From Acidimicrobiia bacterium (GTDB lineage Bacteria; Actinomycetota; Acidimicrobiia; Acidimicrobiales; UBA8592): a stretch of 43,262 nt of DNA. Location: assembly GCA_030431575.1 (NCBI GenBank), contig JAUIIS010000007.1:1-43262 (forward strand), given 5' to 3'. Position numbers and translations under genes: made by a program. Within the stretch, counting starts at the first letter, position 1. Each line of letters begins with the position of its first letter. The notes under the pieces were generated by a model, which did not search any database, was not told the DNA's origin, and worked only from the letters and a program-made list of their open reading frames with translations. Below, in pieces: positions 1 to 43,262 of the stretch.

Positions 1-34
1 CAACCCACCAGGAGACCTCTGTAGGCCAACAGAT

Positions 35-1099
35 TCAGCCTCCCGTGTCGCCGTCAGCATCGCTAAACCCGACCGTAACCCCAAGCGCGCTAACCACCTC
101 AGTAGCCACCGTCATCTGAATGTCCTTGACCGCATCGCGCAGGGCAGACACTGTGTTGCCTTCGGTATCGATGGCGACGAGGAGAGGACCATCGATGGCG
201 GCCACCGCCGCGTCGGCTGCGTCGAACTGGTCTCGCAGCCGCTGGGCCAAGCCGTCGTCGAAGAGTGGCGCCACGCCACTGTTTGCTCCGTCACCGACAA
301 GTACGTGTCGAAGGCCGACCAGATGGGCGGCAATGTCGTCGACCCCGAGGCCGGCTGGACCCTCAACGATGTTGGAAGCGTCGGGCTCGGCGTCGAGAAG
401 ACCAAGGGCGCGACCCAACTCGGCGTCGCCAATGGCTTCAAGCAAGAACAGCGAGTCGTTGACCAGCATGTCAAGCGTTCCGGCATCGGCCTGGGCCATC
501 GTCTCGGCGAAAGGCTCGCCGCCGTCTGCCTCGGTGGCCCATGCCTGCTCAAGATCCTGTGCCTCATCGCTCACGACCGTTGCTACGCCAACGAGATACT
601 GGCAGCGACGCGGATCGGTGAGCTCTTCCAATGCTGCGGACTGCCCCGGAGTCCCGAGGACATACTCGACCGCCCCCAACCCGCGTTGGTCGGCGCCAAT
701 ACGGGTGGCCAGGCTCTCGACGTCTAAGGCAGAGTCTTCGTCCGAAATGAGTTCTTCGATCTCGGCTGTGGCAATGGGCCAGTCGATCGCGGCCCAAGAG
801 CGTGCATCCATAACCGGACCCAGCCACATGGCTTCTGTGGCGGACCACGCGTAGCGGGCCTCACCAAGCGCGTCGTGTGCCACAGCAAGGGTCTCGACGC
901 TGGGCGTGTCGCACAAAGCAGTGACGGCTTGGGTTAGTTCAGCGGTCGAGTCGGCCAGATCTCCATACGCCGGCACCGCAATCTGGTCGGCAAGATCCGC
1001 CAGCGTGTCGGACCGCTCGTCGCCGCCGCCGCAAGCGACCGGCACGGCGGCCAGAGCAACGCTGGCCACAAACACACCAAAGCTTCGGAACAGATTCAT
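35..1099 (-). CDS. Imelysin-like lipoprotein (COG3489 type)
   Basis: Predicted exported lipoprotein of the imelysin (M75-like) superfamily, 354 aa. The N-terminus has a signal peptide ending in a lipobox (VPVAC, Cys about residue 23), followed by a Gly/Asp-rich linker. The body has imelysin hallmarks: a Trp-rich N-terminal helical pair (EAMWLGPV, then AIDWPIA) and RGLGAVEYVLG, which aligns with the GxHxxE region but lacks its His. Its start overlaps the stop of the di-heme gene by 4 nt (ATGA), so it is the third gene of an operon. This matches the known COG3487-COG3488-COG3489 neighbourhood, thought to serve periplasmic iron or redox functions. The exact role is unknown. The operon may continue past the window edge, since only 34 nt remain. 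Confidence 0.8.
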   Translation of the reverse strand: MNLFRSFGVFVASVALAAVPVACGGGDERSDTLADLADQIAVPAYGDLADSTAELTQAVTALCDTPSVETLAVAHDALGEARYAWSATEAMWLGPVMDARSWAAIDWPIATAEIEELISDEDSALDVESLATRIGADQRGLGAVEYVLGTPGQSAALEELTDPRRCQYLVGVATVVSDEAQDLEQAWATEADGGEPFAETMAQADAGTLDMLVNDSLFLLEAIGDAELGRALGLLDAEPDASNIVEGPAGLGVDDIAAHLVGLRHVLVGDGANSGVAPLFDDGLAQRLRDQFDAADAAVAAIDGPLLVAIDTEGNTVSALRDAVKDIQMTVATEVVSALGVTVGFSDADGDTGG

Positions 1100-2484
1100 A
1101 GTGCCTCCAGGAAGGCCAGCAGGTCGTCACGTTGATCGGCCGATAAGACTCGGAAAGCTTGTGCTGAATCCTCTGCCTCGCCGCCGTGCCACAAGATCGC
1201 TTCTTCGATGGTGCGGGCACGCCCGTCGTGCAACAAGAAGCGGTGGCCGTTGACATTGTCGATCAGACCGAGACCCCACAGCGGCGGGGTGCGCCACTCG
1301 TTGCCATCGGCGGCGAAGTCAGGGCGACCATCGGCGAGTCCGTCGCCCATGTCGTGGAGCAGCAAATCGGTGTAGGGGTGGATGGTCTGATCCGCCAACG
1401 TAGCTACATCGGATGCACCCGTTTGCAACGTTTCCACGTGGCAGGAGGAGCAACCGATTGCGTTGAAGGTCTTGTATCCCGCACGAACCGCTTCAGTTTC
1501 GGTGTCACGCATGGCCGGCACCGACAACGTGCGGTTGTAGAACGTGACTGTGCCCAGACGTTCGTCGGTCAACTCCGGGCTGCCTCCATCAGGAGCTTGT
1601 GCGCACACCGTTTGCGACGTCGGGCAGTTCTCGACGGGGTTAAGCGCCGAAGTGATGCCAATGTCGCCAAGGAACGCCCCAGATACCTGCTGTTCCACCG
1701 TGGCCACGTTTGCCTTCCAACCGAAGCGTCCCAGGACAGGTTCATTCTTGCGGGCGTCCCACACCATGTTGGGCCGGCCAGAAATTCCATCGCCATCTGC
1801 ATCGTCTGGGTCTGCAAGCTCAAGCAGCGCTTCTTCGGGCACGGCTTCTAGTAGCCCCATACCCATCACCTGCGGGGCGAGGCGTGGGCTCATCAAAATA
1901 TCGTCGGCCAGCGGACCGAACGCAAGGTTGCCAATGCTGTAGGTCGGCTCGCGCAACTCGTAGGGCGCGCCGTCGTCGTAGGTGCCCGGGACCGTTGTAT
2001 ACGTGACGTCGAGGCTGCCTTCGGGCTCGACACCAAGGACCGCATTGTCCTGGATCTGCCCACCATAATTGGGATCTGGTAGTGGAGCGCCTGTGGAATC
2101 GTCTGCGCCCGGCACCGAGATCCGCATCAATAGGCCAAGGCGAGTTTCCTCGCCTGTTGGGTCGGGCGGAGCGCCGCGACCGTCGAGCACGTGACACGAC
2201 GAGCATGCCTGGGCGTTGAATGTTGGCCCCAATCCGTCGCGGGCATCGGTGGAAGCCGGTGCGGTGACCCAGTTCTGCGTGAAGAAGCTGTCGCCGCGTT
2301 CGAAGAGTCGGCGTTCTTCGTTCGTGAGCTGGGGGGCTGGCAGCCCAAAAGAGTTCAGTGAAGCATCTTCACGAGTGGTGTCCCCGCCCAACAAAGCGCT
2401 TGGTGCGGGGTCGCTTCCTCCACATGCCTGGGCAACAGTCAGGAGCGAAACGACGGCGCCGACAAAGATGAGACGGTATCTCAA
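1096..2484 (-). CDS. Di-heme c-type cytochrome, COG3488/DUF1111 'thiol oxidoreductase' family
   Basis: Exported di-heme protein, 462 aa. The signal peptide ends in a lipobox (AQAC), so it is probably a lipoprotein. Two CXXCH heme-binding motifs are visible: QACSSCH near residue 92 and IGCSSCH near residue 343, the layout of the COG3488 family related to di-heme peroxidases. A terminal segment with HDGRARTIEEAILWHGGE is typical of this family. It lies 5 nt downstream of the first imelysin gene and overlaps the second by 4 nt, so the three are co-transcribed. The family is called a thiol oxidoreductase by annotation only; electron transfer tied to iron handling is an inference from context. Confidence 0.87.
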   Translation of the reverse strand: MRYRLIFVGAVVSLLTVAQACGGSDPAPSALLGGDTTREDASLNSFGLPAPQLTNEERRLFERGDSFFTQNWVTAPASTDARDGLGPTFNAQACSSCHVLDGRGAPPDPTGEETRLGLLMRISVPGADDSTGAPLPDPNYGGQIQDNAVLGVEPEGSLDVTYTTVPGTYDDGAPYELREPTYSIGNLAFGPLADDILMSPRLAPQVMGMGLLEAVPEEALLELADPDDADGDGISGRPNMVWDARKNEPVLGRFGWKANVATVEQQVSGAFLGDIGITSALNPVENCPTSQTVCAQAPDGGSPELTDERLGTVTFYNRTLSVPAMRDTETEAVRAGYKTFNAIGCSSCHVETLQTGASDVATLADQTIHPYTDLLLHDMGDGLADGRPDFAADGNEWRTPPLWGLGLIDNVNGHRFLLHDGRARTIEEAILWHGGEAEDSAQAFRVLSADQRDDLLAFLEAL

Positions 2485-2489
2485 CAGAC

Positions 2490-3677
2490 TCAGCTGACGT
2501 TGATGGTGACGCCGATGATCTCGGCGGCAGCAACGATGGTGTCGGTCTGGTCTTCCAGCGCCTCAATCCCGGTGAGGATAGCCATGCGCCCTGGGTCGTC
2601 ATCGGAAACGCCGTCGACAAGATGCTGATCGAAGGGCGCCGGAATCGCTGTCACCGCGTCCACGCTAGCGGCGACCTCGACTTCGAGTTGACTGGCAAGG
2701 TCGGCGTCAGCGGCGGCCACAACGTCGAGGATCCCGGTGCCCGACACGCCACCGGGGTATTTGCCCGTGAGCACCATCTGGATCCCACGCGCGTTCCCCA
2801 CAATGTCGTTGGTGGTGTTGTCGCTGAAACAAGAATGTTCGTCTTCTTGAGACCGCTCGCTGTAGGCGACGTTCATGCGCTCGCCCGCTAGTTCGCCACG
2901 AGATAGCTCACCAATGCCAGTGATGATGCGGCGCATAGCCTCTGTGGGGCCTGCGGCTTCGAACTCTGCGCGGTAGTTGTCGGTGCCAGGAGACCACGCC
3001 TGCACCAACTGGTCGAGATGGACCAGGAGGAGGTCCGATGCAGTCGCCAGGTATGCGGCCCGGCGGTCTGCGTTGGGCGCATCGATGTAGTCGCTAGCGG
3101 GACGCTGGCCGGGCCCATCGAGGGCGAGGTCTTGGCCCCACAACAAGAACTCGATGGCGTGCCAGCCCGTGGAAATATTGGACTCACCACCTTGCTCGTT
3201 GAGCGAAACCAGCAGGTCCGCGTCGATGGTTGGGAAGGTCTCGGCGTCATTGATCACCCCCGCCTGATCATTGCCTTCGACGTAGTCGATGTAAGCCTCG
3301 TCCAACGGCCACGCATTGATCAGCCCTTCGGTGCCGGTTTCCTCGTTATCGATGGGTCCGCCATAGAAACGGAACGCTTCGGTGGGACCGTAGTCATTGC
3401 GAGCCACCAACCATGCGCCCTTCGCGGCCTCGAGGCTGTCTTCGCTGGGTTCGGCCAGAAACGCATCGATGGCGTCATCCATCTCTGAGGCTGAGGCCAG
3501 GCTGACCTCATAGGAGCTATGCACACCCTCGGCGTAGGTAGCTACCGCCGCCTCGATGCTGGCTCCGCCCGAAGCATCGCCGCCGTCATCATCGTCACCA
3601 CACCCTGCGGCAAGCAGCGACAGCGCCGCTACTGCGGCAATACAGACAGGAATCGGGGGCTGGAGAGGTATGCGCAT
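2490..3677 (-). CDS. Imelysin family lipoprotein (COG3487/IrpA type)
   Basis: Imelysin-domain lipoprotein, 395 aa, first gene of a three-gene operon. A signal peptide with lipobox LLAAGC is followed by an Asp-rich linker. The diagnostic GxHxxE motif is present as GWHAIE near residue 170, preceded by TEAFRFYGGPIDN and WPLDEAYIDYVEG; the second half has NTTNDIVGNARGIQ. Family members are cell-surface or periplasmic, often iron-regulated, and may bind metal; peptidase activity is not established for most. The start is supported by a TATCAT -10 exactly 6 nt upstream of ATG, which predicts a leaderless mRNA. Confidence 0.88.
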   Translation of the reverse strand: MRIPLQPPIPVCIAAVAALSLLAAGCGDDDDGGDASGGASIEAAVATYAEGVHSSYEVSLASASEMDDAIDAFLAEPSEDSLEAAKGAWLVARNDYGPTEAFRFYGGPIDNEETGTEGLINAWPLDEAYIDYVEGNDQAGVINDAETFPTIDADLLVSLNEQGGESNISTGWHAIEFLLWGQDLALDGPGQRPASDYIDAPNADRRAAYLATASDLLLVHLDQLVQAWSPGTDNYRAEFEAAGPTEAMRRIITGIGELSRGELAGERMNVAYSERSQEDEHSCFSDNTTNDIVGNARGIQMVLTGKYPGGVSGTGILDVVAAADADLASQLEVEVAASVDAVTAIPAPFDQHLVDGVSDDDPGRMAILTGIEALEDQTDTIVAAAEIIGVTINVS

Positions 3678-3683
3678 TCGGCG

Positions 3684-3713
3684 ATGATAAGCATACCTAA
3701 CACCCTATGACAA
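3684..3713 (-). promoter_or_regulatory. Promoter of the imelysin operon
   Basis: On the minus strand, TTGTCA (3713-3708), 18 nt, TATCAT (3689-3684), 6 nt, then the ATG at 3677. The spacing predicts transcription starting at or next to the start codon. A TTAGGT half-site of an IdeR/DtxR iron box also lies here (3700-3695), but the full 19-bp box matches poorly. Confidence 0.5.
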
Positions 3714-3762
3714 CATCACACGACATTTTGTGCCGACACCTCTTGCCTCAGTGCCGCCCATC

Positions 3763-3915
3763 GACACGCGTCGCGGCGCGTGGACACCGCCGACACGCGT
3801 CGCGGCGCGTGGACACCGCCGACACGCGTCGCGGCGCGTGGACACCGCCGACACGCGTCGCGGCGCGTGGACACCGCCGACACGCGTCGCGGCGCGTGGA
3901 CACCGCCGACACGCG
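3763..3915. repeat. 29-bp tandem repeat array, five full units plus a partial
   Basis: Units start at 3763, 3792, 3821, 3850 and 3879 and are identical; a sixth stops after 8 nt at 3915. Each unit contains the inverted repeat CACGCG-N6-CGCGTG and an MluI-like ACGCGT. Because 29 is not a multiple of three, all frames stay open and produce spurious Arg/Thr-rich reading frames. There are no spacers, so it is not CRISPR. It lies 86 bp upstream of the imelysin operon start. Confidence 0.95.
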
Positions 3916-3952
3916 CCAGGTGCCTGATGGTTTGCCAGACCGCCGCGTGCCT

Positions 3953-4037
3953 GGGGTCGGGTGTGGTGCATTTCATTTCGATACGCGCACCGCTAACCAA
4001 GACTTGTGTCGAAATGAAATGCACCACACCCGACCCC
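3953..4037. repeat. Perfect 29-bp inverted repeat with 27-nt loop
   Basis: Left arm 3953-3981 and right arm 4009-4037 are exact reverse complements over 29 bp; the loop is 3982-4008. It would form a very stable hairpin in DNA or RNA. It has no T-tract, and the nearest genes on either side are both transcribed leftward. It may be a palindromic mobile element, a structured RNA or a strong transcription block. Confidence 0.93.
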
Positions 4038-4113
4038 TGTGGAATACCGAATCGGCGCAGCGGCCCCCTGCCGACCCCCGAATCGCCCTGCGGCCCGGCC
4101 GGGTAGTGGACAA

Positions 4114-4300
4114 AATCCGCAGCGCGAGCGAAGGCGAAGCCGGAACGAGCCTGCGGCGAGAATAAGCGTGAAGTGAAGGCCCCAAACAGGGCCTAAGGCC
4201 TAAGGCAGCAGGTAATCCGCAGCGCGAGCGAAGGCGAAGCCGGAACGAGCCTGCGGCGAGAATAAGCGTGAAGTGAAGGCCCCAAACTGGGCCGAAGGCC
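4114..4300. repeat. 87-bp direct repeat, two copies 100 bp apart
   Basis: Copies 4114-4200 and 4214-4300 differ at only two positions (4188/4288 and 4194/4294) and are separated by 13 bp. Each contains CCGCAG...CTGCGG arms around a purine-rich centre and a GTGAAGGCCCC end. A recent tandem duplication is the simplest explanation. No gene was recognised here. Confidence 0.93.
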
Positions 4301-4318
4301 CGGGGCCTTCACTCACGC
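4266..4318 (-). terminator. Stem-loop after the F420-type oxidoreductase gene
   Basis: GCGTGAAGTGAAGGCCCC (4266-4283) pairs with GGGGCCTTCACTCACGC (4302-4318) with one bulged A. It sits just past the stop codon of the minus-strand gene ending at 4327. There is no U-tract, so factor-independent termination is uncertain. A 14-bp tandem repeat (4306-4319, 4320-4333) overlaps the right arm and the last codons of the gene. Confidence 0.45.
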
Positions 4319-4326
4319 GCCTTCAC

Positions 4327-5364
4327 TCACGCGACCCAGGATTTGATCTTTTCGATGAGGGCTGCGGGGTCTGGGCCGGCGGGGGAGATTTGGAGTTGGG
4401 TGACGCCTGCGTCGCGGTATGCCTGGATGCGTTCTCGGACGCGACCTTCGTCGCCGACCATTGCGGTGGCCTCAAGGAAGTCGTCGGGGACTGCGGCCAT
4501 GGCTTCTTCTTTGCGACCGGAAAGGTAGAGGTCTTGGATGGTTTCGGCTTCTTCTTCGTAGCCGTATTGGCGGAAGATGTTGTTGTAGAAGTTCTTGCCT
4601 TTGGCACCCATGCCACCGACATACAGCGCGGTCATGAACCGTCCGCCGTCGCGGATCTTTTTGGCTTGGTCTTCGTCGCAGATAGCTACCGCGCCGCCGG
4701 CGACTACTTCCATTGGGCCGAGGGCTGGGTCGCGTTTGGCGTGGCCAGCTTTGAGCGCCTCGCCCCAAACGTCGTTGGCCTTGTCGGGGTGGAAGAACGC
4801 GGGGAGCCAGCCATCGGCGATCTCGGCGGTGACTTCGACGTTCTTGGGACCAAGGGAGGCGATGTAGACGGGGATGTCGGCTCGCTTTGGATGGTTGATC
4901 AGCTTCAGTGGTTTGCCGAGGCCGGTGCCTTGGTCAGACGGGAGCGGCAGTTGGTACGACGGGCCGTCGTGTTCGACACGCTCGCGCCGCCAAACCTTGC
5001 GACAGATATCGATGAGTTCTTTTTGGCGGCCAATGGGACGGTCGTAGGGAACGCCGTGCCATCCTTCGATTACTTGGGGGCCTGATGCTCCGATACCGAG
5101 AATGAATCGGCCTTCCGATACTGCGTCGAGGCCGGCTGCGGTCATTGCTGTGAGGGTCGGCGTTCGGGAATAGATGGGCAAGATCGCCGAACCGAGGAGC
5201 ATGGTGTCGGTCTTTGCTGCCAGGTAGCCGAGGATGCTGATGGCGTCGAAGCCGTAGAGTTCTGGTACCCAACCCACATCGAGTCCAGCCTTTTCGAGAC
5301 CTACGGCTGCGTTGGCTGCCTCGACTGGGTCACCTGCATACGACAACATCATTGAGAGCTTCAT
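4327..5364 (-). CDS. LLM class F420-dependent oxidoreductase
   Basis: Luciferase-like monooxygenase fold (TIM barrel), about 345 aa, of the type that uses cofactor F420 in actinobacteria. Features seen are the N-terminal MKLSMMLSYAG strand, GLEKAGLDVGWVPELYGFD, a cofactor-binding region with ILPIYSRTP and GRFILGIGASGPQV, and a C-terminal GDEGRVRERIQAYRDAGVTQ segment. The open frame extends upstream, but the start is placed at 5364 because family members begin at MKL and a TATGGT -10 lies 7 nt before it. An alternative ATG is at 5376. It is divergent from the sterol-desaturase-like gene. The substrate is not evident. Confidence 0.88.
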   Translation of the reverse strand: MKLSMMLSYAGDPVEAANAAVGLEKAGLDVGWVPELYGFDAISILGYLAAKTDTMLLGSAILPIYSRTPTLTAMTAAGLDAVSEGRFILGIGASGPQVIEGWHGVPYDRPIGRQKELIDICRKVWRRERVEHDGPSYQLPLPSDQGTGLGKPLKLINHPKRADIPVYIASLGPKNVEVTAEIADGWLPAFFHPDKANDVWGEALKAGHAKRDPALGPMEVVAGGAVAICDEDQAKKIRDGGRFMTALYVGGMGAKGKNFYNNIFRQYGYEEEAETIQDLYLSGRKEEAMAAVPDDFLEATAMVGDEGRVRERIQAYRDAGVTQLQISPAGPDPAALIEKIKSWVA

Positions 5365-5371
5365 AGGCGAG

Positions 5372-5377
5372 ACCATA
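5372..5377 (-). promoter_or_regulatory. -10 element of the F420-type oxidoreductase gene
   Basis: TATGGT on the minus strand, 7 nt before the ATG at 5364, consistent with a leaderless transcript. No convincing -35 was seen. Confidence 0.4.
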
Positions 5378-5412
5378 CCCCCCTGGGTGTTGTGGCCGCC
5401 GAAGGGAACAGC

Positions 5413-6345
5413 ATGGCGAAATCGAATCTCCCCGTCGACAAGACAGATCTCTTGTCGTTGCCATTCTTTGGCCTCACTATGTTGGCTGAGGCCAAGTGGT
5501 TGCGGGACAAGCCCAAGAGGCAACTGGGCGACCTGGACGAGTTCACCAAGGAGCAGCTCAGCGACCCTTCGTTGCCCCCTGACCCGCTGGTTCCCGTGGG
5601 GTACGAAGCTCGAGATACGCGGGCGAGCCTGACCATGCTGGCGGGCAACATCGCGGTCAATTTGGCGTGGGCTGGAACGCTTGGTGCGATCAACCGTCGG
5701 CTGTTCGACAAGCGGGTGGCAAATGTGGGGATGTGGCCGGGCGCATTTGTGACGTCGATGTTGGCTTGGGACTTTCTGTATTACTGGAGCCACCGCTGGC
5801 AGCACGAGAAGCGCCTCTTTTGGGCCAATCATGTGGCCCACCACTCAAGCGAGCATTACAACTTGTCCACGGCGCTGCGTCAGCCTTGGGCGGGCATCTT
5901 GTTGTCTTGGGTGTACATGCCAATGCCGCTGCTGGGTTTCAGCCCGGCTCAGACGGCTAAGGCGGGGCAGCTCAACTTGTTGTACCAGTATTGGATTCAC
6001 ACTGAAGCCATCGACCGCCTTCCCGCACCGGCGGAGCAGGTACTGAACACGCCGTCGCATCATCGGGTTCACCATGGGGCCAACCCTCAGTATCTCGACA
6101 AGAACTACGGCGGCATCTTGATCACGTGGGACAAGCTCTTTGGCACGTTCGAACCCGAGGTGCGGCGAATCAAATACGGGCTGACGAAGAACATCAAGAC
6201 GTTCAATCCGCTGACTATTGGCTATGGAGAGATGGCGGCCATGGTGGCGGATGCAGTGTCGGCCAAGGGCTGGCGCAACAAGCTGTCACATGTGTGGGCC
6301 CGCCCAGGTTGGTCTCCTGAGTCCAACGAGGAGCTTGCTGCCTGA
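5413..6345 (+). CDS. Sterol desaturase / fatty acid hydroxylase superfamily protein
   Basis: Integral-membrane di-iron oxygenase, about 310 aa. Histidine clusters of the superfamily are clear: HRWQH (HxxxH), HVAHH (HxxHH) and HRVHH (HxxHH), with WDFLYYWSHRW as the conserved lead-in. These bind two irons and hydroxylate or desaturate sterol, carotenoid or fatty acyl substrates; which one cannot be read here. The start at 5413 is preferred over the earlier in-frame 5392 because a GAAGGGA ribosome site lies 6 nt upstream. It is transcribed away from the F420-type oxidoreductase, so the two may share a control region. Confidence 0.9.
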   Translation: MAKSNLPVDKTDLLSLPFFGLTMLAEAKWLRDKPKRQLGDLDEFTKEQLSDPSLPPDPLVPVGYEARDTRASLTMLAGNIAVNLAWAGTLGAINRRLFDKRVANVGMWPGAFVTSMLAWDFLYYWSHRWQHEKRLFWANHVAHHSSEHYNLSTALRQPWAGILLSWVYMPMPLLGFSPAQTAKAGQLNLLYQYWIHTEAIDRLPAPAEQVLNTPSHHRVHHGANPQYLDKNYGGILITWDKLFGTFEPEVRRIKYGLTKNIKTFNPLTIGYGEMAAMVADAVSAKGWRNKLSHVWARPGWSPESNEELAA

Positions 6346-6389
6346 CTGGGAGCCAAGGTGGGAGCGTCGGGTTGCACGTTCGTTGATGG

Positions 6390-7238
6390 CTAACGGCCAC
6401 CCAATAGGGATGCGAAGGCTCCGCCCTCTACGAGCGCTTCGCGGTAGCCCTGCAAGAGTTCGTTGAAGCGCACGGTGTTGGCGGCTCCCAGCGCGTCCAC
6501 CATGCGCACGCACACTTCGTTGGTGGTTGCTTCGATCTTGGCCCTGAAGGTCTTGCCTTCGGCGGTAAAGCTGCCATCGGCTTCGACAAGGCCACGGGCC
6601 ACAAGCCTCTCGATTGCTGACTGCCAAGCCTCCTCGGGCCATTGACGTGTGGCCATCAGCCCCGCTTTGGGGACGACGCCTGTTGCGGCGTGAAGCACGA
6701 GGGCTTCGACCGCGTCGACGGGGGCGGTGACAAGTGCAGCAACATGCACGTCGCCCCGCCACTCGCGCAAGATGGTGAGGCGCTGCCACAGCCGTGCCCA
6801 GGGCTCGTCGGGTTCTGGGACGCTGCGGTTTGCGGCCGCTAGCGGCCTACCTTCGTCGGTGAGCCCTTCGAGCATCTGGCCTGCAAGGTCGGTTGCCTCT
6901 GCCACGGTTGCTTCTAGGGATCCGGCGCATTGCTCCATGACTTGGGCTGCTGCGCCGATGCGGGCCTGTTGGATCTGGCTGGGCGTGGCCACTCCCCACG
7001 CCGATGGCAGTGCCCGATGCACGATTGCAGGGTTGAAGTTGAAGAACGTGGCGATGACGACCTCGGGCCCCACCGCCCCAAGCGCCGCTCCCCTGCTGGC
7101 AAAGTACTGCTGGTGCGGGCTGAGTCCGAGGGCTGCATATGCGTTGGCCGCCTCTGGGGCGAAGTAGATGTGGCCGTGCGCTGAGTTGAGGTTGGTGCCG
7201 AGCTTCGCAGCCAGGGTTACTTCGTCGGTCGAGGTCAT
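6390..7238 (-). CDS. SCO6745 family protein
   Basis: Member of the actinobacterial SCO6745 family, 282 aa. It shows the family N-terminus (HGHIYFAPEAANAYAALG), a central HRALPSAW region, and a C-terminal winged-helix-like segment (LVARGLVEADGSFTAEGK) followed by a helical end. The biochemical role is unknown; the DNA-binding-like region hints at regulation but this is unproven. The start is supported by TAGCTT 6 nt before ATG. It is convergent with the sterol-desaturase-like gene (44 nt apart). Confidence 0.8.
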   Translation of the reverse strand: MTSTDEVTLAAKLGTNLNSAHGHIYFAPEAANAYAALGLSPHQQYFASRGAALGAVGPEVVIATFFNFNPAIVHRALPSAWGVATPSQIQQARIGAAAQVMEQCAGSLEATVAEATDLAGQMLEGLTDEGRPLAAANRSVPEPDEPWARLWQRLTILREWRGDVHVAALVTAPVDAVEALVLHAATGVVPKAGLMATRQWPEEAWQSAIERLVARGLVEADGSFTAEGKTFRAKIEATTNEVCVRMVDALGAANTVRFNELLQGYREALVEGGAFASLLGGR

Positions 7239-7244
7239 CGGGCC

Positions 7245-7250
7245 AAGCTA
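7245..7250 (-). promoter_or_regulatory. -10 element of the SCO6745 family gene
   Basis: TAGCTT on the minus strand, exactly 6 nt before the ATG at 7238; leaderless spacing. Confidence 0.45.
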
Positions 7251-7405
7251 GTGCTGTGAGGACCTTTTCACCTGGTGAGTCTTGTACGGCGCGTTGGCCC
7301 GGTGCTGGCGTCCTCACCCGCCGAGCCCCCGGGGGGTGCGAAGACCGCCGGGGCGGGGGTGGGAACTCGGGTCACTTGCTGCGTCGGCAGCGTGGTGCCT
7401 AGCCA

Positions 7406-7429
7406 GACGATCTTCGGCGGCAGATCGTC
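7406..7429 (-). terminator. Stem-loop at the end of htpX
   Basis: GACGATCT (7406-7413) and AGATCGTC (7422-7429) form a perfect 8-bp stem with an 8-nt loop that overlaps the htpX stop codon. There is no T-tract. The rest of 7251-7405 holds no feature I can support. Confidence 0.4.
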
Positions 7430-8309
7430 ATGCGCGGCTTGCGGATCCGGAATACGAGCGGAGCCGGTCGATGCGGTCTTGGGTGTCGGGATGGGTAGAG
7501 AACAGACGGGCGAGGTCGGGGCCACGTCGGGCCCGGGGCTCTTCGGCCAGCGGGTTATGGATGTATGCGTGCGCTTGGGCCGGAGCCACGTGCATGGGTG
7601 ACCGCTTGGCGGTCGCTTCGATTCTTTGAAGGGCTCGCGCCAGAGGTTCACCGGAACCGAGGAGTTCGGCTGCGCCGCGGTCTGCTTCGAACTCGCGCGA
7701 GCGGCTGACGGCCATTTGCATGAGTGATGCGGCCACGGGTGCGAGGAGAGCTGTGGCCATCAGGGCGATGGGGTTCGGCGAGTCTTCGTCGCGGCCACCA
7801 AATGCCGTGGCCCACATGGCCATGTTGGCAATGAACGAAATGGCGGTGGCTATGGCGGCGGCCACCGAACCAATAAGGATGTCTCGGTGTTTGACGTGCA
7901 TGAGCTCGTGGGCCATTACGGCTTCGACTTCTTCTGGCGGCATTGAGGCCAAGAGGCCGCGCGTGGCGCAGACGACGGCGTTGTTGGGTCCGCGCCCGGT
8001 GGCGAAGGCATTGGGTTGGGCGTCGGGTGAGATTGCAATGGTGGGGGTTGGCATCCCAGCGCGCTGGGCCAGGTTGGCCACCATGTTGTAGAGCTGGGGG
8101 TGATCGTCAGGGCCGACGACGGTGGCCTTGGCTGAGCGCAGGGCGAGCTTGTCGCTAAACCAGTAGCTACCGCCAACCATGATGAGGGCCATGACGAGGC
8201 CCACCATGAGGGCTCCGCTTGAGCCACCGCCAAGCACGCCGGCGACGGTGACGATGAGGCCACCCATCCCCGCAAGCAGCGCGGTGGTCTTCATGGTGTT
8301 CTTGAACAC
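7428..8309 (-). CDS. htpX: M48 family zinc metalloprotease, HtpX-like
   Basis: Membrane-bound zinc protease that degrades misfolded membrane proteins, 293 aa, the usual HtpX length. The HExxH motif is HELMH near residue 132, and the third ligand lies in SREFEADRG near residue 206. N-terminal hydrophobic segments (ALLAGMGGLIVTVAGV and LMVGLVMALIMVGG) and a second pair after the active site match HtpX topology. The start is taken as GTG at 8309, giving FKNTMKTTALL, because an AGGAGAAGTT ribosome site precedes it; ATG at 8294 is the alternative. It is divergent from a sigma factor gene across a short AT-rich spacer. Confidence 0.92.
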   Translation of the reverse strand: MFKNTMKTTALLAGMGGLIVTVAGVLGGGSSGALMVGLVMALIMVGGSYWFSDKLALRSAKATVVGPDDHPQLYNMVANLAQRAGMPTPTIAISPDAQPNAFATGRGPNNAVVCATRGLLASMPPEEVEAVMAHELMHVKHRDILIGSVAAAIATAISFIANMAMWATAFGGRDEDSPNPIALMATALLAPVAASLMQMAVSRSREFEADRGAAELLGSGEPLARALQRIEATAKRSPMHVAPAQAHAYIHNPLAEEPRARRGPDLARLFSTHPDTQDRIDRLRSYSGSASRA

Positions 8310-8434
8310 AACTTCTCCTGTTGGACGTGACGCCTGTAGGTGGCGATTGATCGTTCGGGTGGACTTCTCGTGCAACGCTTCTCGGTGCGGCGGTGTTCCC
8401 ACATTCGCTCCGAAACACCAACCTGACTACCTAT

Positions 8435-8440
8435 AGTATA
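8435..8440 (-). promoter_or_regulatory. Possible -10 of htpX
   Basis: TATACT on the minus strand in an AT-rich island. It would give a leader of about 120 nt before the GTG at 8309. No clear -35. Confidence 0.3.
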
Positions 8441-8455
8441 ACCACTCTTTCTTGA

Positions 8456-8484
8456 TTGACATATTGGAATATACCTTTTAAGAT
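8456..8484 (+). promoter_or_regulatory. Consensus promoter of the sigma factor gene
   Basis: TTGACA (8456-8461), 17-nt spacer, TAAGAT (8479-8484), then 6 nt to the ATG at 8491. This is a textbook housekeeping-type promoter with leaderless spacing. The spacer carries GGAATATACC, which recurs inverted in the next promoter at 9364-9380. Confidence 0.75.
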
Positions 8485-8490
8485 GCGACC

Positions 8491-9330
8491 ATGACCTACC
8501 GATTGGGCTCTGACAACTCCCTACTCACTGCCGCAGAAGAGGTTGAGCTGGCCAAGAAAATCGAGGCCGGGCGCCATGCCAACAAGCGCATTGCAGAAGG
8601 CCGCAGCCAGCCAAACGACCAACAGCTCAAGGCACGCGGCGATGCGGCAAAGGAGCGCTTCATTCAAGCCAACCTGCGTCTAGTACTTTCCATCGCCGGC
8701 AAGGCAAGAACCCCTGGACACGTCGACCGCCAGGATGTCATCCAAGATGGCATGCTCGGCCTCGAACGCGCTGTCGACAAGTTTGAGTGGCGCAAGGGGT
8801 ACAAGTTCTCCACCTATGCCACCTGGTGGATCCGCCAGAGCATCCAACGAGGGCTCGAAAACACCGCGAGCACCATCAGGATCCCAGCCCACCGCACATC
8901 CGAGCTGCGCAGCGCCTTGGGCGAAGACAACGACGTGCGTGGCCTACCCGCCAAACTCGCTCGGGTGGCCGCATTAGAACACCTCGAGTCCCTCGACCGG
9001 CCCGTCGGCGACGGCAGTACCACCATTGCCGACCTCTCCCCATCCCCTGACGATTGCCCCCAGGAGCAGGTTGAAACAAACGAACTCCGCGCACAGGTAG
9101 CGGAGATGCTCAATCGCTTGGACCCAATGACGGCCGAGGCGCTCGTTGCCCGGTTTGGCCTTGATGGAGCGGAGCCCATGACCTACGGGGCCATCGCCGA
9201 ACAACTCGGGGTCAGCCCCGAAGCAATCCGCCGGCGGGTCCTCCGCTCACTCGACAATCTCCGCCCATGGGCAACACGCCTCGACCGCCCCGACCCAGAG
9301 TCAGGCGATGCCGCATTTGCCGCGGCCTAG
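8491..9330 (+). CDS. RNA polymerase sigma factor, SigA-like (group 2)
   Basis: Sigma-70 family factor, 279 aa. Region 1.2 is LLTAAEEVELAKKIEAG. Region 2 runs from RFIQANLRLVLSIA through KFSTYATWWIRQSIQRGL with the -10 recognition helix. Region 3 is reduced, and region 4 is TYGAIAEQLGVSPEAIRRRV. Region 1.1 is absent and the length is below that of the housekeeping factor, so an alternative SigA-like factor is likely. It has a strong consensus promoter of its own. The next gene, 76 nt downstream, has its own promoter sharing a motif with this one. Confidence 0.92.
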   Translation: MTYRLGSDNSLLTAAEEVELAKKIEAGRHANKRIAEGRSQPNDQQLKARGDAAKERFIQANLRLVLSIAGKARTPGHVDRQDVIQDGMLGLERAVDKFEWRKGYKFSTYATWWIRQSIQRGLENTASTIRIPAHRTSELRSALGEDNDVRGLPAKLARVAALEHLESLDRPVGDGSTTIADLSPSPDDCPQEQVETNELRAQVAEMLNRLDPMTAEALVARFGLDGAEPMTYGAIAEQLGVSPEAIRRRVLRSLDNLRPWATRLDRPDPESGDAAFAAA

Positions 9331-9357
9331 GAAACCCGGCCAGAGGACAAAATAGAG

Positions 9358-9399
9358 TTGTCCTAATAGGTATATTCAATAGTATGTGTTCAAGGAGGT
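9358..9399 (+). promoter_or_regulatory. Promoter and Shine-Dalgarno of the small gene at 9407
   Basis: TTGTCC (9358-9363), 16 nt, TAGTAT (9380-9385), then a near-perfect AAGGAGGT (9392-9399) 7 nt before ATG. The spacer holds TAATAGGTATATTCAAT (9364-9380), nearly identical to the reverse complement of the sigma-gene promoter spacer. Confidence 0.6.
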
Positions 9400-9406
9400 A
9401 TTACCA

Positions 9407-9709
9407 ATGACTACCGCAGTCAACGAGCAAGCCCCCCACACAGCCCAGGATGTCCAGCGAGACCACACCAACATCCAGTGGCTCCGCACAGAAGCTCAAC
9501 GCCTCTGGCTCCAAGAGCCTGCTGCACATCCGAAGATCCGAGAGTCGCTGCTGAGCGAGCTGACTGAGATAGACCTGCGACTCGAACGCCTCTCCCTACG
9601 CACCTCATGCGAGCAACCCGGCGAAGCAGACCCAAGCGCCATCGATGAATGCGCCGAGCGAATACGCAGCCTGCAACGCCGATGGGGACGAGGAGCCACT
9701 CGCCAGTAG
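9407..9709 (+). CDS. Small helical protein of unknown function
   Basis: 100 aa, charged, mostly predicted helical, without signal peptide or membrane segment. I do not recognise a family. The Shine-Dalgarno AAGGAGGT at 9392-9399 fixes the start at 9407 rather than the upstream GTG at 9386. The C-terminal CAERIRSLQRRWGRG is strongly basic, so nucleic-acid or RNA-polymerase contact is possible but not shown. It lies between a sigma factor and a winged-helix regulator and shares a promoter motif with the sigma gene. Confidence 0.6.
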   Translation: MTTAVNEQAPHTAQDVQRDHTNIQWLRTEAQRLWLQEPAAHPKIRESLLSELTEIDLRLERLSLRTSCEQPGEADPSAIDECAERIRSLQRRWGRGATRQ

Positions 9710-9795
9710 CCCCTCATAGCAGTGCCTAAGAGTTCAGCCAGCCTTGGCCACAGGCCGCTCCTGAGCAACTGACTCGCTGCTACCCCGACACCAAA

Positions 9796-9821
9796 TCCGG
9801 ACGGGGATACCCCCGTCCGGA
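9796..9821. terminator. GC-rich hairpin between 9407 gene and regulator
   Basis: TCCGGACGGGG (9796-9806) and CCCCGTCCGGA (9811-9821) form a perfect 11-bp stem with a 4-nt loop. It is probably a transcription stop for the upstream gene, or a regulatory hairpin 55 nt before the next start. There is no T-tract. Confidence 0.5.
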
Positions 9822-9875
9822 CCCACAGGAAAGCGGTGCAAGACCCGTGGACCGACACTCTGGAGGAAACCGAAC

Positions 9876-10208
9876 GTGTTTGACCTAGACACCAACCACC
9901 GGTGGACGTTTCTCACTAACCACGCACACGTGCTGCTGTCGCTGTATCGAGACCCCCACCTACGTCAACGAGACATCGCCCGGTTGGTAGGAATCACCGA
10001 GGGGGGCGTCCAGCGCATCCTCAACGACCTCGAGCATGGCGGCTACCTCGAGGTGACCAGAGTGGGACGCAGGAACCACTACAAGGTCCATCCCGAGCAC
10101 TCTCTGCGCCACCCCCTAGAAGAGTCGCACTGCGTCGGAGAGATTCTCCACCAACTAGCCCCAGCCTCACCACCACCCAACAACGCCAAGCCCGGACAAG
10201 CCGCCTAG
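9876..10208 (+). CDS. Winged-helix transcriptional regulator
   Basis: MarR-like winged-helix DNA-binding protein, 110 aa. The helix-turn-helix is LRQRDIARLVGITEGGVQRI, followed by a wing with GGYLEVTRVGRRNHY. The start is GTG at 9876 with GGAGGAAA upstream. It ends 10 nt before the antiporter gene, so the two are probably one operon. A paralogue lies on the other side of the antiporter at 12445; the two share WTFLTNHAHVL, LRQRDIA, VGRRN and LRHPLE. Confidence 0.85.
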   Translation: MFDLDTNHRWTFLTNHAHVLLSLYRDPHLRQRDIARLVGITEGGVQRILNDLEHGGYLEVTRVGRRNHYKVHPEHSLRHPLEESHCVGEILHQLAPASPPPNNAKPGQAA

Positions 10209-10218
10209 CGGGCCAGCC

Positions 10219-12378
10219 ATGTCACTAAACCCGCCCACTGAACATCAACTCCTGGTGTTCTGGGTCGCGCTCCTCGTCATCCTGGTCGCCGCCCGAGTAC
10301 TGGGTACGCTGATGCAGCGCATTGGCCAGCCCGCTGTCGTTGGAGAGCTGGCTGCCGGGCTCGTCCTTGGCCCCTCGCTGTTAGGAAAGGTCGCCCCCGA
10401 CGTCACTGACTGGCTCTTCCCTGCCGACGATGCCCAAACAGCCATGCTTTTCACCGTCGGGTGGATAGGCGTCCTCTTCCTCTTGGTGGCAACCGGTTTC
10501 GAAACAGATCTGGGCCTCATCCGACGCCTCGGCAGAGCCGCCACCCTGGTTTCGGCCGGGTCCCTGATTGTTCCCGCAATCGCAGGCTTCGCCGTCGGCT
10601 GGTATATACCCGGGGCCTTTGTGGGAGACAGCACGCAGCGCTACATCTTTGCGTTGTTCGTCGCCGCAGCGCTGTCCATCTCTTCACTCCCGGTCATTGC
10701 GAAGATCCTCTCCGAAATGGGGTTGATGCGCCGCAACTTCGGCCAACTAACCCTGGCCGCAGGCATGGCCAACGACGTCGTTGGCTGGATAGCGCTGGGC
10801 TTCATTGCCGGCCTTGCTCAAGCTGGCGGTGTCAAGCTCGACAAGCTGGCCTTCACCGTTATCGGAGTTGCGGTGTTCTTTGCGGCCGCATTCACGTTGG
10901 GCCAACGCGGCGTGGACACTGCTCTGCGCAAGGTCCGGGCTAGCGGTGACGACCCACTTGCGGGCCTAAGCGTCGTCGTGCTGACTGCGCTGTCGTTCGG
11001 TGTCATTACCCAATGGCTTCACGTCGAAGCCGTTCTGGGCGCTTTCATCGCGGGCGTGATTCTCGCTCGATCTCGATTTGCCAGCCACCAACTCATTAGC
11101 CCCCTCGAAACCATGACTGCGGCTGTCTTCGCTCCGGTGTTCTTCGCCACGGCAGGGCTTCGGGTAGACCTGGGCCTGCTGGCCGACGCGGAGACACTCC
11201 TTTGGGCCGTCATTGTCCTTGGCGCAGCTTCGCTGTCGAAGTTTGTGGGATCCATCCTCGGCGCCCGCATGTCGGGACTCCCCACACGAGAAGGAGCGGC
11301 TCTAGGGGTTGGCCTCAACGCACGTGGAGCTCTCGAGATCGTCATTGCCACCGTTGGCCTATCACTCGGCGTGCTCAACGACCGCAGCTACACCGTCATT
11401 GTCCTCATGGCAATGGCAACCTCTATGGCTGCGCCGCCATTCCTGCGCAGGGTGCTTGCTGGCTGGGAGGGAACGCCCGAAGAACGCAAGCGACTTGACC
11501 TTGAACACCAACTCGCCACCAACACCGTGGTTACCGGCGGGCGCGTGCTGATCCCCACTATGGCTGGCATGCCATCACTGCTCGCCGCCCAAGTTACCGG
11601 GCTGACCTGGCCCTCAGAGAGCGGCGTCACCTTGCTCTCCACCGGGCCAACTCCGCCTGAAGATCTCGTGGCATACCGCAACGTGCTCGACGGCCGCGAA
11701 GTTACCCACGAGCACCACGAACGCGACGATGTCGCTCGGGCCATTCTTGACGAAGCACAACTGGGCTACGACGCGATCGTTCTCGGTGCAGTCACCGACG
11801 GAGACGGAATTGTCACGCCGCTCGTCGACCAGGTGCTCCGCGAGAGTTCCATTCCTGTTGTTGTGGTGCGACCACCTCGGAACGCAGGTGGCGCTTTGCC
11901 CTGGGCATTCAGCAGAGCCCTCGTCCCCGTCGACGGTTCGAGGTCATCCCGTCCCGCCCTCGAGATCAGCGCGTACCTCAGCGCCAACATCGGTACTCAT
12001 GTGCATCAGCTCCACATCACCAACCGACCAAACACCCGGTTCGAGACGCTCCTCAACGATCACGCCGCCCACACCGACCAGGCACGAAACATCTTGGGCG
12101 AAACGGCAAGCATCGCCACCACAGCCGGAGCGAACTTCTCAACGGTTGTCGAGCACGCCGACAATCCCGGTCGACAAATTGTCGAATCCGCCAAAGAACT
12201 CGACACCGACCTCATTGTTATCTCTGGCACCAGCCGCTTGAACGCGGGCACCCTATTCCTGGGCCATACCATTCGGCACGTCCTGGACAACACCGATAGC
12301 ACCCTCGTGGCTGCTCTGGTTCCCGAGCCGCGCGCTAGCGGCGACGAGCCAGACACGGAAGCTGCAGCCACGGTTTAG
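10219..12378 (+). CDS. CPA2-type cation:proton antiporter with C-terminal universal stress domains
   Basis: Membrane antiporter exchanging Na+ or K+ for H+, 719 aa. Residues about 1-410 form the antiporter domain with around 12 hydrophobic segments, including GQPAVVGELAAGLVLGPSLL and a core AAGMANDVVGW with the conserved Asp. The cytoplasmic tail carries two universal stress (UspA-like) folds: a degenerate one about 420-550 ending PVVVVRPP, and a second about 560-705 beginning ALVPVDGS with a nucleotide-binding-like SGTSRLNAGTLFLGHT. This suggests gating by nucleotide or stress state. It is flanked by two paralogous winged-helix regulators. Confidence 0.92.
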   Translation: MSLNPPTEHQLLVFWVALLVILVAARVLGTLMQRIGQPAVVGELAAGLVLGPSLLGKVAPDVTDWLFPADDAQTAMLFTVGWIGVLFLLVATGFETDLGLIRRLGRAATLVSAGSLIVPAIAGFAVGWYIPGAFVGDSTQRYIFALFVAAALSISSLPVIAKILSEMGLMRRNFGQLTLAAGMANDVVGWIALGFIAGLAQAGGVKLDKLAFTVIGVAVFFAAAFTLGQRGVDTALRKVRASGDDPLAGLSVVVLTALSFGVITQWLHVEAVLGAFIAGVILARSRFASHQLISPLETMTAAVFAPVFFATAGLRVDLGLLADAETLLWAVIVLGAASLSKFVGSILGARMSGLPTREGAALGVGLNARGALEIVIATVGLSLGVLNDRSYTVIVLMAMATSMAAPPFLRRVLAGWEGTPEERKRLDLEHQLATNTVVTGGRVLIPTMAGMPSLLAAQVTGLTWPSESGVTLLSTGPTPPEDLVAYRNVLDGREVTHEHHERDDVARAILDEAQLGYDAIVLGAVTDGDGIVTPLVDQVLRESSIPVVVVRPPRNAGGALPWAFSRALVPVDGSRSSRPALEISAYLSANIGTHVHQLHITNRPNTRFETLLNDHAAHTDQARNILGETASIATTAGANFSTVVEHADNPGRQIVESAKELDTDLIVISGTSRLNAGTLFLGHTIRHVLDNTDSTLVAALVPEPRASGDEPDTEAAATV

Positions 12379-12432
12379 TTGCGGGCTCTCCATGCCCGAC
12401 GCCCGGTCCACGGACCACAACCGCTCAATAGG

Positions 12433-12438
12433 TATGCT
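12433..12438 (+). promoter_or_regulatory. -10 element of the second winged-helix gene
   Basis: TATGCT, exactly 6 nt before the ATG at 12445; leaderless spacing. The surrounding AATAGGTAT resembles the motif at 9365-9373. Confidence 0.45.
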
Positions 12439-12444
12439 CCGGTG

Positions 12445-12744
12445 ATGGAGTTGATGGAACCCGACCTCAAGAGCCCGTCGTGGACATTCCTCACGAACCA
12501 CGCTCATGTGCTCATCGCCATTGATCGCAACCCAGAGCTGCGCCAGCGCGACATCGCTCACGCGGTCGGTATCACGGTCGGGGCCGTACAAAAGATCATC
12601 CACGAGCTAGAGGCTGGCGGCTACGTCGAACGCGAACGTGTTGGCCGCCGCAACCGCTATCAGGTCAATCCACAGCACGCGCTGCGCCACCCGCTCGAGA
12701 GCAATCACACCGTTGGCGACCTGCTGACCACCCTGGACGCCTAG
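12445..12744 (+). CDS. Winged-helix transcriptional regulator (paralogue of 9876 gene)
   Basis: 99 aa MarR-like winged-helix protein. The helix-turn-helix is LRQRDIAHAVGITVGAVQKI, with a wing containing VERERVGRRNRYQV. Roughly two thirds of residues match the regulator at 9876, so a local duplication around the antiporter is likely. The start at 12445 is chosen from the leaderless -10 TATGCT; a longer frame reaches back toward the antiporter stop but lacks a ribosome site. Confidence 0.83.
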   Translation: MELMEPDLKSPSWTFLTNHAHVLIAIDRNPELRQRDIAHAVGITVGAVQKIIHELEAGGYVERERVGRRNRYQVNPQHALRHPLESNHTVGDLLTTLDA

Positions 12745-12843
12745 CCCACAGGCCCTGGCAGCGCGGCTCGTAGGCCAAGCAGCGCCAACAACCAGCGCAT
12801 AAGCTCGGCCCCGTGGGCGGACCGCGCCAACGCTGGAGGATCA

Positions 12844-13191
12844 ATGATCATCGTTACTGCCACCCTGTCGTTCGAAACCGAGGCAGACCGAGACAACGCC
12901 GTCGCCAAGACCGCTGCGGTGCAGTTGGCCACCCGCAACGACGAGGACGGCTGCCTGGCGTACTGCTTCGCGGCGGATCCAGCAATGCCCGAACACATCC
13001 AGGTGTACGAACTCTGGACCACAGCAGACGCCCTCGAGGCACACTTCGCGCACCCCAACTATGCAGACATGGTGCAAGTCCTCCACAACTGCGGCGGATT
13101 CGTCAAGAGCGAGAACCGCCTATACACCGCCACCGATTGCGGCCCCGTCTACGACGACACAGGCACCTTCCGCAAAGACGCCGTGACCTAA
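12844..13191 (+). CDS. Putative quinol monooxygenase (ABM domain)
   Basis: Antibiotic-biosynthesis-monooxygenase-fold protein, 115 aa, a dimeric alpha/beta barrel that often oxidises quinols or catechols without cofactor. It begins MIIVTATLSF and has the characteristic EDGCLAYCFAADPAMPEHI and YELWTTADALEAHFAHPNY segments. A GGAGG ribosome site precedes the ATG. It is convergent with and only 15 nt from the ring-cleavage dioxygenase gene, so a role in aromatic metabolism is possible. Confidence 0.8.
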   Translation: MIIVTATLSFETEADRDNAVAKTAAVQLATRNDEDGCLAYCFAADPAMPEHIQVYELWTTADALEAHFAHPNYADMVQVLHNCGGFVKSENRLYTATDCGPVYDDTGTFRKDAVT

Positions 13192-13206
13192 GCGATCTAG
13201 CCGCAG

Positions 13207-14025
13207 TCAGAGCTTGTAGCTGGCAATAGTGCAGCCCACCGCAAAGATGGGGATCGGCGTATAGAAATGCACGGTGCCTTTAGCACCGTTGGCGGCGGCG
13301 CTGATCGCGATAAACGTACGGATCTCGAAGCCACCTTGGCCTGCATCTGCATACACGGTGAGGTCGTCGTAGTCGAGCAGTCGGTCCTTGTCGTTGGCGC
13401 ACCAGCGGTCAAGAAAGTCGCGGTCCCAAGGTTCGTTGATCTTGCCGCTATCGGGGGTGGCTGGCCAGTGTGAGATCCCGCCAGTGCCCACGAGGGCCAC
13501 CTTCTCGGGGACCGAGTCTGCGGCGCGGCGAAGCGCTTCGCCAAACGCCCAGGCCCTGGGCAGTGGCGCCAGCGGCGGCCCTTGGCAATTCACGTTCACG
13601 GGGATGACGGGCAGATCGAACTCAGGTGTCAAGAAGTGCAACGGAACCGCGATGCCGTGGTCGAACTTCCATTCCTCGGCGTAGGCCACATCGACGGTTT
13701 GCATGACTTCGGTGATGAGACGCCGGGAGAGGTCCCGGTTGCCCGGGGCGCGGAAGGTCTCGATACCCAGCCAGCCAGCGTCCTCGATGGGGCCGTCGTA
13801 GAAGTCGGCCATGCCAACGGCGAAGCTGGGCATGTTGTTCATGAAGAAGTTGGCGAAGTGCTCGGCTGCTATGACCACGAGTGCCTCGGCGCCGCTGGCC
13901 ACGATGTCTTCACGCATCTGATCGAAAGCGCAGTACAGAGCGTCTCGAGCCTCAGGATCGGCTCGATCTTTACGGCCAGTTATCCCAGGGGCGTGACTGC
14001 ACACACCAGCGTAGACCAGTGGCAT
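13207..14025 (-). CDS. Class III extradiol ring-cleavage dioxygenase, catalytic (LigB-type) subunit
   Basis: Non-heme Fe(II) dioxygenase that opens catecholic rings, 272 aa. Iron ligands of the LigB superfamily are visible: His11 in VCSHAPGI, His56 in AAEHFANFF and the Glu in GGFEIRT. The catalytic His lies in TGGISHWP. The start ATG overlaps the small-subunit stop by one base (TGATG), with AAGGAG upstream, so the subunits are translationally coupled. Given the hpaE/F/G/H/R neighbours, homoprotocatechuate (3,4-dihydroxyphenylacetate) is the likely substrate, but it does not look like single-subunit E. coli HpaD. Confidence 0.87.
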   Translation of the reverse strand: MPLVYAGVCSHAPGITGRKDRADPEARDALYCAFDQMREDIVASGAEALVVIAAEHFANFFMNNMPSFAVGMADFYDGPIEDAGWLGIETFRAPGNRDLSRRLITEVMQTVDVAYAEEWKFDHGIAVPLHFLTPEFDLPVIPVNVNCQGPPLAPLPRAWAFGEALRRAADSVPEKVALVGTGGISHWPATPDSGKINEPWDRDFLDRWCANDKDRLLDYDDLTVYADAGQGGFEIRTFIAISAAANGAKGTVHFYTPIPIFAVGCTIASYKL

Positions 14026-14378
14026 CAGCGCTCTCCTTCGCTTTGCCCGAGCGACGCTGCATGTGCCTCGGTGCCTTCGTACCCAGTTGTGGCGTAGACC
14101 CCTTCGCGTACCGGGCCATATGTGGCAATGCCGTCGCGCATGCGCTGGAGGTAGTCCTGCCACTCGATCTGATGAAAGGCCGCGAAGTGCATGAGGATCT
14201 GGCCGTTGACACCGAGGTGATAGAGCAAACCAATGTCGGGTTGGGTGAGCGCTTCGACTTCCTCGGTTGTGAGCTCGTAGTCGGCAAGGCTGGCGGTCCG
14301 GTCGGAGCGGTACGCCTCTTGGACGCGTGGATCCCGGTTGAGTTCGAAGAGGAATTTCTGCACGTAATAAAGACTCAT
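14025..14378 (-). CDS. LigA-type small subunit of extradiol dioxygenase
   Basis: 117 aa protein of the protocatechuate 4,5-dioxygenase alpha-subunit (LigA) family. It covers the active site of the catalytic partner. It shows the helical LigA pattern with the LTTEEVEALTQPDIGLLYHLG signature followed by NGQIL. It overlaps the aldehyde dehydrogenase stop by 4 nt and the LigB-type gene by 1 nt. GGGAG lies 7 nt before the ATG. Confidence 0.82.
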   Translation of the reverse strand: MSLYYVQKFLFELNRDPRVQEAYRSDRTASLADYELTTEEVEALTQPDIGLLYHLGVNGQILMHFAAFHQIEWQDYLQRMRDGIATYGPVREGVYATTGYEGTEAHAASLGQSEGER

Positions 14379-15901
14379 TGCGCAGCTCCCAGGTTCGGGA
14401 TGTTGTGGGTGTCTAGCGCGATGGCGATGTTCTTGGTTTCCATGTAGAAGTCGAAGCTCCAATCGCCGCCGTCGCGCCCGATGCCCGATCTCTTTGTGCC
14501 GCCGAACGGCGTGGCCAGATGGCGAACATTCTGAGAGTTGACCCACACCATGCCCACCTCAAGCTGGTTGGACACCCGATGTGCTCGTCCAACGTCACTG
14601 GTCCAGAGGTAAGCGGCGAGGCCATAGGCGACGTTGTTGGCAATCTCGACGGCGTCAGCCTCATCGTCAAATGGGATTGCGGTTAGCGCTGGTCCGAAGA
14701 TCTCTTCTTGGGCAACGCGCATAGTGGGCGTGGCGTCACTGAAGAGCATAGGGGCCACCCAACAGCCGCCGGCGGGGGCTTGATCCCAGCCCGGTCCCTC
14801 GTGCACGGTCGCGCCATCGGCGGCGGCAATGTCGCGGTAGCTGCACACCTTGTCGTGGTGACGTGGGTGAATGAGCGGGCCCACAACCGACGCTGGGTCC
14901 AGGGGGTGCCCGACTGGGATGGTCTTCATCTTCGCAACGAGCTGCTCGACCACGCTGTCATAGATGGAACGCTGGATGAGGACCCGGCTGGAGCTGGTGC
15001 ACCGCTCGCCGTTAAGGCTGTAGATCATGAAGGTCGCCGCATCGAGGGCCCGGTCTAGGTTGGCGTCGTCGAAGACGATGACCGGGTTCTTGCCGCCCAA
15101 CTCGAAATGCACTCGCTTCAGAGTGGGTGCGCCTTGGGCCTGGATCATCGAGCCGGTTGCAGACTCGCCAACGAAGGCAATGGCCTTGATTGCCGGGTGC
15201 GTTGTTAGCGCCTTGCCTGCAGACTCGCCCATGCCGTGGACCACGTTTAGCACTCCCGGTGGCAGGCCAGCCTCGAGCGCGATCTCGGCGAGCAGATGTG
15301 CGGTGTAGGGGCTCCACTCGGCGGGCTTGTGCACCACGGTGCAACCCGCAGCGAGCGCTGGTGCGATCTTCCACGTGCTCAGCATGAATGGGGTGTTCCA
15401 TGGGGTGATAACGCCCACGGGCCCAATGGCGCGACGGGTGGTGTAGTTGATGTGGTCCTGTGCGGGGAGTGCCTTACCGTCGGCGGCGCCCGGGGCGAGG
15501 TCGGCAAAGTAGCGGAAGTTGGCGGCACCGCGTATTGCCGCGGCGCTCATGAAGCGGATGGTTTGACCAGTGTCCATGCACTCGGTGACCGCGATCTGGT
15601 GGGTTCGTTGCTCAATGAGGTTGGCAACGTTGTGAAGAATGCGCTTGCGCTCGGAACCTGGCGTGGCGGCCCAGGCGTCGAAAGCCTCGGCTGCTGCTGT
15701 GGCGGCTCGGTCGATGTCTTCGTTGGCACCAGCGCAAATGCTGCCAAGCGTCGAGCCATCCACAGGGCTGGTGTTGACGAACGTCTCGCCGGACACCGAC
15801 GCGTGCGGCTGCCCGTCAATGAGGTGGGGCAGCGGCTCGCTAGCGAAGCGAGCGAGGTGCGTGACAGCAGCGGCTTGGTTGTCTTGGAAGGTGTTACTCA
15901 T
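14375..15901 (-). CDS. hpaE: 5-carboxymethyl-2-hydroxymuconate semialdehyde dehydrogenase (HpaE-like)
   Basis: NAD-dependent aldehyde dehydrogenase, 508 aa, oxidising the ring-cleavage product of homoprotocatechuate. The catalytic Cys is in NGERCTSSS and the general base Glu in HFELGGKNP; the cofactor motif is TPWNTPFMLSTWK. The start at 15901 is fixed by GGGAG and by a 4-nt ATGA overlap with hpaF; the open frame extends further upstream but overlaps hpaF. It is a paralogue of the dehydrogenase at 30764-32221. Confidence 0.88.
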   Translation of the reverse strand: MSNTFQDNQAAAVTHLARFASEPLPHLIDGQPHASVSGETFVNTSPVDGSTLGSICAGANEDIDRAATAAAEAFDAWAATPGSERKRILHNVANLIEQRTHQIAVTECMDTGQTIRFMSAAAIRGAANFRYFADLAPGAADGKALPAQDHINYTTRRAIGPVGVITPWNTPFMLSTWKIAPALAAGCTVVHKPAEWSPYTAHLLAEIALEAGLPPGVLNVVHGMGESAGKALTTHPAIKAIAFVGESATGSMIQAQGAPTLKRVHFELGGKNPVIVFDDANLDRALDAATFMIYSLNGERCTSSSRVLIQRSIYDSVVEQLVAKMKTIPVGHPLDPASVVGPLIHPRHHDKVCSYRDIAAADGATVHEGPGWDQAPAGGCWVAPMLFSDATPTMRVAQEEIFGPALTAIPFDDEADAVEIANNVAYGLAAYLWTSDVGRAHRVSNQLEVGMVWVNSQNVRHLATPFGGTKRSGIGRDGGDWSFDFYMETKNIAIALDTHNIPNLGAAQ

Positions 15902-16305
15902 TGGGCATCTCCCTGCATTCGAGTTCGCACGTGGTTGCGGTTGATGCGATGGTTGGGATCGATCTCGTGCAGCTCGATTGACCACGCAATCGCAAGCGCA
16001 TCGCCTGGGTTGACGGTGGTTCGGTCGGAGATATTTGCTTCGGCGGCGTCGAGCACTGCGGTGATGAAGCTGGTCTTGTCTTCGGCGGTTCGGCCCGGCC
16101 CAATTCGCACGGCGATCGCAACAAACGCGTTGGCCGGGTGGGCGTCTGCCACGCGGTAGTGCTTGCGTTCTTCGGCCCGGGTTCGGAGCGCGTCGGGGGC
16201 GGCAAGACCGTGGTCTAGCGCCGCCGAATGCACGGCACCAACCAGAGCGTCGATGTCATGGCTTTCGGCGATGTTTGCCGAGTATTCGATCACGATGTGG
16301 GGCAC
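15898..16305 (-). CDS. hpaF: 5-carboxymethyl-2-hydroxymuconate delta-isomerase (HpaF/CHMI)
   Basis: Small tautomerase-superfamily enzyme, 135 aa, isomerising carboxymethyl-hydroxymuconate. The N-terminus (M)PHIVIEYSANI matches CHMI and leaves the catalytic Pro after Met removal. VRIGPGRTAEDK and the C-terminal ELHEIDPNHRINRN also align with the E. coli enzyme. The start is GTG at 16305; a longer frame exists but would lose the N-terminal proline. First gene of the four-gene minus operon. A weak TAGAAA lies 7 nt upstream, and the palindrome at 16325-16346 lies further upstream of its start. Confidence 0.87.
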   Translation of the reverse strand: MPHIVIEYSANIAESHDIDALVGAVHSAALDHGLAAPDALRTRAEERKHYRVADAHPANAFVAIAVRIGPGRTAEDKTSFITAVLDAAEANISDRTTVNPGDALAIAWSIELHEIDPNHRINRNHVRTRMQGDAQ

Positions 16306-16324
16306 AGACCCGTTTCTAGCACGA

Positions 16325-16346
16325 ATTAGTAAACATGTGTAATAAT
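16325..16346. promoter_or_regulatory. Palindrome in the divergent hpaF-hpaG promoter; likely HpaR operator
   Basis: ATTAGTAAACA (16325-16335) and TGTGTAATAAT (16336-16346) pair at 9 of 11 positions, the length and symmetry of MarR-family operators. The right half overlaps the TAATAAT -10 of the plus-strand gene, which lies 6 nt before the ATG at 16353. The left half is near the -35 region of the minus operon. One bound dimer could repress both operons. Confidence 0.6.
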
Positions 16347-16352
16347 CTGTCC

Positions 16353-17249
16353 ATGCGACTGCTTTCGTACACCACCGAAGCCAGCGGACAGAGCTTCGGT
16401 CTGCTTTCGGCCAACGGACGCGGCGTCGTCGATCTGGCCAAGCACCTCGACGACGTCGCAGACCTCGGGGACCTTGTGGCTCAGAACCGACTGGCCGAAG
16501 CCGCAACACACGCAGACGCCCCAGCCGACGCCGACCTCGCCGACATCACCTACGAACGCCTGCTTCCGTGGCCCTCCAAAATCTTCTGCATTGGCGTCAA
16601 CTACGGCGGCCGCAGCGCCGAGTACGCCGACAAATCCGACGCGGACTACCCCAGCGTTTTCGTGCGCTTCCCCGACTCGTTCACCGGCCACGGCCGCAAC
16701 CTCATCCGCCCACCCGAGAGCCCGCAACTGGACTACGAAGGCGAGATTGTGGTGGTGATCGGCAAAGCCGGTCGCCGCATCCCGGTAGAAGAGGCCCGGA
16801 ATCACATTGCCGGGCTCACCCTGGGTAACGAAGGCACCATCCGAGACTGGGTGCGCCATGCCAAGTTCAACGTCACCCAAGGCAAGAACTGGGAAGCCAC
16901 GGGAGCGTTCGGACCCCACCTCGTGCCCATCAGCGAGATCGGCAGCTTTGAAGACCTCCGGCTGCAAACCTACGTCAACGGCGAGCTGCGCCAAGACGAC
17001 TCTCCCGCAACCATGAAGTACTCCATCGAGTACCAACTGCACTACCTGTCGACCTTCACCACATTACGCCCCGGCGACGTCATTTTCACCGGAACACCAA
17101 CCGGCGCCGGAGCCCGATTCGACCCGCCAATCTGGCTCCAGCCAGGCGACACCATCGAGGTGTCGGTGGCCGAGCTCGGCACGCTACGCAACACCGTGGC
17201 CGACGAGTTCGCCGACGGAACCACACACGCTCCCCCGGAGCCACAATGA
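16353..17249 (+). CDS. hpaG: FAH-family decarboxylase/isomerase (HpaG-like)
   Basis: Fumarylacetoacetate-hydrolase-fold enzyme, 298 aa, predicted to decarboxylate 5-oxo-pent-3-ene-1,2,5-tricarboxylate in the homoprotocatechuate pathway. The metal-binding core is YEGEIVVVIGK, with ICPWPSKIFCIGVNY-like lead (PSKIFCIGVNYGG) and the FTGTPTGAG loop. It is a single FAH domain, whereas E. coli HpaG is a two-domain fusion; a separate HpaF supplies the isomerase. ATG at 16353 is preferred over 16335 from the -10 spacing. It overlaps hpaR by 4 nt. Confidence 0.85.
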   Translation: MRLLSYTTEASGQSFGLLSANGRGVVDLAKHLDDVADLGDLVAQNRLAEAATHADAPADADLADITYERLLPWPSKIFCIGVNYGGRSAEYADKSDADYPSVFVRFPDSFTGHGRNLIRPPESPQLDYEGEIVVVIGKAGRRIPVEEARNHIAGLTLGNEGTIRDWVRHAKFNVTQGKNWEATGAFGPHLVPISEIGSFEDLRLQTYVNGELRQDDSPATMKYSIEYQLHYLSTFTTLRPGDVIFTGTPTGAGARFDPPIWLQPGDTIEVSVAELGTLRNTVADEFADGTTHAPPEPQ

Positions 17250-17776
17250 CCACTTCCCGGCCTTCCCCTACCGGGAACACCTCAAAAAACACCATCGCCA
17301 TGCGCCCGTTCGAACGCTCCTTACCCATGGCGTTGCTACGTGCCCGCGAAACGGCCATGGCAAAGTTCCGCCCCCTGCTCAGCCAACACGACCTCACCGA
17401 ACAACAATGGCGGGTGCTGCGAGCGCTGGCCTCAACCGACAATGCAGTCACGGTTGGCCAACTGGTTGACGCCACAACGCTGCTGGCACCCAGCCTCACC
17501 CGCATCCTGGTCAAGCTCGAGTCGCGTGGGCTCATCAACCGCTCGGTTGCACGCGACGACCAACGAAGGTCGCACCTTGTCCTTTCTGCCAAGGGGAAGT
17601 CGCTGGTGCAGCGAGTGGCGCCACAATCCGAGGCCGCGTACAACGCGATCGAAGCCCAGTTTGGCGAAGACCGATTGGCCAACCTTTTGGGCGAGCTGCA
17701 GGCCTTCACAGAGCTGGCCGAAGATGGCGCCCAGCCTGGTTCGCCCAGCAATGGTGCATTGGGGGAAACCGCATGA
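17246..17776 (+). CDS. hpaR: MarR-family repressor of homoprotocatechuate degradation (HpaR)
   Basis: Winged-helix MarR regulator, 176 aa. The segment LPMALLRARETAMAKFRPLL followed by HDLTEQQWRVLRAL closely follows E. coli HpaR (ALLQAREAAMSYFRP, NLTEQQWRI). The recognition helix is around LLAPSLTRILVKLESRGL, and the wing contains RDDQRRSHLVLS. It overlaps hpaG and hpaH by 4 nt each, so it is in the operon it probably represses through the palindrome at 16325-16346. The first 20 or so residues are a non-conserved extension. Confidence 0.9.
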   Translation: MTTSRPSPTGNTSKNTIAMRPFERSLPMALLRARETAMAKFRPLLSQHDLTEQQWRVLRALASTDNAVTVGQLVDATTLLAPSLTRILVKLESRGLINRSVARDDQRRSHLVLSAKGKSLVQRVAPQSEAAYNAIEAQFGEDRLANLLGELQAFTELAEDGAQPGSPSNGALGETA

Positions 17777-18624
17777 CCGCTCGTGATGCAACAGACGAGG
17801 TCGGCACCCTCAGCGACCAAACCCTCAGCGACCAAGAGGTGCAGGACGAGGCTGCGTTGTTGGACCAAGCAGAGCGCACTGCCACCCAGATACGTCAGAG
17901 CACGTCGGTGTACCCATCGATGACCATGACCGACGCGTACAAGGTGCAGGCAGCCTGGTTGGATCTCAAGCTGGCACGAGGCGAAACCATGGTGGGCCAC
18001 AAGATTGGGCTTACGTCTCGAGCCATGCAGGTGGCCATGAACATCAGCACACCCGACTCCGGGTTTCTCACTACCAGCATGGTCTTCGCTCCCAATAGTT
18101 CGTTGGAAGCCGCTGCGTTCTGCGACCCGAAGGTCGAGGTCGAGCTGGCGTTCGTGCTGGCCGAGGACCTCGACGCCGGTGGCCTCAGCGTCGACGATGT
18201 CCTCGACGCCACCAAGCACGTAACCCCTTCGGTCGAACTGATCGCTGCCCGGTCGCACCGCAAAGACCCAACCACCGGACGGACACGCACCGTGGTCGAC
18301 ACCATTGCCGATAACGCCGCCGACGCCGGCATCATCTGTGGCGGACACCAAGTTGGTCCCCGCGACGTTGACCTCCGCTGGGTCAGCGCGCTGGCATCGC
18401 GCAACGGAGTTGTCGAAGAGACCGGTGTGGCAGCGGGTGTGCTCGACCATCCCGCCAACGGCATTGTCTGGCTGGCCGAGCGCTACGCACAGCAGGGTCT
18501 GCGACTCCAAGCGGGCCAGACCATCTTGGCTGGCTCATTCACACGACCACTCGACATCACCGCTGGCGACACATTCACCTTCGACTACGGGCAGCTGGGC
18601 TCGTTCGACTTGTCTTTCACATAA
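17773..18624 (+). CDS. hpaH: 2-oxo-hept-3-ene-1,7-dioate hydratase (HpaH)
   Basis: Hydratase of the homoprotocatechuate pathway, 283 aa. The body aligns by eye with E. coli HpaH throughout: GHKIGLTSRAMQ, VEVELAFVLAEDL, DTIADNAADAGIICGG, RNGVVEETGVAAGVL, HPANGIVWLA and GSFTRPL. The metal-binding Glu residues of the FAH/hydratase fold lie in KVEVELAFV. It carries an N-terminal extension of about 20 residues with a repeated LSDQ. It overlaps hpaR by 4 nt; the P450 follows 11 nt downstream. No aldolase (HpaI) gene for the next step is in the window. Confidence 0.92.
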   Translation: MTARDATDEVGTLSDQTLSDQEVQDEAALLDQAERTATQIRQSTSVYPSMTMTDAYKVQAAWLDLKLARGETMVGHKIGLTSRAMQVAMNISTPDSGFLTTSMVFAPNSSLEAAAFCDPKVEVELAFVLAEDLDAGGLSVDDVLDATKHVTPSVELIAARSHRKDPTTGRTRTVVDTIADNAADAGIICGGHQVGPRDVDLRWVSALASRNGVVEETGVAAGVLDHPANGIVWLAERYAQQGLRLQAGQTILAGSFTRPLDITAGDTFTFDYGQLGSFDLSFT

Positions 18625-18635
18625 TCGGGGGACCA

Positions 18636-19952
18636 ATGCAGGACACACCACAACAGAGCGCCGCTTCCGAGGAGGTGCCCAACAAGTATCACCAGGAGCG
18701 CCTCGAACAACCCGAGCCCCCATCTGGTTGCCCCATGCATGCGACCTGGAGTCCGCTGAACAAGGACTATCTAGACGACCCCTACCCCATCGCCAACGCA
18801 CTGCGCGAAGAGTACGGCGTTTTCTACGCCGAAGAGCTCGGCTACTTAGTTGTGACCGAGATGGCCGACCTAGAAGCCATCTTCACCGACCACGAGACCT
18901 TTGCGTCGGTGAATGTGCAAGACCCCGTGTTCCCGCTCGCTCCCGAGGCCCAGGCGATATTGGCGGCACCCGACTTCAACCCCGTGGCGGTTATGTCGAA
19001 CCGCCCCGAACCCGACCACGGCCGCATCCGGGTGCACACCCGCCAAGGCTTCTCCAACAAGCGCATCAAGACCCTTGAGCCTTACATCAGGCGGAGGGGC
19101 AACGAACTGATTGATGCCATGCTGGCCGGAAAATCGCCCACCGAGTTTGTGCAGGCCTTCGCGTTTCCGCTCCCTGGCGAAACGGTCTTCCGGTTCATCG
19201 GCTTTCCCGAATCAGACGACGAAATGTTGAAGAACTGGTGCGGCGACCGCAAGGCGTTCTCGTGGGGTCGTACCACGCCCGAAGCGCAGGCCGAGATTGC
19301 CACCCACATGTTGGCTTACTGGCGCTACTGCCGAAACTTCACCGCATCAAAGCGAGACAATCGCAGCGACGACTTCGCCTCCGAGCTCATCACCGCACAC
19401 GAAGAGAACCCGCAGGACCTCACCTACCAAGAGGTCGAGTCGGTTATCTATGGCCTGTCGTTTGCCGGGCACGAGGCTGTCACCGCGCTGATCTGCAACA
19501 CGCTGCAATGCCTACTGTCGCGGCGAGGAGTGTGGGCCGAGATCTGCGCCGATGCGTCGCTCATTCCCAATGCCGTCGAGGAGGTGCTGCGCTACAACTC
19601 CAGTCAGGTCTCGTGGCGACGCCTCACCACCAAGGACACAACCATCGGCGGGTACGACGTGCCTGCCGGCACTGCGATCTTCATGAACTTCGCGTCAGCA
19701 AACCGCCAACCCGACATCTGGGACAACCCCAACGAGTTCGACATCCATCGCCCGAACGCCAACCACCACATCAGCTTCGGCAAGGGCGTGCACTATTGCC
19801 TGGGCGCCAAGTTCGCCAAGTTCGAAACCCAAATCGTCACCGAGCTCCTGGCCGACCGCATCCCAACACTTCGATTGGTGGAAGACCAACACCCCGACTA
19901 CTTCCCCAACATCACCTTCCGAGGCCCCACCACCCTCCAGGTCGCCTGGTAA
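18636..19952 (+). CDS. Cytochrome P450, CYP116-like, without fused reductase
   Basis: Soluble P450, 438 aa. The heme-ligand motif is FGKGVHYCLG with Cys near residue 387. The I-helix is SFAGHEAVT, and the ExxR motif is in EEVLRY. VFYAEELGYLVVT, EICADASLIPNAVEE and FRGPTTLQVAW resemble the CYP116 family (ThcB, P450RhF). CYP116B enzymes carry a fused FMN/2Fe-2S reductase; here the protein ends after the P450 domain and no redox partner is adjacent. It sits 11 nt after hpaH, so it probably acts on a precursor of the same aromatic pathway, e.g. ring hydroxylation or O-demethylation (inference). Confidence 0.88.
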   Translation: MQDTPQQSAASEEVPNKYHQERLEQPEPPSGCPMHATWSPLNKDYLDDPYPIANALREEYGVFYAEELGYLVVTEMADLEAIFTDHETFASVNVQDPVFPLAPEAQAILAAPDFNPVAVMSNRPEPDHGRIRVHTRQGFSNKRIKTLEPYIRRRGNELIDAMLAGKSPTEFVQAFAFPLPGETVFRFIGFPESDDEMLKNWCGDRKAFSWGRTTPEAQAEIATHMLAYWRYCRNFTASKRDNRSDDFASELITAHEENPQDLTYQEVESVIYGLSFAGHEAVTALICNTLQCLLSRRGVWAEICADASLIPNAVEEVLRYNSSQVSWRRLTTKDTTIGGYDVPAGTAIFMNFASANRQPDIWDNPNEFDIHRPNANHHISFGKGVHYCLGAKFAKFETQIVTELLADRIPTLRLVEDQHPDYFPNITFRGPTTLQVAW

Positions 19953-19970
19953 GCATCCTCAAGCACGTTG

Positions 19971-19998
19971 ATCCGCAGGCGCAGTCCTGCGCCCGGAT
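19971..19998 (+). terminator. Stem-loop after the hpa/P450 operon
   Basis: ATCCG-CA-GGCGCA (19971-19983) pairs with TGCGCC-CGGAT (19988-19998) around a GTCC loop, with a 2-nt bulge. It sits 18 nt past the P450 stop. No T-tract. Confidence 0.45.
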
Positions 19999-20043
19999 GC
20001 TCTGTGGTAGACCTGGTGTCTTCCGACGTTTGGAGCAATCACG

Positions 20044-20862
20044 ATGGTCACGCTGGGCACGGTCAAGGAGCTCTCGCGTTACCCCATCAAATCCATGCAA
20101 GGCGACTCTCCGGAAAGCGTGGAACTCAATGCGGCCGGCATCGTGGGCGACCGCCAGTTCGCGTTCAAGGACTTGTCGACCGGCAAGATCGTGAGCGCCA
20201 AGCTTCCTCGACTCGGCCAACCCTTGCTGACCTGTGCGGCCAACCTCAGCGAAGGGTCCAACGCCATATCGGTCACCATCGGCAGCCAAGTATTCGACCT
20301 CACCAGCCAACAAGGCGAGATCAACGAGGCAGTCAGCCAACTGCTCGACACCGACGTACAGCTGGTGGCACACGCTGGCCAAGCATCGAGCTACGCCAGC
20401 CAATGGCCCGAGATCGAAGGCACCGCACTGTCAGGCCTGGAACTCGACCTCCCCATGCCAGACACCAGCTTCGCCGACCTCGCCCCCATCCACGCACTCA
20501 CCACGGCATCTCTCGATCACCTAGCTGCGTTGACTCCCGAGTCCACCATCACCACCCACCGCTTCCGTCCAGGCGTGCTGATCGACACTGGCGAGGCCAC
20601 CGGCTTTGCCGAGAATGCCTGGCCAGGCACCGTCGTGGGCGTCGGCACCGCGGAGCTCACTTTCGGGGCGGCATCGCCCCGCTGCATCATGACCACCGTC
20701 GCCCAGCCGGGGCTGGACAAAGACACGGCCATCTTGCGATCAATCGCCAGCCACAACCGCCAGGACTTCAACGGCAACGGCCAGTTCGCCTGCCTGGGCA
20801 TCTATGCCGAAGTCACCAAAGTGGGCACGGTGTCGGTGGGCGACCAGCTTGAAGTGATCTAG
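20044..20862 (+). CDS. MOSC domain protein (mARC-like)
   Basis: 272 aa with an N-terminal MOSC beta-barrel (ELSRYPIKSMQG and GIVGDRQFAFKD) and a C-terminal MOSC domain. The conserved molybdenum-binding Cys is in SPRCIMTTV near residue 214, and HRFRPGVLID is also typical. Relatives bind a sulfurated molybdenum cofactor and reduce N-hydroxylated compounds (YiiM/mARC type); the substrate here is unknown. GGAG lies 8 nt before the ATG. It is separated from the P450 operon by a stem-loop. Confidence 0.86.
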   Translation: MVTLGTVKELSRYPIKSMQGDSPESVELNAAGIVGDRQFAFKDLSTGKIVSAKLPRLGQPLLTCAANLSEGSNAISVTIGSQVFDLTSQQGEINEAVSQLLDTDVQLVAHAGQASSYASQWPEIEGTALSGLELDLPMPDTSFADLAPIHALTTASLDHLAALTPESTITTHRFRPGVLIDTGEATGFAENAWPGTVVGVGTAELTFGAASPRCIMTTVAQPGLDKDTAILRSIASHNRQDFNGNGQFACLGIYAEVTKVGTVSVGDQLEVI

Positions 20863-20956
20863 CCCGAATCGCAGAAGCCGGTCGCAGGGCAACGCACTCG
20901 GGTAGCGATGACGTCCGCTAATCGCACCGTCACGGCTTACACAGGGGATCGCCCGC

Positions 20957-20962
20957 TAATGT
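20957..20962 (+). promoter_or_regulatory. -10 element of the MIP channel gene
   Basis: TAATGT, exactly 6 nt before the GTG at 20969; leaderless spacing that supports this GTG as the start. Confidence 0.5.
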
Positions 20963-20968
20963 CGCCTG

Positions 20969-21679
20969 GTGCCCGCCACCACCACCCCCACTGCTGAACC
21001 TGCCTGGAAGCCCAACTGGCAAGCGCTGACGGCGGAGTTTGTGGGCACCGCGTTTCTTCTCGCAGCCGTCGTGGGGTCCGGCATCATGGCCGAACGCCTG
21101 ACCGACGATGTCGGACTCCAGCTCCTCCAGAACGCGTTGGCGACCGCCGGTGTCCTGACCGCGCTCATTCTGGCTTTGCAGTCAGCATCGGGCGCCCACT
21201 TCAACCCGGCGGTCACGTTGGCCGAGCGGCTATTCCACAACATCGACAACGCCGCTGCCGCTAGCTACGTCTTGGCACAAACAACGGGCGGCATCGTGGG
21301 GGTCATGGCAGCCAATCTCATGTTCGACCTGCCGGCCGTGGCTTGGTCCACCAAGGACCGTTCGGCCGGACACCTCGTTTTTGCCGAATCCGTTGCCACC
21401 CTGGGCTTGCTCCTCATCATCTTCGGCCTCGTCCGAAGCAACAAAGCCCATATGGTCGCTTTCGCTGTGGGCGGCTACATCGCAGGTGCCTACTACTTCA
21501 CATCGTCCACCAGCTTTGCGAACCCGGCCGTCACCGTGTCGCGCATGTTCTCGGACACCTTTGCCGGTATCGAACCCAGCTCGGCGCCCGCCTTCATTGC
21601 CGTGCAGGTCTTGGCCACGTTCGCTGCGGTGGGATTGCTGGGGGTCCTGTACCCCGCAGGCGAAGACGAAGCCAGCTAA
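20969..21679 (+). CDS. MIP family channel (aquaporin / glycerol facilitator)
   Basis: Six-helix membrane channel for water or small neutral solutes, 236 aa. Two NPA boxes are present: HFNPAVT near residue 78 and FANPAVTVSR near residue 184, each followed by the expected half-helix. The first helix is EFVGTAFLLAAVVGSG. Selectivity cannot be assigned from sequence alone. GTG start with leaderless -10. The stop overlaps the stop of the convergent hydrolase gene by 4 nt. Confidence 0.9.
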   Translation: MPATTTPTAEPAWKPNWQALTAEFVGTAFLLAAVVGSGIMAERLTDDVGLQLLQNALATAGVLTALILALQSASGAHFNPAVTLAERLFHNIDNAAAASYVLAQTTGGIVGVMAANLMFDLPAVAWSTKDRSAGHLVFAESVATLGLLLIIFGLVRSNKAHMVAFAVGGYIAGAYYFTSSTSFANPAVTVSRMFSDTFAGIEPSSAPAFIAVQVLATFAAVGLLGVLYPAGEDEAS

Positions 21680-22446
21680 CCGACACCCTGGGTAAAGGCA
21701 AGGACGGCACTGTTGAACTCGTCGGCCTGTTCGACGTTGATGGCGTGGCCGCCTTCGAGGTGCACGGCCGTGAATTCGCTGATTCCTTGTTCGGCCACCT
21801 CAACGAACGGCTGGAACGCCTTCTCCCAACGGCCATTGACCAGGAGCACCGGGATACGCAATTCGTCGAGCTCTGAGATCGACTCCCACTTGGTCCGGTG
21901 TGCCATGACGTGGTGCACGGCATGGAGGGGCATGGCATCGGCAGCAGCAACCAGCTTGGCCTTCACCTCGGGCGGTAGGCGCGTGGCCTTGTTTGGGTGG
22001 ATGGGTAGATCGGCGACGTTCACGACAGGGGGTGCGTCCTCGGCAACACCACGGCGCTCGATGCCAAACACGGCGCGAGAGTTGGTAAACACCAATCCCA
22101 GCGCTGCGTCTTGATGCGACAAGCAGTAGCGCATGGCCACCGCGCCGCCGAGCGACTGGCCGCATACCCACCATCGTTCGATCCCAAGCGCTTGACGGAT
22201 CTGGTCGATCTCCGACACCACATTTGCAGGCGCGTACGCAGCGACGTCGGTTGGCGCCTGCGACCCTCCATGGCCCATGAGCTCCACCATGACGAGGCGA
22301 TGCCGAGCGCCAAGCGCGTCGCGGTTGAGATCCCATTGGGCGTTGCAAGACAAGAAGCCGTGCACCAACACCATGGGTGTGCCTTCGGGATTGCCTGCGA
22401 CCTCGTAGTTGAGAACCAAACCTCTCGATGTCTGCTCGCTATCCAC
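21676..22446 (-). CDS. Alpha/beta hydrolase
   Basis: 256 aa alpha/beta hydrolase fold. The oxyanion region is LVHGFLSCNAQWD, the nucleophile elbow is GQSLGG (Ser near residue 94) and the catalytic His is in EGGHAINVEQ. The acid position after strand 7 reads NGRWEKAF, with Glu where Asp is usual. The start is GTG directly abutting the stop of the upstream PPOX gene (TGAGTG), so the pair is translationally coupled. The substrate is not evident. Confidence 0.85.
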   Translation of the reverse strand: MDSEQTSRGLVLNYEVAGNPEGTPMVLVHGFLSCNAQWDLNRDALGARHRLVMVELMGHGGSQAPTDVAAYAPANVVSEIDQIRQALGIERWWVCGQSLGGAVAMRYCLSHQDAALGLVFTNSRAVFGIERRGVAEDAPPVVNVADLPIHPNKATRLPPEVKAKLVAAADAMPLHAVHHVMAHRTKWESISELDELRIPVLLVNGRWEKAFQPFVEVAEQGISEFTAVHLEGGHAINVEQADEFNSAVLAFTQGVG

Positions 22447-22947
22447 TCACTCGTCCTCGAACAACGAAGGCGGGAAGCCGCCTTTACTTACCGGGCTCCA
22501 GCGGGTTGGTTGAACCAAGATGATGCACTTGCCTTGGTCGGCCATGGCTTGCCGGTATTCATCCCAATCCGGATGCTCGCCAGAAATGCTGCGGAAGTAG
22601 TCCACAAACGCGTCTGCTGCTTCGGGCATGTCCAGCACGGTGGCGTCACCGTCTATTTGCACCCATTCGGCATTGAACTTGTCGCCCATCACCGCAACCG
22701 ACACGTGAGGGTTGCGCCGAGCGTTCACGGCCTTCACCCGCGACGGGTAGGTGGAGATAGCCAACTGGCCCGACGGTGTCATGCCCCCAGTTACCAGGCT
22801 CATCTGCGGCCGCCCATCGGCCCGCGTCGTAGCCAGCACCCACTGGTGCTTGCCATCGAGGAAGTCACGCAACCCAACATGGTCCACAACCGTTTCAGCC
22901 GACATGTGCTTCGCTCGTGGATCATCCCGCGGAATCTTGGTACTCAT
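22447..22947 (-). CDS. PPOX class F420-dependent/FMN-binding protein
   Basis: 166 aa split-barrel flavin/deazaflavin-binding protein of the pyridoxamine-phosphate-oxidase-like class. The core FLDGKHQWVLATTRADGRPQ, with RVKAVNARRNPHVSVAV and a C-terminal TRWSP, fits actinobacterial F420-dependent PPOX proteins. The start is set at 22947 (MSTKIPRDD); the longer frame adds unconserved residues, and an internal Met 14 codons on is possible. It is coupled to the alpha/beta hydrolase. Possibly a redox enzyme on a shared unknown substrate. Confidence 0.83.
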   Translation of the reverse strand: MSTKIPRDDPRAKHMSAETVVDHVGLRDFLDGKHQWVLATTRADGRPQMSLVTGGMTPSGQLAISTYPSRVKAVNARRNPHVSVAVMGDKFNAEWVQIDGDATVLDMPEAADAFVDYFRSISGEHPDWDEYRQAMADQGKCIILVQPTRWSPVSKGGFPPSLFEDE

Positions 22948-22999
22948 TGCGTCAGTCTCGCACACCCACACCCCGCCAGACCCGTCCCGGCCGGTTGAG

Positions 23000-23944
23000 C
23001 TAGGGGATGAAGCGAAGGTACTGCTTGGGGATCGACGAGCTTTGAAGCTCGGTCCGTGTAAGCACGGCGACGTCGACATGTTCGTCGCTATGGGCGAATG
23101 AGGCTGGTTCGACCGCTTCGCATCTGTAGGTCAGGACAAGAACCCGCTTTCCCGCTACGTCATAGATCCACGAGTCGACAAGTGGGCCAACCTCGGCCAC
23201 CAGATCCAGCTCCTCTGAGATCTCTCTGGCCAGCGCATCTTCGGGCGTAGCGTCAGTGAAGTCGAGACGGCCTCCTGGGAGTTCCCACTCGTCCCGGTTA
23301 TTCTTCAACACAACGGTGCGGTCGCCCCATGAGATGATGCCCTTCACCGATACGGGCCAGCGGTCATCAACCCACGGATCAGCAGAGATAGTCAGCGAAC
23401 CAGAGCCAGCTGTGTCGTTGCGCAGCCGTCCACAAACCGCCGTAATCAACTCGTCGGTTGCACCATCCGAGGCGAAGACGTGCGATTCGTACTCGCCAAG
23501 GTCGCTGAACTGATCCCACATCGCTGCTGCGCCAGACGCGTCCTCGGTGCCATCCCGGCGGCGAACTCGACGAAGCGACTCGTCACGGGCCGCCCGTAGC
23601 ACCACATAACTGGGGCTGTAGCCTCGTGCCGCAAGCCGCATCGTGACGCGGTCGAGGAACCAGGGGCCGACGACTCCGTCCCAAACCACCAGATAACCAG
23701 CGTCGGCGTAACTAGCCACAGTGTCTACAACGATGTCCATGACGGCAGTGTTTTGGGCGCGCGACTCGGGCAGGTGTGGAGCCACGAATCCCGCGGAAAT
23801 GAACCGGTAGAACATGTCTGACTCCAGGTGCACCCCGCGAGTGGCATCTGGATCGATCAGCGCAGGCTCGGCCGCTAGCGCCGCAGCCAGCGTGGTCTTC
23901 CCCGACCCTGGTGAGCCCGACACAATGATAACTCGACCACGCAC
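23000..23944 (-). CDS. P-loop kinase-like ATPase fused to a Nudix hydrolase domain
   Basis: 314 aa two-domain protein. Residues about 1-180 have a Walker A GSPGSGKTT and HLESDMFY like small-molecule or toxin-type kinases. Residues about 195-314 are a Nudix domain with ELPGGRLDF and REISEELDL; the box has one extra residue and an Asp in place of the final Gly. A longer open frame overlaps the MBL gene and reads low-complexity Pro/Ser, so GTG at 23944 is preferred, supported by TAGTCT 7 nt upstream. The substrate is unknown; a nucleotide or nucleoside-diphosphate compound is the general expectation. Confidence 0.83.
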   Translation of the reverse strand: MRGRVIIVSGSPGSGKTTLAAALAAEPALIDPDATRGVHLESDMFYRFISAGFVAPHLPESRAQNTAVMDIVVDTVASYADAGYLVVWDGVVGPWFLDRVTMRLAARGYSPSYVVLRAARDESLRRVRRRDGTEDASGAAAMWDQFSDLGEYESHVFASDGATDELITAVCGRLRNDTAGSGSLTISADPWVDDRWPVSVKGIISWGDRTVVLKNNRDEWELPGGRLDFTDATPEDALAREISEELDLVAEVGPLVDSWIYDVAGKRVLVLTYRCEAVEPASFAHSDEHVDVAVLTRTELQSSSIPKQYLRFIP

Positions 23945-23951
23945 GAGGCGA

Positions 23952-23957
23952 AGACTA
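23952..23957 (-). promoter_or_regulatory. -10 element of the kinase-Nudix gene
   Basis: TAGTCT on the minus strand, 7 nt before the GTG at 23944. Leaderless spacing. Confidence 0.4.
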
Positions 23958-24004
23958 GTGCCGTGTCTGGGAACGTAGGTGGAGTTGGGGCGGAGATGCT
24001 GTGG

Positions 24005-24019
24005 CGGCGTTTGACGCCG
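24005..24019 (-). terminator. Small stem-loop after the MBL-rhodanese gene
   Basis: CGGCG-TTTGA-CGCCG, 5-bp perfect stem in a G-rich region just past the stop at 24042. Weak; no T-tract. Confidence 0.25.
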
Positions 24020-24041
24020 GGCCTCGGGGCGAGAGGGCTGG

Positions 24042-25424
24042 CTAAGAGGCCGGGGTGGGCGTGAGGGCGCTCCAGGCGGCGTAGCCGCCGAGGATGTCGG
24101 AGACGTCGGCGAAGCCGGCTTGGCGCAGGACGCTGGCGCCAACCGAGGATCGGTAGCCGCCAGCGCAGAACACCACGGTAGGAGCATCGGGGTTGAGCTC
24201 GTCGAGGCGTCCGGGGAGTTGGCCAACGGGGATGGTGATGGCGTCGTCGATGGTGCCGAGAGCTACTTCGCCGGGGTTACGGATGTCGATGAGCTGCAGG
24301 CCGTCGATTTGGGCTTTGCGTTCTTCGAACTGACGGGCGGTCATTCGTGACGCCCGAGCAACACGCTCGGGGTTTGTAGCCATCACCGCCAGCGGTTCAA
24401 CCAGGTAGCCGACCACACGGTCGAAGCCGATGCGGGCCAGACGGTTCTTTGCTTCGGTCTCGAAACCTTGCTCGGCAACAAGAACGATGTCGACGTCACT
24501 GGGCACAACAGACCCAGCGAACTCGGCGTAGCGACCGTTGAGGCCAACGTTGACCGAACCCACCAAGTGGCCCAGCGCAAAGTCTTCGGCATCTCGGCCG
24601 TCGACCACCATGGCTCCGCCTGCGACCAAGGCATCGAACGCCTCGAGGTCTAGAGCAGGGGGTGCTTCGGTTTCGTCGAGAAGCTCGCGATCCTTGCGGT
24701 TGAGAATGGCGTCGTAGACGAAGTACTCCGGGGCCGGTGGCTGACCTTCGGTCACTAACGAAATGAAGGTCTCTTTGTCGGGTGCCAGGAGCGCATAGTT
24801 GTTGGCGCGCTGCTCGCCAATGGTGGACACCGTGTCTGTGGATAGGTTCTTGCCACAAGCCGACCCTGCGCCGTGGGCGGGGTACACCTTGGTGGCGTCG
24901 GGCAGCGGCATCAGCTTGTTGTGGAGGCTGGCGTAGAGCTTCTCGGCAAGTTCGTCGCGGGTGAAGCCAATGGACGCAAGCAGGTCAGGGCGGCCCACAT
25001 CGCCAATGAAGAGGGTGTCGCCGGTGAGGACCCCGTATGGTTCTGCGCCTGCGTGTTCCCTGACAACGATGCTGATGGACTCCGGGGTGTGACCCGGCGT
25101 GTGGAGGATTTCGAGCTCAACTTCGCCGAGGCTGATGCGTTCGCCGTCTTCTAGCTTGCGGTAGTCGAACTCGGCCTCGGCCACCGAGGAGTAGGCAATT
25201 GAGGCCCCTGTTGCTGCTGCGAGCTCGAGATGACCAGACAGAAAGTCTGCGTGGAAGTGCGTTTCGATGACAAGTTCGATAGTGAGGCCGGCGGCCGCGG
25301 CGTCGGCCACGTATTCGTCGGTATCGCGTCGCGGGTCCACAACAACGGCTCTGCCGGTGGACTCGTCACCAATGAGGTACGAGGCCTGCGAGAGACAATC
25401 GAGGTAGTACTGGGTAAAGATCAT
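24042..25424 (-). CDS. MBL-fold hydrolase with two rhodanese domains (persulfide dioxygenase-like)
   Basis: 460 aa. The N-terminal metallo-beta-lactamase domain has THFHADFLSGH, HTPGHTPESI and GDTLFIGDVGRPDL, the pattern of ETHE1-like persulfide dioxygenases, which bind a single Fe. Two rhodanese domains follow: the first lacks the catalytic Cys (LVAEQG), the second keeps it (VVFCAGGYRSS). This fits oxidation of glutathione or mycothiol persulfide. Two ATGs (25430, 25424) follow an AAGGTGG site; 25424 has the better spacing and the family-like start MIFTQYYLDCLSQ. A palindrome at 25447-25462 lies in the promoter. Confidence 0.9.
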   Translation of the reverse strand: MIFTQYYLDCLSQASYLIGDESTGRAVVVDPRRDTDEYVADAAAAGLTIELVIETHFHADFLSGHLELAAATGASIAYSSVAEAEFDYRKLEDGERISLGEVELEILHTPGHTPESISIVVREHAGAEPYGVLTGDTLFIGDVGRPDLLASIGFTRDELAEKLYASLHNKLMPLPDATKVYPAHGAGSACGKNLSTDTVSTIGEQRANNYALLAPDKETFISLVTEGQPPAPEYFVYDAILNRKDRELLDETEAPPALDLEAFDALVAGGAMVVDGRDAEDFALGHLVGSVNVGLNGRYAEFAGSVVPSDVDIVLVAEQGFETEAKNRLARIGFDRVVGYLVEPLAVMATNPERVARASRMTARQFEERKAQIDGLQLIDIRNPGEVALGTIDDAITIPVGQLPGRLDELNPDAPTVVFCAGGYRSSVGASVLRQAGFADVSDILGGYAAWSALTPTPAS

Positions 25425-25446
25425 GTTCATATCCACCTTCAAGTCC

Positions 25447-25462
25447 TAATGTCCGTACATTA
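25447..25462. promoter_or_regulatory. Palindromic operator upstream of the MBL-rhodanese gene
   Basis: TAATGT-CCGT-ACATTA is a perfect 6-bp inverted repeat with a 4-nt centre. It overlaps CATAAT/TAATGT, a plausible -10 on the minus strand. An ArsR-type sulfide/persulfide repressor site (BigR/SqrR-like role) is a guess; no repressor gene is adjacent. Confidence 0.45.
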
Positions 25463-25513
25463 TGCCCGAACCGGCAAAATGTCAATGCCCCGTCATTCAG
25501 GCAAACTGTCCCG

Positions 25514-26635
25514 ATGGCTGAAGCACCCAAGCTGAAGGACTACTTCACCCCTGAGGTCGTGGCGCACATCGGGGACCGGATCAAGACCCAGGTACCGACG
25601 TTCGAAACAGCGACGTTCACGACCAACGTCTTCAACAACGGCTGGGGCGATCTCACCTTCACCGAACGCAGCCAGCGCATCGCCGACGAACTCTGGACCG
25701 GGATGAGTCTTCCCGTCCGACCAGCCCTCGAAGCCCTCGTTGCCAGCCTTCCCGACGAACTCGCCGAGCCCGACGGCGTACTCAACGAAGGCTTCGACCT
25801 CTGGCCCTACGGCGACCTCATAGCCAGCTACGCAGTGTCAGATCTTGATGCAGGTCTTGAGGCCTGTTACGAACTCACCAAACGGTTTACCGCCGAGTTC
25901 GCCATCCGCCCTTTCTTGGCCGCCTACCCCGAGGCGCTCGATCGGCTTGCCCCCTGGGTCGACGACCCCAACGAACACGTCCGCAGGCTTGTGTCAGAAG
26001 GGACCCGGCCTCGCTTGCCTTGGGCGTCGCGACTCGACCTTCCTACCGACCAAGTCCTTGACCTGTTGGCGAAGCTACGCCGGGACCAATCCCTCTACGT
26101 CCGCCGCTCGGTCGCTAACCACCTCAACGACCTCGCCAAAGCCGACAGCGAACGCATCGTGTCAGTTCTCGAACAGTGGCACGCAGAAGGCGTGGCCGAG
26201 ACCGCCTGGATCGTGAGACACGCCATGCGAAACCACCTCAAGAACGGCGACCCAAGAGTGCTCGCCATATTTGGCTACGCGCAACCCAAGGTCACCGTCA
26301 CCGAACTGAACGTCATCCCAGCACAGCTACCTATTGGTGACGACATCACGCTCACCTTCGACGTCGCCAGCCAACACACCAGTCCCCAACAGCTCATGAT
26401 CGACATCGTTGTTGGCTACCGCAAAGCAAACGGCACCATCAGCCCAAAGGTGTTCAAGTATCGCGAGCTGGAGCTAGGGGCCAAAGACACACCCGCAGCG
26501 ATCGAATCGTGCACCAAGAAGCTGGCCATGGTGCAGCGCAGCACCAGGAAGCTCTATGCCGGCGATCACTCGGTCACCATCAGAGTCAACGGCCAAGATC
26601 TGGCTTCCACAAACTTTTCTTTGCTTGGGGTGTAA
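25514..26635 (+). CDS. DNA alkylation repair protein, AlkC-like
   Basis: HEAT-like-repeat DNA glycosylase, 373 aa, predicted to excise alkylated bases without base flipping. Helical repeats fill residues about 1-250 with the AlkC/AlkD signature YVRRSVANHLNDLAK. Residues about 260-373 look like an immunoglobulin-type beta domain (LTFDVASQ, KLYAGDHSVTIRVNG), which is characteristic of AlkC rather than AlkD. The start ATG has CAAACT 6 nt upstream, close to the TANNNT pattern. It is divergent from the MBL-rhodanese gene. Confidence 0.85.
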   Translation: MAEAPKLKDYFTPEVVAHIGDRIKTQVPTFETATFTTNVFNNGWGDLTFTERSQRIADELWTGMSLPVRPALEALVASLPDELAEPDGVLNEGFDLWPYGDLIASYAVSDLDAGLEACYELTKRFTAEFAIRPFLAAYPEALDRLAPWVDDPNEHVRRLVSEGTRPRLPWASRLDLPTDQVLDLLAKLRRDQSLYVRRSVANHLNDLAKADSERIVSVLEQWHAEGVAETAWIVRHAMRNHLKNGDPRVLAIFGYAQPKVTVTELNVIPAQLPIGDDITLTFDVASQHTSPQQLMIDIVVGYRKANGTISPKVFKYRELELGAKDTPAAIESCTKKLAMVQRSTRKLYAGDHSVTIRVNGQDLASTNFSLLGV

Positions 26636-26689
26636 GAACCATCGGCATTGGCCGTCTCCCGTGCATACCAACACACAGGAGACAATCCA

Positions 26690-27763
26690 ATGCACAACCC
26701 AAGCAAGCCCAACACCAAAAAGTTCACCCGCCAAGCCTTTATGGCGTTGGCCACATGCCTCGGCCTGATCTTTAGCCTCAGCGCACCGGCGCTGGCTGAA
26801 ACACCGCCACCGGGGCCGGCCATCGAAGCAGTGGCCAGCACCCCAGAGCCCCCAAAGCTCGACGTCGGCGAGATTGTGGCACTGCCGCTTCTCCCCACTG
26901 CCACGGTCAACATGAGCTGCGACGCCAACACCGCGCAGGTCCTGGTGGGCAACAAGACGCTCAAGGCTCATTTCGCCGAGATCACCGTTGATGGCGACAC
27001 CACCGGCCATCAGGTTCCAGCCGGCCAAGCACGAGAGCGAGTCATCAACCTGGCCGAGAACGACTCAGCACACATAGAGGTATCAGTCCTCCAAGAAGGC
27101 GTCATCTTGGATGCGACCTACACGATGGACTGCATCTTGCCCGACCCGGCATACAAGATCCTTGCCGACTGCGACACCGGTCAAGCGTTTGCCCGGCTGA
27201 TCAACCACGGCGACGATAAGGCCTACATGGGGGTGCAATACCCCAGCGTCATGCACATGGAAATCGCCATAGCTCCCCACAGCTCACAAGACTGGCTGCT
27301 TGCCGTCAGCCCCGGCGAGACCGTGAGCTTCGAGGTCATGGCGTCCAACGCATCGATTGGTTCTGAGGAGCTGACCTTCACCTGCGAAGAACCGGCCGCC
27401 CCCGCTCCCCCGGCACCCACACCAACCCCAGCTCCAACGGCGCAGCCCCAAGGCAGCGGCGGAGTCATCGAGCCCGTCGGCAACACCGGTGTTGACACAG
27501 AAACCGATGCACCCGAGATTATCGAAGGCGCAGACGTGGACAGCGACAAAGACGGCGACAACGAGGGCACCAGCGACGCTAACGACGCAACCGACACCGA
27601 AGAGTTCGCCGCTGGCGAAGACCTCGTGCTCGGCAGCGATGTCCTCAGCGCAGACGACACCAACGACGCCGGCCTAGCCCTCGGCCTGGTGCTCGGGGTA
27701 AGTGGCCTGCTGCTCATTATTGCCGCAGCCATCGGCCTCCGCCGCACCCGCACTGCGGCGTGA
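26690..27763 (+). CDS. Secreted membrane-anchored protein with duplicated Cys-paired domain, unknown function
   Basis: 357 aa. It has a signal peptide with cleavage about APALA/ETPP (residue 36), then two similar segments of about 75 aa. Each starts near a Cys (SCDANTAQVLV; DCDTGQAFARL) and ends at another (YTMDC; FTC), suggesting a duplicated beta-sandwich with one disulfide each. A Pro/Thr linker and a very acidic region follow. A C-terminal helix (GLALGLVLGVSGLLLIIAAA) with a basic tail RRTRTAA anchors it. No LPXTG. AGGAGA precedes the ATG. It ends 6 nt before the membrane-tethered sigma factor, so it may be its partner or target. Confidence 0.75.
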   Translation: MHNPSKPNTKKFTRQAFMALATCLGLIFSLSAPALAETPPPGPAIEAVASTPEPPKLDVGEIVALPLLPTATVNMSCDANTAQVLVGNKTLKAHFAEITVDGDTTGHQVPAGQARERVINLAENDSAHIEVSVLQEGVILDATYTMDCILPDPAYKILADCDTGQAFARLINHGDDKAYMGVQYPSVMHMEIAIAPHSSQDWLLAVSPGETVSFEVMASNASIGSEELTFTCEEPAAPAPPAPTPTPAPTAQPQGSGGVIEPVGNTGVDTETDAPEIIEGADVDSDKDGDNEGTSDANDATDTEEFAAGEDLVLGSDVLSADDTNDAGLALGLVLGVSGLLLIIAAAIGLRRTRTAA

Positions 27764-27769
27764 GCAACA

Positions 27770-29491
27770 ATGGGGACAGTGGCGCAACGATCGGACAGTC
27801 AATTGGTGGCCGACGCCATCGCTGGGGATTCCTCAGCGGTGGCGGTCGTCTACGACCGGTATGCGGACAGGATCTATTCCTTCTGCGTGTCAAGACTGTC
27901 CGACGATCAACAAGCCGCCGATGCAACCCACGAAACGTTCGTGAAGGCAGCCACACGCATGGGCACACTACGAGACCCCAGCAAGCTTCGGCCTTGGCTG
28001 TTTGCCATTGCTCGCAACCAGATCGTGGACCAGGCACGACGTCGTTCCCGCAACGCACCTCTCGAAGCAGCTGGTGACGTGCACGCCGATACCCCCGACG
28101 CCGACGCCAACCTCCTGGCCGCAGAGTCCGCCCATCTGTTGTGGGACGCGGCAGGGTCGTTGCAGGACCGAGACGTTGAACTCCTCGAGCTTCAGCTTCG
28201 AGAAGGCCTGGACGGAGAGCACCTAGCTGACGCCCTTGGGGTGACACCAAGCCATCTCCATGTGCTTCAGTCACGCATGAAGGACCGCATCGAGAAGGCC
28301 ATTGGCTCGCTGCTGATCGCCCGCCACGGCCAGGATGACTGCACCCAGCTCCAGGCATTGCTGCACGGTTGGGACGGGACGTTCACGCTTGAGGTGCGCT
28401 CGAAAGTCACCCGGCACGTCAAGCAATGCGACCATTGCCAGCGCACCAAGACCGCAGTGCTGGTCCCCGGCCGGTACCTCGGCGTCCTCCCCGTCGTAGC
28501 TGCCCCGGCACTGCTGCGCCCGCGCACCGCCGCGGCAATGCAACAAGCACTCGGGATCATCCCTGCTGCCCCCGGCCAGAGTGCACGCGCGACGAGACAG
28601 CCCGGTCCCGAACCGACCGGGACACGTGGTGGCGCCAACGGGGCCCCGGGCTCAGCGCCCCATAAAGCTCCGGTCGTCCTGGCCGGAGGCGGGGCCCGAG
28701 CGATGGGCACTTCCACCAAGCAGAGCTGGGCCTGGCGCGAGGACGGATTCCCGGAGCCGCTCCCCACAACAAGCAAACGCAAAGCACTGTGGTGGCTCAT
28801 GCTCCTTGGAGCGGTCCTGCTCTGTGCGGCCGGTGGCGTGGTGGCGTACGCCGCCAGCGACCGAGGTTCAGGCCCCGACCTCGCTCCGCCTGCGACGGCC
28901 ACACCAGCCGTTGATGAGACCCCCACCAGCGAGCCTGCGCCTACCGCGACAACGACCCCCGAGCCCTCAGCCACACCAGTGCCCGCCCCATCGGCCACAG
29001 CGCCACCATCACCACCGGCGACGTCGATTCCGCCAACCAGCGTTCCTCCTGCGACGGTCCCGCCGCGGACAATCCCACCCACACCGAATCCACCGACGCC
29101 CGCTCCGAGGCCAACCCAAACCGCAACGCCCGAGCCCACCGCAACACCAGAGCCAACTGCCACCGCCACCCCCGCTGATCGAACCCCACCTGAGATTCTC
29201 CGGTTCACCTCACCTGGCCAGGCTTGTACCCGGGCACCTATCAACGTCGCGGTATTGGCGTCCGACGACGTGGGGGTTGTGGCGGTGACCGTGGAGTGGT
29301 CACACACCAATGCCTCAGGAGGTGTGGTGCAGCTCAGCTCTCAAGGGGGCGGCACGTTCTCGGGCACCGTTGGCCCGGTGACTACAACCGGCACCATCTC
29401 GGCGCTAGCGACCGCCGCCGACGCCGCTGGCAATAGCACCAGCCGTAGTCTCAACATCACCGTGACGAGTTGCGCGGTCCTGGGGAACTAG
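27770..29491 (+). CDS. ECF sigma factor fused to zinc-finger, membrane helix and extracellular domain
   Basis: 573 aa. Sigma2 lies at about 10-95 (AVVYDRYADRIYSFC, KLRPWLFAIARNQIVDQARR) and sigma4 at about 120-180 (HLADALGVTPSHLHVLQSRM). An anti-sigma-type zinc motif HVKQCDHC (H-x3-C-x2-C) is near 216-223. After a low-complexity stretch, one membrane helix (WWLMLLGAVLLCAAGGVVAY, about 341-360) leads to a long Pro/Thr linker and a C-terminal Ig-like domain with two Cys. This puts a sigma factor, its likely inhibitor and an outside sensor in one chain, as in some actinobacterial ECF groups with C-terminal extensions. It lies 6 nt after the anchored-protein gene and is followed by a terminator. 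Confidence 0.88.
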   Translation: MGTVAQRSDSQLVADAIAGDSSAVAVVYDRYADRIYSFCVSRLSDDQQAADATHETFVKAATRMGTLRDPSKLRPWLFAIARNQIVDQARRRSRNAPLEAAGDVHADTPDADANLLAAESAHLLWDAAGSLQDRDVELLELQLREGLDGEHLADALGVTPSHLHVLQSRMKDRIEKAIGSLLIARHGQDDCTQLQALLHGWDGTFTLEVRSKVTRHVKQCDHCQRTKTAVLVPGRYLGVLPVVAAPALLRPRTAAAMQQALGIIPAAPGQSARATRQPGPEPTGTRGGANGAPGSAPHKAPVVLAGGGARAMGTSTKQSWAWREDGFPEPLPTTSKRKALWWLMLLGAVLLCAAGGVVAYAASDRGSGPDLAPPATATPAVDETPTSEPAPTATTTPEPSATPVPAPSATAPPSPPATSIPPTSVPPATVPPRTIPPTPNPPTPAPRPTQTATPEPTATPEPTATATPADRTPPEILRFTSPGQACTRAPINVAVLASDDVGVVAVTVEWSHTNASGGVVQLSSQGGGTFSGTVGPVTTTGTISALATAADAAGNSTSRSLNITVTSCAVLGN

Positions 29492-29532
29492 CCGCCGCCG
29501 ACACAGCACCAAGCAGTGCCTGTATCAGAGAC

Positions 29533-29554
29533 CGGTTGTTCGCAACTGCTTTTT
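29533..29554 (+). terminator. Rho-independent terminator after the ECF fusion gene
   Basis: CGGTTG-TTCG-CAACTG (one G-T pair, UUCG-type loop) followed by C and TTTTT. This is the clearest intrinsic terminator in the window, 42 nt past the stop codon and facing the convergent oxygenase gene. Confidence 0.65.
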
Positions 29555-29646
29555 CCTGTTTCTCAGGACCTGCTCGCTTGACGATACAGCTCGCCCTTGT
29601 GTGACATGGCTGCCAAGATTGTGGTTCGGTTGCGACAACTAAAGCT

Positions 29647-30711
29647 CTAGTGGCGCCCAGTGGCGGTGTCGATGGCCTCGCTTGGGCGGAGCTCTCGAGG
29701 GCCCATCAGTTTGGCCATCAGGTGTTCGCCAGCAAGTACGGGCGGGTATTTGGGTGGGTTTTCCGCGTCGGCGCAAGTCGGGATGCACTCGACGCGGGCG
29801 TCCCAGTTGGCGTCGAAGAAGAACGCCGCTGATCTGCGCCGTTGGATGCCAACAGCCGAGGGTGGCAGCACCCGGTGCAGCGTGGACCGCCACTTGTCGT
29901 TGGTCCACTCGGCGGTGAGGTCGCCGAGGTTGACCATAAGGTTCCCCGGTTCGGCAGACACGTCGCGCCAATTGCCTTCGCCATCCACAATCTGCAAGCC
30001 AGGTTGCCCGTCTGACCAGAGCACGGTGACCACGCCATAGTCGGTGTGTGGACCCATGCCGAGTCCACCGTCGTCGCCGTCTGGCGTGGCGGCCATCTCG
30101 GGTTCGTTGGTGCGGCTGTAGTTGATGATCCGCATGGTTGTCGTTGATCGTTCGACGAACGGTCGGAACCAGCCGTCGCTAAGCGAAAGCGCAGAAGCGA
30201 ACACGTCGGTGAGGGTCAGGGCGACCCGCCTGGCCTCAGCAAAGTAGGACACCAAAGCAGGCTGGAAACCGTCGAGGCCAACCGGCCAGACGTTCGGAGC
30301 GAACATCCGGTGACGTTCGGCAGCATAGAACGGGTCCGTTTCGTCAACCTGGTCCTCGCCCATATTGAAGGCTTCGAACAAGTCCGGCGTTGTCTCGTCG
30401 CCGAGGCTGTAGGCCAGGGCTTCGGACTGCGGTGGCGCATAGCCTCGGTTCGCGGCAAGGTCGTCGGGGCGACAGCGCATCTTCACGTCCATCGGCTGGC
30501 TAAAGAACGCGTCACTTGCGTGCACCAATGCCTCAACAGTCGACTCGCTGATGCCGTGCCCAGCAATCTGCACAAAGCCGAATGTGGACGCGGCTGCATC
30601 GAACTGTTTCCCGACAGCTGCTTTGGCTGCTGGGTCGCCGCTCCCCCACGGGGCTAGGTCGACGGTTGGGATCTCGAGCGGCGCAAGGTCAGATGGCAAT
30701 GGGGTCTCCAC
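29647..30711 (-). CDS. Isopenicillin N synthase-like 2-oxoglutarate/Fe(II) oxygenase
   Basis: 354 aa. The N-terminal DIOX_N segment (IPTVDLAPWG, FGFVQIAGHGI) and the double-stranded beta-helix core are clear. Iron ligands are HTD near residue 223 and the distal His in TLHRVLPP near 278; RRRSAAFFF carries the Arg-x-Ser co-substrate motif. The family hydroxylates or desaturates varied small molecules; the substrate here is unknown. The start is GTG at 30711 with TAGTTT 6 nt before it. It lies downstream of the aldehyde dehydrogenase and FAH genes with its own promoter. Confidence 0.88.
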   Translation of the reverse strand: METPLPSDLAPLEIPTVDLAPWGSGDPAAKAAVGKQFDAAASTFGFVQIAGHGISESTVEALVHASDAFFSQPMDVKMRCRPDDLAANRGYAPPQSEALAYSLGDETTPDLFEAFNMGEDQVDETDPFYAAERHRMFAPNVWPVGLDGFQPALVSYFAEARRVALTLTDVFASALSLSDGWFRPFVERSTTTMRIINYSRTNEPEMAATPDGDDGGLGMGPHTDYGVVTVLWSDGQPGLQIVDGEGNWRDVSAEPGNLMVNLGDLTAEWTNDKWRSTLHRVLPPSAVGIQRRRSAAFFFDANWDARVECIPTCADAENPPKYPPVLAGEHLMAKLMGPRELRPSEAIDTATGRH

Positions 30712-30717
30712 ACACAG

Positions 30718-30723
30718 AAACTA
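30718..30723 (-). promoter_or_regulatory. -10 element of the 2OG oxygenase gene
   Basis: TAGTTT on the minus strand, exactly 6 nt before the GTG at 30711. Leaderless spacing. Confidence 0.45.
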
Positions 30724-30763
30724 GCGTCCCGTACGCCCGTTCTGCGCTTTGTGAATGCGGTGG

Positions 30764-32221
30764 TTAGCCGGTGGTTTCGTCCAAGATCATCAAGGTCTTG
30801 AGATCGCTGTGGAAGTCCAGTGCGTAGTCGCCGCCCTCGCGACCAATGCCGGAGATCCCACAGCCGCCAAATGGAGCGGTTAGGTCGCGGACAAGGAAGG
30901 TATTGACCCAAACAAGGCCTGCTCGCACGGCCCTGCCGACGCGTTCAGCGCGCTGGCGAGAGGTTGTCCAGATCTGCGCAGACAGCCCGTACGCCGTGGA
31001 GTTCGCCATCGCAATGGCTTCGGCTTCATCGGTGAACGTTTGGAAGGTCAGCACAGGCCCAAATATCTCGTGCTGCACAACTTCGCTGTTGTTCGAGGCT
31101 GGTTCGATGAGCGTTGGCTCGTAGTGCAGGCTGCCAGGCATGGGCTGGCCACCACGAACAACGTGGTCACCGCTGGCCCTTGCTCGTTCCACGAACCCGT
31201 GCACACGATCGCGGTGCTCTGGATGCACCATCGGGGCTATGTCGGTTTGTGGGTCGCGGGAGTCGCCCATAATCAACTGGTCTGCGTGGTGGTGGAAGCG
31301 CTCTAAGAACGCATCGCGGAGCGACTCGGCCACCAGCAGGCGGGTGCCGGCCAAGCAGACTTGGCCCGAGTCGTCAAACTGCCAGGCAGCGCGGTGCGCG
31401 GCCGCGTCGAGGTCGGCGTCGTCGAACACCATCAGAGGCCCCTTGCCGCCTAGTTCGGCGGTGAAGGGCACGATGTTCTCTGCGGCGGCACGGCCAATGT
31501 GACGCGCCGTCTCTGGCGATCCGGTGAAGGTGATCCGCCGGACTCGAGGGTCGGCCACGAGCGCTGCCCCGACCTCTTCGCCAATCCCTTGCACCAAGTT
31601 GTACGAGCCGGCAGGGAAGCCTGCCTCCTGCGTGAGTTCAGCAAGGATGGCGGCGCTCAACGGTGACCACTCGGCAGGCTTGTGAATCACGCTGTTACCT
31701 GCCGCCAATGCTGGGGCCAGCTTCCAGGTGCTGAGCATGAAAGGAGCGTTCCATGGCGTAATCACAACCGCAGGGCCGGCGGGCATGCGTTGCACGGTGT
31801 TTGCCATCTTCTTGGCGGGCCAGGTTTTGTCTACGTGGTCATCGATGAGGTCGGCGTAGAGCCGGAAGTTGGTCGCGCCTCGAGCCACGAGCCTTTCGCG
31901 CATGGACTGCAACAAGAACCCCATATCCAGGCATTCGGCCTCGGCGATGGCATCGGTGTGTTTCTCGATGAGGTCGGCAAGCTTACGCAGAACGGTCGCC
32001 CGCTCGTGGGGGCTCATTGCTCCCCAGGTTTCAAAGCCAGCCTCTGCGGCGGTGACTGCGTCGGCGGCGGTTTGAGAGGTTCCGCGCGACACCAGCGCCA
32101 GCGGTCCGCGATCCCAATCGAGGGGTGAGCGAGTTTCGAACGTGTCACCGCTGTCGACCCATTGCCCCCCAATGAGGTGCCCGGTCGCGGGCGGCCTCCA
32201 GTTCTCGAACGTAAGCTCCAC
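30764..32221 (-). CDS. Aldehyde dehydrogenase, HpaE-like paralogue
   Basis: 485 aa NAD(P)-dependent aldehyde dehydrogenase. The catalytic Cys is in DSGQVCLAGT and the Glu in TAELGGKGP; TPWNAPFMLSTWK matches the cofactor region of the hpaE gene at 14375, and much of the chain is alike. The start is GTG at 32221 with GAGGAG upstream, 2 nt after the FAH stop; the open frame running on to 32548 overlaps that gene and is not coding. Probably oxidises a semialdehyde from a second ring-cleavage or side-chain pathway. Confidence 0.88.
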   Translation of the reverse strand: MELTFENWRPPATGHLIGGQWVDSGDTFETRSPLDWDRGPLALVSRGTSQTAADAVTAAEAGFETWGAMSPHERATVLRKLADLIEKHTDAIAEAECLDMGFLLQSMRERLVARGATNFRLYADLIDDHVDKTWPAKKMANTVQRMPAGPAVVITPWNAPFMLSTWKLAPALAAGNSVIHKPAEWSPLSAAILAELTQEAGFPAGSYNLVQGIGEEVGAALVADPRVRRITFTGSPETARHIGRAAAENIVPFTAELGGKGPLMVFDDADLDAAAHRAAWQFDDSGQVCLAGTRLLVAESLRDAFLERFHHHADQLIMGDSRDPQTDIAPMVHPEHRDRVHGFVERARASGDHVVRGGQPMPGSLHYEPTLIEPASNNSEVVQHEIFGPVLTFQTFTDEAEAIAMANSTAYGLSAQIWTTSRQRAERVGRAVRAGLVWVNTFLVRDLTAPFGGCGISGIGREGGDYALDFHSDLKTLMILDETTG

Positions 32222-32223
32222 CG

Positions 32224-33111
32224 CTACTCCTCTTCGTCCACGGTGGATTCGTAGTGTTTCGCGCCGGGCCCCAGGGGAGCTCTGATGCCGCGGAACTCCC
32301 AGTCGCCGCCTTGCGCGGTTGAGTGCACTTCTTCGGAGTTGCTTGGCTGGGCCCCAACGTCGTCTCGGATGGGCGTAGGGCCAGCAACGATGGTATTGGT
32401 CATGGCGCCGAGGCCTTCGACTTCGACAGTCACGACGTCGCCTGGATAGACCGTGCGCGAGTTGGCGGGGGTTCCAGACAGCAGAATGTCGCCTGGGACC
32501 AGCGTTATAGTCCGGGCGATGTCGGCGACGATGTAGTGCATATCCCATTGCATCTCATTGGTGTTGCCGTCTTGTTTGACTTCACCGTTGACAATGGTTT
32601 TGATGGATTTGTTGTGGAAGTCCCAGTCGGTCACCAGACCCGGACCTACTGGGCACAGGGTGTCGCTGCCTTTGACGCGGAGCATCGACCCGGCGTCGGT
32701 GTCGCGGAAGTCATGGAGGCCGTAGTCATTGGCGACCGAATAGCCAGCGATGTAGTCGCCAGCTTCGTCGGGTGAGACGTTGCGGCACGTTTTGCCGATC
32801 ACGATTGCGATCTCACCCTCGTAGTTCAGCCACTCGCAACCCGCGGGACGCACAACATTGCTCTTGTGACCGGTGAGGGCAGTGACGGGTTTGTGAAAGT
32901 AGGTCGGAGCTGGCGGCAGCTTGGTCATGAACTCGTCCACCCGGCTGCGGTAGTTGAGATGAATGCAGATGATTTTTGATGGCTCGATGGGCGCGAGATG
33001 TACGGCCTCGTCAATGGCGACTGTGCGGCCGTCGTCGGCGCGCAACAGGTCACCATCTCGAATGGTGAGACAGGGATAGCCGTCGAGCAATATTCTGCGG
33101 TATTCGGTCAT
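32224..33111 (-). CDS. FAH-family hydrolase/decarboxylase (HpaG-like)
   Basis: 295 aa fumarylacetoacetate-hydrolase-fold protein. The metal site is NYEGEIAIVIGK, with PSKIICIHLNYRSR and LLSGTPANSR loops. It is related to, but clearly distinct from, the hpaG gene at 16353. It has a C-terminal extension of about 40 residues rich in acidic and polar residues. It begins an operon with the aldehyde dehydrogenase and is divergent from the amidase. TAAGTT lies 6 nt before the ATG. Confidence 0.87.
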   Translation of the reverse strand: MTEYRRILLDGYPCLTIRDGDLLRADDGRTVAIDEAVHLAPIEPSKIICIHLNYRSRVDEFMTKLPPAPTYFHKPVTALTGHKSNVVRPAGCEWLNYEGEIAIVIGKTCRNVSPDEAGDYIAGYSVANDYGLHDFRDTDAGSMLRVKGSDTLCPVGPGLVTDWDFHNKSIKTIVNGEVKQDGNTNEMQWDMHYIVADIARTITLVPGDILLSGTPANSRTVYPGDVVTVEVEGLGAMTNTIVAGPTPIRDDVGAQPSNSEEVHSTAQGGDWEFRGIRAPLGPGAKHYESTVDEEE

Positions 33112-33117
33112 AGGCAG

Positions 33118-33123
33118 AACTTA
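33118..33123 (-). promoter_or_regulatory. -10 element of the second FAH gene
   Basis: TAAGTT on the minus strand, exactly 6 nt before the ATG at 33111. The 143-nt divergent spacer to the amidase gene also holds CGTTTGGTACC and AAAACG elements that could be regulator sites, not resolved. Confidence 0.45.
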
Positions 33124-33254
33124 GTGCAAATCTAGATCGTTTGGTACCTAACTAAAACGAAGGTGTCTGTTCGCTTCACCCCTGCCAACCCGGCTGCCAG
33201 TGATGGCCTCAACACCAATCGTTGGGGCCGGGCAAAGTGACATACTCGTTGGCG

Positions 33255-34667
33255 ATGCCCGACGAGATTGTTTCCTCATCAGCGGTCGCACTCGCCACCG
33301 CCATATCCGCCAGCGAACTCTCGGTTGTCGACTGCGCCGCGGCCCACCTCGACCGTATCGAGGAAACCAACCCGGCCATAAACGCCATTGTCTCACCACG
33401 CAGCCGAGACGATGTCTTGGCTGAAGCCGCCGCCATGGACAGCCACGTGGCCTCCGGCGCAGAACTCGGCCCCCTGTACGGGCTACCCGTTGCGGTTAAA
33501 GACCTCGAAGACGTGGCGGGGCTCCCGACCCGCTCTGGTTCGACCGTAACCTCCAGCCACCCGGCTGCCGCCGACGGCCCCGTGGCGGCCAAGCTGCGTG
33601 CCGCGGGGGCACTCATCATTGGCAAGACCAACACGCCTGAATTCGGCACTGGCTCGCACACGTTCAACGACGTCTACGGCCTCACCCGCAACCCGTGGAA
33701 CCTCAATCGGTCTGCGGGCGGCAGCAGTGGCGGCGCCGCGGCAGCCCTAGCCGCCCGGATGGTCCCCGTGGCCGACGGCAGCGACTTCGGCGGCTCGCTG
33801 CGCAACCCGGCTGCCTTCTGCAACGTGGTTGGCATGCGCCCAACCATCGGCCGGGTCGCCGAGCCAAACGCGAGGTCCTCACACTTGATGCGCCTGGGCG
33901 TTCGCGGGCCCATGGGACGCAGCGTCGCCGACACAGCCCTGGTCCTGTCTGCCCTGGCTGGGCCTCACCCGCATGACCCACTGTCGCTCGGCGACGACCC
34001 GGCCACGTTTTCGGCCCCGCTCCCCCAGGTCACCACAGCCCGGTTGGCCTACGCAGGCGACCTCGGCATGTTTCGGTGCGAACCCCAAGTGCTCGAGCGC
34101 TGTCTCGAGACCGCCTCGCGCATCACCCAAGCTGGCGGCAGCCTTCATCATGCCCAGCCAGACCTCACCGAGGCCATGATGATTTTCCGAACGCTGCGAG
34201 GCTTGAGCTACCGAGACCTCGGCACCCGGCTCGGCGACCGCGTCTTGGAAACAAAACAGACCGTGCAGGAAAACGTCGCCTTTGGCAGGACGCTCGGCGC
34301 CGACGAGGTGATCGCGGCCGAGGTTGCTCGTGCCAACCTGTACCGCACCATGGCTCGGTTCTTCGACGACTACGACGTACTTGCCTTGCCAGCAGCACAG
34401 GTCGCCCCCTTCCCGGCGGAGTGGGAATACCCCACCAGTATCGACGGCGTGGACATGGTGGACTATCTGGATTGGATGACCACGTGTTGTGTCATCACCG
34501 CAACCGGTGGGCCTGCAATCTCTATCCCCGCCGGTTTCACCAACGAAGGTCTGCCTGTTGGGCTACAGCTCGTGGCTCGGCCCGGCGCGGACCGGCAGCT
34601 CCTCGAGATCGCCGCCGCGCTCGAGTCTCACGACCGCGCAAATCTTCCCCCGCTCACCTACCGTTAA
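33255..34667 (+). CDS. Amidase signature family amidase
   Basis: 470 aa amidase. The Ser-cisSer-Lys triad is visible: Lys82 in LPVAVKDLE, cis-Ser in AGGSSGGAAAAL near 156, and the nucleophile Ser in DGSDFGGSLRNPA. It hydrolyses a carboxamide, releasing ammonia; the substrate is not evident. It opposes the FAH/aldehyde dehydrogenase operon and is followed 6 nt later by a MarR gene. The start is placed at ATG 33255; GTG at 33237 or TTG at 33222 are in frame upstream. Confidence 0.88.
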   Translation: MPDEIVSSSAVALATAISASELSVVDCAAAHLDRIEETNPAINAIVSPRSRDDVLAEAAAMDSHVASGAELGPLYGLPVAVKDLEDVAGLPTRSGSTVTSSHPAAADGPVAAKLRAAGALIIGKTNTPEFGTGSHTFNDVYGLTRNPWNLNRSAGGSSGGAAAALAARMVPVADGSDFGGSLRNPAAFCNVVGMRPTIGRVAEPNARSSHLMRLGVRGPMGRSVADTALVLSALAGPHPHDPLSLGDDPATFSAPLPQVTTARLAYAGDLGMFRCEPQVLERCLETASRITQAGGSLHHAQPDLTEAMMIFRTLRGLSYRDLGTRLGDRVLETKQTVQENVAFGRTLGADEVIAAEVARANLYRTMARFFDDYDVLALPAAQVAPFPAEWEYPTSIDGVDMVDYLDWMTTCCVITATGGPAISIPAGFTNEGLPVGLQLVARPGADRQLLEIAAALESHDRANLPPLTYR

Positions 34668-34673
34668 CGTCCT

Positions 34674-35243
34674 ATGGGAACCACCCCCTCGTCGCCAGAT
34701 TCGACCGACCACGGCACACCAGCTTTGGCAATGAGCGCTGGACTCGACCAACCCGAGCACCAGCGACTACTGGCCGCGGAAGAAGATATCCAAGCACGGC
34801 TTGGCGATCATTCCATTGACTTTGTTTCCCTTGCAGCGGTCTCAAACATCTACCGGGCCGCGGCTGCGGTCCGCCGTCGAGCCGAGCGAGAAATTTTGGC
34901 GGAGGTCAACCTCTCGTGGGGTGGCTTCACCATCTTGTGGGTGCTCTGGGTCTGGGGCGAAATGGAGACTGCTCGGCTCGCAGGCGAATGCGACCTGGCT
35001 AAGGGCACGCTGACCGGCATGGTTTCTACTCTTGAAAAGCAAGGCCTCGTGGAACGTCAACGGGTCGAAGAAGACCGCCGGCGTGTCACGGTCACGCTCA
35101 CCAGCGACGGCCTCGCTCTCATCGAAGACGTGTTCCCGAGATTCAACCGGTACGAGGTCGCGGTGACCACCGGGCTTTCTCCTCAGGACAAACAAGAACT
35201 CGCCCGGCTGCTTCGCACGGTCACTACCAATGCAGGCTCTTAA
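34674..35243 (+). CDS. MarR family transcriptional regulator
   Basis: 189 aa winged-helix regulator. The recognition region is ARLAGECDLAKGTLTGMVST, and the wing contains VEEDRRRVTVTLT. A poorly conserved N-terminal extension of about 60 residues precedes the domain. It is 6 nt after the amidase and probably controls the divergent amidase and FAH/aldehyde dehydrogenase promoters. Its stop codon TAA is also the first three bases of the inverted repeat at 35241. Confidence 0.87.
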   Translation: MGTTPSSPDSTDHGTPALAMSAGLDQPEHQRLLAAEEDIQARLGDHSIDFVSLAAVSNIYRAAAAVRRRAEREILAEVNLSWGGFTILWVLWVWGEMETARLAGECDLAKGTLTGMVSTLEKQGLVERQRVEEDRRRVTVTLTSDGLALIEDVFPRFNRYEVAVTTGLSPQDKQELARLLRTVTTNAGS

Positions 35244-35406
35244 CAGGGTACTGAAAGACTCAATGCACCGATGTCGACGACCAGCCGCAACCACTCACGG
35301 CGTTCCGCAAACCTCAATTCCGTCACAAGGAGTATCGGTTTGCGCGCCTTGTGAGAGGAACGCCTGACCGCCGACCTCGGCACAGCAGTTCTTCAGCACC
35401 CTGTTA
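35241..35406. mobile_element. MITE-like palindromic element between convergent genes
   Basis: TAACAGGGTACTGAA (35241-35255) and its near-perfect reverse complement at 35392-35406 (14 of 15) bound a 166-bp element with no gene. Both ends carry TA, the target duplication of IS630/Tc1-type elements. Internal inverted repeats are GGCGTTCC/GGAACGCC, CGCAAACC/GGTTTGCG and TCACAAGG/CCTTGTGA. The TAA stop codons of both flanking genes are the first and last three bases. It could instead be a bidirectional terminator. Confidence 0.5.
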
Positions 35407-36573
35407 GGGGTCTGGTGTTGCTGCTTCAGCGCTGCGGTTCTGAAGTAGCTCAATGAGACCGGGGTCGTGCTCACCCAACGCAGGGATGGTAGAGCCAGGC
35501 ATTGGCGAGTCGCTGATGTTGAAGGGCGGCACATACACCTCGGCATCGCCAGTCGGCGTCTGCACTGCCATAAACCGGTCGCGGGCGCGAAGCTGCTCGT
35601 GGTCCCAAAGATCTTGTGCACCTCGAACCCAGGCGTAGGCCACTCGCCCACGCTTGAGACGATCAACCACTTCGTCGACAGGCAACGAAGCTAAGACGTC
35701 GGAGATGCATGCTTCAAGCTCATCTACGTTGGCGATTCGTTCGGGGTTCGACGCGAATCGCGGATCAGTGCCGAGGCTGGCATCGCCCAAAACGTGGGTA
35801 GCCATCGCCACCCACTCCGGGTCCGACTGCACCGCGATCAGGACCTGGCGCCCATCGACCAACCTAAAAAGTCCGTAGGGGGCAATCATGGCGTGACGAT
35901 GCCCGGCTCGGGTAGGTACGACTCCGGTGTGGGCGGCTGCGTAGGTTGGCGCTGCAGTCCACTCGGCCAAGGCCTCAAGCATGGAGACCTCGATGGAGGC
36001 CCCCTCGCCGGTCACTGAGCGCCGGTGCAACGCGGCCAAAATTGAGGTCAAGGCATACATTGCCGCCGAGATGTCCGCAACGCTGAAGCCCACTTTTGAC
36101 ATTTCCTCAGCAGATCCGGTGAGGGCCATGGCTCCGGCTTCCGCTTGAATCGCCAAGTCGTAGGCTTTGTCGTCGGTACGCGGCCCGCCGCCTCCATATC
36201 CCGAGATGTCACAGGCAATGAGTCCGGGCCACGTGGCCCGGAGCTGATCTGCGGAGATACCCGCTCGAAGCGCCGCTGCATGCGACAGGTTCTGGACGAA
36301 CACGTCGGCGCCGCCAATGAGGCGACGAAACAAGGCCGTGTCGTCTGGGTCTTTAAGGTCCAGCGCAATCGACTGTTTGCCCCGATTTGCCCAAACAAAG
36401 AACGCGGACTGGCCGCCTACCTTGGTGTCGTAGTGGCGAGCAAAGTCGCCGTCGCCTGGGCGCTCGACCTTCAAGACCGTTGCGCCGAGGTCGCTGAGTT
36501 GACGCGTGGCGAACGGTGCAGCAACCGCCTGTTCGAGGGCAACCACGGTGATGCCGGCGAGCGGTGCGCTCAT
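35404..36573 (-). CDS. CaiB/BaiF family CoA-transferase
   Basis: 389 aa class III CoA-transferase that moves CoA between acids. The family start PLAGITVVALEQAVAAPFAT, LGATVLKVERPG, the catalytic Asp in DKAYDLAIQAEAG (near 163) and the GEGASIEVSMLEAL segment are present. It is last in a seven-gene operon and overlaps the acyl-CoA dehydrogenase by 4 nt. Its likely role is to activate a carboxylic acid for dehydrogenation by the neighbouring enzyme. Confidence 0.9.
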   Translation of the reverse strand: MSAPLAGITVVALEQAVAAPFATRQLSDLGATVLKVERPGDGDFARHYDTKVGGQSAFFVWANRGKQSIALDLKDPDDTALFRRLIGGADVFVQNLSHAAALRAGISADQLRATWPGLIACDISGYGGGGPRTDDKAYDLAIQAEAGAMALTGSAEEMSKVGFSVADISAAMYALTSILAALHRRSVTGEGASIEVSMLEALAEWTAAPTYAAAHTGVVPTRAGHRHAMIAPYGLFRLVDGRQVLIAVQSDPEWVAMATHVLGDASLGTDPRFASNPERIANVDELEACISDVLASLPVDEVVDRLKRGRVAYAWVRGAQDLWDHEQLRARDRFMAVQTPTGDAEVYVPPFNISDSPMPGSTIPALGEHDPGLIELLQNRSAEAATPDP

Positions 36574-37787
36574 GGCTGTGATCTCTCCGCAATCTTTGTG
36601 AAGCCGTCTCGGCGTTGGGGAAGCTTCATGTCGAGAATACGCGAAGCCACGACGGTGCGCAGAATCTGGGCGGTGCCGCCACCGATGGTGAACATGCGTA
36701 CGTCGCGATACATACGTTCCAACGGATTCCGGCGCGAGTATCCAGCAGCGCCAAACATCTGAAGTGCGTCATTGACGACGCTTATGGACGCCTCGGCGGT
36801 AAAGATCTTTGCTTGTGCGGCCATGGCGGGGTCCGGGAACGGGCTGTTGTTGGGGCCACGAGAACAGGCAGCGCGGTAGGTAAGGGACCTGGCCGCTTCG
36901 AGCTTGACCGACATGTCGGCCAGCATCCATTGGAGACCTTGAAACTCCGCCACCGGCCTCCCGAACTGTTCGCGCTCCTTTACGAAGTCGAGCGCCAACT
37001 CGTATGCGCCGGTGGCGATCCCCAGTCCCACGGTGCCTGCACCGACGCGCTGCGCGTTGTAGGCGTTCATGAGATCGCCAAAGCCTCGCCCAAAACCAGA
37101 GGGCGGAAGGACCACCATGTCTTGTGGCACCACCATGTCCTCAAACAGAACCTCCATTTCGGGGATGCCCCGCAACCCCATGGTGGGTTCGCGCCGCCCG
37201 AAGCGCAGACCGGGTGTCTCGTCGCGAATGGCGAGGAAGCCGCCAATTCCTTCTTGGTTGCCTTCCTCGTCGAAGACACGCGCAAAGATGAGATGCAGCT
37301 TGGAGACGCCACCACCGGTGATCCAATGCTTTTTTCCGTTAATGACATAGTCAGTACCGCGGCGCTGCGCTTTGGTGGTCATCTCTGATGCGGCGCTGCC
37401 AGCATCAGGCTCGGTGATGCAGATCGCTGGCTTGTCGCCACTGAGCACAAGCTCTGCAGCCAGCTTGCGTTGTGCTTCAGTGCCGTATGCCAAGACAGCT
37501 GAGATGGCGCCCATGTTGGCTTCGACAGCGATGCGCCCGGTTACCCCACAGACCTTGGCCATCTCCTCGACCACAAGCACAGCGTCAAGGAAGCTGTGTC
37601 CCGGGCCACCGAGGTCGGTGGGCACGGTCATACCCGTAAATCCTGCTTCTTGGAGGGCGGCAACGTTTTCCCATGGGTACGCCTCGGTCTTGTCGACCTC
37701 GGCTGCGCGCGGGGCAATCACCTCGTTGGCCAACGCCCGCGCGCGGAGTTGGATGGTCTCTTGCTCAGCAGTCAATGACCACGACAT
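36570..37787 (-). CDS. Acyl-CoA dehydrogenase family protein (unusual active site)
   Basis: 405 aa flavoprotein with the acyl-CoA dehydrogenase fold. FAD/substrate signatures CITEPDAGSAASEM, KKHWITGGG and QFGRPVAEFQGLQWMLADM are clear. The C-terminal position where many family members have the catalytic Glu reads FTIGGGTAQILR (Gly), like isovaleryl-CoA-type enzymes. The alternative Glu position in helix G reads AYNAQRVGAGTVG, with Gln. So neither usual base is seen. AAGGAGAA precedes the ATG. It is between the TTC38-like and CoA-transferase genes. Confidence 0.88.
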   Translation of the reverse strand: MSWSLTAEQETIQLRARALANEVIAPRAAEVDKTEAYPWENVAALQEAGFTGMTVPTDLGGPGHSFLDAVLVVEEMAKVCGVTGRIAVEANMGAISAVLAYGTEAQRKLAAELVLSGDKPAICITEPDAGSAASEMTTKAQRRGTDYVINGKKHWITGGGVSKLHLIFARVFDEEGNQEGIGGFLAIRDETPGLRFGRREPTMGLRGIPEMEVLFEDMVVPQDMVVLPPSGFGRGFGDLMNAYNAQRVGAGTVGLGIATGAYELALDFVKEREQFGRPVAEFQGLQWMLADMSVKLEAARSLTYRAACSRGPNNSPFPDPAMAAQAKIFTAEASISVVNDALQMFGAAGYSRRNPLERMYRDVRMFTIGGGTAQILRTVVASRILDMKLPQRRDGFTKIAERSQP

Positions 37788-37816
37788 AGTGTTCTCCTTG
37801 GGTAGGCGCTGTTCGC

Positions 37817-39043
37817 TTATTCGACTTCAACGGCAACCTGTGACTGGGATGCCTGCCTTGTTAGTTCGATGATGTCGCGCTGGGCCACGCTTCCCCCGAC
37901 CCGATGCGTGTGCTCACCAAGCGCAACCATCGAGTCAAGGAATGCCTGGGGGTCGCCGTCTGCGTAGCGGCGGAGCGCACGTCCAAGAGGCCGGGAAACA
38001 AGGGCCATGGTCTCGACGTTCTCGGATCCGACAGCCCCAGCAGTTCCGACAGGGGCAGCTTGCGCCCATTCGGCTGCGCCAGGGTGCTTGGGTCGGCGGG
38101 CGAATGCCATTGCTGCATGCATGTCGAGGAACGCAGATGTGTGCCGGTTGCCAATCTCGGCCCATCGGTCAGCTACATCGTCCCAGCGGTTACCGACACT
38201 GTGGCCAGCCAGTTCGGTGCGCCATAGCAGTGAGGTCTGGTCGCAAAGCCGAAACGCAGTTGTTGCGCTAGGCATCCGCTCGTCGGCGATAGCCAGCACG
38301 GCATCGATATGGCCATCTGCAAGTCGACGCAAAGCCAGGTGCCACCACACATGCGTTGCTAGACCATCCTGGTTGGGCCAGGGATGTTCGGATTCTTCGA
38401 GGAGGGCGTAGAGAGCGGGGCTGTTGCTGGTGCTCTCATATACGTGTGCCAGCGCGTGGCGAGCCCACAGGTCTGCGGGGTCTGCGTTTAGCGCTTCTCG
38501 GCCGAGAGATTCAGCGTCGGCGTAGCGCCCCACCTCTTCTAGGGCGAAGGCCAGCTGCCCAGCGAGATAACTTGCACCTGCCTTGTCGCCCCAGGTTTCT
38601 GTGGCTGCCAGGCTGGCCGCAAGGCTGGCCTGGGCTCCGCCGGCATGCAGGTAGACGTCGTGCGCAAATCGGGTGGCGGCAAAGTCGGGCTGCTGCGCAG
38701 CAAGGCGGGCCCATTGGTCGGCTGCCTCGCTGAAGTCGCCGTTGCACAGCGCCTCTAGCGCGTGCACATGGCCTTGTTCGCGTTGCGAGGCTCGGTGGCT
38801 CCGATCGAGGGCGCGCTGGCGATCTTGATGCACTAACGCGTTGTTGAGCGGTGTCCCTCCCAACACGAGGTACGCAGCTACAAATACCGGACCCATGACA
38901 AAGCTGTTGTCGTGGGCATTGGCTTCTGCCAGGTCCGCGATGGGGTCGCCGACGAAGTGGACGAAGTTGCCCCAGGCCCGATCCCAAGCATCGATGGATG
39001 CCTGTGATCCAGCGAGCACCTGCCCCCATTTGTCAACAAGCAT
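37817..39043 (-). CDS. Tetratricopeptide repeat protein, TTC38-like
   Basis: 408 aa helical-repeat protein resembling the TTC38 family (conserved NFVHFVGDPIADL, THVWWHLALRRLADGH). It contains about eight helix pairs, including EALNADPADLWARHALAHVY. No signal peptide or membrane segment. TTC38 function is unknown; association with catabolic oxidoreductases suggests a scaffold or an uncharacterised enzyme. It lies 57 nt after the second P450 and 29 nt before the acyl-CoA dehydrogenase. No ribosome site is obvious upstream of the ATG. Confidence 0.8.
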   Translation of the reverse strand: MLVDKWGQVLAGSQASIDAWDRAWGNFVHFVGDPIADLAEANAHDNSFVMGPVFVAAYLVLGGTPLNNALVHQDRQRALDRSHRASQREQGHVHALEALCNGDFSEAADQWARLAAQQPDFAATRFAHDVYLHAGGAQASLAASLAATETWGDKAGASYLAGQLAFALEEVGRYADAESLGREALNADPADLWARHALAHVYESTSNSPALYALLEESEHPWPNQDGLATHVWWHLALRRLADGHIDAVLAIADERMPSATTAFRLCDQTSLLWRTELAGHSVGNRWDDVADRWAEIGNRHTSAFLDMHAAMAFARRPKHPGAAEWAQAAPVGTAGAVGSENVETMALVSRPLGRALRRYADGDPQAFLDSMVALGEHTHRVGGSVAQRDIIELTRQASQSQVAVEVE

Positions 39044-39100
39044 GTGCCGACCATTTCGTTGGCATGAGTTGGTTCGGTTCGACGAGAACGCTGCGCTGGT

Positions 39101-40345
39101 TCATCGCAAGGACACGGTTAGGTGTTCGATACCGTTCACGAAGTTGGAGTCCACGTACTCTGCTTCACCGACGTCTACGGACCAATCGCGACTCACGATT
39201 TCATCGAGAAGGGCCGAGAGCTCAAGACGTGCCAGTGATGCCCCCAGGCAAAAATGGGCGCCCCCACCCCCAAAAGCAACATTCGCAGGGGGCGTAGGGC
39301 GGCCGACATCGAACCGTTCCGCGTCGGCAAAGACGTCGCTGTCGAAGTTGGCGGCCGCGTACCACATGACCACCCGTTCGCCTTTGGCTACTGGCGTTCC
39401 GGCAAGAACAACGTCCCGGGTGGCAGTACGGCGGAAATACAAGATGGGTGACGAATACCGAATGACCTCCTCCACCGCAGAGTCAATGAGGGATCTGTCG
39501 CGTCGTACGCGATCGAACTCTTCGGGGAACCTTGCCAGGTGAAGCGCGAGGTGGCTCATGGAGGACCGCGTTGTTTCATTGCCAGCAAAGATCATGAGGC
39601 GGAAGAAGTTGGCGAACTCTTCGTCACTGAGACGCTCGCCATCGACTTCTGCTTCGATGAGTTTGGTGATCAGGTCGTCTTGGGGTTGTCGGCGTCGCTG
39701 TTCGCCGAGGCTGTGGGCGTACTCGTTGAGCGCGTGTGCTGCTGGGCTGTTGAACGGCAGCAGCCGAAGATCGGTGGTGTTCCCGTACGCGCCAGGGTCC
39801 AAGGGCTCGCTGCTTGTTCCCGCCACCAGGTGGTCAGAGAGCTCAATCATGTAATCGTGATCTTGTTCGGGCACGCCCAAAATGTCGCAGATCACACCAA
39901 TGGGGATCGGCTTGGCCACAGCGGCGACCCAATCACCGGCTCCAGCGGCCTCAAACGCATCGAGGCTGTCTCGCACCCGGTTGCGCACCGCTTCGGCGTA
40001 GGACTGCACGTGCCTTGGGGTGAAGGCTGCCGAGACCAGCCGCCGCAGGCGGGTGTGGACCGGCGGGTCCATATCGATCATCGAAGCTCGGGCGTCGAGG
40101 GCATCGGCATCGATGTCATAGATTTGGATGTGGCCAACAGCAGACGAGAAGGTCTCTGGATCTCGGCTGACTTCAACCACGTCGCGATGCCGGCTGACCG
40201 ACCAGAAGCCATCGGAGATGTCGCCCCCAATCGCATTCCAGGTAAGCCCAGGGCGAGTGCGCAGCTCGGCAAATACGCCGTGCGGGATCCCGGCTGCATA
40301 GACCTGCGGGTCTGCGAGGTCGGTGGCGCCAACGGTGCGTTCCAT
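39101..40345 (-). CDS. Cytochrome P450
   Basis: 414 aa soluble P450. The heme loop is FGGGGAHFCLGASLA with Cys near residue 367; the I-helix is MIFAGNETTR and the ExxR motif is in EEVIRY. The glycine-rich heme loop and general layout resemble CYP125/CYP142-type actinobacterial P450s acting on steroid or terpenoid side chains, which is suggestive only. It is a paralogue of the P450 at 40600. It starts 3 nt after the ferredoxin stop, so the ferredoxin is probably its electron donor. Confidence 0.9.
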   Translation of the reverse strand: MERTVGATDLADPQVYAAGIPHGVFAELRTRPGLTWNAIGGDISDGFWSVSRHRDVVEVSRDPETFSSAVGHIQIYDIDADALDARASMIDMDPPVHTRLRRLVSAAFTPRHVQSYAEAVRNRVRDSLDAFEAAGAGDWVAAVAKPIPIGVICDILGVPEQDHDYMIELSDHLVAGTSSEPLDPGAYGNTTDLRLLPFNSPAAHALNEYAHSLGEQRRRQPQDDLITKLIEAEVDGERLSDEEFANFFRLMIFAGNETTRSSMSHLALHLARFPEEFDRVRRDRSLIDSAVEEVIRYSSPILYFRRTATRDVVLAGTPVAKGERVVMWYAAANFDSDVFADAERFDVGRPTPPANVAFGGGGAHFCLGASLARLELSALLDEIVSRDWSVDVGEAEYVDSNFVNGIEHLTVSLR

Positions 40346-40348
40346 AGC

Positions 40349-40603
40349 TCAGCTACTCGGTGTCGGTGAAGGCGGCGGGGCAATGGAGATTGCGCCGCTG
40401 GGACAGCGGTCAATGACCGTCACCGCTCTCGAGCGCGCTAACGATCCTTCTCCAATGATCACCGCTATGTCGGTGTCTTCGTCCAGGGCAAAGACGTTTG
40501 GCTCAAGCATCTCGCATTGACCCACCCCGATGCAGGTCTGCGCATCGACGACGACGAACACCTCGTCGGCAGCGTCGGCAGCTTGGGTTGGGTCGTCACT
40601 CAT
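40349..40603 (-). CDS. P450-associated ferredoxin, [3Fe-4S]-type
   Basis: 84 aa. Cysteines CIGVGQC and IDRCPSGAI match the single-cluster ferredoxins that serve actinobacterial P450s; the second ligand of a classical 4Fe-4S motif is Val here, implying a 3Fe-4S or modified cluster. An extra N-terminal acidic segment and Pro-rich tail flank the fold. It overlaps the upstream P450 stop by 4 nt and is 3 nt from the downstream P450. A ferredoxin reductase is not encoded here. Confidence 0.9.
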   Translation of the reverse strand: MSDDPTQAADAADEVFVVVDAQTCIGVGQCEMLEPNVFALDEDTDIAVIIGEGSLARSRAVTVIDRCPSGAISIAPPPSPTPSS

Positions 40604-41862
40604 GGCATCTCCAAGTCAAAGTCGACGGCTAGCACACCGTGCACAAAGTTGGACGGGGCACGCGTGGGTTCGCCCCGGGGCACGAGACGGTGACCTCGCT
40701 TGCGCATCTCGTCGAACAACACGCTGATCTCCATGCGAGCCAAGAACGCACCCAGACAGAAGTGGGGTCCTCCGCCGCCAAAGGCAAAGTGCACGTTGTC
40801 GGCACGGCCAATATCGAACGTGTACGGGTCGGTGAACACCGCCTCGTCCCGGTTGGCAGAGCAGTACCACATCACCACCTTGTCACCCTGGGCGATGTCG
40901 GTACCGGCAAGCTGGGTGTCACAGGCAGCGGTCCTGCGCATGTGCAGCACGGGTGTGGCCCAGCGGAGTATTTCGTCGGTAGCGGATTCAAGCAGCAACG
41001 GGTCCTCCAAGAGTCGCTGCCACTGATCTGGGTTGTCGCCATAGGCCATGGCACCGTGAGTGATGGCCGTCCGCGTGGTTTCGTTTCCGGCAAAGACAAG
41101 CACGTGGAAGAAGTTGCGGTACTCACTTGGCGACAAACGATCGCCATCTTCTTCGGCTTGGACGAGCAACGTCACCAAGTCGTCTCGGGGGTCAGCGCGT
41201 CGTTGCGCCCCGATCTTCTCCGCGTATTCGTACAAAGCATGGCTTGCCGGGCTGCCAAATGGCAGCAACCGAAGCGGCGTCGTGTTGCCGTAAGCATCGT
41301 CTGGTAGTGACGGACGGTCGCCCGTGCCTTCCACCAGGTAATTGGAAATCTCGACCAGAAAGTCCGAATCCTCAACCGGCACGCCAAGGATGGACAAGAT
41401 CACCCGGATCGGTAGTGGCGCCGCCACCAAGTCGACCCAGTCGCCGCCACCGCTGGCCTCAAAGTTGTCCAAGAGCTCCTTGGCGATTGAACGCGTGAGC
41501 TCTTCCCAAACCCGGATGTTGCGGGGCGTGAACGCCTTTGCTACCAGACGTCGCAGGCGCGTGTGGTCTGGGGCGTCGGTGTCGATGATTGAGCGTCGAG
41601 CTTCAAGGGCGTCGGCCTCGAGGTCCCAAAGGTTTGAATGGCCGATTCCTGACGAGAAGACTTCTGGAGTCTTCGATACCTCTTTGACATCGCCGTGACG
41701 AGTAACCGCCCAAAAGCCGTTGTCCTCGTAGGGGTGCCAGGTCAGCCCGGATGATGCGCGCATGACATCGAAGCGCTCATAGGGGATGCCTTGGAGATAA
41801 AGCGACGGACTGGTGACATCGAGCGTCGCGCTCGCTGCGGGCGTTTGGTTAGTGCTGGACAT
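40600..41862 (-). CDS. Cytochrome P450 (paralogue of 39101 P450)
   Basis: 420 aa soluble P450. The heme loop is FGGGGPHFCLGAFLA (Cys near 369), the I-helix is LVFAGNETTR and the ExxR motif is in DEILRW. RRSIIDTDAPDHTRLRRLV and FTPRNIRVWEEL parallel the next P450, so the pair arose by duplication. The start at 41862 (MSSTNQTP) has AAGGGGG upstream; a longer frame starts at 41889 near the preceding stop. It follows the glutamine-synthetase-like gene by 23 nt. Confidence 0.9.
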   Translation of the reverse strand: MSSTNQTPAASATLDVTSPSLYLQGIPYERFDVMRASSGLTWHPYEDNGFWAVTRHGDVKEVSKTPEVFSSGIGHSNLWDLEADALEARRSIIDTDAPDHTRLRRLVAKAFTPRNIRVWEELTRSIAKELLDNFEASGGGDWVDLVAAPLPIRVILSILGVPVEDSDFLVEISNYLVEGTGDRPSLPDDAYGNTTPLRLLPFGSPASHALYEYAEKIGAQRRADPRDDLVTLLVQAEEDGDRLSPSEYRNFFHVLVFAGNETTRTAITHGAMAYGDNPDQWQRLLEDPLLLESATDEILRWATPVLHMRRTAACDTQLAGTDIAQGDKVVMWYCSANRDEAVFTDPYTFDIGRADNVHFAFGGGGPHFCLGAFLARMEISVLFDEMRKRGHRLVPRGEPTRAPSNFVHGVLAVDFDLEMP

Positions 41863-41885
41863 GTGGGCCCCCTTTGGGCCAGGGC

Positions 41886-43223
41886 TCACGAATGCTCTGC
41901 GAAGCGCTCGCGTTCCCAGTCGTTGACATCGTCGGGGTCGCTGGAGTTCTCGGCGGCCAATGCGATCTCGTGTTGAGCAATGCCGGCGTAGCTAATAGCG
42001 AACATTTCGCCAAGCATGTCAGCTAGGGCGCTGCCACTAAACCTCGCGACCGCATCTTCGAGCGTTGCCGGAAGCGCCACACACTCTCCCGGGTTGGAGT
42101 ACATGTCGCCTTCTGACATCGGACCGAGTTCGAGGTTGCGCTGCACCCCATCGAAACCAGCGGCCAAGATGGCAGCGATCATGAGATATGGGTTGGCGTC
42201 GGCTCCCGCAGACCGAAACTCGACGCGGTTGGCTGCCGAGTTCGCTTCGCAGATGCAGCGACACAGCACCGACCTGTTGTCCAACCCCCAGTGAATGTGG
42301 GTGGGGGCAAACGTGTAGGGACGAATTCGCTTTGGACCGTTGAGCGTTGGGGCGCCCAACAAAGTCATTGCTTCGGCGTGAGCCAACAACCCAGCTACCC
42401 ATTTTGCCATGAGGTCGTTGGGGCTGCCGTTGGAGTCGGCGAAGGCGTTGGCGCCGTCTGCGCTCATACTGGTGTGGATGTGCTGGCCCGACCCGGACTG
42501 CTCGGCCCAGGGCTTGGGCATGAACGTTGCCAGCAGTCCGTAGGTGCTTGCGACCTGCTTCACGATGCTCTTGAAGAGCACCGTGTTGTCTGCACAGGTC
42601 ATGGCATCGGCGTGGCCAATGTTGATTTCGAACTGTCCCGGCCCGTACTCGGCGTTGGATGATTCGACTTCGAGCCCAGCCCCAGCGAGGGCTGAACGCA
42701 TCTCGGCAAGGCATGCTTCAACGTCGGTGCCGTCGGTGAGCGATGAGTACTGGATGTGGGATTGGATTGGTTCCAAATCCGGGGTGCAGAGGTAGAACTC
42801 GAGCTCGGTGGCCACCACAGGTGCAAGGCCAGCCTCCTCGCATCTAGCGACCTGCGCTGCAAGGAGCGTTCGCGGAGCGAGCGGGTGGGGTTGGCCGTGA
42901 TGGTCGAGCGCATCGGCAAACACGAGTGCGTAACCCGGGCGATGGGTGAGCAACCGGCCAGTGCTCGGGTCAGGCACGAGCGTGCAGTCCAGGTAGCCAG
43001 AGTCCATGTTGATGTAGGGGTTGTCGGGCAAGTCGTTCTGCATGTCGAAGACGAACATGGCGTCGGCAATATTGACACCAGTTTTCAGCGTGGTTCCGAA
43101 GAAGCGCCCGACGGGGACCCGCTTGCCACGGAGATGCCCTTGCGTATCGGGTGCAGCTATCTCGACGGTGTGCACCTGAGCCTGTTCGCATCTTGCTTGG
43201 AATTCTTCGGCTGTCTGAGCCAT
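41886..43223 (-). CDS. Glutamine synthetase family protein (gamma-glutamyl-amine ligase-like)
   Basis: 445 aa ATP-dependent ligase of the glutamine synthetase fold. Metal/substrate residues are present in VVATELEFYL, NAEYGPGQFEIN, GSGQHIHTS and NRVEFRSAGADANPYL. The usual NSYKR loop is NGPKRIRPYTFAP, and the N-terminal domain is short, as in PuuA-like gamma-glutamylpolyamine or amine ligases rather than housekeeping GlnA. First of seven tightly spaced minus-strand genes; GAGGAAAG precedes the ATG. Glutamylation of an amine substrate ahead of P450 oxidation is a plausible but unproven role. Confidence 0.87.
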   Translation of the reverse strand: MAQTAEEFQARCEQAQVHTVEIAAPDTQGHLRGKRVPVGRFFGTTLKTGVNIADAMFVFDMQNDLPDNPYINMDSGYLDCTLVPDPSTGRLLTHRPGYALVFADALDHHGQPHPLAPRTLLAAQVARCEEAGLAPVVATELEFYLCTPDLEPIQSHIQYSSLTDGTDVEACLAEMRSALAGAGLEVESSNAEYGPGQFEINIGHADAMTCADNTVLFKSIVKQVASTYGLLATFMPKPWAEQSGSGQHIHTSMSADGANAFADSNGSPNDLMAKWVAGLLAHAEAMTLLGAPTLNGPKRIRPYTFAPTHIHWGLDNRSVLCRCICEANSAANRVEFRSAGADANPYLMIAAILAAGFDGVQRNLELGPMSEGDMYSNPGECVALPATLEDAVARFSGSALADMLGEMFAISYAGIAQHEIALAAENSSDPDDVNDWERERFAEHS

Positions 43224-43262
43224 GTCGGTCTACTTTCCTCGTACTGGATTTCTGTCTTGCTG

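Follow-up and report, generated by a model that had tools for sequence, protein, structure and literature searches.

A putative auto-activating operon encoding a membrane-tethered ECF sigma factor and an anchored surface protein in an Acidimicrobiia bacterium

An anchored protein and a one-chain sigma factor encoded side by side

The window, i.e. the whole stretch of 43,262 nucleotides that was analysed, is one contig of the draft genome (4.17 Mb, 83% complete) of an Acidimicrobiia bacterium. Two open reading frames are found in it 6 nt apart, as had been described in an earlier note on this DNA: P0001 (26690-27763, 357 aa) upstream and P0002 (27770-29491, 573 aa) downstream, both on the forward strand, as are all other features of the window given below. 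A ribosome-binding site, AGGAG, is read from the sequence ahead of the P0001 gene (26677-26681), and a GTG at 27779 is a possible alternative start codon of P0002. These are not chance ORFs, as comparison with homologs from several families showed each of the two frames to be conserved.

P0002 starts with an extracytoplasmic function (ECF) sigma factor. Residues 28-94 (27851-28051) matched sigma-70 region 2 in a Pfam scan (Sigma70_r2, PF04542, E 7e-13) and residues 23-177 matched the ECF superfamily TIGR02937 (E 9e-19), the helices of region 4 lying at about residues 120-180 (28127-28309) in this match and in the structural model. The length of this part leaves no sigma3, so that only sigma2 and sigma4 are present, as in ECF factors, and Foldseek matched the N-terminal part structurally to SigW, BldN and AlgU. 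A zinc anti-sigma motif, C191-x24-H216-x3-C220-x2-C223 (28340-28438), follows. Its H-x3-C-x2-C part had been recognized in the earlier note, but C191 had been missed; this residue is the likely fourth ligand upstream of the signature that defines class I zinc anti-sigma (ZAS) domains, and all four residues are invariant in 38/38 P0002 homologs and are also present in A1 and A5. On the cytoplasmic side, after the zinc domain and ahead of the membrane helix, a juxtamembrane motif, WAWREDGFP (28727-28753, GFP at residues 326-328), is conserved in homologs. In the corresponding alignment columns of this W-x-W-x-x-D-G-F-P motif, G is found in 32, F in 29 and P in 33 of the 38 homologs.

The membrane helix comprises residues 343-361 (28796-28852, hydropathy 2.24) and is part of a longer helix, residues 336-363, in the AlphaFold2 model. 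Its flanks are rich in K/R on the N-terminal side and poor in charges on the C-terminal side; over the homologs, the mean number of K+R was 3.1 on the N-side vs 1.0 on the C-side, with N>C in 96/117. A Pro/Thr stalk, modelled as low-confidence coil (about residues 365-470, 28862-29179), leads to an all-beta domain (29186-29473) that was confidently modelled as a beta-sandwich at about residues 475-566 (pLDDT about 90-97). C486 is inside this sandwich and C568 just past its end. Foldseek matched the domain to PKD and Ig-like domains, with TM-scores by target of 0.71-0.76, and the Pfam scan gave a weak Big_13 match. The positive-inside bias, the membrane helix and the confidently modelled ectodomain support an N-in/C-out topology, consistent with the membrane crossing that the earlier note had predicted. 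Domain matches, hydropathy and the AlphaFold2 model thus confirmed the layout previously proposed for P0002: a single chain in which an ECF sigma2-sigma4 is joined to a zinc anti-sigma motif, a membrane helix, a Pro/Thr stalk and a Cys-containing external beta domain, now seen to be Cys-paired and Ig/PKD-like.

P0001 starts with a signal peptide. Two Cys-paired domains (C77-C148, 26918-27133; C161-C232, 27170-27385) and a Pro/acidic stalk follow, and a C-terminal helix with the tail RRTR ends the chain, in agreement with the anchored protein with duplicated Cys-paired domains of the earlier note. The four Cys residues are invariant in 4 orthologs and probably pair as two disulfides, C77/C148 and C161/C232. 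The predicted transmembrane anchor (about residues 330-348, 27677-27733) rests on hydropathy and on a model helix at residues 325-356; the single-sequence AlphaFold model of P0001 was poor (mean pLDDT 46.5) and was used for this helix alone. No Pfam family covers P0001. We found no LPXTG-type sortase motif before its C-terminal helix, whereas anchored partners in other families do have LAFTG, LAVTG or LPHTG.

Relatives of the fusion and its pairing with an anchored gene

The nearest named relatives of the fusion are in Acidimicrobiia/Acidimicrobiales metagenome assemblies, and remoter ones occur in Mycolicibacterium, Actinophytocola, Streptosporangiales and others. When genome contigs were scanned with the single P0002 sequence there was no match, but an alignment of closer homologs did find relatives. 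With residues 1-250 of P0002 as the query, 69 of 198 sampled genomes of the order matched the sigma and zinc part at 1e-15, a count that also takes in some ordinary ECF factors. The ectodomains differ among fusions: many are Cys-paired and Ig-like, some have extra BACON-like domains and one has PASTA repeats. In the latter (genome G033, L042:1510-3024), the layout is the same and the external part consists of two PASTA domains (PF03793, E 1.5e-17), which suggests a peptidoglycan-sensing one-chain sigma factor. In two further fusions (L039 and L043), long repeat-like ectodomains replace the Ig-like domain.

ECF factors with C-terminal membrane extensions are known, as the earlier note had stated, and are represented by ECF48, ECF52 and ECF53. 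One of the closest known counterparts is SCO4117 (ECF52) of Streptomyces coelicolor, which like P0002 joins an ECF sigma factor, a zinc-finger anti-sigma domain, a transmembrane region, a Pro-rich stalk and an external domain in one chain, and for which autoregulation and a proteolytic or conformational release have been proposed (PMC5826349). The zinc finger, the transmembrane helix and the Pro-rich extension that define the C-terminal part of ECF52 (PMC5826349) are all present in P0002. Yet SCO4117 ends in a carbohydrate-binding module (PMC5826349), whereas the Pfam scan found none in P0002, which has a Cys-paired Ig/PKD-like domain at its terminus. Nor has an anchored surface protein co-transcribed with SCO4117 been described, whereas P0002 has P0001 upstream.

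The actinobacterial groups ECF48 and ECF53 have a C-terminal zinc finger and one or two transmembrane helices, and proteolytic activation is expected for them; P0002 resembles them, by description, in its zinc finger and transmembrane fusion (PMC8999054). A 42% identical relative of P0002 (L199) belongs to Mycolicibacterium chlorophenolicum, as does the ECF48 example (a match by species, not by accession). Unlike P0002, L199 has no folded ectodomain and finishes with a Pro-rich tail. In IutY of Pseudomonas putida (ECF243), too, sigma factor and membrane anti-sigma domain are fused, and regulated proteolysis sets the sigma factor free (PMC8999054), but IutY belongs to Gram-negative iron-starvation cell-surface signalling, whereas P0002 is in an actinobacterial envelope and has no receptor or siderophore gene beside it. 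Finally, the H-x3-C-x2-C signature is shared with the class I zinc anti-sigmas RsrA, ChrR and RsiW, in which the anti-sigma domain sandwiches or wraps the sigma domains (PMC7406223); these are separate from their sigma factors, whereas P0002 carries both in one chain.

The earlier note had set co-occurrence of the two genes in relatives as a test on which its proposal could fail, and the anchored gene was indeed found to co-occur with the fusion. Relatives of P0001 are scarce (5/397 genomes of the order in a profile search). In a genome of another family (G286), the gene immediately upstream of a fusion, in the same orientation, encodes a P0001 homolog (E 1e-28, 36% identity over 230 aa). HyVt-434 (Acidimicrobiales, L215) has a P0001 ortholog in which all four Cys are conserved, and the fusion encoded immediately downstream of it is 57% identical to P0002 over the part compared. 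A third genome (G094) has both genes, the fusion being 67% identical, on separate short contigs, so that adjacency is not visible there. In the sister genus g2, an anchored Cys-domain protein is encoded near the fusion, usually in divergent orientation, in 7/7 fusion-bearing genomes, as against 1/11 fusion-lacking ones, where it is a fragment at a contig edge. Profile comparison of P0001 with the g2 anchored family gave partial alignments (the tail or the N-terminal third) at a probability of 61-68%, and the two are possibly homologous.

Over Acidimicrobiales loci, an anchored type-I gene occupied position -1 of 11/48 fusions vs 19/609 background genes (p 2e-6, kinship ignored, though relatedness of the genomes affects such gene-order statistics), and outside the family of the window of 9/45 vs 15/528. 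The type-I detector is crude: one of the 11 cases (L231) was a false positive by eye, and some g2 cases were missed where small spurious ORFs intervene. In Actinophytocola, the anchored type-I gene is at +1 of the fusion, and most fusions of the order have no anchored neighbour. A different arrangement was seen in genome G167 (L065, L185), where the gene for an anchored 143-aa protein, after a AAGTGTCAG-type promoter, lies between two tandem sigma fusions. Because P0001 orthologs are present upstream of fusions in two other Acidimicrobiales genomes and anchored proteins accompany all seven g2 fusions, the pairing of P0001 with the fusion is real.

A predicted promoter element with fixed spacing

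The upstream regions of anchored and sigma genes have in common a bipartite element, GGGTGTAA-N17-YRTCT. In the window it reads GGGTGTAA-N17-CGTCT (26628-26657, with the -35 at 26628-26635 and the -10 at 26653-26657) and, given the conservation of its spacing, is predicted to be an autoregulatory ECF promoter. It ends 32 nt ahead of the start codon of P0001, and its TAA doubles as the stop codon of the gene upstream of P0001. Searching sampled Acidimicrobiales loci for the -35 word alone, we found YRTCT exactly 17 nt away in 19/28 cases. No other spacing recurred comparably; the one at 22 nt (7 times) arises from an additional TATCT that accompanies some of these sites. A GAAC...CGTC promoter, read by eye in the same region, was dropped, its 13 nt spacing being too short. 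The element precedes the anchored gene in the window, in G286 and in g2, and the fusion gene in G094, G057 and g2, as well as one divergent gene in G057.

In the 4.17 Mb genome of the window there are only two exact sites, the one just described and C365:3229, which is 34 nt ahead of an 85-aa ORF. Allowing up to one mismatch gave 10 sites vs 9 for the reversed control, a set at chance level, and we treated one-mismatch sites as individual leads only. Among these leads, a secreted PKD and RTX-repeat protein (L244:1561-2436, C361 of the same genome), 30 nt after a one-mismatch copy, is possibly a further regulon member. The 85-aa ORF at the exact site has a paralog after a one-mismatch copy (L238:1565-1822 on C365 and L242:1576-1833 on C253, respectively, both with xxKLAALDLxxxExxLLxxLL...).

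In 15 related genomes, 38 exact sites were found vs 0 for the reversed pattern. The loci of the fusion and anchored genes, in which the motif was originally recognized, hold 17 of them, and 21 are elsewhere. The seven fusion-bearing g2 genomes account for 33 of the 38, and four fusion-lacking family members had 0, 0, 1 and 0; a genome with a 50% identical fusion (G104) had no exact copy. At the g2 sites away from the pair, 17 of which were examined, a start codon lies 28-36 nt downstream in 16. In 12 of the 17, the encoded protein has an N-terminal signal peptide or lipoprotein signal; members of a short secreted family (...ASASPHYTDW...) and a second anchored protein with Cys domains are among these twelve. 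The remaining 5 sites precede the gene for a 61-aa protein. This 61-aa ORF (MNTHTGSSTMSGKAALWALYRGSQ...CNFRKEFLDWCEIQNDEL; g2 loci L255, L262, L270 and L277) starts 36 nt after the promoter, lacks a signal peptide and is followed by a conserved 120-aa gene.

The element changes with distance from the window. In a distant clade (f20), AAGTGTCAG replaces GGGTGTAAG, and 6 of the 7 occurrences of AAGTGTCAG in sampled loci are just before the anchored gene beside the fusion; HyVt-434 has an intermediate form, GGGTGTCAG. An altered promoter that goes with the fusion is as expected if promoter and sigma factor co-diverge.

Output, sensor or both

These findings suggest that the locus is an auto-activating operon for a membrane-tethered ECF sigma factor with the surface protein as the main predicted target, a reading that we consider probable. 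The zinc domain would inhibit the fused sigma factor, and an envelope signal acting on the Ig/PKD-like domain would free the latter through proteolysis or a conformational change. The freed sigma factor would then read GGGTGTAA-N17-YRTCT promoters, as their conservation suggests. Since the promoter stands 32 nt before the P0001 gene, P0001 and P0002 would be driven together, resulting in positive autoregulation and in production of the surface protein. The regulon would be small and directed to the envelope, in line with the secreted, lipoprotein and anchored products found in relatives. Of the products of the switch, the anchored protein is most likely the main one, and it may in addition act back on the ectodomain. 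The earlier note had proposed a two-protein envelope sensor; co-occurrence and the topology signals agree with this interpretation, but on the promoter evidence the anchored protein is first of all a predicted target, i.e. a co-regulated product, of the sigma factor.

We considered the possibility that the two genes are adjacent by coincidence. Many relatives lack the adjacency, but its conservation between orthologs in three genomes, the co-loss in g2 and the shared promoter largely refute this idea, which now appears very improbable. The promoter might also belong to a different ECF factor, the fusion gene being merely one of its targets, and the genome of the window does contain about ten other ECF-like sigma genes. 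Yet motif abundance follows the fusion (33 sites in the seven g2 genomes that have it, 1 in the four genomes that do not), and in G094, G057 and g2 the motif stands ahead of the fusion's own gene, which is the usual sign of autoregulation; we regard another owner of the promoter as improbable.

The main alternatives concern the role of the anchored protein. In one, it is an output only, a structural or protective surface protein, and the fusion alone does the sensing. The dominance of envelope products in the regulon of relatives speaks for this, as does the characterised relative SCO4117, for which no partner has been described and which influences development and surface genes (PMC5826349); we lean slightly towards it, although the anchored gene stays next to the fusion to a greater extent than other targets, even in a rearranged, divergent orientation. 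A role in co-sensing or feedback would explain why this gene, and not the other targets, stays there. Signalling chains such as cell-surface signalling have an operon-encoded surface partner. By analogy, the anchored protein could supply the signal input, binding the fusion's ectodomain and controlling release, with autoregulation making a feedback loop. This would fit with the tight co-occurrence and adjacency of the genes, with the extracellular, Cys-paired and stalked nature of both proteins, and with their predicted co-expression from one promoter. However, the same promoter also precedes genes for secreted peptides and lipoproteins that have no sigma neighbour, so that co-regulation alone is explained by the anchored protein being a target, and many fusions have no anchored neighbour; we therefore hold a signal-input role to be rather doubtful. 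More speculative still is a closed surface feedback circuit, in which a class of actinobacterial one-chain switches would activate their own gene and that of the adjacent anchored protein through a co-evolving promoter, the anchored protein serving as an extracellular ligand or gauge read by the ectodomain.

To return to the predicted auto-activating operon, what is new in it is the pairing with an anchored protein and the fixed-spacing promoter, the single-chain fusion itself being already known (ECF48/52/53). For SCO4117, the proposed motif is CSGYN-17-SRHA, vs GGGTGTAA-N17-YRTCT here (PMC5826349). Neither the pairing nor the promoter and its regulon, nor their co-divergence, were found in the literature searched, which left out the 2021 ECF reclassification, a source likely to report genomic contexts; a literature text search for the promoter motif returned nothing relevant.

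Little work has been done on single-chain sigma factors that have an external domain, a route by which a signal may pass from the surface to RNA polymerase within one protein. Here a conserved surface partner is predicted along with a specific promoter and its small regulon, which makes the questions of sensing, release and feedback directly testable by reporter.
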